Shown here: positions 1-35,145 of the stretch, in pieces
Layout: the number at the start of each line of letters is the position of its first letter
Numbering within the stretch: position 1 is the stretch's first letter
NCBI GenBank assembly: GCA_012523015.1
Contig: JAAYJI010000083.1
Location: 1-35,145, forward strand
From: Candidatus Hydrogenedentota bacterium
GTDB taxonomy: Bacteria; Hydrogenedentota; Hydrogenedentia; Hydrogenedentales; CAITNO01
Direction: 5' to 3'
DNA length: 35,145 nucleotides
Notes under the pieces: model-generated
What the model was told of the DNA's origin: nothing
Seen by the model: the letters and a program-made list of their open reading frames with translations, nothing else
Databases searched by the model: none
Program-made: the position numbers and the translations under genes

Positions 1-893
1 ATATCCGCTTCATCCAAACGCGCTTCCGCATTGCGGAGACGGCCCATGATACGCGCCCAATCGTCTTCCCGCGGTTCTTCGCGCAAGCCGAAAACAGGCA
101 GGCCCAGCCGGTGGGCAATACGCAAGCGAATTTGATCAATGGCCTCAATCTGTGCGCCCACTTCGGGCTGATCGGCAATGCCTTCCATGTAAAAAGAATA
201 GGGCAGTCCCTGCGCTTCTCTTGTTTGAATGGCATTATAATTCAACAAATAGGTTGTCGGATGAAAAATAGCGCCAATATTGCCCAGTGAGGTGGTGGCG
301 GCAATACGATTAAACAGCGCCTGCGGGAAAATCTGGGAAACGGCGGCGGCCTGCTCATCGGTAATATTTCCCTCCAGAGAACTCATCCAGGTGCGTTTGC
401 GCCGTTTGATATATACGCCGCCTGCGATGGATTTGGAGGAATAAGGGGAAGTGGAAAAGCAGACCAAGGGATAATCGTCGCCGAGAATTTCCCAGATATA
501 GGGCGCGGCAATGGTTCGCGGCGGAGAGAGGATCAGCGGAATGCGCCGTTCCAAAATCCCTGCTGCCTTCAATAGCGTTGCTGTTTCTTCTAAATGCTGC
601 GCCGGGTGCGCCACCACAATCAGCTGGGCATGGGCAACGAGTTTGTCTATAGAATGGCCGATCTCGCTCGCTCCAAAAGGAATGAGCCGCGACAGTTCAC
701 CGATGGTATTGGGCGGACGTTCCAAATAGATGCCTTGGGCGTCTTGCATGTCGGATACGGCATTTCGGCCATGCTTCGTATCGCGGGCATAGCCGTAAAC
801 AGTCAGCCCTTTCGACAAGAAGTCCGCCAAAAAAGCGCCGCCCGATTGGGTGCTCACCCCGTAGATTCCTATAGGAAGGGTCGTCATGGTCAT
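1..893 (-). CDS. Opine dehydrogenase-like protein (octopine/nopaline dehydrogenase family), C-terminus cut by window edge
   Basis: I translated this frame from the left edge: about 297 residues are present and no stop is reached. It starts MTMTTLPIGIYGVSTQSGG, an alpha/beta dinucleotide-binding opening with an unusual glycine pattern (G-V-S-T-Q-S-G-G rather than GxGxxG). Around residue 210 there is a run reading NIGAIFHPTTYLLNYNAI, followed by YSFYMEGI and a helix IEAIDQIRLRIAHRLGL. This order (His-Pro, then an aromatic-x-Y-x-E-G turn, then an acidic helix) matches the C-terminal substrate domain of octopine/nopaline/staphylopine dehydrogenases. That family reduces the imine formed between an amino acid's amine and a 2-oxo acid. 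The ATG at 893 overlaps the TGA of the ATP-grasp gene as ATGA, implying translational coupling; a second in-frame ATG lies at 887. Family assignment is by motif reading only. The substrate is unknown. Confidence 0.66.
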   Translation of the reverse strand, partial: MTMTTLPIGIYGVSTQSGGAFLADFLSKGLTVYGYARDTKHGRNAVSDMQDAQGIYLERPPNTIGELSRLIPFGASEIGHSIDKLVAHAQLIVVAHPAQHLEETATLLKAAGILERRIPLILSPPRTIAAPYIWEILGDDYPLVCFSTSPYSSKSIAGGVYIKRRKRTWMSSLEGNITDEQAAAVSQIFPQALFNRIAATTSLGNIGAIFHPTTYLLNYNAIQTREAQGLPYSFYMEGIADQPEVGAQIEAIDQIRLRIAHRLGLPVFGLREEPREDDWARIMGRLRNAEARLDEAD

Positions 894-2203
894 CGTATTG
901 CCGTGCTTTGCGTCAAATGGGCAAGCAGCAGCCGCATGATGCCCCTCAGGGCAGGATCGCTTTGCTCCAGAATGGTTTCTATTTCGTAGATACCGGGCTG
1001 CGGGTCATCGACGGTGTAGTTAGTAAGGCAATAGCTGCCTGTATGCATTTCAAACCATTCATTCATGAGTTGCACCGCCTCTTCCATCGATCGTGACCCG
1101 TCAAAGAGTTTCGACAAAAAGAGCTTTAGATTGAGGCGGTAGTGGGCGCTTGCATAGAGGGCTTCACTCGGCAGGATGATCTCCGTTCCGCTGTCCAATG
1201 AACCCATTAAATCACGATACAGGAGTTCCACATAGTTGAAGCCCAAGGAGGCTTGGAAATAGATGGACAGCCATGGACGCATATTAACTTCTATCACTTT
1301 CCAAGCGCCGGACTTTCGATCCTTCATGAATTCGATGCCGAGAAAACCACGCCAGCGCAGCGCTTTCGCCACGCGCCGGGTAATAGGCAACAACTCCGGT
1401 TTATAACAAAAACAGCTCGCATAGCCTGTACCGTAGGGCTTGGGAAATTCTTCAAGTTTATGCTGTCCCGAGAAGCAGCGCACCTCATGATCTTTGTCCG
1501 AGTAGACGTAACAGGATATTTCTTCGTCGAGACGGGTGAATTCAATTTTTTCTTGAACGACAAGATCATAGCCTGCCGCCAATTCTTGATTGAGGTGAAT
1601 GCGCAGCTCCGTTTTGTTTGCACATTCGATAGCCTTGTTTTGTCCGTGGCTGCTCTGAAAGGAATTGGTGATATCTTTAAGGGCAGGTTTATAGACACAA
1701 GGGAAAGTAATTTCTTCCAAGATGGTGTCAATGTGACTGACGTCGGTGCAGGAAAGGCTTTTCGGTGTGTCAATGTCGTTGGCGACCCACAATTCCGCCT
1801 GATTAAATTTGTGCATCTTATCCAGACAAGAGCTTTCGAAGGCGGCACCGCCCATCTGTAAGAAATAGGGCGCCAAGGTGTCGAAGTGTTGTTGGATAAA
1901 GACCTGCGACGTGTCGCTGGTCGGGATGAGCATTAATTTTTGACCATATCGCTGCTGTGCAAGATCACCCAACTCTTGGAGTGCTGCAATGGCGCCTTCG
2001 CCGTCTTCTGCCGGATTAGGGATGGTAACGGGGTCTTTAAAATAAGTGGAATGTTCGGAAATCCATGGTCCGGCATTTTTCCAAGTAAAGATGACCGGTA
2101 TGACCGGTATCCCTGCAATACCACAGCAGCGCAGCATATCGAGAAAACAATGGTCGCTGGAGCGGATTACAACAATCGGTATTTTTTTATCTAGATTATC
2201 CAT
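890..2203 (-). CDS. ATP-grasp carboxylate-amine ligase
   Basis: This is a 437-residue protein with ATP-grasp layout and no signal peptide. The N-terminal pre-ATP-grasp half opens IPIVVIRSSDHCFLDMLR. The ATP-binding part has a lysine in FPCVYKPALKD (K172) and an acidic adenine-side strand VVQEKIEF (residues 215-222). The metal-binding GFLGIEFMKD is at 286-295, with E305 and N307 in WKVIEVNMRPW. These match the predicted carboligase / D-aspartate-ligase-like branch, which activates a carboxylate as acyl phosphate and couples it to an amine or other nucleophile. About 110 residues follow the core and may set specificity. It sits between a B12 mutase-like gene (259 bases upstream) and the opine dehydrogenase-like gene (4-base overlap), suggesting one pathway. 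The ATG at 2203 has no strong Shine-Dalgarno sequence. The substrate pair cannot be deduced. Confidence 0.82.
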   Translation of the reverse strand: MDNLDKKIPIVVIRSSDHCFLDMLRCCGIAGIPVIPVIFTWKNAGPWISEHSTYFKDPVTIPNPAEDGEGAIAALQELGDLAQQRYGQKLMLIPTSDTSQVFIQQHFDTLAPYFLQMGGAAFESSCLDKMHKFNQAELWVANDIDTPKSLSCTDVSHIDTILEEITFPCVYKPALKDITNSFQSSHGQNKAIECANKTELRIHLNQELAAGYDLVVQEKIEFTRLDEEISCYVYSDKDHEVRCFSGQHKLEEFPKPYGTGYASCFCYKPELLPITRRVAKALRWRGFLGIEFMKDRKSGAWKVIEVNMRPWLSIYFQASLGFNYVELLYRDLMGSLDSGTEIILPSEALYASAHYRLNLKLFLSKLFDGSRSMEEAVQLMNEWFEMHTGSYCLTNYTVDDPQPGIYEIETILEQSDPALRGIMRLLLAHLTQSTAIR

Positions 2204-2381
2204 AAGGATTGATTTCGCCCATTATCACTGCGCTGGTAGAAAGATAGGTCTGAAGCTATCATCTGTCCTTTTCGGGAAGTGGTTTATAGCCTATATAAAT
2301 TGGGAGGTCCATGGTGTTATGCCCTACGGAGTCTGGAATTATTTTCGGCAATGCCTTGTGACGCCTCCCGCAACACATCAA

Positions 2382-2411
2382 AGAATACTGAAGATCGGAC
2401 ACTTTTATCAA
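2382..2411 (-). promoter_or_regulatory. Possible sigma70 promoter for the ATP-grasp/opine dehydrogenase pair, overlapped by a small stem-loop
   Basis: On the minus strand TTGATA (2411-2406) and TATTCT (2387-2382) are 18 bases apart, upstream of the ATP-grasp start at 2203. The -35 falls in an inverted repeat, ACACTT-ttatc-AAGTGT at 2399-2415. It would leave a leader of about 170 bases. The pair could instead be read through from the mutase gene. Confidence 0.28.
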
Positions 2412-2462
2412 GTGTACCGAATTTATGGGCAGTCCTCTGAATGAGAAGCTCGCGCTTTCCCA

Positions 2463-4286
2463 TCATCCTTGCAATCGTTCCAGCCGTTCCTTTTCAGTAA
2501 GAGGCGTCTTGCTGTCAGGGGCATAGACATCAAAAAAACCGTAGGCAGCCGGCTGGGTGACAAAAGGCGGATAGGGATAGTTGGGATGGACGAGTCCGGG
2601 GGCGGACATATATTGTTTTTCCACGGCGCGTTTCAGCACGGTGGGATTTGCCAAGGCACTAAGATCCATGGTATCCGCTGCCGCATTGGGATCCAAGGCG
2701 GCAATCTGTTTCAGGAGATAGCGCGCTTCGCGAAGCAGGTCTTCCCGTCGGTCGACGACGACTTCATCCTCTTTATAGGGCAGCAGCACCTCTTTGTTTT
2801 GTGCGAAGACCCGTGCAGCGCGGCGCACAATTTGAGAACTCTCGATAATATCATCAGCAGTAGCGGCGTGGGAAGCTTCACAATAGCTGACAAGATGAAT
2901 CATGTGTGGCGCTAGGATCATTTGGAGCAAGGTTGCACGAGCGAGTTGTAAGCGGGAGGTCTCCGGATCAGGCACGAAATACTCAATGCCCGTACGGGTT
3001 TCGCGCCAGACCTGTGCAGTTCCTTTGAAAGCGTCAATGAGTTGGAGTGCGGCCGTCATTTTCGCGAGATCGGCAAAGTCGCCCGTTTCTACAGGCTTGT
3101 TCAATTGGAACTGGAAGATCATGTCCGCCACGCTGCAGCGATTCATGACCGCCGTTATCAGGGCGTAATCGGTGACGATAATGGTGTCATGCGCCCAACG
3201 GGATGACCAATGGTTGGGATCGTTCATTTCGACGGGGATCCCTTTTTGCGCCAGAACCTGCACCGCCGCTATATGTTCATGGAGCGATTCTTCGAGGGAC
3301 ATATCGCCCCGTCCATCCAGTTCATTGAACCAAAATAGAGGAATCGCTTGGTGTGCGCCGATGAGCATGCCCGTTTGGAGGCAGGTTTCGATAAATTCGG
3401 TAATGCCTGCCACATGGGCATAGGGTTTGATGGAGGGGTAGTTGCCGCGCCGTGTTGCTTCAAAGAGCTGCCTGAGATCATCGGCATCTTTATAGGGCAC
3501 GCCGCCGTCATTTTTCTTGTTCTGAAAGGCCTCGGGATTCCCAAAATACCGTTGGGAGAGATCCGATGAGCCCAGCGAGATTTCGTCAATGACTCGTGCC
3601 TCGGCAAGGGTTTTGATGCCTTCCACGGTGGCATCGATAGTGTTCGACGGCACACCGTAATGGGTGCGCAGGAGCGGTAAGGTCGATTCGCTCATGCGCG
3701 TTGGTAAATGACGTTGCGCCGCAGAGCCGGGAATCGGCAAAGGACTTTCATCGCGATACAATTCCCCTTCCAGCACATAGTGCGCCATTTGATCCAGTTC
3801 CGGTATCCCTTTGGGGAACAACTCACTGCGCAATGTTTCCAAGATGGAGGCGCGCAGATCATCATGGATATCGAAGTAATCTAGAACCCCTTCCATGCGT
3901 TCAAAAGGGGAGAGGGTTTGTGAGAAGAGGGATAGAGACACCGGGAAACTGGCGGCGCTGCTTCGCACGCGTGCTATGGTTTCGGGCAGTGCTGCAAATC
4001 CGAACTTGCGCGGCAGGGAAGCCGATTGAAAAAGCATGCCTTGGGTCTTCAGGATATGCAGGGTGGAGGCGAGGGCGTCAACGCCCTTTTCGGGGGACAT
4101 GCGATAACTCAAACCAATATGGGAGGGATTGACCTCTTTGATGGCATGGAGCAAGGGTTCAAGGTTGGGCGATGGGGGAAGGATCAGGCATTGGATGCCG
4201 GCACGCTTGGCGATGCGCTGCACCTTAAACAACCCTTCCGTATGGGGATCATTCGCTAAGCTTGCCCCAACAAAGACTTTTGGCAT
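2463..4286 (-). CDS. Cobalamin-binding mutase-like protein (B12 domain fused to TIM-barrel-like domain)
   Basis: This 607-residue cytoplasmic protein begins with a B12-binding-type domain. NDPHTEG at residues 12-18 supplies the DxHxxG motif that ligates cobalt through histidine in base-off/His-on enzymes. A serine stands at 60 (GLSYRMS), where the S of the second motif (SxL) is expected about 41 residues on. The third GG motif is not evident near 88 (FQSAS). The remaining ~500 residues include ISLGSSDLSQRYFG, HVAGITEFIETCLQTG, MLIGAHQAIPLFWFNELDGRG and VEMNDPNHWSSRWAHD. They look like a TIM-barrel of the glutamate mutase / aminomutase type, but I cannot place it in a named enzyme. The B12 domain at the N-terminus is uncommon; in many mutases it is C-terminal or a separate subunit. 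The start has GAGG about 9 bases upstream. It probably leads the transcription unit with the ATP-grasp and opine dehydrogenase-like genes. A role in methyl transfer is the alternative. Confidence 0.7.
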   Translation of the reverse strand: MPKVFVGASLANDPHTEGLFKVQRIAKRAGIQCLILPPSPNLEPLLHAIKEVNPSHIGLSYRMSPEKGVDALASTLHILKTQGMLFQSASLPRKFGFAALPETIARVRSSAASFPVSLSLFSQTLSPFERMEGVLDYFDIHDDLRASILETLRSELFPKGIPELDQMAHYVLEGELYRDESPLPIPGSAAQRHLPTRMSESTLPLLRTHYGVPSNTIDATVEGIKTLAEARVIDEISLGSSDLSQRYFGNPEAFQNKKNDGGVPYKDADDLRQLFEATRRGNYPSIKPYAHVAGITEFIETCLQTGMLIGAHQAIPLFWFNELDGRGDMSLEESLHEHIAAVQVLAQKGIPVEMNDPNHWSSRWAHDTIIVTDYALITAVMNRCSVADMIFQFQLNKPVETGDFADLAKMTAALQLIDAFKGTAQVWRETRTGIEYFVPDPETSRLQLARATLLQMILAPHMIHLVSYCEASHAATADDIIESSQIVRRAARVFAQNKEVLLPYKEDEVVVDRREDLLREARYLLKQIAALDPNAAADTMDLSALANPTVLKRAVEKQYMSAPGLVHPNYPYPPFVTQPAAYGFFDVYAPDSKTPLTEKERLERLQG

Positions 4287-4595
4287 GTTCCAATACCTCA
4301 GCGCCGTTTAACATCGTTTCGTGTACAGCGTGGGAGGAATTATCGTTGCCGCGCTATGATCGTTGAACGGCTTTTGAAAATAAAAGCTTCCATAGTGTTT
4401 CTATTCATGAACCCTACTCATGCTACGATAGGGCTTTATACAAATGCAAATTTACGCGGGCCGATGCAAGGTTGAAATGCAAGCCGTCCCCAAAAAGAGG
4501 GGGGCTTTGTTCAACAGTCCCTCAATTTTATATGATGAAGCTGAATTCAGCGATTCATGATATAGGCAGGGCGGCGAATATAGGAAAGGAATTCA
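4287..4595. other. Divergent intergenic region between the mutase-like gene and rfbB
   Basis: These 309 bases separate two divergent transcription units and hold no convincing gene. The rfbB ribosome site AGGAAAGGA ends the region. A candidate forward promoter is listed separately. I could not pick a convincing minus-strand promoter. Confidence 0.6.
4507..4536 (+). promoter_or_regulatory. Candidate sigma70 promoter for rfbBA
   Basis: TTGTTC (4507-4512) and TATGAT (4531-4536) are separated by 18 bases, with the start codon 60 bases beyond the -10. The -10 is good (5 of 6); the -35 is weak. Confidence 0.35.
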
Positions 4596-5633
4596 ATGAA
4601 AAAGATTCTTGTAACGGGAGGAGCCGGCTTCATAGGCTCCGCGTTTGTACGCTATCAGCTGCGGCAATACCCGGACATTCAGGTGGTGGTCTTGGATAAG
4701 CTCTGTTATTCGGGAAACTTAGATAATCTCAAAGAGGCGGATTCGCAGCGCTATGAATTTATTCAGGGCGATGTGGCCGATCTGCAAGCGGTGGAGGCCG
4801 CCCTCGCCGGCTGTGATGGTGTGGTTCATTTTGCGGCGGAAAGCCACGTGGACCGCAGCTTGCAAGGCGCCTCCGATTTCATTCACACCAATGTGGCGGG
4901 GGTTAATACGCTCCTAGCCGCTTGTCAGAAATTAGAGACGGCGCGGATCTTGCTCGTCTCTACCGATGAGGTTTACGGCAGCGTTGAAGAAGGGTCTTCA
5001 GTAGAGTCTATGCCGCTCCATCCGCGCAATCCCTATTCTGCAAGTAAAGCAGCGGGCGAACTCTTCGGCCGCGCCTATTATGAGTCCTACGGATTGCCCA
5101 TTGTCATCACACGAGGCTCCAATACCTACGGGCCTTACCAATATCCGGAAAAGGTGCTGCCCTTGTTCATCACCAACGCCATTGACGGCGAGCCCTTGCC
5201 TTTATACGGCGACGGCATGAACGTGCGGGACTGGCTCTTTGTGGATGATCATTGTTCGGGCATCGATTGCGCTTTTCGACAGGGCGCGCCGGGAGAAGCG
5301 TATAACGTTGCGGGCAGCAACGAAAAACCAAATATCGAGCTCACCTATAAAGTGCTGGAGCTCTTGGACGCGCCTGAATCCTTGATCAAGCCCGTACAGG
5401 ATCGGGCAGGTCATGATCGCCGCTATTCCATTGATGATATGAAACTGCGCGGCTTGGGCTGGTCGCCTCAAATGGAGTGGCAAGCGGGCATGGCGTATAC
5501 GGTAAAATGGTATCAGGAGAATGAATGGTGGTGGCGCAAGATTAAAAGCGGCGAATTTAAAGAATATTATGAGCGCATGTATCGGCCTCTTCTGGAAGGA
5601 GGCGGCACATCTGGCTCGGGAGAAGAGGCATGA
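4596..5633 (+). CDS. rfbB: dTDP-glucose 4,6-dehydratase
   Basis: This is the second enzyme of the dTDP-rhamnose/deoxysugar route: NAD-dependent conversion of dTDP-glucose to dTDP-4-keto-6-deoxyglucose. The 345-residue protein is typical for RmlB. TGGAGFIG at residues 7-14 binds NAD. STDEVYG (122-128) carries the catalytic Thr-Asp-Glu. YSASK (147-151) is the extended-SDR Tyr-x3-Lys. [20 protein letters not shown] and [16 protein letters not shown] are the sugar-nucleotide-binding stretches conserved in this family. The ATG follows AGGAAAGGA at proper spacing. It overlaps rfbA by 4 bases (ATGA), so the two are coupled. No rfbC or rfbD lies next to it here, so either those genes are elsewhere or the 4-keto intermediate feeds another deoxysugar. 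Confidence 0.95.
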
Positions 5634-6511
5634 AAGGTATCGTCCTTGCGGGAGGCGCCGGTTCCAGGCTTCATCCCTTAACGGTGTCGGTCAGCAAACA
5701 ATTGCTGCCCGTTTACGACAAACCCATGATTTACTATCCGCTGAGCATGCTGATGATGGCACAGATCCGCGAGGTGCTGCTTATCTCCACACCTCACGAT
5801 TTACCCGCCTTTAAACGGCTTTTGGGTGATGGCGCTCAATTTGGTATGAGCCTTTCTTATGCGGAACAGCCTGAGCCCGAAGGCTTGGCGCAGGCTTTTC
5901 TGATCGGTGCTGACTTTTGCGCAGGCGAGCCTGTCGCGCTCGTATTAGGCGATAATATTTTCTACGGCAATAGCATGAGCGGGCTCCTCCGCGATGCGGC
6001 ACAACTGACTGAGGGCGCGCTGATCTTCGCCTATTACGTAAAAGATCCCGAACGTTACGGCGTCATTGAATTCGACGAGAATCACAAGGCAGTGAGTCTG
6101 GAAGAGAAGCCGAAACAGCCCAAAAGTAATTTCGCGGTGCCGGGTCTGTATTTTTACGGACCTGACGTGGTGGACTTGGCGCGCCGTTTGAAGCCCAGCG
6201 CCCGGGGCGAGTTGGAGATCACCGACTTGAACCGCCTTTACATGGAGCAGGGCAGGCTAAGCGTGAAAACCTTGGGCCGCGGTGTGGCATGGTTGGATAC
6301 GGGCACGAACCGAACGCTCATGGACGCGGGCATGTTCATCCAAGCCATTGAAGAGCGGCAAGGATTGAAAATTGCGTGCCTGGAGGAGTTGGCGTGGCGC
6401 AACGGATGGATCGGCAAGGAGCACATCAAAGAGGCAGTGGCACGGATGGGACGGAGCGCCTACGCCGCCTATTTACAATGGCTCATTGATAACGAAAAAC
6501 AGTCCTTCTAA
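5630..6511 (+). CDS. rfbA: Glucose-1-phosphate thymidylyltransferase
   Basis: This enzyme makes dTDP-glucose from glucose-1-phosphate and dTTP, the first step of the dTDP-deoxysugar pathway. The 293-residue length matches RmlA. The nucleotidyltransferase signature [13 protein letters not shown] stands at residues 6-18, followed by [26 protein letters not shown] holds the metal-binding aspartate. VEW-type product contacts appear as YGVIEFDE and [29 protein letters not shown] is also family-typical. The ATG overlaps the rfbB stop. The stop lies only 7 bases from the end of the convergent wecC-like gene. Confidence 0.95.
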
Positions 6512-6518
6512 AAAAGGC

Positions 6519-7784
6519 TTAGTCCGCGGTGAGCCCTGAGCCCAAGAGGGTGACGGTAAAGCCCGCCTCACGCCAATTATCATGGTTGAGGGCGTTGCGC
6601 GTATCGTAGAGGATTCGTTGGCGCATGCCTTGGGCTGCTTGCTTCGGATCAAGGGCTTTGAACTCCTTGTGATCAGTGAGCAACACAACTACATCCGCCC
6701 CTTCCAGACAGGCAGCGAGCGTTGTCTGCGCGCAAGGCGCCTGCTTTACATGGGGATCATAGCACTGCACAAAGAGCCCTTCTTCTTCCAAAGCTGCGGC
6801 AATCTTCAGCGACGGACTTTCCCGAATATCATCGACATCTGCTTTGTAGGCGAGTCCGAGCAATGCGGCCTTGGCATCCTTTTGTCCTTTGACCAGTCTT
6901 TTGACCGTATCAACAACATGACCCGGCATGGCATCGTTGCGGCTGCGCGCCGTTTGGATAAGTGCAGTTTCTTGAGGCGCCGCTTCCACGAGAAACCAAG
7001 GATCAACGGCGATACAATGACCGCCTACGCCCGGCCCTGCTTGGTGTACATGTACGCGGGGATGCAGGTTGGCGAGCCGTGCCACTTCCCAGAAATCTAT
7101 GCCCAAGTTTTCGCATAGACAGGCGGCTTCATTGGCGAGGGCAATGTTGACGTCACGAAAAGTGTTTTCCATGAGCTTGATCATCTCGGCGGCCGTGGCG
7201 GAGGTTTGTTTGATCGCGCCCTTCACGAAAATACGATAGACCTCCTGCGCCATGGCGGTGCTTTTCGGATCCATACCGCCGACGATGCGGTCATTTTCGA
7301 CCAGCTCACGGATGATCTTCCCGGGCAGGACCCGTTCGGGGCAGTAGGCGAGGAAAATATCTTCACCAATGGTAAAGCCCGCTTCCGTAAACAAGGGAGC
7401 TAAGAGATCGCGGCAGGTCCCGGGGGGCGAAGTGGATTCCAAGACCACGAGGTTGCCGGGGCGCAGATGGGGCAATAGGGAGCGTACGGCAGCGACAACG
7501 AGGGACATATCCGCCTTATGGGCGTCGGTGAGCGGCGTGGGCACAGCGATGATAAAGACATTGGCTTCTTCCGGGCTCATGGCGGCGCGAAGCTTGCCCG
7601 ATTCCACGGCGGCGCGCACCATGTCGGGTAAACCGGGTTCTTCAATGTGGATCTTACCGGCGTTGATGGTGTCCACCACCTCCCGGCGTACATCCACACC
7701 GAGAACGGAAACGCCTGCAGATGCGATCATAGCGGCTGTGGGCAATCCAATGTATCCCAGACCCAATACACACACAGTATTCAT
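6519..7784 (-). CDS. wecC: UDP-N-acetyl-D-mannosaminuronate dehydrogenase (UDP-ManNAc 6-dehydrogenase)
   Basis: This enzyme oxidises UDP-ManNAc in two NAD-dependent steps to UDP-ManNAcA, used in enterobacterial common antigen, capsules and other surface glycans. The 421-residue frame has the Rossmann motif VLGLGYIG (residues 6-13), LESTSPPGT, IAYCPE-like LAYCPERVLPGK, and the active-site cysteine in GPGVGGHCIAVDPWF (C257). GLAYKADVDDIRESPSLKI forms the C-terminal UDP-binding part. The segment DVNIALANEAACLCENLGID with HPRVHVHQ reads closer to WecC than to UDP-glucose dehydrogenase. I chose the ATG at 7784, not the longer frame from 7901: AAGGA lies about 9 bases upstream and the NAD motif begins at once. 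No UDP-GlcNAc 2-epimerase (wecB) gene is adjacent. Confidence 0.88.
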   Translation of the reverse strand: MNTVCVLGLGYIGLPTAAMIASAGVSVLGVDVRREVVDTINAGKIHIEEPGLPDMVRAAVESGKLRAAMSPEEANVFIIAVPTPLTDAHKADMSLVVAAVRSLLPHLRPGNLVVLESTSPPGTCRDLLAPLFTEAGFTIGEDIFLAYCPERVLPGKIIRELVENDRIVGGMDPKSTAMAQEVYRIFVKGAIKQTSATAAEMIKLMENTFRDVNIALANEAACLCENLGIDFWEVARLANLHPRVHVHQAGPGVGGHCIAVDPWFLVEAAPQETALIQTARSRNDAMPGHVVDTVKRLVKGQKDAKAALLGLAYKADVDDIRESPSLKIAAALEEEGLFVQCYDPHVKQAPCAQTTLAACLEGADVVVLLTDHKEFKALDPKQAAQGMRQRILYDTRNALNHDNWREAGFTVTLLGSGLTAD

Positions 7785-8121
7785 GAAACTTTGTCCTTCC
7801 GGTCGACGCGATAATTTTGACGGAAACAGGGCAAGGCGGCGGCGCATATACGTGGTGATCTGCAGCGCTCTCCACAGGGCTATCATTGGAGCGCAGTCCA
7901 CAGATCGAATGGGTTAGGGAAAGAAACAGTTATTTTCCCTTCCAAGCCGCTGCCGTAATCCGTTCTTGTAAAAACAGGGTAAGTATACTATACTTTAGCC
8001 AGCCTTGAAAAGGATATCTTGACCGGCGGCACGTGCCTTTTTATGGCAGCGCTCCATTCGGGAGGCTGTTGTTCGAAGGCTGCCCAAGGAGCTGCTTTAA
8101 CGATAAGTCACTACACACTCT
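7785..8121. other. Divergent intergenic region between wecC and the GT2 gene
   Basis: These 337 bases contain the wecC ribosome site at the left end and a good forward promoter (listed separately). There is no gene I would support. An in-frame TAA lies 15 bases before the GT2 ATG. Confidence 0.55.
7966..7994 (+). promoter_or_regulatory. Sigma70-type promoter for the GT2 gene
   Basis: TTGTAA (7966-7971), a 17-base spacer, and TATACT (7989-7994) make one of the better promoter matches in the window. A 5' leader of about 120 bases would follow. Confidence 0.55.
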
Positions 8122-8982
8122 ATGAACGCTTCCATTATCATAGCCGTTTATAATCGGCGAGAAGAACTGCGTGAATGCCTTGAAGCCCTCACGCCCGCAG
8201 CCTTGGAGGCGTGGAAGGCGGAAGTACTCGTCATTGATGACGGCTCCACCGACGGCACGGCCGAAATGGTGGCGCGGGACTTTCCCCACGTGCGCCGTCT
8301 GAAGACACCGGGGCGCATGGGCCCTACGGGCGCGCGGAATTTGGCGGCTGCGGAAGCGAAATCTCCGTTACTCATCTTTCTCGATTCTGATGCCGTGCCT
8401 GAAGCCCCATGGCTGGAGGAGATGACCGCCCATGACGATGGTAAGACCGTATTAATCGGTGAAATTCTAGACTATCACAGTCTTAAGCTCCAATACGGGC
8501 CGCGGCGCTCCACCTTCATCGGTAAAAGTCTGCCTTGCAAGCCTGAGCGTGCGAATGTTGGGCCTTCGTGTAATCTCGCCATTCCTGCCGCTGCGTTTAA
8601 AGAGTTGGGCGGATTTTGGGAGGAAATACCCTTTGGCTTCGAAGACAGCTTTTTGTGTATCAACGCCCGGGCCCAAGGCATGGCTTTTCGTTATCTCGAA
8701 AAGGCTGTCGTGCGGCATAAAGGGAAAAAGGAGCGCGTGGGGGATACCATAAGGGTAACAGAGCATAACGGCGTTTATGCCATGCTCCATTTTTACAGAG
8801 GCTCGTTTTGGAAGCAGCTCTTCTTTACCATCGCCAATGGGGCGTGGCTCTTTACGCGTTGTATCCTGTGGACGACGCAGGGGAAAGCTGCCGATGCGCG
8901 GCAGCTGTGGCAGGGCTGGACAAGCGCCTACAAACGCTATTATTTTCCCGCTTCGACAGCGGAAAAACAGGAGCTTCCCTAA
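8122..8982 (+). CDS. Family 2 glycosyltransferase
   Basis: This 286-residue GT-A fold enzyme transfers a sugar from a nucleotide donor in the cytoplasm, probably to a polysaccharide or lipid-linked acceptor. It opens with SIIIAVYNRREELRECL, then VLVIDDGSTDGT (36-46) for the nucleotide, and LIFLDSDA with the DxD-type metal motif DSD at 88-90. GFEDSFLCINARAQG holds the acidic catalytic-region motif (ED). The tail is amphipathic (FWKQLFFTIANGAWLFTRCIL) and may touch the membrane. The ATG lacks an evident Shine-Dalgarno sequence, but an in-frame TAA just upstream leaves it as the first usable start. The rfbBA and wecC neighbours suggest surface glycan assembly. Donor and acceptor are unknown. Confidence 0.85.
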   Translation: MNASIIIAVYNRREELRECLEALTPAALEAWKAEVLVIDDGSTDGTAEMVARDFPHVRRLKTPGRMGPTGARNLAAAEAKSPLLIFLDSDAVPEAPWLEEMTAHDDGKTVLIGEILDYHSLKLQYGPRRSTFIGKSLPCKPERANVGPSCNLAIPAAAFKELGGFWEEIPFGFEDSFLCINARAQGMAFRYLEKAVVRHKGKKERVGDTIRVTEHNGVYAMLHFYRGSFWKQLFFTIANGAWLFTRCILWTTQGKAADARQLWQGWTSAYKRYYFPASTAEKQELP

Positions 8983-8988
8983 ATAGAA

Positions 8989-9019
8989 GAAGGACTCCAT
9001 GTAGATCATGGAGCCCTTC
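8989..9019. terminator. Stem-loop between convergent GT2 and fadA genes
   Basis: GAAGGACTCCATG and CATGGAGCCCTTC form a 13-position stem with one mismatch around a 5-base loop. It lies between convergent stops at 8982 and 9047. The minus-strand side is followed by TTCTATTT, moderately T-rich; the plus side has no T-run. It probably acts as a two-way transcription stop. Confidence 0.6.
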
Positions 9020-9046
9020 GTAAACATTCAGTCGATGGGTCGGCGA

Positions 9047-10213
9047 TTAATCGCAGAGTTCGAAGACGCCTGCAGCGCCCATACCGCCGCCGATGCACAT
9101 GGTTTCTAATCCCCATTTCACGCCGCGCCGTTTCATCTCATAAATCAGCTGAGTGGCAAGTTTCGCGCCGGTGGCGCCAAGAGGGTGACCCAAAGCAATG
9201 GCGCCGCCGTTGACATTGACAATGGAACGATCCCAATTGTAATGTTTCGCCACGTAGAGCGTTTGTGAGGCAAAGGCTTCATTGCATTCAATCAAACCGA
9301 TATCGGTCATGGTGATGCCCGCTTGTTTGAGGGCAGCGTCAATGGCGGGAATCTGCGCCGGGCCGAGATAACCGGGATCGCCGGCACCGACGGCATAGCC
9401 TCGCAGCCGTGCCATTGGTTTCAGACCCAGTTCTTTCACAACTTCGCCGCTCGCCAGAAGGGTCGCCGCTGCGCCGCAGCGCGTTTGACTGGAGTTCCCT
9501 GCCGTGGCAATACCTTTACTGCCCGGTCCTGCGAAGGCGGGACGCAACTTGGCAAGCCCTTCCATGGTCGTGCCCGGACGGGGGCCTTCATCGGTGTCGA
9601 AGACGAAGTCTTTGCCCTGTAGATTTTTCAAATGAAGCGGGACAATCTCGTCTTTGAAGGTTCCGTTGGCAATGGCTTGGAGCGCCCGTTCATTGCTCAT
9701 GACGCCCCATTCATCACATTCTTCACGGGTAATATTGAAATCTTTGCCCATGTTGTCGGCACATTGCCCCATGCCGGTATAGGCGCGGGGATTGCTCGCG
9801 ACTAGAGAGGGGTTGGGCATGAGTTTATTGCCGCCCATGGGGATGAGGCTCATGGATTCGACGCCGCCCGCAATGGCAACATTTAACAAACCCGTTTCAA
9901 TCTTAGCACCGACGATAGCCATGGTTTCGAGGCCGGAGGAACAGAAACGGTTGACCGTCTCGCCGGGAATGGTGTCGGGCAGCCCGGCGATAAGCAAGGC
10001 AAGGCGGCCTACATTCATGCCTGATTCGGCTTCGGGGAAGGCGCAGCCCAGGACGCAATCTTCAATCTTTTCCGCAGCTATGCCAGAGCGTTTTACGACT
10101 TCTGCGATAACCGCTGCAGCCAAATCATCAGGGCGCACATGGGCGATGGCACTGCCCGCTCTCGAGCGGCCCACTGCCGTACGAACAGCAGAAACGACAT
10201 ATACATTTTCCAT
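9047..10213 (-). CDS. fadA: Acetyl-CoA acyltransferase (3-ketoacyl-CoA thiolase)
   Basis: This enzyme cleaves 3-ketoacyl-CoA to acetyl-CoA and a shortened acyl-CoA in beta-oxidation, or condenses in reverse. The 388-residue protein has the thiolase signatures in order: nucleophile C91 in VNRFCSSGLETMA, H343 in NGGAIALGHPLGATGAK, and the acid-base C373 in ETMCIGGGMGAAGVFE. I took the ATG at 10213, which has AAAGGAG 9 bases upstream, rather than the extended frame from 10318 that overlaps the previous gene. The gap to fadN is 14 bases and the ribosome site touches the fadN stop, so they form a tight operon matching the FadN-FadA order known from Bacillus. No acyl-CoA dehydrogenase follows; the GT2 gene is convergent. 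Confidence 0.94.
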   Translation of the reverse strand: MENVYVVSAVRTAVGRSRAGSAIAHVRPDDLAAAVIAEVVKRSGIAAEKIEDCVLGCAFPEAESGMNVGRLALLIAGLPDTIPGETVNRFCSSGLETMAIVGAKIETGLLNVAIAGGVESMSLIPMGGNKLMPNPSLVASNPRAYTGMGQCADNMGKDFNITREECDEWGVMSNERALQAIANGTFKDEIVPLHLKNLQGKDFVFDTDEGPRPGTTMEGLAKLRPAFAGPGSKGIATAGNSSQTRCGAAATLLASGEVVKELGLKPMARLRGYAVGAGDPGYLGPAQIPAIDAALKQAGITMTDIGLIECNEAFASQTLYVAKHYNWDRSIVNVNGGAIALGHPLGATGAKLATQLIYEMKRRGVKWGLETMCIGGGMGAAGVFELCD

Positions 10214-10227
10214 GTTTGATATCTCCT

Positions 10228-12630
10228 TTAGTTGCGCAGCGGTTTGCCGCTTGCCAGCATGTTTTGAATCCGTGCCTGTGTTTTTTCCGTGCCGCACAAG
10301 CTTACAAAGGCTTCGCATTCCAGATCGAGGAAATCCTCTTCGGTCATGGGGGTCCCTGCAGCGCGATTACCGCCGCAAAGCACATTGGCAAGATGGTTGC
10401 TGATCAGCACGTCATGTTCGCTCGCCCAGCCCGCTTCTTTCATGCCCCACAAACCGGCGGCAAAGGCGGCCTTGGCGCTGTCACCTAAAGCATAGAGCCG
10501 CGGTTTGCGCGGAGCCGTGTAGCCGGCGACAACCATGCCCAGACATACGGATTTGGCTTTTTGAATCTGATGATCGTAGTTGGGCAGCACAATATCGCTC
10601 GTCCGGAAATAGCCCAATTCGATGACTTCAGCGCCGCTCGTGCCTACCTTGGCCGTGGCGATATTTTCAAAAGCACGGCGCACGAAGGGGAAAGCATCGT
10701 TGGGCTGGATGTTAGCAGGCATGTATTCCAAGGCACGCACAAGCAGTTCCGTGGTGCCGCCGCCAGCGGGGATGACGCCCACACCTACTTCCACGAGACC
10801 GGCATAGGTTTCACCAGCAAGCACCACCTTATCGGTGTGTTGGCAGATTTCGACTCCGCCGCCAAAGGTGTAATGGTGGGGCGCTGCAACGACAGGGGCA
10901 CCACAATATTTCATGCGCATGCCGATGCCCTGTAACCCGCGCACCATATCCTCCAAACCTTTCCAGTTCTCTTGCATAGCATCGCCGAGAACGAGCATGA
11001 GGTTGGCACCGGCGCAGAAGTGGGGCCCTTGATTGCCCACCACCATGCCTTCAAATTTGCCGGCTTCAAGCAAGTCAACGCCTTTATTCAAGGCAGCGAC
11101 AATGTCAGGGCCGATGGCGTTCATTTTGCAATGGAATTCCACACACAAGATACCGTCGCCAAGATCAATTAAACTGGCTTCATCCAGCTTTTCAATCACC
11201 TTGGTGGGATCGGCTTTAATATTGATCAATTTCACTTCGTTCGGATTCTTGGGAATGGGACGGTAGGATTTGGTGGCAAGATCGAAAAACATGGATACGC
11301 CATTTTCTGTCTTGTAAAAGGATTTTCCGCCCGATTCCTTCAGGGCTTGGGCGATGGGGGGCAGGGCGATGCCTTCCGCGGCCATACGCTCACAAACGGC
11401 GTCAAAGCCGAGAATATCCCACGTCTCGAAAATACCGACATCCCAAGCGAAACCCCATTTACAAGCATTATCCAGATTCACAATGTCATCGGTAATTTCA
11501 GGGATACGGTTGCCCGCGTATTGTGCCAATTCAGCGAAGAATTTAAAAAGGAACTTAGAGCCTTCATCCTCGCCAAAGTGCATGATTTTAAGTTTATCGG
11601 CTAGGCTTCCCGCACTCCGTGCCGCACCGGTACAAGCGAAGCGCGGTTTTATAGGGGCGCGATAGTCCAAGGTGTTCGGATCCAAACCCAAGATGACCCG
11701 TTTTCCTTTTTCATCGCGTTCTTTCGTGGCTTTATAGAAGCCCGAGCCCGATTTATTGCCGAAATAGCCTTTTTCGATCATCTGATCGAACCAAGCGGGG
11801 CCGGTCATCAGGTCGCGGCGTTCGTCGTTGGGGCAGCCGTTATAGACATTGGCAACTACCTTCTGCAAGGTGTCTAGTCCAACAAGATCAGCGGTGCGGA
11901 AAGTAGCGGAACTGGCATGACCGATGGCAGGACCGGTCAAGGCGTCGACTTCCTCAACACTTAATCCTGCCTTGACCATTTCATGCATTAAATACTGCAT
12001 GGCAAAGGTGATGATACGGTTGGCGACAAAGTTAGGCGTATCTTTGGCGTAAACAATGCCTTTGCCTAAAACGTTTTCGCCGAAAGCGCCCACTTCCTTG
12101 ACTACTTCAGGGCTGGTCTTGGCCGTGGGAATCACTTCCAGGAGCTTCAAGTAACGGGGTGGATTGAAGAAGTGGGTGCCTAAAAAATGCTGAGCCATTT
12201 CCTCGGGCATATCTTCAGCCATCGCGGAAATAAGAATGCCGCTCGTGTTGGAACTGACGACGCTGCCCGCTTTGCGGTACTTCGCGACTTCTGCAAAAAT
12301 CTTCTTTTTGATGTCCAGCCGCTCGATCACCACTTCGATGATCATGTCGCAATCGGAAATTTTCGGCATGTCATCCTCGAAGTTGCCTATCTCAATCATA
12401 TCGAGATAGGACTTTACATAGAGAGGCGCAGGTTTGGCTTTGAGCAACGCCGCCCGCGCACCCGCGGCGATGGCGTTCCGTTTAGCCTGGTTGGTTTTGT
12501 CCGCCTCAGACAAATTGGGGGGTACAATATCGAGCATTAAACTGGGTATTCCGCAATTTGCAAGATGACCGGCAATGGCGGCTCCCATAACGCCCGAACC
12601 CAATACTGCGACACGTTTTATTTCCCTCAT
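10228..12630 (-). CDS. fadN: 3-Hydroxyacyl-CoA dehydrogenase / enoyl-CoA hydratase, FadN type
   Basis: This 800-residue two-activity beta-oxidation enzyme carries the hydration and NAD-dependent oxidation steps. The order is dehydrogenase first, hydratase last, as in Bacillus FadN (YusL) and opposite to E. coli FadB. The NAD motif VLGSGVMGAAIAG is at residues 9-21. EVVIERLDIKK, SSNTSGI and HFLGTHFFNPPRYLKLLEVI are 3HCDH hallmarks, with PNFVANRI next. The crotonase-like part has VEFHCKMNAIG, GNQGPHFCAGANLMLV (oxyanion hole) and GGGVEICQHTDKVVLAGETYAGLVEVGVGVIPAGGG. I chose the ATG at 12630 because the upstream TTG at 12639 lies only one base from GGAG, while this ATG has GGAG ten bases before it. 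A promoter and palindromic operator precede it. Confidence 0.93.
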   Translation of the reverse strand: MREIKRVAVLGSGVMGAAIAGHLANCGIPSLMLDIVPPNLSEADKTNQAKRNAIAAGARAALLKAKPAPLYVKSYLDMIEIGNFEDDMPKISDCDMIIEVVIERLDIKKKIFAEVAKYRKAGSVVSSNTSGILISAMAEDMPEEMAQHFLGTHFFNPPRYLKLLEVIPTAKTSPEVVKEVGAFGENVLGKGIVYAKDTPNFVANRIITFAMQYLMHEMVKAGLSVEEVDALTGPAIGHASSATFRTADLVGLDTLQKVVANVYNGCPNDERRDLMTGPAWFDQMIEKGYFGNKSGSGFYKATKERDEKGKRVILGLDPNTLDYRAPIKPRFACTGAARSAGSLADKLKIMHFGEDEGSKFLFKFFAELAQYAGNRIPEITDDIVNLDNACKWGFAWDVGIFETWDILGFDAVCERMAAEGIALPPIAQALKESGGKSFYKTENGVSMFFDLATKSYRPIPKNPNEVKLINIKADPTKVIEKLDEASLIDLGDGILCVEFHCKMNAIGPDIVAALNKGVDLLEAGKFEGMVVGNQGPHFCAGANLMLVLGDAMQENWKGLEDMVRGLQGIGMRMKYCGAPVVAAPHHYTFGGGVEICQHTDKVVLAGETYAGLVEVGVGVIPAGGGTTELLVRALEYMPANIQPNDAFPFVRRAFENIATAKVGTSGAEVIELGYFRTSDIVLPNYDHQIQKAKSVCLGMVVAGYTAPRKPRLYALGDSAKAAFAAGLWGMKEAGWASEHDVLISNHLANVLCGGNRAAGTPMTEEDFLDLECEAFVSLCGTEKTQARIQNMLASGKPLRN

Positions 12631-12681
12631 GGCATACAATCTCCTTTATTCTTTGACTCGCAACATGGGCCTTACAATGTA

Positions 12682-12701
12682 TACTTAACGGTCGTTAAGT
12701 A
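12682..12701. promoter_or_regulatory. Perfect 20-bp palindrome, likely TetR-family operator for fadNA
   Basis: TACTTAACG-GT-CGTTAAGTA is a perfect inverted repeat with 9-base arms. It begins five bases downstream of the predicted fadN -10, over the expected transcription start, where a bound repressor would block initiation. Fatty-acid degradation genes are commonly controlled by TetR-family repressors released by acyl-CoA. The regulator gene is not in this window. Confidence 0.62.
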
Positions 12702-12706
12702 AATCT

Positions 12707-12735
12707 ATAGTACATCATTTAAAGGGCAACTTCAA
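12707..12735 (-). promoter_or_regulatory. Candidate sigma70 promoter of fadNA
   Basis: On the minus strand TTGAAG (12735-12730) and TACTAT (12712-12707) are 17 bases apart, each matching consensus at 4 of 6. The leader before the fadN ATG would be about 70 bases and would contain the palindrome. Confidence 0.45.
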
Positions 12736-12814
12736 CTATTTACAACAACTAATTTTGAAGACATAAAATAAGTTCCCACAAAAGACTGTTCAAGTAAACA
12801 AAAACTAAAGGGTC

Positions 12815-12843
12815 TTGTTCCCGAAGCGCCGATAAGGTACCAT
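12815..12843 (+). promoter_or_regulatory. Weak candidate promoter for the metallophosphoesterase
   Basis: TTGTTC (12815-12820), a 17-base spacer, and TACCAT (12838-12843) are the best match I found. They would give a leader of about 135 bases. Confidence 0.25.
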
Positions 12844-12985
12844 ATGGCTATAGTGCTTGTTTCGGCGGAAGACGTCGGCACCGCTGCCCGTGAAATTTGG
12901 CGTGGGTACCGCGTCCGCCGGCTTCAGCACTCATGGCTCCTCCGACGCCAAAACCCTTGAAACAACAACAATAGAAGGCATTTAT

Positions 12986-13855
12986 ATGGCGCGTTTTATT
13001 CACATTACTGACCTGCATTTCTGGAGCATTGTACGCAATCCGTTGCGCCTCATGAATAAGCGATTCTTAGGCAATTTGAATCTTGCCTTGCGCCGCCACC
13101 GCCATTTACACATCCATCGTGCCCAATCCTTTCTGGATACACTCAGCGCCATGGATGTGGACGCTGTGTTTGTGGGCGGTGATTTAACTTCCACCGCAAC
13201 GGACGAAGAATTCCAACAGGCGGCGCAGTTTTTAGATCAAGTGGCATCCCGTTGTCCCGCCCTTTATGTAGTACCCGGCAATCATGATTGCTATACCTTC
13301 GAAGCGCAGCGCAAAGGACGGTTTCAAGGCTATTGCGGGAAATATGCGCCGCTTACCGATACTCCGCTTTTGAGCGAACTCACGGCAACGTGCGCCCTCT
13401 TGCAGATTCCCACCGTACGCCCGAATCTTATCTCCTCTCGTGGGTATATAGGACAGCAGACAATGAAGGCGACGGCGGAATTGCTTGAATCTGTGACTGC
13501 AGAGCAGATGATTGTGCTTGCCCATTATCCCGTGCTTAATCGCACGTTAAACTATCAATCTGATTATGGCAGGCGCTTGGGAGGCGGTGCGGCACTGCGG
13601 CGGCTCTTGGGCGAATCAGGCAGAGACCTCCACTACCTCGCCGGTCATGTACACGTGTTCAGCCATTCCTCTGATCCGCTTTATCCTTCCTTGACCCACA
13701 TCACGACGAGCGCCCTCTTTTATGAAAGCGCCAAGCGCAGCGCGGGCTTCACCGAGTTGGTGGTGGATGAGGGCGGTATTCGAGTCTATCCGTGGCACTA
13801 TGCCGATGATTGGCATCGCGGAGCGGAATCCCTGCCTGAAGCGGGTACGTCTTAA
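12986..13855 (+). CDS. Calcineurin-like metallophosphoesterase
   Basis: This 289-residue protein carries all the metal-binding blocks of the superfamily: DLH (D9, H11), GGDL (D66), GNHD (N99, H100), AHYP (H180) and GHVH (H221, H223). The arrangement resembles the class III cyclic-nucleotide phosphodiesterase (CpdA-like) group, but many substrates are possible, including phospholipid head groups or nucleotides. No signal peptide is seen when starting at MARFIHITDLHF. That ATG has AGAAGG 8 bases upstream, and the first metal ligand follows within ten residues as in relatives. It ends 15 bases before the end of the convergent GH95 gene. Confidence 0.88.
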   Translation: MARFIHITDLHFWSIVRNPLRLMNKRFLGNLNLALRRHRHLHIHRAQSFLDTLSAMDVDAVFVGGDLTSTATDEEFQQAAQFLDQVASRCPALYVVPGNHDCYTFEAQRKGRFQGYCGKYAPLTDTPLLSELTATCALLQIPTVRPNLISSRGYIGQQTMKATAELLESVTAEQMIVLAHYPVLNRTLNYQSDYGRRLGGGAALRRLLGESGRDLHYLAGHVHVFSHSSDPLYPSLTHITTSALFYESAKRSAGFTELVVDEGGIRVYPWHYADDWHRGAESLPEAGTS

Positions 13856-13870
13856 AAAGAAATGAAGGCT

Positions 13871-16135
13871 TTATAGCGCTTTAGGCGTGAGCGTCCAGCG
13901 GTTGCCGTCACGGACGATGGTCATGACCTCTTCCATGGTTGCAGCATCCAGCGATCCGCTTTCCTTGCTCCACGGACATTGAACGACGGGTGTCCTGCCT
14001 GTTTCCGATTCAATAATTACTTCCTTGGTTTCGCCGCCGCTCCGTGTTGCAGATACGAGGAACGCCCCTTCGCCGCGCAAGGTGGTGAAGGCGGCTTCCG
14101 ACCAATGCTTGGGCACGGCAGGAAAAACACAGAGGATACCCGTATGGCTTTGAAGCAGCATTTCATTAAGTCCTGCGGCAAAGGCGAAATTACCTTCAAG
14201 TGTAAAGGGGCGATAGGTGAAGTTGCTATAACCTTTGCCCGATTGATCGCCGTTGCAATGGAAACTGTTGCGTAAGACAAAGGCTTCTGCGAAAGTGTTC
14301 AGCGCCTCTGCCGCCGTATCGCCCGCCTGCGCGCGTGCGGCAATGGATGCCAACCAAGAAAAACTGTAGCCTGTCCAGGCACGGGAGCCGTGGCGCAGCA
14401 GATCCTTCAAGGTGGCCCGTACGGTTCGTTCCTGATCTACACCCTGGCTGCGGTCTACGAGTCCCAGCGGATGTATCGCCATGGCATGGGAAAAATGACG
14501 GTGCGATTCTTTCAAGGGATAGTCCGCAGCGATAAGAAGCGCCCCTGATTTCGCCAGTGCGAGGGGCGGCATTGTGTCTAAAACTTCCAGCCAGTGTTCC
14601 GCTTCTTGTGTTTTGTCCAGTTCCAAGGCAAGCTCAGCGGTTTTTTCAAAGACCCAGCGGATGAGCGCGTTATCGTAGTTGGTCATGGTTGGGAACCACG
14701 CGTCGGGTTTGTTGTCGTTGATTTCCGGCGATGAGCTGAGCGGCAATCGTCTGTACCCGTCTGCGTCCCGTTCATGGGTTACCTTTTCTAAAAAGACAGC
14801 GCTCGCTTCGAGCCAGGGGTAGGCGCGTTCTTCCAAGAACTGAGGGTCGCGGCTATATTGCCAGTGCAAATAAAAATGGTGGGCAAGCCATGCGCCTGTT
14901 GTGGAGGAATGGGTATACTGACGCCAGCCGCCGATTTGACGCAAACGCAAGTCCGTAGTCATGGCGACATTCAAGCCGGGCATGTGGAAGAACCGTTCTG
15001 TCCACGCCTCGGCATTGCCCTTGTTTTCCCACAGCCAATCAAGAAAGCCCAGCCCCTCTTCCAGCCGGTTACCGCTGTAACAGGGCCAATAACTTAATTG
15101 GGTGTTTAGGTCGTGATGGTAGTCGCCTTTCCATGGCGGCAGCTTTCCATCATCAGCGGTCCAGGGACCTTGAAGCGTGATGGGCGGCGCAGCGCGTCGT
15201 GCCGCAGCACCAAACTTGTACATTTCTAAATACCATTGCTTTTCAATGCGGGGATTCGGTACAGCGATGCGGCCTTTGCCCCAGTACTCTTGCCACCACG
15301 TTTCATGACTGCCGCGCAGTGCCTCCCGATTGTCGAGAGCATGACGGACCCGGTCATGGGCGCGCTGCAGAGGATCACCTTCTTCAAAAGCGGAGGCGAT
15401 GCTCCATGCCGCGAGAATGCCTGTGTCTGTGTTGCGCCATTCCAAAGAAACGGCAAAAGAGAAATCCTCATAACCTTGCTGGCGGTAGGAAAGGTGATTT
15501 GGTGTTGAAGAGACTTCCGGCGCCGCATATTCCAATTGGGCGAGACTGCCCATGACAAAGCCTTCGGAAGTTTTCTTTTCGCGTTCACCGGAAAAGTCGG
15601 GTGCTTTTAAGGAAAATCCCGCTTCTGTGGTGCCTAGGATTTCGATAAAACCGACCGCCTCTTCGGCATGAATCCACGTGCGTACTTGAACGTCGTCCCC
15701 TAAGCTGATCTGTGATTCTCCAACAGCAATATCCAAGTTTCCTTCAAGAAAGGGGAGCGCTGCGGGAAAGGTAATTTCGATTCTGCCCGCAGGAATTTTT
15801 GTCGGTGCCGGACGATGATAAGGATCATCGTAAAGTGCCTTTAGCGCATCGTAGCGCCCTTCCTTTTCCCACTGTCGCATGGTGTCGTAGGAATAGTCTT
15901 CAGAATAGTATTCGGGAACAAGGCGCAGATCCCACAAATCGGTACGGTCCAAGGAGATGTTTAAAGGCGCGCCGTCGCCCCAAACCAATGCACCGAGGAT
16001 GCCGTTGCCGAGCGGGAAGGCTTCATCCCAGACCTGCGCCGGCTCGGTATAGTGTAGACCGTGTGCCTCGTTCGGCAGCGAATCAATGGTGGAAAACAGC
16101 ATGAAGCTGCTCATGAGAGCGCAGAAAAGCATCAT
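13871..16135 (-). CDS. Secreted GH95-like glycoside hydrolase with altered active-site residues
   Basis: This 754-residue protein starts with a hydrophobic signal (MMLFCALMSSFMLFST), so it is probably exported. The N-terminal beta domain opens AQVWDEAFPLGNGILGALVWG, the hallmark of GH95 (alpha-L-fucosidase/galactosidase). The (alpha/alpha)6 barrel contains YHHDLNTQLSYW (341-351), SSSPEIN with candidate acid E471, and FTLEGNFAFAAGLNEMLLQSH with E647. In known GH95 enzymes the corresponding stretches read H-x-N-x-N and D-G-N-F: here the first Asn is Asp342, the second is kept (N344), and the base-activating Asp is Glu647. The fold call is firm; the sugar cleaved is not. It begins 4 bases after pilT and its ribosome site (AAGGA) lies inside the pilT end, so the two are co-transcribed. 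Confidence 0.85.
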   Translation of the reverse strand: MMLFCALMSSFMLFSTIDSLPNEAHGLHYTEPAQVWDEAFPLGNGILGALVWGDGAPLNISLDRTDLWDLRLVPEYYSEDYSYDTMRQWEKEGRYDALKALYDDPYHRPAPTKIPAGRIEITFPAALPFLEGNLDIAVGESQISLGDDVQVRTWIHAEEAVGFIEILGTTEAGFSLKAPDFSGEREKKTSEGFVMGSLAQLEYAAPEVSSTPNHLSYRQQGYEDFSFAVSLEWRNTDTGILAAWSIASAFEEGDPLQRAHDRVRHALDNREALRGSHETWWQEYWGKGRIAVPNPRIEKQWYLEMYKFGAAARRAAPPITLQGPWTADDGKLPPWKGDYHHDLNTQLSYWPCYSGNRLEEGLGFLDWLWENKGNAEAWTERFFHMPGLNVAMTTDLRLRQIGGWRQYTHSSTTGAWLAHHFYLHWQYSRDPQFLEERAYPWLEASAVFLEKVTHERDADGYRRLPLSSSPEINDNKPDAWFPTMTNYDNALIRWVFEKTAELALELDKTQEAEHWLEVLDTMPPLALAKSGALLIAADYPLKESHRHFSHAMAIHPLGLVDRSQGVDQERTVRATLKDLLRHGSRAWTGYSFSWLASIAARAQAGDTAAEALNTFAEAFVLRNSFHCNGDQSGKGYSNFTYRPFTLEGNFAFAAGLNEMLLQSHTGILCVFPAVPKHWSEAAFTTLRGEGAFLVSATRSGGETKEVIIESETGRTPVVQCPWSKESGSLDAATMEEVMTIVRDGNRWTLTPKAL

Positions 16136-16139
16136 TGTC

Positions 16140-17186
16140 TTATCCTTCTTCCAATTCTTTAGGGTTGCGCATTAACGCGACGGCATCGTCATAACTGATA
16201 CGGTTTTCAAGATACAGCGTTTTAAGGCTGCGGTCCATGGTCGTCATGCCCACCTTCGCGCTCGTTTCCAAAATACTGTAAATTTGATGAGTTTTATTTT
16301 CACGTATCAAATTGGCAATAGCTTGGTTGTTGCGTAAGACTTCATAGGCAAGTATGCGCTGCTTCTTCTCTTTATGGGGTAAGAGCCGTTGTGAAATCAC
16401 CGCCAACAAGGTAAGAGACAATTGGAATCGGATTTGTTGTTGTTGGATGGCGGGGAATACGTCGGTTATGCGGTCTACGGCTTGGATAGCGTCATTGGTA
16501 TGGAGCGTCGCAAAAATGAGGTGGCCCGTTTCAGCCGCTGTGAGTGCCGCCTGAATGGTTTCGATATCGCGCATCTCACCAATCAAAATGACATCCGGGT
16601 CTTGTCTCAACACATACTTCAACGCACTGGAAAAGCTGTGCGTGTCATTGCCCACCTCACGCTGATCCACAATACTGCGTCGGTGGGGGTGCAGATATTC
16701 AATGGGATCTTCAATCGTGAGGATATGACAGGCACGGTGGGTGTTGATCAGATCAATAAGGGATGCTAAGGTGGTGGTTTTACCGCTTCCTGTCGGACCT
16801 GTCACCATGACGAGCCCTTGTTTATATTTCGCCAAGTCGGCAATGTGGTCAGGTAAACCGAGTTCCGAAAGACTGGGGATTTCTTCAGGGATAGGGCGCA
16901 GTGCCGCCGTGACCGCCCCCTTCTGGTAGTAGGTATTTACGCGGAAACGATGACCGTCGCTTGAGGCGAGGGAAAAATCCAACTCCTTATATTTCTCAAA
17001 GGTGAGCTGCTGCTCTTTCGTTAAAAAACTGTAAATGAGCGTTTGCGTTTGTTCCGACGTCAATGCATTTGTCTTTTGACGGTAAAGTTGACCGTTAATC
17101 CGTAAAATAGGGGGGGCATTGGCGCTGATTATTAAATCGGAGGCATTCTCACGGCGAACAAGATCAAACAGACTCTGTATATTCAT
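16140..17186 (-). CDS. pilT: Type IV pilus retraction ATPase
   Basis: This cytoplasmic hexameric ATPase depolymerises type IV pili, powering twitching motility and DNA uptake. The 348-residue length is typical. Walker A GPTGSGKT is at 130-137, the Asp box at ILTIEDPIEYLH, Walker B at VILIGEMRD (199-207, E204) and the His box at GHLIFATLHTND (221-232). The C-terminal retraction motif, AIRNLIRE in classic PilT, reads AIANLIRE here (289-296). The start has AAAGGGA close upstream. No other pilus gene is adjacent. The gene directly downstream, with a 4-base gap, is the GH95-like hydrolase. Confidence 0.94.
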   Translation of the reverse strand: MNIQSLFDLVRRENASDLIISANAPPILRINGQLYRQKTNALTSEQTQTLIYSFLTKEQQLTFEKYKELDFSLASSDGHRFRVNTYYQKGAVTAALRPIPEEIPSLSELGLPDHIADLAKYKQGLVMVTGPTGSGKTTTLASLIDLINTHRACHILTIEDPIEYLHPHRRSIVDQREVGNDTHSFSSALKYVLRQDPDVILIGEMRDIETIQAALTAAETGHLIFATLHTNDAIQAVDRITDVFPAIQQQQIRFQLSLTLLAVISQRLLPHKEKKQRILAYEVLRNNQAIANLIRENKTHQIYSILETSAKVGMTTMDRSLKTLYLENRISYDDAVALMRNPKELEEG

Positions 17187-17632
17187 CGTTCCCTTTCGGA
17201 ATTACAGCGAAAGACGGCGATAACCGGTGATTACACTGTGTCGTTTACACACTCGAAATCCATTTACAAACTTATACGAATAGCCCAGACCCTATTAGGA
17301 TATCAGATTGTATACGCGTGTTGCTATGACTTCTTTTTGAACCTGCGAACACAGGGAGGGGATACAAAACAAATTGTCCACCATTCCTCGGTGGCGGCGA
17401 CGGCGAAGAGTTCCAGTGACCGGTTCAGACCTCATGAGTCGCAGCAGGGCGGCACAAGCCATAAACAGGCAAGCAGTGCGAAGCACAAAGAACTGAATGA
17501 AGGTGCGTCACGGGTTATACTCATAGTCTTCAAAATCCTCTGACTTTGATTCTCGGGGAGGGGATTGAGTACACTGAATACGATGTTAGACGTCCCCTTT
17601 TAACCATTCCTTTAAGTTCAAAAAAGAGAAAT
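17187..17632. other. Intergenic region between pilT and surE (divergent)
   Basis: These 446 bases carry short open frames on both strands, none with a ribosome site and recognisable domain. A candidate surE promoter lies at its right end (listed separately). No hairpin or repeat stands out. Confidence 0.5.
17546..17575 (+). promoter_or_regulatory. Candidate promoter for surE
   Basis: TTGATT (17546-17551), an 18-base spacer, and TACACT (17570-17575) lie 57 bases before the surE ATG at 17633. Confidence 0.35.
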
Positions 17633-18421
17633 ATGTCAACTCCCCGAATATAAATAACCAATGATGACGGTATACGCGCGCCGGGGCTGCGCTATTTACA
17701 AGAGGCTATGTCCAAATTAGGCGAGGTCTTTGTCTATGCGCCCGATCGTGAACGAAGCGCCACAAGCCACGCCGTCAGTCTCCATTCACCCTTACGTGTT
17801 ACGGAAGTACGGCCCCGCTCCTTTGCCGTGGATGGCACGCCTGCGGACTGTGTTATTCTTGCTGTCCGCAAACTATTGGGTTTCAAACCGGATCTGGTCG
17901 TTGCGGGTATTAATCCCGGCGCGAATTTAGGCGACGATGTGACCTATTCCGGCACTGTTGCCGGAGCCTATGAGGGAATGCTTTGGGGCGTTCCTTCCAT
18001 TGCCGTTTCTCTCGTATCCTTTGATGCCTGTCACTACGAAACCGCTCAATGGGCGGCGGAAACGATCGCCTCTTTTGTACTCGAAAAAGGGTTGCCCGCA
18101 GATGTGATGCTTAATGTAAATCTGCCTGATCTCCCCCTTGATAGGATCTCGGGCATTGAGGTCACGTCCTTGGGCCGCCGCAATTATCATGATGAAATCG
18201 TAGAACGTAAAGATCCGCGTTCGGGCACCTATTATTGGATCGGAGGTTCTGAGCCGGGACATTACAAGTCGCCGGGCTCCGACTTCGAAGCTATCGGTGA
18301 AAATCGCGTCAGTGTGACCCCCCTCCGGCGTGACAGTACGCAGCACGATTTTTTGGATAGGCTGCGCCACGATCTCAGCGTCTCGGTTGATCATGACCCC
18401 AAAGTGACTGCACTCCAGTAA
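17633..18421 (+). pseudogene. surE: surE-like 5'/3'-nucleotidase with an in-frame TAA at codon 7
   Basis: SurE is a metal-dependent nucleotidase that hydrolyses nucleoside monophosphates. The frame from ATG 17633 reads MSTPRI, then TAA at 17651-17653, then ITNDDGIRAPGLRYLQEAM and on to a full SurE body. The metal-binding NDDG, RSATSHAVSLHSPL, GTPADC, VVAGINPGANLGDDVTYSGTVAGAYEG and NVNLP are all present in the same frame. Relatives have Ile-Leu-Leu/Ile-Thr-Asn-Asp-Asp-Gly here, so TTA (Leu) changed to TAA would explain it by one base. The next ATG (17708) would drop the NDDG aspartates and probably give an inactive protein. The rest of the frame is undamaged, so this is either a very recent nonsense mutation or a sequence error. 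No start codon other than ATA lies between TAA and NDDG. Confidence 0.8.
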
Positions 18422-18476
18422 GTGACCGTAGCCCGCGCTGCCGCGTTTTCCATACAGTGCTTCTTTCTACACGAGA

Positions 18477-19454
18477 ATGGTGATATCCATGCAGGATGAG
18501 CAATCGCCAACAGAGAATCCTTCGCCGAGGGACAATGATAACGGCGTGCCCGGATGGCTTCGCCGTGCTTATTCCCTGCTCTTTTATTTGGGGCTTGCCC
18601 CCTTGGTATTTTGGCTTATTCCGAAAAAACGTTCTTCTTATGAAGGAGTTCATCTTTACCAAGCACTGACCTTATGGGGGGCGGCGGTTTCAATTGTTCT
18701 GCTCTTACTGAGTCTTGTGCTTCTCTATTCTTTACTCATCATTCAGGACTCCTCGTGGGCAGATACCCGACTTTGGGAAGTACGTATACTCGGGCTGGGA
18801 CGCAAATCTTTTCTGGTCTGGGCGGTCTTTTGGATCTATGGCTTGTGGCGATGCCTGCGCGGGTCCTCAGTTCCCGTTCCTTTCCTAGCGTGGCTGTCAA
18901 AGCGCATTTCATTTCGCTATTTCAGCGCCATAACGGGAACGCTCGCATGGGCGCTCCTGCTTATCCTTCTTCCCTTCGCTTTTTATGCCGATCACCAAGT
19001 CTCCACAACGCCTGAATCAGGAAAAGTCATGCTCCTTTACGACGATCTGGATCTTTTCCCGAGGCCGCTTTTTTCCCTCGCCATGTATCCTGTCATACGG
19101 GAGACGCAACGCCGCTGGGGGGCGGGCAGTGCTGTACTGCTGCCTCTATCCCATGATACCGTCAATGAAGCCTTGTCCTATGGGAAATTCGTTTTTATTG
19201 GTTCTCACGGCGTCGCTGAAGGACTGCTTTTGCGTGACGGTTATTTCCGACCCGAAGATGTTTCCCTGCCCCAAGCCCATGACGCATTACAATATGTTTA
19301 TCTCGCAGGCTGCGACAGCGGGGCAGCCCGAAAAGAATGGGAGGCCGTGTTAGATCCGGCTGTTGTAAAAACCTTTGATCGGAAAACGCCGACTTTGGAA
19401 CACGTCCTTTGGTTGTGGACAGAGGGACCGCGACTCGTGCGTGCATTACATTAA
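18477..19454 (+). CDS. Four-helix membrane protein with C-terminal caspase/CHAT-like domain
   Basis: This 325-residue protein has four hydrophobic segments at about 32-49, 64-89, 111-125 and 151-170. A soluble C-terminal domain starts near 182. That domain shows two strand-plus-catalytic patterns: FVFIGSHGVAEG with H244, and QYVYLAGCDSG with C279. Clan CD cysteine peptidases (caspase, CHAT, gingipain relatives) carry His-Gly and then Ala-Cys at the ends of neighbouring strands, 30-45 residues apart; here the gap is 35. Peptidase activity is inference from this pattern. No known partner substrate is adjacent. Either the ATG at 18477 or the one at 18489 could be the start; neither has a strong ribosome site. 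It follows surE by 55 bases and converges on dapB with a 17-base gap. Confidence 0.6.
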   Translation: MVISMQDEQSPTENPSPRDNDNGVPGWLRRAYSLLFYLGLAPLVFWLIPKKRSSYEGVHLYQALTLWGAAVSIVLLLLSLVLLYSLLIIQDSSWADTRLWEVRILGLGRKSFLVWAVFWIYGLWRCLRGSSVPVPFLAWLSKRISFRYFSAITGTLAWALLLILLPFAFYADHQVSTTPESGKVMLLYDDLDLFPRPLFSLAMYPVIRETQRRWGAGSAVLLPLSHDTVNEALSYGKFVFIGSHGVAEGLLLRDGYFRPEDVSLPQAHDALQYVYLAGCDSGAARKEWEAVLDPAVVKTFDRKTPTLEHVLWLWTEGPRLVRALH

Positions 19455-19471
19455 AAAGGCCGCCCTGTTCT

Positions 19472-20272
19472 TTATTTCAAATTCAGCACATCCTGCATGT
19501 CATATAAGCCCGGAGCTGCGGCTGCTGCAAAGATTGCCGCTCGCAGAGCGCCCCGAGCAAAATTATCGCGGCTATGCGCTTTGTGGGTGAGTTCTATCCG
19601 TTCACCGCAGCCGATAAAGGACACCGTGTGTTCTCCGACTACATCGCCGCCTCGTAGGGCATGCACGCCGATTTGACGTTCCGGTCTGGCACCTACCATC
19701 CCTTCCCGCCCAAAGACAGCATCAGCGGGATAATCGAGACCCATGCCCGCTGCGGCCTGTTCTGCAAGCCGTATGGCGGTGCCGCTGGGGCTATCCTTCT
19801 TTTGGTTGTGGTGGATTTCCGTAATCTCGACATTATAATCCAAGCCCAGTTGCTTTGCAGTTTCCATAGTGAGTTTGAACAGCAAATTGACGCCTATGCT
19901 CATGTTGGGCGCGTAGACGATAGGGATCGCAGCGGCATATTCCTGCAGTTGTGCCACTTGTTCGGGGGAGAGTCCTGTTGTCCCCACAACGGCGGCCCGT
20001 TCCAAACGCCATGCCGTCTCCACATTGGTCAGGCACGCCTCGGCATGGGAGAAGTCAATCAGCACATGGGCATTCGCCATTTCGATATCTACGGAAGCAC
20101 CAAGAAATTGTTGATAGCTATTCCCTTTGGTATCGAACAATTGGATTCCTTCTCCCGAACAGGAGGGTAAATCAAAAGCGCCGGCAATTTCCAGGTCTTT
20201 GTTTTGAAAGGCCAACTCTAAAATACGGCGCCCCATGCGGCCGCAAGCGCCTGCTACACATATTTTAACCAT
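19472..20272 (-). CDS. dapB: 4-Hydroxy-tetrahydrodipicolinate reductase
   Basis: This enzyme catalyses the NAD(P)H-dependent reduction in the diaminopimelate/lysine pathway that supplies peptidoglycan and lysine. The 266-residue protein has the nucleotide motif VAGACGRMGRRI (6-17), VVGTTGLS, APNMSIGVNL, and the signature EIHHNQKKDSPSGTA with H154, H155 and K159. The ATG at 20272 has GAGGAG 8 bases upstream; the alternative TTG at 20275 is less likely. It lies 22 bases after the large GH13-like gene on the same strand, so it is probably the second gene of that operon, an odd pairing for an essential gene. Confidence 0.95.
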   Translation of the reverse strand: MVKICVAGACGRMGRRILELAFQNKDLEIAGAFDLPSCSGEGIQLFDTKGNSYQQFLGASVDIEMANAHVLIDFSHAEACLTNVETAWRLERAAVVGTTGLSPEQVAQLQEYAAAIPIVYAPNMSIGVNLLFKLTMETAKQLGLDYNVEITEIHHNQKKDSPSGTAIRLAEQAAAGMGLDYPADAVFGREGMVGARPERQIGVHALRGGDVVGEHTVSFIGCGERIELTHKAHSRDNFARGALRAAIFAAAAAPGLYDMQDVLNLK

Positions 20273-20294
20273 CAATAATTCTCCTCATTGCGTA

Positions 20295-23200
20295 TTAGTT
20301 CAGCGCGTGGAGTGCCCAATCGATATCGTAACCCGTATCGGATAAGGCAAGCACAATCTCCTGCAGATTTTCATAGCTGCTCAGCAGGCTGTCCACGTCG
20401 GGAACGGATGTTCTATTGAATGCCGCCAAATGCGTCAAAAATAACAGGAACATGACCCGTTCAAATTCTTCTTTGTTAATCCAGCGTTTCTGTGCATAAC
20501 GGTGTACCATCAAAAGGCGGCGCATTTCTTCGTTCTCGAAAAAATCATATAATAAGGAACCCCATATTTCCGTGTCCAGTTGGAGCAGCTTGCCGCGGTG
20601 GGCGAGACATTGACTCAGGGCATGGGCGTCTTGTTGGGCGCGCCATCCATCGCCTGAAGTCACCGTGAAAGCCTCGGTGACAGGCTTGATCAAAAGCCAG
20701 TCGCTCATCCACGTGTGCGCCAACTTCTCAGCAGCATGAAGGGGATCGTCGGAGGCGGATTCATCTGCCGACGCCTTCGAATGTTCCGCTTCCGCAGCCT
20801 TGGAGGAGAGCCGTGTTTCCGCCAAACGGCGGAGGATACAAAAGACAAGAGGCAATTGCCAAAAGCGGAGTTTCTCATCCGGTGACGCGTGTGTGCCGGG
20901 CACATAAGCGGCGAGATAATCGGTCACTGCTTCCGGCAAGGGCAGCTTGATTGCGTTGCGCGACCATTGTAACACGCTGCGCAAATCGTCATTCAACTTT
21001 TCGGTGAGATTGTCGGACACGCCTGCCTCACCTGTAAACTGATTAACACCATCCAGGAAGGCTTCCAGTTTTTCTTGCCACGGCCCTAAGATATGTGCTT
21101 CCTCTTCCGTTTCCATAACATGACGCAGCATATCAGCACACATAAAAGCTCGGAAAGGATCGAGTATCCCTTCCAAACGCAATTCCAGATAAGCTTCATC
21201 AACACTTGGGACGCCGGTTCCTGCCAATTTGCCGTGGAGACGTCCCCAAGAATTATCCTGATCCCGTAATTGTCGCACTACGAAAAAGACTTTGCTTTCA
21301 TAGGCATGCAATTCAAGATTTAATCCGACTTGATGCAGGCTTTCGCAATGATGCAAATATTCCAGTCCCGAGTGTACATCACGCCAGATCACATAGGCGC
21401 TTCGGTCCGTGTCGAGGTGAAGGGACTCCGCCAGCGTAGCGTGGCGCAGGATCGTTTCATCGCCCCGACCCTCATTAATCGCCGTGGAACGGTGCAACGT
21501 CCCGAGAGTCGTTGTATAGGCGTTGTTGTACACTACAAAAGCGTGTTCGTCGTGGTTGTGGTTGGAATAGGCGATCACATTTTCGTCCACCCAACCCTCC
21601 GCTACGGTGAAATCATAGAAAGCGAATTGCGCAGCGCCGCTGAATACATAGCGTTTCCTTGCCAAGGGGAAGATGTCGCGTTCATGGCGTTGGACGAAGT
21701 CCCGGTCAGCCTGTTCCTCTTTATAGGCACGGCGGTATTCCATGCCGTATTTTTCCGTCAAGCCCTCTATCTGACCATGTCCGAACATGGGCAGTCCCGG
21801 CAGGGTTACCAAGAGCGTTGCTACGCCAAAATATTTATCACCTTTGCCAAATTGGGCAATCGCGGTATCTTCATCAGGGTTATTCATGAAATTAACAAAG
21901 CGCTGCAGCACGGCAGGGCTGAATTCAAGAACATTTTTTATAGTCTGCCGAAATTTGCCGTTGTCCTCCATTTTCAACATGTTCATAAATGCACTGTTGT
22001 AGACGCGGTGCATGCCCAATGTTCGCACGAAATAGCCTTCCATGAGCCAGAAAGCTTCGGCGAGCAAGAGCGTGTCCGGCGCTTCCGCCGCCACACGATC
22101 CACCACTTCACGCCAAAACTCGTGGGGAAAGAGACGGTCGAATTCAGCACGATCCATGCTAAAGGCGGCACGGGAAGGGATGGCGCCGGCATCGCCCGCT
22201 TTCGGGAACCACAAGCGTTGATAATGTTTTTTCGCCAGGGTCATGGCAGCATCAAAACGAATGACAGGAAAACGGCGCGCCACCTCTAATATGGTTTGAA
22301 TTACCGCTTCCCGCGTGTCTTCGCGCATAAAATCCAGTTGGGCAGTGTCATTCCACGGCATACTGGTACCGTCGTTGCCGTGATAAATAAAGCGTTCTTT
22401 TCCTGTGTGGCGATCCACATGTTTGAAAACCACGGCGGCATCTTGATGGGACCAATAACCGTCTTCAATGAAAATACCCACCCGTCCGTCTTCAGAAAGA
22501 TCGGGCCCGTCGAAACGATAGGCAGGGTAGGGGGGAGCATCCAATTGTAAAAAGCGTTCCGGATGATCAGTGATCCATTTGGAATAGATGCCCATGTGGT
22601 TGGGTACCATGTCGCCGGCAAGGCGAATGCCCCGTTGGCGCGCCCGTTGGGTCAATTCTTGCAAGGCATGCTCACCGCCTAAATCGGCGGATATGGTGTA
22701 GTCATAGAGACTATAGGCGGAGGCGGCGGCTTCGGGATTGCCCATCCGCTGTTTGATATTTTGGGATGCCGGGCTCCGTTCCCATACGCCAATAAGCCAG
22801 AGCGCATTGATGCCCCAGCTAGCAAGTTGATCCAGTTCTTCATCCGGTATATCGCTCAAGAGACGTAGGTGTCGGTTGTATTTCTTCGACAGCTGATCAA
22901 GCCATACGTAAGCCAATTTTGCCAGCAGTACGACGTTGGGCATCCAGTCTTCATCGCGAGAAAAAGCCTCCGGCTCGGCATAGGCGGCATCATCAAAATA
23001 ATGGGCAGGAATGGGGCCGGGGCCTGTGCCGCGGAAAAAACTTTCTTCCCGCATAACTCCTTGGATGAGGATCCAGCCTTCAATCAGGCTCGCGGGAAGC
23101 AAATCCCGATAGCGGTTGATCAGATAATTGAGCTGCCCTTCTAAAGAATCGGGACACCGACGTATGGGCTCCCTCAGGATATCGAAAAGGGTCATCTTGA

Positions 23201-23831
23201 GAGCAGGTGAAAGGGGCTGTACATCGAACCACCTTTCAAAAGATTGGATAAAACGATAGAGAGGCACTTGCTTTTGCAGTACTTCATCATCGAAAAGGGG
23301 CACGTATCGTTTTAATGCAGGGTTTTCATGGTCCACCCGCAAAATAAACATTTCTAAAAGGGTGTACTTAATATGAGCCCATTCGTTGGTAACGCCGTCT
23401 TTATAATCTTGGCGAGACTGCTGCTCTTCTATAATACTGCGGGGCGGATAATAATCGATAAAGCCGTTTAAAACATCATCCCAATTTTCTAGACCCAAGT
23501 CTCTTTTTACATGTCCTATTCCACCATCCAAGGTGTCGGGATATTCTGTTTTTGTGTATAAGGTCAAAAGAAAGCGATAGATCTCGTGGAGCAGCATGAT
23601 GCCCATGAGCTCCCCCGAGCGTAAAGCTTTCATCCCTTTGTCTTGGGCCGCAAGACGGTCATTGTACTGATGCGCCAATAATTGCGCGTACTGACTGCGC
23701 GATACGGCGGCGTCGTGAGACCGTAAAGGGAAGAGTGCGTTTTTGCTATAAAGAGCCGTTGCCTCTTTATGTAACGAGAGTCCGAAAGGAAAATAAAATT
23801 CATTCTCTTCGCGAGTCGTTATGTTGGACAT
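20295..23831 (-). CDS. Very large alpha-amylase-family (GH13) protein with long flanking domains
   Basis: This 1178-residue protein without a signal peptide has a central GH13 barrel with the four conserved regions. Region I is DMVPNH (407-412). Region II is VIRFDAAMT with nucleophile D527. Region III is LLLAEAFW with acid E592. Region IV is NNPDEDT with D653. INALWLIGVWERSPAS and FGHGQIEGL are also typical of GH13. About 320 helical-looking residues precede the barrel and about 400 follow it, and I recognise no known domain in either. The reading suggests an intracellular alpha-glucan or glycosyl-transfer enzyme (glycogen- or trehalose-like chemistry), but specificity is unknown. The ribosome site is weak (GAAAGAAG). 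A promoter lies 41 bases upstream and dapB follows by 22 bases. Confidence 0.82.
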   Translation of the reverse strand: MSNITTREENEFYFPFGLSLHKEATALYSKNALFPLRSHDAAVSRSQYAQLLAHQYNDRLAAQDKGMKALRSGELMGIMLLHEIYRFLLTLYTKTEYPDTLDGGIGHVKRDLGLENWDDVLNGFIDYYPPRSIIEEQQSRQDYKDGVTNEWAHIKYTLLEMFILRVDHENPALKRYVPLFDDEVLQKQVPLYRFIQSFERWFDVQPLSPALKMTLFDILREPIRRCPDSLEGQLNYLINRYRDLLPASLIEGWILIQGVMREESFFRGTGPGPIPAHYFDDAAYAEPEAFSRDEDWMPNVVLLAKLAYVWLDQLSKKYNRHLRLLSDIPDEELDQLASWGINALWLIGVWERSPASQNIKQRMGNPEAAASAYSLYDYTISADLGGEHALQELTQRARQRGIRLAGDMVPNHMGIYSKWITDHPERFLQLDAPPYPAYRFDGPDLSEDGRVGIFIEDGYWSHQDAAVVFKHVDRHTGKERFIYHGNDGTSMPWNDTAQLDFMREDTREAVIQTILEVARRFPVIRFDAAMTLAKKHYQRLWFPKAGDAGAIPSRAAFSMDRAEFDRLFPHEFWREVVDRVAAEAPDTLLLAEAFWLMEGYFVRTLGMHRVYNSAFMNMLKMEDNGKFRQTIKNVLEFSPAVLQRFVNFMNNPDEDTAIAQFGKGDKYFGVATLLVTLPGLPMFGHGQIEGLTEKYGMEYRRAYKEEQADRDFVQRHERDIFPLARKRYVFSGAAQFAFYDFTVAEGWVDENVIAYSNHNHDEHAFVVYNNAYTTTLGTLHRSTAINEGRGDETILRHATLAESLHLDTDRSAYVIWRDVHSGLEYLHHCESLHQVGLNLELHAYESKVFFVVRQLRDQDNSWGRLHGKLAGTGVPSVDEAYLELRLEGILDPFRAFMCADMLRHVMETEEEAHILGPWQEKLEAFLDGVNQFTGEAGVSDNLTEKLNDDLRSVLQWSRNAIKLPLPEAVTDYLAAYVPGTHASPDEKLRFWQLPLVFCILRRLAETRLSSKAAEAEHSKASADESASDDPLHAAEKLAHTWMSDWLLIKPVTEAFTVTSGDGWRAQQDAHALSQCLAHRGKLLQLDTEIWGSLLYDFFENEEMRRLLMVHRYAQKRWINKEEFERVMFLLFLTHLAAFNRTSVPDVDSLLSSYENLQEIVLALSDTGYDIDWALHALN

Positions 23832-24231
23832 AAGCTTCTTTCACTCATTTATAGTGTTCTTTACTGTATCATTTATAACAGGATTTTGGGGACTGTGAAA
23901 GGCATTCTAAAAACAAGCCATTCACGGCTGTTGATTCTCAATGGATTGGTTATCGGATCGCATCGCTTCCCATAGATCCTGCCCATACAGTCCTTGCTAT
24001 GGCTATAGTCTATCACACCACCTTATCCTTAGTCGCAAGAACAGGAACACCGCGTCGATAGGGTTTTATAAAAAGAGAGTTGTACGGAATCAACTCAAGG
24101 CCATTTTTAACAGGAAGAGGATAGGTTTTAAATACTGTTGGTCTAAATAGTGAAATAACATCGGTCTATTGCCCATAATAGAGAGGCACATCATGAAAAT
24201 ACAACCGCTTGTAAATAAAGGGAGAAGTACG
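23832..24231. other. Divergent intergenic region between the GH13-like and GH2 genes
   Basis: These 400 bases hold the GH13 promoter and a short run of starts for the GH2 gene. TTAACA at about 24107 is followed by an AT-rich stretch that could be a weak GH2 promoter, but spacing is poor. No gene is supported. Confidence 0.5.
23872..23899 (-). promoter_or_regulatory. Sigma70-type promoter for the GH13-dapB unit
   Basis: On the minus strand TTCACA (23899-23894) and TATAAA (23877-23872) are separated by 16 bases, each matching consensus at 5 of 6. The leader to the ATG would be about 35 bases. Confidence 0.5.
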
Positions 24232-27015
24232 ATGAATAACCGCTTGAACATGTTGTCGATCCTAATTTTGATTGCCGTAACTTTATCGAATCAGGCACTG
24301 TCGGAGTTGGTAGATCATTGGGGACATTGCGCCGCTGTGCCCGCAGTCGTCAATCCTGCAGAAACATCGTCTTTGCAAGAGGTCATTACCCTTAGTGGGG
24401 AGTGGGAGTTCGTCACAGATCCCAGACTCATGGGACGGCATCGCATGGGCAAAGGCCCCGATTGGAATGAGCCGGAGTGGAACGATATCCGCGCCATCAT
24501 GGTGCCCGGCTGCTGGGAGGCGCAGGGTGTGGGCGAGCCGGGCATGAGTCAGCCTTGGGATTTGCCCTTTGATCGCATACCGCGGCCCATCAATCATATG
24601 TACATGGGAACGGTTCGCTATCGGCGCAGTATGGAGATTCCGGAGAGTTGGGCGGATAAACGGATTTGGCTGAAAGTGGGCGGCGTGCGGACGGAGGCAT
24701 GGTTCTGGGTGAATCAGCAGCGTGTGGCGCATCTCAACACCTATTGCGGCACTTACAAATACGACATCACCGATCTGGTGAAAGCAGGGGAGACCGCGGA
24801 AATCGTGGCTACCCTAAGAAATGATACGCCAAGCCGAAAAGGTTGTATGGCGGCTTATCACCGTTTCGGCGGCTTTTATCGCGATATCGAACTGGAAGCA
24901 ACGCCGCAGGTGCGTATCGAGGATGTGTGGGTGCGCAGCGACATCGATAAACCTTCCGCCTTGGTTGCCGTAGACGTGCAGAGCACGGCAGAAAACGGAA
25001 GCCAAGCCTTATCCGTTGATATTCAAATCAAATCCATGGATGGTGTTCTTGTCGGACAAGAGCGGCGGCTCCTTAAGCTTGATAATACGAAAAAGCTGTC
25101 CGTGACTTGTGAAGTGAAGATGTCCGGGGCGCAGCTTTGGACGCCTGAAACGCCGACCCTGTATAGCGCAACGGTGACGCTTCTTGACGGCGATACACCC
25201 ATACACGGTTGGAAAGAGCGTTTTGGCCTGCGCAAACTCGAGGTGCGCGGCGATCGCTTTTATCTCAACAATCAGCCCTTTTTGGCACGAGGATTTGGAG
25301 ACGACTATATCTATCCCCTCACTTTGATTTCGCCGCCCGACCGTGAATTTCATAAAGCGCACCTCTTGCGTGCGAAAGAGGCAGGCTTCAATTATGTTCG
25401 CCTCCATACCCACTGTGAGATTCCGGAATATTATGAAGCTGCCGATGAAGTGGGGATTTTGCTTCAGCCGGAATTGCCCTATTATCACGATATCACGCCT
25501 GAGGGTTTCGAATTTGATCCCATGCGTGACCTGAAAGAATTGTACCGTCATTATCGACGCTATGTTTCTTTTGCCTCCTATTCTCTAGGTAATGAGGGCT
25601 ATATTGGCGCGCCGCTCGATCAGGAGTTGTATCAGTGGGCGAAGGCAAACGATCCAGACCGTATTTTCCAACATCAAGACGGCGGCTGTAACCAACCGGG
25701 CAATACGGACTATTACACACCTAACGGCTATGGCTTGGCGTCCTCCATTGTGCCGTGGGAAGTGGGCGCTTTTGATAGTCTTGATATGCCCTTTATTTCT
25801 CATGAATACTTGAATCTGGGTATTAAAATGGATCCCCGTATTGCGCCCCAATTCACAGGCGTGATTCCCTGTCCCCGTTCCATGGAAGATTATGAAGCCT
25901 CTCTCGAAAAAGCAGGCTTAGACCGCCGATGGGGAGACGCATGCCTGAACGCTGCACACGGGCTGCAAGGTTATTATCAAAAGCAGGGCATTGAACAGGC
26001 ACGTCTGGATCCCGCCTGCGACGGCTATTCTTATTGGACTATTGTGGATGTCATGGTGGAACAGGCAGGTACCTATACGGGACAAGGCTTTTTAAATGCC
26101 TTTTGGGAAGAGAAAGAGGGTGGCTTAAGCTTAGAACAATTCCGTCAGTTCAACGGACCCACCGCCTTGCTGGCAACCTTCAATCCCGATAGCGCCATTG
26201 CTGTTTCCGGTGATGAATGCAGCGCAGACTTGTGGATATCTCATTTCGATCATGAAAACTTAGAAGATATTCAGGTGTCGTGGAAATTGGCAAGCTTCAC
26301 GCACGTACTGGCAGAAGGTGTGTTGGAACCAACGACCGTAACGACCGGAGAAGTGAAGTCCTTAGGAAGTGCCTCGTTTTCCATACCCGAGTTGGAGCAG
26401 CCCATTCAGGCTTTTTTCGTGGCGAAGATCGACGGACATGACTGCAAAAATCTTTGGATGCTGTGGCTTTTCCCAAAACGAGCGTCTAAAGACGGCAGCC
26501 ATATCGCCGTTACGGAAGATCTGTACGAAGCCTTATCACCGCGCTATACAGGATTGCTCAAAGCCGGTATGGAGGAAGCTGCAAAGGCGCAAGTCGTTAT
26601 CGGATCTTGGCAGCATCCTGAGGTATTGGTCGCAACAGAACAAGGCAAACAAGGACTCATGGTCGGACCCGCTGAAGGACGCCCCAATGTGACCTTAGGT
26701 TGGTGGTCTTTAGGCGATCAAATCGGAACTGCTTTTGCAGATCATCCCGCCTTGGCTCACTTTCCCCATTCAGGGAATTTGACGCCTCTTTGGTTCCGGC
26801 TTATCAAAAAAGGAATTGCCCTGCCTCTTACGGATGAGGGCGAATGGGAGTACATTGCGGTGGGAGAAGGGCAGACGCAGTATTTCGCCTATATCATGGA
26901 AAAGAAAGATCCTGACGGACGGCCTTTCTTGATGACGCACGGTGTGGATCTCCTTGCCGACACACCGGAAGGCGCTTTCCTATTGGATGCCATGGTGGAT
27001 TACCTAAGACCTTAA
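24232..27015 (+). CDS. Secreted glycoside hydrolase family 2 protein
   Basis: This 927-residue protein has a signal peptide (MNNRLNMLSILILIAVTLS). A jelly-roll sugar-binding domain comes first (about 30-200, including HMYMGTVRYRRSM and VNQQRVAHL). An immunoglobulin-like domain (about 215-330) and a TIM barrel follow. The barrel has the acid/base pair N454-E455 in SYSLGNEGY and the nucleophile candidate E525 in MPFISHEYLN. GLRKLEVRGDRFYLNNQPFLARG is the classic GH2 entry to the barrel. About 300 residues after the barrel form a further beta-rich part. It probably cleaves a terminal beta-sugar (galactose, mannose or glucuronate) outside the cytoplasm. I chose the ATG at 24232, with GGAG 7 bases upstream, because it gives a clean signal peptide; ATG 24193 and TTG 24169 are alternatives. 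Confidence 0.87.
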   Translation: MNNRLNMLSILILIAVTLSNQALSELVDHWGHCAAVPAVVNPAETSSLQEVITLSGEWEFVTDPRLMGRHRMGKGPDWNEPEWNDIRAIMVPGCWEAQGVGEPGMSQPWDLPFDRIPRPINHMYMGTVRYRRSMEIPESWADKRIWLKVGGVRTEAWFWVNQQRVAHLNTYCGTYKYDITDLVKAGETAEIVATLRNDTPSRKGCMAAYHRFGGFYRDIELEATPQVRIEDVWVRSDIDKPSALVAVDVQSTAENGSQALSVDIQIKSMDGVLVGQERRLLKLDNTKKLSVTCEVKMSGAQLWTPETPTLYSATVTLLDGDTPIHGWKERFGLRKLEVRGDRFYLNNQPFLARGFGDDYIYPLTLISPPDREFHKAHLLRAKEAGFNYVRLHTHCEIPEYYEAADEVGILLQPELPYYHDITPEGFEFDPMRDLKELYRHYRRYVSFASYSLGNEGYIGAPLDQELYQWAKANDPDRIFQHQDGGCNQPGNTDYYTPNGYGLASSIVPWEVGAFDSLDMPFISHEYLNLGIKMDPRIAPQFTGVIPCPRSMEDYEASLEKAGLDRRWGDACLNAAHGLQGYYQKQGIEQARLDPACDGYSYWTIVDVMVEQAGTYTGQGFLNAFWEEKEGGLSLEQFRQFNGPTALLATFNPDSAIAVSGDECSADLWISHFDHENLEDIQVSWKLASFTHVLAEGVLEPTTVTTGEVKSLGSASFSIPELEQPIQAFFVAKIDGHDCKNLWMLWLFPKRASKDGSHIAVTEDLYEALSPRYTGLLKAGMEEAAKAQVVIGSWQHPEVLVATEQGKQGLMVGPAEGRPNVTLGWWSLGDQIGTAFADHPALAHFPHSGNLTPLWFRLIKKGIALPLTDEGEWEYIAVGEGQTQYFAYIMEKKDPDGRPFLMTHGVDLLADTPEGAFLLDAMVDYLRP

Positions 27016-27062
27016 AGGTACAGGTATAAATCCGCCAATCATAGATTCATTACGCGATGGGT

Positions 27063-28514
27063 TTACCAGAAGTAGCGTATACCGTCCCATGCCACTTGTA
27101 CGATGGTGATCGGGTTTTTCGGAATGGCATGGGGGAATAGTCGGGTCGCAATTCTAAAAACAGCAAAACTAAAACCTGCTTTGCGTGCCAAGGAAATGGG
27201 GATGGGCGCCTTGATTAATGCCCGTGCAAAAGGAAGCAGGAAGCGGGGAACCGTGCAGTAAAGCGTTCCGAGACAGGCAATGCGCGCCTGTATTTTCTTT
27301 TCTTTCATGGTGTAGGTCGTGAGTGGACTCAAGGCGGAGAAACGGGTAAGAAAATCGGCGTCTGCCGGCATATAGCCGTGTTCAATGGCATAGTCCGCTA
27401 ACTCTGTCCCCCGCGAAGGACTGCATACGCTGAAGGTGGGCACGGTCAGTTTTAAGCTGCGCGTAAAATTGAGGGAATTAAAGTCATCTTCAATGGTCGT
27501 GCCCGGAATGCCGATCATCGTGTTGCCGTAGGTCTTTATCTTGTATTTCCGCGCAATTTCAAATGCGCGACGCATATCCGCATCAGACAGGCCCCGTTTC
27601 AATATGCCGTTTCGGATGGGTTCGGAACCCGCTTCCACCGCCATGGAAATGGAGTAGCATCCTGCCGATTTAAGCAGCTGCGCCGCCTCTTCAGAGAAGG
27701 TGTTGGGACGCATAAGACAATAAAAAGGAATGCCGATCCGTTTCGGATATTCTTCGGAGAACTCGCGCAGCCAATCATCCACGGTGAGCGAAAAGGTATC
27801 ATCGAAAAAACGGATAAAGCGCACCGGCGGATAGCGTTTAATCGTGTCTTCGATTTCCGATAAAAGACTGTCCACAGAACGACGGCGCAATAGGGGACCG
27901 CACTCTTTAAACATGCGATTGTATACGTGGTTGTAGCAAAAGGTGCAATGATAGGGGCATCCCCGAGACGCCATAAAAGAGCGCAATCCTGTGCGGGGAA
28001 TGTAGGGAACCGCTTCATAATAGATGTCGCGGTCGGCGAGGGGCAGGGCGTCTAGTTCTTCACTGTTTAATTTTTCGCGAAGCAGCGCTCCCGCTCCAGT
28101 TAAGCCAATGTTGGGAATACCTTCTAAGGATTCGCCTTTTTCCAGACGTGTTAAGAGCGTGGGTAATGCGCGTTCACCATCACCTTGGCAAATGGCATCC
28201 AATTTCATTTCATCGAGAATACCGGGCGAAAAAGTGGGGTGTGGTCCGCCCATAATACGAAATACGGATTGTCCCGATGTCTCAAGATAAGTGCGCAACG
28301 CTTCATCTGCCGGTTTAAAGGCGTCCAGCTCGCTGCCGATCACACTGTACGCAACTACATCAGGTTCCAGAGTTTTGACACGTTCCACCAAATCCTCTTT
28401 TTTGAGTAAGGTTAGGCTGACTTTATGACCGGCTTTCTTGCAAATCGAAGAGAGAAGCATGACGCCGTGAGGTTCTATGGCATAAGGAATATTTAAAACA
28501 AAAAGAATATGCAT
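27063..28514 (-). CDS. B12-binding-domain radical SAM protein
   Basis: This 483-residue protein has an N-terminal cobalamin-binding-type domain (LSSICKKAGHKVSL, MGGPHPTFSP at 88-97, GDGE at 111-114). A radical SAM barrel follows, with the 4Fe-4S cysteines C186, C190 and C193 in RGCPYHCTFC. AVEAGSEPIRNGILKRG and MIGIPGTTIEDD are family-typical SAM-contact regions. The C-terminal ~90 residues contain a hydrophobic helix. The B12 domain lacks a DxHxxG motif, which is common in this group because they often bind cobalamin base-off. Members methylate unreactive carbons or build lipids and cofactors; the substrate is not evident. The neighbours (GH2, and a divergent membrane glycosyltransferase) suggest, weakly, a cell-envelope lipid or glycan target. 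Confidence 0.87.
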   Translation of the reverse strand: MHILFVLNIPYAIEPHGVMLLSSICKKAGHKVSLTLLKKEDLVERVKTLEPDVVAYSVIGSELDAFKPADEALRTYLETSGQSVFRIMGGPHPTFSPGILDEMKLDAICQGDGERALPTLLTRLEKGESLEGIPNIGLTGAGALLREKLNSEELDALPLADRDIYYEAVPYIPRTGLRSFMASRGCPYHCTFCYNHVYNRMFKECGPLLRRRSVDSLLSEIEDTIKRYPPVRFIRFFDDTFSLTVDDWLREFSEEYPKRIGIPFYCLMRPNTFSEEAAQLLKSAGCYSISMAVEAGSEPIRNGILKRGLSDADMRRAFEIARKYKIKTYGNTMIGIPGTTIEDDFNSLNFTRSLKLTVPTFSVCSPSRGTELADYAIEHGYMPADADFLTRFSALSPLTTYTMKEKKIQARIACLGTLYCTVPRFLLPFARALIKAPIPISLARKAGFSFAVFRIATRLFPHAIPKNPITIVQVAWDGIRYFW

Positions 28515-28587
28515 GGTGGAGAATACTTCTAGGTGGGATGTGTTTTTAAAGCGTTTAAAAAGTAGATCCGTGAATACAGCAGAACGC

Positions 28588-28602
28588 TTGGTATGGTACC
28601 AA
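28588..28602. repeat. Short palindrome in the divergent rSAM/GT39 gap
   Basis: TTGGTA-TGG-TACCAA is a perfect inverted repeat with 6-base arms, lying midway between two divergent genes. It could be an operator for either, but no promoter is clear beside it. Confidence 0.3.
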
Positions 28603-28718
28603 TTCTTTACGCTTTATATCAAAGGTAAATCTGAGAATTTTGTGATCTGTCCGTCGCATTTCACATTCAAATCACCTTCGTTTTGATTAGCAAGGACAAA
28701 GCGATTATCATATTTGCC

Positions 28719-31073
28719 ATGACATTCCTCAAACGAAATAGAAATGTGTCTTTGTTTTCTGCTGCGAAACTTTCGAGCGCGAAAAGACGACTGCCCTGGG
28801 TGAATCTACTGCTCTTAGTCCTTGTCATGGGAATAGGTTTTACCTTGCGCATTGCCTATCTCTACGAACTGCAAGAGCGGCCGCAATTCCAAGTACCCCT
28901 GTATTTTCAAACCGATATGGGGTTCATCGACAATTCAGCCCTCGATTGGGCGACGGCGGCACGCGAATATTGTGGACTTCCCCCGATAGAACCACGCTTT
29001 GAGCGCTTCTTGGTGTGGCGTCACCGCTACAGCGATGCTTTAATGCGTCCGCCGGGATACATGGTTTTTCTCAGTTCCCTTTATTTCTTTTTCGGGGATT
29101 CCCAATTCGCTGTCCGTCTTGTTCAAATGCTCTTGGGGATGGGCAGCGTTTTGCTGGGCTATCGTGTTGGCAAACAATTGTACAGCCGCAACACAGGCCT
29201 GTTAATGGCGGTATGTTTGTCCTTTTATTGGCCCTTTATCATTTACGAAGCCTCGCTCCATGAACCTGTGCTCGTCATTTTTATGTCCCTCTTATTTATG
29301 AGCGGAGCCCTATGGTGGGCGCAACGGCCGGGGTGGCTGCGATCCTTGTGGATGGGCTTCTTATGCGGTCTTTACACAGTCTGCTCCTCTGCGATTATCC
29401 TATTTTTACCGGTCTTAGTTGCTTGGAGTGTGTGGGTTCTTGGGCGCTATAAAAAACGGAAGAGCGCCGCCGTGCCTGTTTCTGATTTCGACAATACAGC
29501 TGACGGCGACACTAATGAAGGCCATTGCCCGGAGCAGATCGCGCCCCCTTCGAAAAAACCTTCCTGGTTTCTGCTCTTTTCCATAGGGAATGTAGTTCTT
29601 ATAATATTCGCTTTCTTTATTCCGCTCCTGCCGATAGCCTTGTTTAATTACAATACTTCCGGTCACTTTGTGATCAATAGTTTTGGACACGGGATAACCC
29701 TATACTTGGGCAACCAGCCCGATTCCAAAGGCTTGTTGAGCAGTTCAGAAAAATTATTGGACGCTTATTTGGGGGATGAACATAAAGACTTGCGTGTTGA
29801 TGAGAAGATGGTGCAGATCGATGATTTTTGGGCCTTGTCCGACTTTGCATTACACAAAGCTTTACAGCAAATGTTCGCTCATCCCAAATGGTTTATAACC
29901 CTTACGTTGAAGCGGGCGGCATTATTTTGGTCGCCCAAAGAGATTTCACAAAATATTACGGAATATGCGGATCGGCTATTTTCGGATGTACTCTATTATG
30001 TACCCGGGAATTTCGCCTTTGTCTACGCCTTCTTTCTGGTAGGGCTGCTCTATTATTTCGCCGTATTTTTTAAGATGATATCCCTGCGCCGTGCCCATGT
30101 ATTTACACGCGATCCCTGGGACACCACCCGCGCCACGGAAGGGTATACGCTGCTATTGCTCTTAATTTTGGTGTGGTATGGGCCCATTTGTTTCCTTTGG
30201 ATTTCTGCCCATTACCGAGCGCCCATACTGCCGGCGCTCTTTGCTTTCGCAGCACTCGCCTTTTGTCGGCTTGAATATTATTTCAGAACACGAAGCTTTT
30301 TCATGTGTATCATGGGGGCGGTTATCGTTTTTCATGTAGGCGTCATAGGATACCTGATCCCTTTTTCCTATGACGACGATATTCAGACTTGGCTTTATTT
30401 CCGCGAACAGTACTATGAGAAGGAAGGGGAATCCGAAAAAATTCTCGCCTTAGCAGAGCAGGTGGTTGACCGCGCTCCGAACCATCTGTATTCGAGGCAG
30501 GTCTATGCTTACAGTCTGTATAAGTGCGGTCACTTTGAGCAGGCTCTCGTTGAATATGAAAAGATTTTACCTCGTTTAACCGAGCCTTACCAAGTGGCTT
30601 CTGTTGCGGAAACAGTGGGGCTCTTGCGCCGTGATCAAGGCGATAATGAAGGCGCTAAACAAGCTTTTTTACAGTGTATCTACAATGATTCGCGCCGTGC
30701 CCTTGCTTTTCATGGTCTTGGTAATATTGCTTTTGAATCGGGCGATTATAGCGACGCGATCCACTATCTGAAACAGGCATTGGTCCTTGATGAGAGCAAC
30801 TCGAATACCTATTTCTTGTTGGGCTTGTCCTATAAAAACAGCGGGGATATAAAGGCGGCGGAAGAAATCTTTCGCCAAGGCACAATCATAAACCCGGAGG
30901 ATCCGTGGCCCCTAATTGCTTTGGCGGATCTTCTGTCTGAAACGGGATCTGTGGAAGAAGCTTGCCCGCTTTATGAAAAGGCGATGCTTCTCAGTCCCGA
31001 AAACGCGGCGTTTCGTGAGGCTTATGAAAAGTACTGCCTCCAAAGGGAAGCGCCTAATCCAGCTGACAACTAA
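28719..31073 (+). CDS. GT39/ArnT-like membrane glycosyltransferase fused to C-terminal TPR repeats
   Basis: This is a polytopic GT-C protein of about 784 residues. An N-terminal helix (WVNLLLLVLVMGIGFTLRI) is followed by a loop with acidic residues (FIDNSALDWATAAREYC), and RPPGYMVFL is the periplasmic motif of dolichyl/undecaprenyl-phosphate sugar transferases. Roughly 9-11 hydrophobic segments follow to about residue 550. The last ~230 residues are tetratricopeptide-like helices (ALVEYEKILPRL, GNIAFESGDYSDAIHYLKQAL, YKNSGDIKAAEEIFRQG). The enzyme would transfer a sugar from a lipid-linked donor to a protein or lipid, with the TPR tail possibly binding a partner. The start is uncertain: ATG 28719 or TTG 28683, neither with a clear ribosome site. 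tRNA-Gly follows. Confidence 0.82.
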   Translation: MTFLKRNRNVSLFSAAKLSSAKRRLPWVNLLLLVLVMGIGFTLRIAYLYELQERPQFQVPLYFQTDMGFIDNSALDWATAAREYCGLPPIEPRFERFLVWRHRYSDALMRPPGYMVFLSSLYFFFGDSQFAVRLVQMLLGMGSVLLGYRVGKQLYSRNTGLLMAVCLSFYWPFIIYEASLHEPVLVIFMSLLFMSGALWWAQRPGWLRSLWMGFLCGLYTVCSSAIILFLPVLVAWSVWVLGRYKKRKSAAVPVSDFDNTADGDTNEGHCPEQIAPPSKKPSWFLLFSIGNVVLIIFAFFIPLLPIALFNYNTSGHFVINSFGHGITLYLGNQPDSKGLLSSSEKLLDAYLGDEHKDLRVDEKMVQIDDFWALSDFALHKALQQMFAHPKWFITLTLKRAALFWSPKEISQNITEYADRLFSDVLYYVPGNFAFVYAFFLVGLLYYFAVFFKMISLRRAHVFTRDPWDTTRATEGYTLLLLLILVWYGPICFLWISAHYRAPILPALFAFAALAFCRLEYYFRTRSFFMCIMGAVIVFHVGVIGYLIPFSYDDDIQTWLYFREQYYEKEGESEKILALAEQVVDRAPNHLYSRQVYAYSLYKCGHFEQALVEYEKILPRLTEPYQVASVAETVGLLRRDQGDNEGAKQAFLQCIYNDSRRALAFHGLGNIAFESGDYSDAIHYLKQALVLDESNSNTYFLLGLSYKNSGDIKAAEEIFRQGTIINPEDPWPLIALADLLSETGSVEEACPLYEKAMLLSPENAAFREAYEKYCLQREAPNPADN

Positions 31074-31127
31074 CAGGTGCCGGACTTCTCCGATACGTTT
31101 CGGACGCTTGCATTTTCATCCAAAACT

Positions 31128-31156
31128 TTGAACAATGGCAGCCTTTTTGTTACACT
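31128..31156 (+). promoter_or_regulatory. Promoter of tRNA-Gly
   Basis: TTGAAC (31128-31133), a 17-base spacer and TACACT (31151-31156) place the start 6-9 bases before the mature tRNA, a usual arrangement for tRNA genes. Confidence 0.55.
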
Positions 31157-31171
31157 TAGATACTCCCTTGA

Positions 31172-31247
31172 GCGGGACTAACTCAGTTGGTAGAGTGCCA
31201 GCTTCCCAAGCTGGATGTCGCGGGTTCGAACCCCGTGTCCCGCTCCA
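31172..31247 (+). tRNA. tRNA-Gly, anticodon CCC
   Basis: The 76-base cloverleaf pairs fully: acceptor GCGGGAC/GTCCCGC, D arm ACTC/GAGT, anticodon stem CCAGC/GCTGG with loop TTCCCAA (anticodon CCC at 31205-31207), and T stem GCGGG/CCCGT with loop TTCGAAC (one G-T wobble). The discriminator is T and CCA is encoded. It reads GGG codons. Confidence 0.95.
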
Positions 31248-31382
31248 TTTTTATGCTCCACAGCCGGGATATGGGGATCGTTTATCATAAGCGACAATGG
31301 ACATTCAGTGCCTTTTTTTCTCGAAGGGTTCAGGCATACTTAGAGGGGAAAGAATGTCCTAGATTAAAAACATTTCCTTTTG

Positions 31383-31394
31383 CCAAATATTTGG
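31383..31394. repeat. 12-bp perfect palindrome CCAAATATTTGG upstream of aceE
   Basis: A perfect palindrome without spacer lies about 340 bases before aceE. It could be an operator half, but AT-rich 12-mers arise by chance fairly often. Confidence 0.25.
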
Positions 31395-31457
31395 TTTACA
31401 TAGCGCTTAAATGAAATAAAAGGCGTGGGGATTAGGTTTAATAACATAGGACAATGG

Positions 31458-31491
31458 GATTGAAAATAGATCATACAGTCTATTTTGAATC
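31458..31491. promoter_or_regulatory. 34-base inverted repeat in the aceE leader, possible operator or RNA stem-loop
   Basis: GATTGAAAATAGA (31458-31470) and TCTATTTTGAATC (31479-31491) pair at 12 of 13 positions around an 8-base spacer. It could be a regulator site or a transcribed hairpin. No T-run follows, so it is not a standard terminator. Confidence 0.45.
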
Positions 31492-31731
31492 GGTTCACAC
31501 AGAAGTTAGTAATAGCCCAACAAATGCATTCTTTCTAAGTCGTGTAGATCCCCGATCCCTGTTGCACATTCAGGATAACTTTTCTCGTCGTCCCGGTCTG
31601 AGGAAAAAGGACAGGTCTAAGCCGTTCTTATACCGTCGTGTGCAATAAAGGAAGGACTGAATAGCCCTACAAGGGAAACTGAAATATCGTTGCGGCGATG
31701 AAGGGTGCATTCGGAATCAGAGGAGACCGCC

Positions 31732-34413
31732 ATGAGTCAGGAAAATAGCTCCGGAGTATGGGAAGAGAATTTACGGGATTGGTATGACGCTCTTACCGCC
31801 GTCATCGATAAAGAAGGGCCTGAGGCTGCCGCCAAGCTATTGGCTTGGCTCACAGAGCGTGCCGGTGAGGAAGGCATTAAATTACCCTTTCATGCAAACA
31901 CACCCTACGTGAACACCATCTCTCCCGAGAATGAGCCCGTCTATCCTGGCGACCGAGAGATGGAGCGTCTTATCAAATCTTTGATTCGGTGGAATGCCAT
32001 GGCGATGGTCGTCCGTGCGAACCGTGAATCTGACGGTATTGGCGGCCATATCTCGACCTACGCTTCTGCTGCCACCTTGTATGAGGTCGGCTTTAACCAC
32101 TTCTTCCGCAACCGTACCGACGATTACGGCGGCGATCAGATCTTTTTCCAAGGTCACGCTTCGCCGGGTATTTATGCACGCGCTTTCCTTGAAGGCCGTC
32201 TGTCCACAACACAGATGGAAAACTTCCGACGTGAATTGCGTCCCGGCGGCGGGTTGTCTTCCTATCCTCATCCTTGGCTTATGCCTGACTTTTGGAGTTT
32301 CCCGACAGTGAGCATGGGCTTGGGGCCCATCATGGCGATCTATCAGGCGCGCTTCAATCGTTATCTCGAAAATCGTTCGATCAAAACGACGCCGGGCGGA
32401 CATGTGTGGGCTTTTCTCGGGGATGGTGAAACGGATGAGCCCGAGACCCTGGGCGCTATTAGCTTGGCTTCGCGGGAGCATCTGGACAACCTTATTTTTG
32501 TTATCAACTGTAACTTGCAGCGTTTGGATGGACCTGTACGCGGCAACGGGCACATCATTCAAGAATTAGAGTCGGTCTTCCGTGGCGCAGGATGGAACGT
32601 TATCAAGGTCTTGTGGAGCAGCGATTGGAATGAGCTTTTTGCTCAAGACACGGAAAATATTCTGCCCGGCGTGTTGGGCTCCATTGTTGACGGCGCCTAT
32701 CAAAAATTTAGTGTAGAGTCCGGTTCTTATGTGCGCAAAAAACTGCTTGAAAAGGAGCCGCGTTTAGAGTCTTTCCTCTCAAAAGTTACAGATACGCAAT
32801 TACGTCAGTTGCGGCGCGGCGGTCACGATCCGCTTAAAGTTTTCGCCGCTTATGAACAAGCCGTAAATCACGCGGGCAGTCCCACCGTTATCCTCGCAAA
32901 AACCATCAAAGGCTACGGCATGGGCGAGAGCGGTGAAGGCAAAAATATTACCCACCAACAGAAGAAGCTGAATGAAGATGAGCTTTGGGAATTCCGGGGC
33001 CGCTTCGGCATACCCGTTTCTGATGAAGAAATTGCCTTTGCGCCCTTTTATAAACCGGCCGATGATAGTCCCGTGCTCAAGTATTTGCACAAACAACGGG
33101 AACGGTTGGGCGGCTATCTGCCCCAGCGCACGGTGACGGCTTCCCCCTTGAAAATGCCCGAATCGAGTTTATTTGATGAGTTTCACAAGGGAGCTGAACG
33201 TCCTGCCTCGTCGACTATGGCTTTTGTGCGCATCTTGATGAAGCTGCTGCGCGATCCTGTGATCGGAAAGAAGATTGTGCCTATCGTCCCGGATGAGGCG
33301 CGCACCTTCGGCATGGATGGACTTTTCCGTCAAATCGGAATCTACTCCTCCTTGGGTCAACAATACGAACCGGTAGACTCAGAAAACCTGCTCTATTATC
33401 GGGAAGCGACAGATGGTCAAATATTGGAAGAGGGGATTACGGAAGCCGGCGCCATGTCATCCTTTTTGGCTGCGGGAACTGCCTACGCCACCCACGGCGT
33501 CACCATGATTCCCTTCTTCGTTTATTATTCTATGTTCGGTATGCAGCGCATCGGTGATCTGATCTGGGCAGGCGGCGATATGCGTGCTAAAGGCTTTCTC
33601 ATCGGCGGTACTGCAGGACGCACAACGCTGGCAGGTGAAGGTTTACAGCATCAAGACGGACAGAGCCACCTCTTAGCCATGCCTGTGCCCAACCTCCATA
33701 CCTACGATCCTGCCTTTGCCTATGAATTGGCTGTCATTATTGAAGAGGGACTGCATCGGATGTATGAAAAAGAGGAAGATTGTTTCTATTACATTACGGT
33801 GTACAATGAATCCTATCCCATGCCTGCGCCGCCGGATGATCCTAAACTCAAAGAGGGTATCCTGAAGGGTCTCTATCGGTTCCGAGAATGTCCCGCAGTT
33901 TGGAAATCCAAGGCAAAACATAAGGCAGCGCTTCTTGGCAGCGGTCCCATACTGAACGAAGTATTGAAGGCGCAAGACTTTCTTGGTGAAAATTATCATG
34001 TAGATGCCTCGGTTTGGAGTGTGCCCAGCTATAAGGCCCTGCGTTATGACGGCATGCACTGTGACCGGTATAACATGCTCCATCCTGATAAGCCCGATAA
34101 AATCCCCTATGTGACCCAATGTTTAGGCGAGGAAGAAGGGGTCATTGTAGCCGCCTCTGATTATGTTAAAATGATTCCCGACAGTATCGCACGGTGGATA
34201 CCTAATGGACTGACCAGCCTCGGAACCGATGGCTACGGAAGAAGCGAATGCCGGGAGACGCTGCGTTCCTTTTTCGAAGTAGATTATCGTTACATCAGCA
34301 TCGCAGTTCTTTCCGGACTGGTGCAGCGCGGCGAACTGGAGTCCGATGAAGTGCGCAAGGCGATGACTATGTTGGGTATTCCTGCTGATAAAGACGATCC
34401 ATTATTGAGTTAA
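31732..34413 (+). CDS. aceE: Pyruvate dehydrogenase E1 component, homodimeric type
   Basis: This thiamine-diphosphate enzyme decarboxylates pyruvate and passes the acetyl group to lipoyl-E2. The 893-residue length matches AceE, not the alpha/beta two-subunit E1. The opening YVNTISPENEPVYPGDREMERLI is family-typical, with GGHISTYASAATLYEVGFNHFF and the ThDP motif GDGETDEPE (230-238) ending in VINCN. QRLDGPVRGN and FQGHASPGIYARAFLEGRL are also AceE landmarks, as are LAGEGLQHQDGQSH and YGRSE near the C-terminus. The ATG at 31732 has AGGAG 6 bases upstream. aceF follows 35 bases after its stop, forming the expected operon. Confidence 0.96.
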   Translation: MSQENSSGVWEENLRDWYDALTAVIDKEGPEAAAKLLAWLTERAGEEGIKLPFHANTPYVNTISPENEPVYPGDREMERLIKSLIRWNAMAMVVRANRESDGIGGHISTYASAATLYEVGFNHFFRNRTDDYGGDQIFFQGHASPGIYARAFLEGRLSTTQMENFRRELRPGGGLSSYPHPWLMPDFWSFPTVSMGLGPIMAIYQARFNRYLENRSIKTTPGGHVWAFLGDGETDEPETLGAISLASREHLDNLIFVINCNLQRLDGPVRGNGHIIQELESVFRGAGWNVIKVLWSSDWNELFAQDTENILPGVLGSIVDGAYQKFSVESGSYVRKKLLEKEPRLESFLSKVTDTQLRQLRRGGHDPLKVFAAYEQAVNHAGSPTVILAKTIKGYGMGESGEGKNITHQQKKLNEDELWEFRGRFGIPVSDEEIAFAPFYKPADDSPVLKYLHKQRERLGGYLPQRTVTASPLKMPESSLFDEFHKGAERPASSTMAFVRILMKLLRDPVIGKKIVPIVPDEARTFGMDGLFRQIGIYSSLGQQYEPVDSENLLYYREATDGQILEEGITEAGAMSSFLAAGTAYATHGVTMIPFFVYYSMFGMQRIGDLIWAGGDMRAKGFLIGGTAGRTTLAGEGLQHQDGQSHLLAMPVPNLHTYDPAFAYELAVIIEEGLHRMYEKEEDCFYYITVYNESYPMPAPPDDPKLKEGILKGLYRFRECPAVWKSKAKHKAALLGSGPILNEVLKAQDFLGENYHVDASVWSVPSYKALRYDGMHCDRYNMLHPDKPDKIPYVTQCLGEEEGVIVAASDYVKMIPDSIARWIPNGLTSLGTDGYGRSECRETLRSFFEVDYRYISIAVLSGLVQRGELESDEVRKAMTMLGIPADKDDPLLS

Positions 34414-34448
34414 CTGCATAACCCTATTTTTAATGTAAAGGAAATGTA

Positions 34449-35145
34449 ATGGGCATAGAATTCAGGCTCCCTGAACTTGGTGAAAATGTACCTGCCGGTA
34501 CTGTTGGTAAATTATTGGTTGCTGTAGGTGATACGATCACCGCCGGTCAAAATGTTTTGGAAATCGAAACAGATAAAGCTGTGGCTGAAATTCCTTGCGA
34601 TGTAGCTGGGAAAGTAGTAGAAATTCGTGCTGTGGAGGGCGAAAAGATTAATGTGGGCGACATCGTTTTGATTTTGGAAGCTGTCGCGGAATCGGAAAAA
34701 CCGGCGAAGGAAGCGCCGCCGCCCACAGCAGCGCCTCAGACTGAAAAGAAGGCGGCGACTCCGGCACAGCCCGTTGCGGCGGCACAAGCGCCCAAGCCTG
34801 CAACCCAAGCACAGGCACGTCCGGGTCTTGTACGCGCCGCGCCCTCTGTGCGCCGCTTAGCACGAGAACATGATGTGGATCTCAACGAAGTGCCTATTGC
34901 CGATCCGAGCGGTAAAGCAACAGCGCAAGATATCCTCGCTTTTGTGGCGGCCCGGGAGAGCGGAGCAGCGGTTTCGGCTTCTGCTCCTGTGTCAGCGGCT
35001 GCAACTCCGATGCCCGCTCCTTCAGCCGGCGCTGAAGAACAGCACCTTGCTTCTGATCGCTGGGGCACGATTGTCCAGGAGGCGATGAATACCATTCGTA
35101 TCCGTACGGCTGAACGGCTCTCTGAGAGCTGGCAGACCATACCTC
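34449..35145 (+). CDS. aceF: Dihydrolipoamide acetyltransferase (E2), 3' end outside the window
   Basis: I translated 232 residues from the ATG at 34449, which has AAAGGA about 7 bases upstream. A single lipoyl domain (residues 1-78) has the lipoylated lysine in EIETDKAVAE. An Ala/Pro-rich linker comes next, then the peripheral-subunit-binding domain VRAAPSVRRLAREHDVDL to about 160. A second Ala/Pro linker leads to the start of the acetyltransferase core (IRIRTAERLSESWQTIP), which is cut by the window edge. E2 accepts acetyl from AceE and gives acetyl-CoA. One lipoyl domain is fewer than the three of E. coli AceF. Confidence 0.93.
   Translation, partial: MGIEFRLPELGENVPAGTVGKLLVAVGDTITAGQNVLEIETDKAVAEIPCDVAGKVVEIRAVEGEKINVGDIVLILEAVAESEKPAKEAPPPTAAPQTEKKAATPAQPVAAAQAPKPATQAQARPGLVRAAPSVRRLAREHDVDLNEVPIADPSGKATAQDILAFVAARESGAAVSASAPVSAAATPMPAPSAGAEEQHLASDRWGTIVQEAMNTIRIRTAERLSESWQTIP

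Follow-up and report, generated by a model that had tools for sequence, protein, structure and literature searches.

In this work we have asked what is made by three neighbouring genes, for an AdoCbl-dependent mutase-like protein, an ATP-grasp ligase and an opine dehydrogenase (ODH), which lie at one end of a Hydrogenedentota contig. The window, by which we mean the whole stretch of 35,145 nucleotides that was analysed, is the entire contig C83 of a 3.7 Mb MAG (G000), its base 1 is a contig end, and the phylum of the MAG is one that we infer from two titled relatives. An earlier note, made from the sequence alone, had placed the three genes in one pathway to an opine-like product and had pointed to opine metallophores as an analogy. 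Our own answer, to which we would give a probability of about 0.42 as a whole, is that the product would be an unusual opine modified by a ligase, serving as an osmolyte in many bacteria and as a substituent of a surface amino sugar in the subfamily to which the window belongs (subfamily I).

The locus and its continuation on a second contig

On the minus strand the mutase gene is followed by that of the ATP-grasp and then by that of the ODH (Table 1). The ATP-grasp and ODH genes share 4 bp (ATGA, 890-893), and the gap between the mutase and ATP-grasp genes is 259 bp, compared with a one-base overlap in the related locus L009. The coordinates, the order on one strand, the ATGA overlap and the motifs were correct as the earlier note had read them, and the DxHxxG B12 motif that it reported is exact. 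A sensitive Rfam search of positions 1-8200 of the window found no RNA. The nucleotide-sugar dehydrogenase and glycosyltransferase genes to the right of the trio make up a glycan setting, and their membership of the pathway is uncertain.

Table 1. Coordinates of the trio and of the adjoining sugar and glycan genes in the window
Feature	Position	Strand	Evidence or remark
AdoCbl-dependent mutase-like protein, 607 aa	2463..4286	-	N-terminal B12 domain + GlmE-like TIM barrel + C-terminal domain
DPHTEG, exact DxHxxG cobalamin-binding motif, residues 13-18	4233..4250	-	sequence
ATP-grasp amide/peptide-type ligase, 437 aa	890..2203	-	Pfam and NCBIfam below cut-off; Foldseek
Opine dehydrogenase PF02317, N-terminal 297 aa with catalytic His	3..893	-	truncated at contig end
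RmlB, dTDP-glucose 4,6-dehydratase, proposed sugar branch	4596..5633	+	TIGR01181, 421 bits vs cut-off 365
RmlA, glucose-1-phosphate thymidylyltransferase, proposed sugar branch	5630..6511	+	TIGR01207, 463 bits vs cut-off 361
Nucleotide-sugar dehydrogenase, UDP-ManNAc dehydrogenase-like	6519..7901	-	TIGR03026, 449 bits vs 189.8; NF008286, 457.9 vs 459
Family-2 glycosyltransferase	8122..8982	+	PF00535, 86.4 bits

The contig offers no direct extension to the left of base 1, where the earlier note had proposed to look, but by orthology the rest of the ODH was located: its C-terminus and the genes that follow lie at one end of another contig of this genome, C290. Because this join rests on orthology only, with no overlap found and about five codons missing compared with L009, and because in the ODH piece on C290 the 45th codon, counted from the contig end, is an in-frame TAG, the ODH copy of this genome may be broken, misread or misassembled. 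After the ODH, on the same strand of C290, come genes for an ArnC-like family-2 glycosyltransferase and a flippase-like membrane protein, and further along for a sugar-transfer-associated ATP-grasp, a WecE-type transaminase (NF008687, 589 bits against a cut-off of 375) and a large membrane protein which resembles GT-C transferases and to which no family was matched. This order is the same in the relatives L009 and L010, except that the second ATP-grasp is missing from L010, and a Wzm/Wzt-type exporter and more glycosyltransferase-like genes were found in C290 and L010. Is such an arrangement anything more than chance? The order of the trio is kept in L009 and L010, and the mutase and ODH genes are clustered in all 39 loci that we read from many bacterial phyla; the gene arrangement is therefore real and not a chance effect, and the conserved neighbourhood that the earlier note had named as a test of its pathway does exist.

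The three enzymes

The mutase of the window scores 19.8 bits against the Pfam B12-binding family, under the curated cut-off, and among seven homologues four match B12-binding (best 1.2e-11) and two match Met_asp_mut_E (best 4.9e-6). A Foldseek search with its AF2 model (pLDDT 79.8) gave glutamate mutase E as the top PDB match (1cb7_B, E=4.8e-10, TMt 0.62), the protein with which the earlier note had suggested comparing it, followed by other AdoCbl mutases. A profile built from 38 homologues was aligned by hhalign with real GlmE sequences at E=1.4e-7 over 359 columns. These computations show an AdoCbl-mutase fold nearest to that of glutamate mutase E with a B12 domain fused at the N-terminus, and the full-length members aligned are all single fused chains with no separate S and E subunits. 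His15 and Gly18 of the DxHxxG motif are invariant (38/38 homologues), and Asp13 is replaced by Cys in most subfamily II mutases.

What kind of reaction would such a protein catalyse? Arg66, Arg100 and Arg149 make up the arginine claw of GlmE, in which Glu330 has a role as well; the numbering of all four residues was confirmed on the 1cb7_B sequence. Glu470 is the equivalent of Glu330 and is invariant in the 38 homologues, and the position of Arg149 is occupied by Arg or Lys. The counterpart of Arg66 is possibly Arg207 or His209, and no conserved Arg corresponding to Arg100 was found in the alignment of homologues (n=38), the profile comparison giving no secure placement for the claw residues in the N-terminal half of the barrel. 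The lack of a conserved counterpart of Arg100 makes it probable that the substrate is something other than plain glutamate. Two candidate identities were rejected: a true glutamate mutase, as the arginine claw is not conserved, and a PLP-dependent aminomutase (OraE, lysine 5,6-aminomutase), as there is no PLP lysine. The PLP-binding lysine of OraE sits in an insertion in its B12 domain, and this insertion of ornithine aminomutase is absent from the mutase family. The protein is most likely a PLP-independent carbon-skeleton mutase, distinct from glutamate mutase itself.

The truncated ODH of the window matches Pfam Octopine_DH (PF02317) with 35.6 bits, above the cut-off of 30, and by itself matches CENDH (N-(1-D-carboxyethyl)-L-norvaline dehydrogenase, 1bg6) at 1.8e-7. 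With the profile of the ODH family the match to 1bg6 reaches E=2e-90 over nearly the full length, and the protein at the left edge is a true opine-dehydrogenase relative, not the unrelated Rossmann protein that the earlier note had allowed for. The equivalent of His202 of CENDH is kept in 38 of 38 ODHs and that of Asp297 in 37 of 37; these two residues form the catalytic dyad of CENDH. For the window ODH the Asp is encoded on C290, outside the window. At the level of sequence the ODH is thus shown by computation to be a relative of CENDH and octopine dehydrogenase with a predicted catalytic His/Asp dyad, and with moderate confidence we would expect it to couple an amine and a keto acid reductively, forming an opine-type C-N bond.

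The ATP-grasp assignment is supported by the fold of a low-confidence model. In Pfam the window protein scores 19.5 bits against a cut-off of 27 (E 8.2e-4), and in NCBIfam it is PRK12767-like at 4.9e-8, below the cut-off. The best Foldseek match of its AF2 model, which has a pLDDT of only 55 and came from a mixed alignment whose third row was not orthologous, is the L-amino acid ligase RizA (4wd3, E=2e-14), and of 455 PDB matches at E<=0.001 those listed are ATP-grasp enzymes. In L010 the same slot is filled by a non-orthologous ATP-grasp, differing from that of L009, with a match to an L-amino-acid-ligase C-terminal domain. More broadly, 26 of the 39 loci have a ligase-type gene, whether Ddl-type, another ATP-grasp or AsnB, next to the mutase-ODH pair or close by, the ligases in much of subfamily II being relatives of D-Ala-D-Ala ligase. 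The identities that the earlier note had given to the three genes are supported.

A conserved module and its possible products

A profile search for the mutase, covering 386 genomes, found it in Hydrogenedentota and, beyond these, in 12 more of the sampled genomes, which are spread across the bacteria; a contig scan with the window mutase as query returned two close relatives only, and plasmid searches with two mutases as queries gave no match. Mutase and ODH genes are directly adjacent, except in the window, L009, L010 and L103, where an ATP-grasp gene lies between them. Of 103 genomes in the phylum of G259, 65 have both genes and none carries one without the other, and of the 66 mutases there 65 have an ODH at most 156 bp away on the same strand, a Ddl-type gene separating the two in the last. 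These genomes are not independent of one another; presence and absence nevertheless alternate within several genera. The mutase and ODH trees are correlated (r=0.66, with 0 of 2000 permutations as high), and in each of them subfamily I, formed by the window, L009, L010 and L044, branches off by itself. The mutase of L103 belongs to subfamily III and its ODH partner to the local lineage; such an exchange of partners suggests that the reactions are equivalent. We read the mutase-ODH pair as the core of a conserved module for biosynthesis, and our confidence in the gene identities and in the functional coupling of the two enzymes is high. The earlier claim of one pathway is supported by the conserved trio, by the fact that in one phylum mutase and ODH never occur apart, by the correlated trees and by the three ligase classes which recur beside the pair.

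In the pathway that we propose, an amino (or keto) acid would have its carbon skeleton rearranged by the mutase through adenosyl-radical chemistry, a step which we hold with moderate confidence. The ODH would then couple the mutase product reductively with a keto acid (or amino acid), and the C-N bond so formed would yield an unusual opine, which an ATP-grasp, Ddl-type or AsnB-type ligase would amidate or conjugate. Could the module instead be catabolic, the ODH oxidising an environmental opine and the mutase passing the amino acid on to a glutamate-mutase-like degradation? Opine dehydrogenases are reversible, glutamate mutase is classically catabolic, and the genuine GlmE genes found here neighbour GlmL-like and methylaspartate ammonia-lyase-like genes. 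However, the ATP-consuming ligases beside the pair favour synthesis, neither an ammonia-lyase gene nor one for opine uptake recurs, the ligase being the sole further gene conserved across 20 loci of one phylum, and control by c-di-AMP or nhaA-I RNAs fits stress solutes better; we regard degradation as improbable.

Biosynthesis of an opine still leaves the question of its use, and here RNA elements in other genomes offer a clue. In L047 and L140, from G113 and the related genome G538, a c-di-AMP riboswitch, scoring 107 and 106 bits against a cut-off of 38, ends two bases ahead of the ODH start in an operon of ODH, mutase and ligase. L045 (G250) has two nhaA-I RNAs (44 and 46 bits, cut-off 37), one upstream of the ODH-mutase operon and another upstream of a separate AsnB gene nearby, and in L045 and L046 the mutase is followed by genes for a CBS protein and for a membrane protein which we recognised by eye as cation antiporter-like. 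No such riboswitch was seen in subfamily I or in most of the subfamily II loci searched. The nhaA-I RNAs have been validated as sensors of Li+, not Na+, although they resemble Na+-I riboswitches and, according to the authors, some members might sense Na+ (PMC9646797), and osmolyte synthesis genes are elsewhere controlled by Na+ and c-di-AMP riboswitches (PMC9337991). Since two osmotic- or ion-related RNA classes precede the pair in two phyla, the end product of subfamily II would serve as an osmotic-stress solute in many bacteria, a reading in which our confidence is moderate to low.

These elements also bear on two other uses of an opine. The first is a metallophore of opine type made by a route without nicotianamine synthase (NAS), in line with the analogy of the earlier note. 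Opine dehydrogenase chemistry does serve staphylopine-type metallophores and an MFS transporter gene adjoins the pair in L044, but the ODH, a member of PF02317, has its match in CENDH and not in the CntM-type family, the neighbourhoods that we read, mostly by inspection, showed no recognisable NAS-like, TonB or metal ABC gene beside the pair, and the riboswitches found are of the osmotic or ion type and not of the metal-starvation type. The analogy finds no support in a setting of surface-glycan genes here and of osmotic or ion riboswitches in some other genomes, and we think a metallophore very unlikely. The second is a modification of the cell wall or peptidoglycan, in place of a free solute or an O-antigen decoration. 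It would agree with the D-Ala-D-Ala ligase relatives of subfamily II and with the fact that c-di-AMP also controls cell-wall genes; against it, no mur genes recur beside the pair, and AsnB and other ATP-grasps substitute for the Ddl-type enzyme, so that this use, too, has little probability.

Why, then, do the genes of subfamily I lie among glycan genes? A complete gene set for a dTDP-4-amino-4,6-dideoxyhexose is present, with RmlA and RmlB encoded in the window, WecE on C290 and all three above curated cut-offs. We propose that in subfamily I the product would be an acyl substituent on the dTDP-4-amino-4,6-dideoxy sugar made by these three enzymes, and that the substituted sugar would be carried on a polyprenyl lipid and exported within a surface glycan; judging by its position, the ATP-grasp may join the mutase-ODH product to the sugar amine. 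A precedent is alanopine, N-(1-carboxyethyl)alanine, which is carried on Qui4N in Providencia alcalifaciens O35 (PMC10609480). Our confidence in glycan decoration by an opine in the clade of the window is moderate to low. The glycan genes may also be mere neighbours, the trio making the same solute as in other phyla, as might be expected of a core pair that is widespread and mostly outside glycan clusters. Yet in three genomes, which represent two genera, the trio and the GT2, flippase-like, WecE and GT-C-like genes follow one another in an unchanged order, with little space between them and often with overlaps, which makes an incidental association unlikely. The glycan genes do not recur in the subfamily II loci read, so that the two settings could have products of their own. 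Put in its fullest form, as a new opine class which is an osmolyte in many bacteria, in some of them under c-di-AMP or alkali-ion riboswitch control, and whose module was recruited in Hydrogenedentota, with a different ATP-grasp, for a surface amino sugar, our proposal is somewhat doubtful.

Comparison with known systems

The core pairing of mutase and ODH is not new, since Zhang, Rodionov, Gelfand and Gladyshev in 2009 predicted from 11 bacteria a B12-binding family without a function, found in Thermotogae and three other groups, which was "always adjacent" to a pfam02317 ODH and had D-Ala:D-Ala ligase and asparagine synthase nearby (PMC2667541). Compared by description, the window protein fits every feature given for that family. 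Both have an N-terminal B12-binding domain (PF02310 to 1.2e-11 in members, DPHTEG in the window) and a pfam02317 ODH partner (39/39 loci, with the ATP-grasp gene between in the four loci named above), and Ddl or AsnB lies near the pair in several organisms, the window having another ATP-grasp instead. The 2009 account does not contain the relation to the glutamate mutase fold, an ATP-grasp beyond Ddl, the Hydrogenedentota subfamily, the glycan cluster or the riboswitch link. What is new here is the Hydrogenedentota subfamily in a surface-glycan cluster and, apparently, the riboswitches directly upstream of the pair elsewhere. Literature searches that combined opines with glutamate mutase, ATP-grasp or Hydrogenedentes brought up no relevant paper.

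With glutamate mutase (GlmE and GlmS) the mutase shares the fold of barrel and C-terminal domain, the type of B12 domain, the equivalent of Glu330 and a basic residue at the Arg149 position. It differs in being a single fused chain with the B12 domain first, in not conserving Arg100 and in having no GlmL or methylaspartase alongside. The ODH resembles CENDH and octopine dehydrogenase in its full-length profile match and in His202/Asp297, whereas in subfamily I the glycine-rich nucleotide loop is altered (GVSTQSGG) and the insert is longer; unlike the staphylopine-type enzyme, it matches PF02317 only and is not CntM-type. The ATP-grasp ligases here have the fold of RizA and D-Ala-D-Ala ligase, including the C-terminal domain match in L010, and low sequence identity to both. 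To our knowledge, no B12 mutase takes part in making the alanopine-substituted Qui4N of Providencia alcalifaciens O35. The O-antigen of this organism contains a 4-amino-4,6-dideoxy sugar with an opine at its 4-amino group, which is the type of product proposed here, the sugar being Qui4N there and, from the WecE assignment, Fuc4N in our proposal (PMC10609480). As far as we have found, the B12 family and its ODH partner have remained without an assigned function since 2009. The relation to GlmE now suggests a type of reaction, the riboswitch links provide a physiological clue in osmotic or alkali-ion stress, and the Hydrogenedentota cluster points to a possible second use of the module. If our proposal is true, opine biosynthesis would include a radical carbon-skeleton step, and its products would represent a new class of compatible solutes and a new substituent of surface glycans.

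Gene junctions and the ODH C-terminus

The mutase and ATP-grasp genes of the window lie 259 bp apart, and a search against RNA families gave no match for this gap; in the Hydrogenedentota relative L009 the two genes share one base. The CRISPR-like array at the contig edge of L009 has a 36-base repeat in six copies, spaced by about 73 bases. The window also encodes a second B12-type enzyme, which combines B12-binding with radical SAM. The C-terminal opine dehydrogenase (ODH) part on contig C290 of the same genome, joined by orthology, carries an in-frame TAG where L009 has tyrosine, which may be a sequencing error or a broken gene.

Riboswitches upstream of the pair

The ODH-mutase-ligase operons preceded by c-di-AMP riboswitches belong to two genomes, both from one small phylum. 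Of the two nhaA-I RNAs in L045, one precedes the ODH-mutase operon and the other a separate AsnB gene.

Coordinates of the features
Feature	Position	Strand	Remark
Mutase/ATP-grasp gap	window 2204-2462		
B12-binding + radical SAM protein	window 27063-28514	-	
CRISPR-like array	L009:19-426		
C-terminal ODH part	G000:C290 (L138:19530-19964)	-	
c-di-AMP riboswitch	L047:10496-10632	-	immediately 5' of operon
c-di-AMP riboswitch	L140:4858-4994	-	immediately 5' of operon
nhaA-I RNA (Li+/Na+-type)	L045:10346-10399 and 5654-5706	-	two copies
Mutase-ODH-ligase locus	L103:1710-5629	+	partner swap
Large protein	L044:11616-17999	-	upstream of ODH

Partners and neighbours

In L103 a subfamily III mutase stands together with an ODH of the local lineage and a Ddl-type ligase, a swap of partners. 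The large protein of genome G195 (more than 2100 aa) has HYDIN-like Ig domains, and motifs of the MopE copper-binding type occur in it 11 times.
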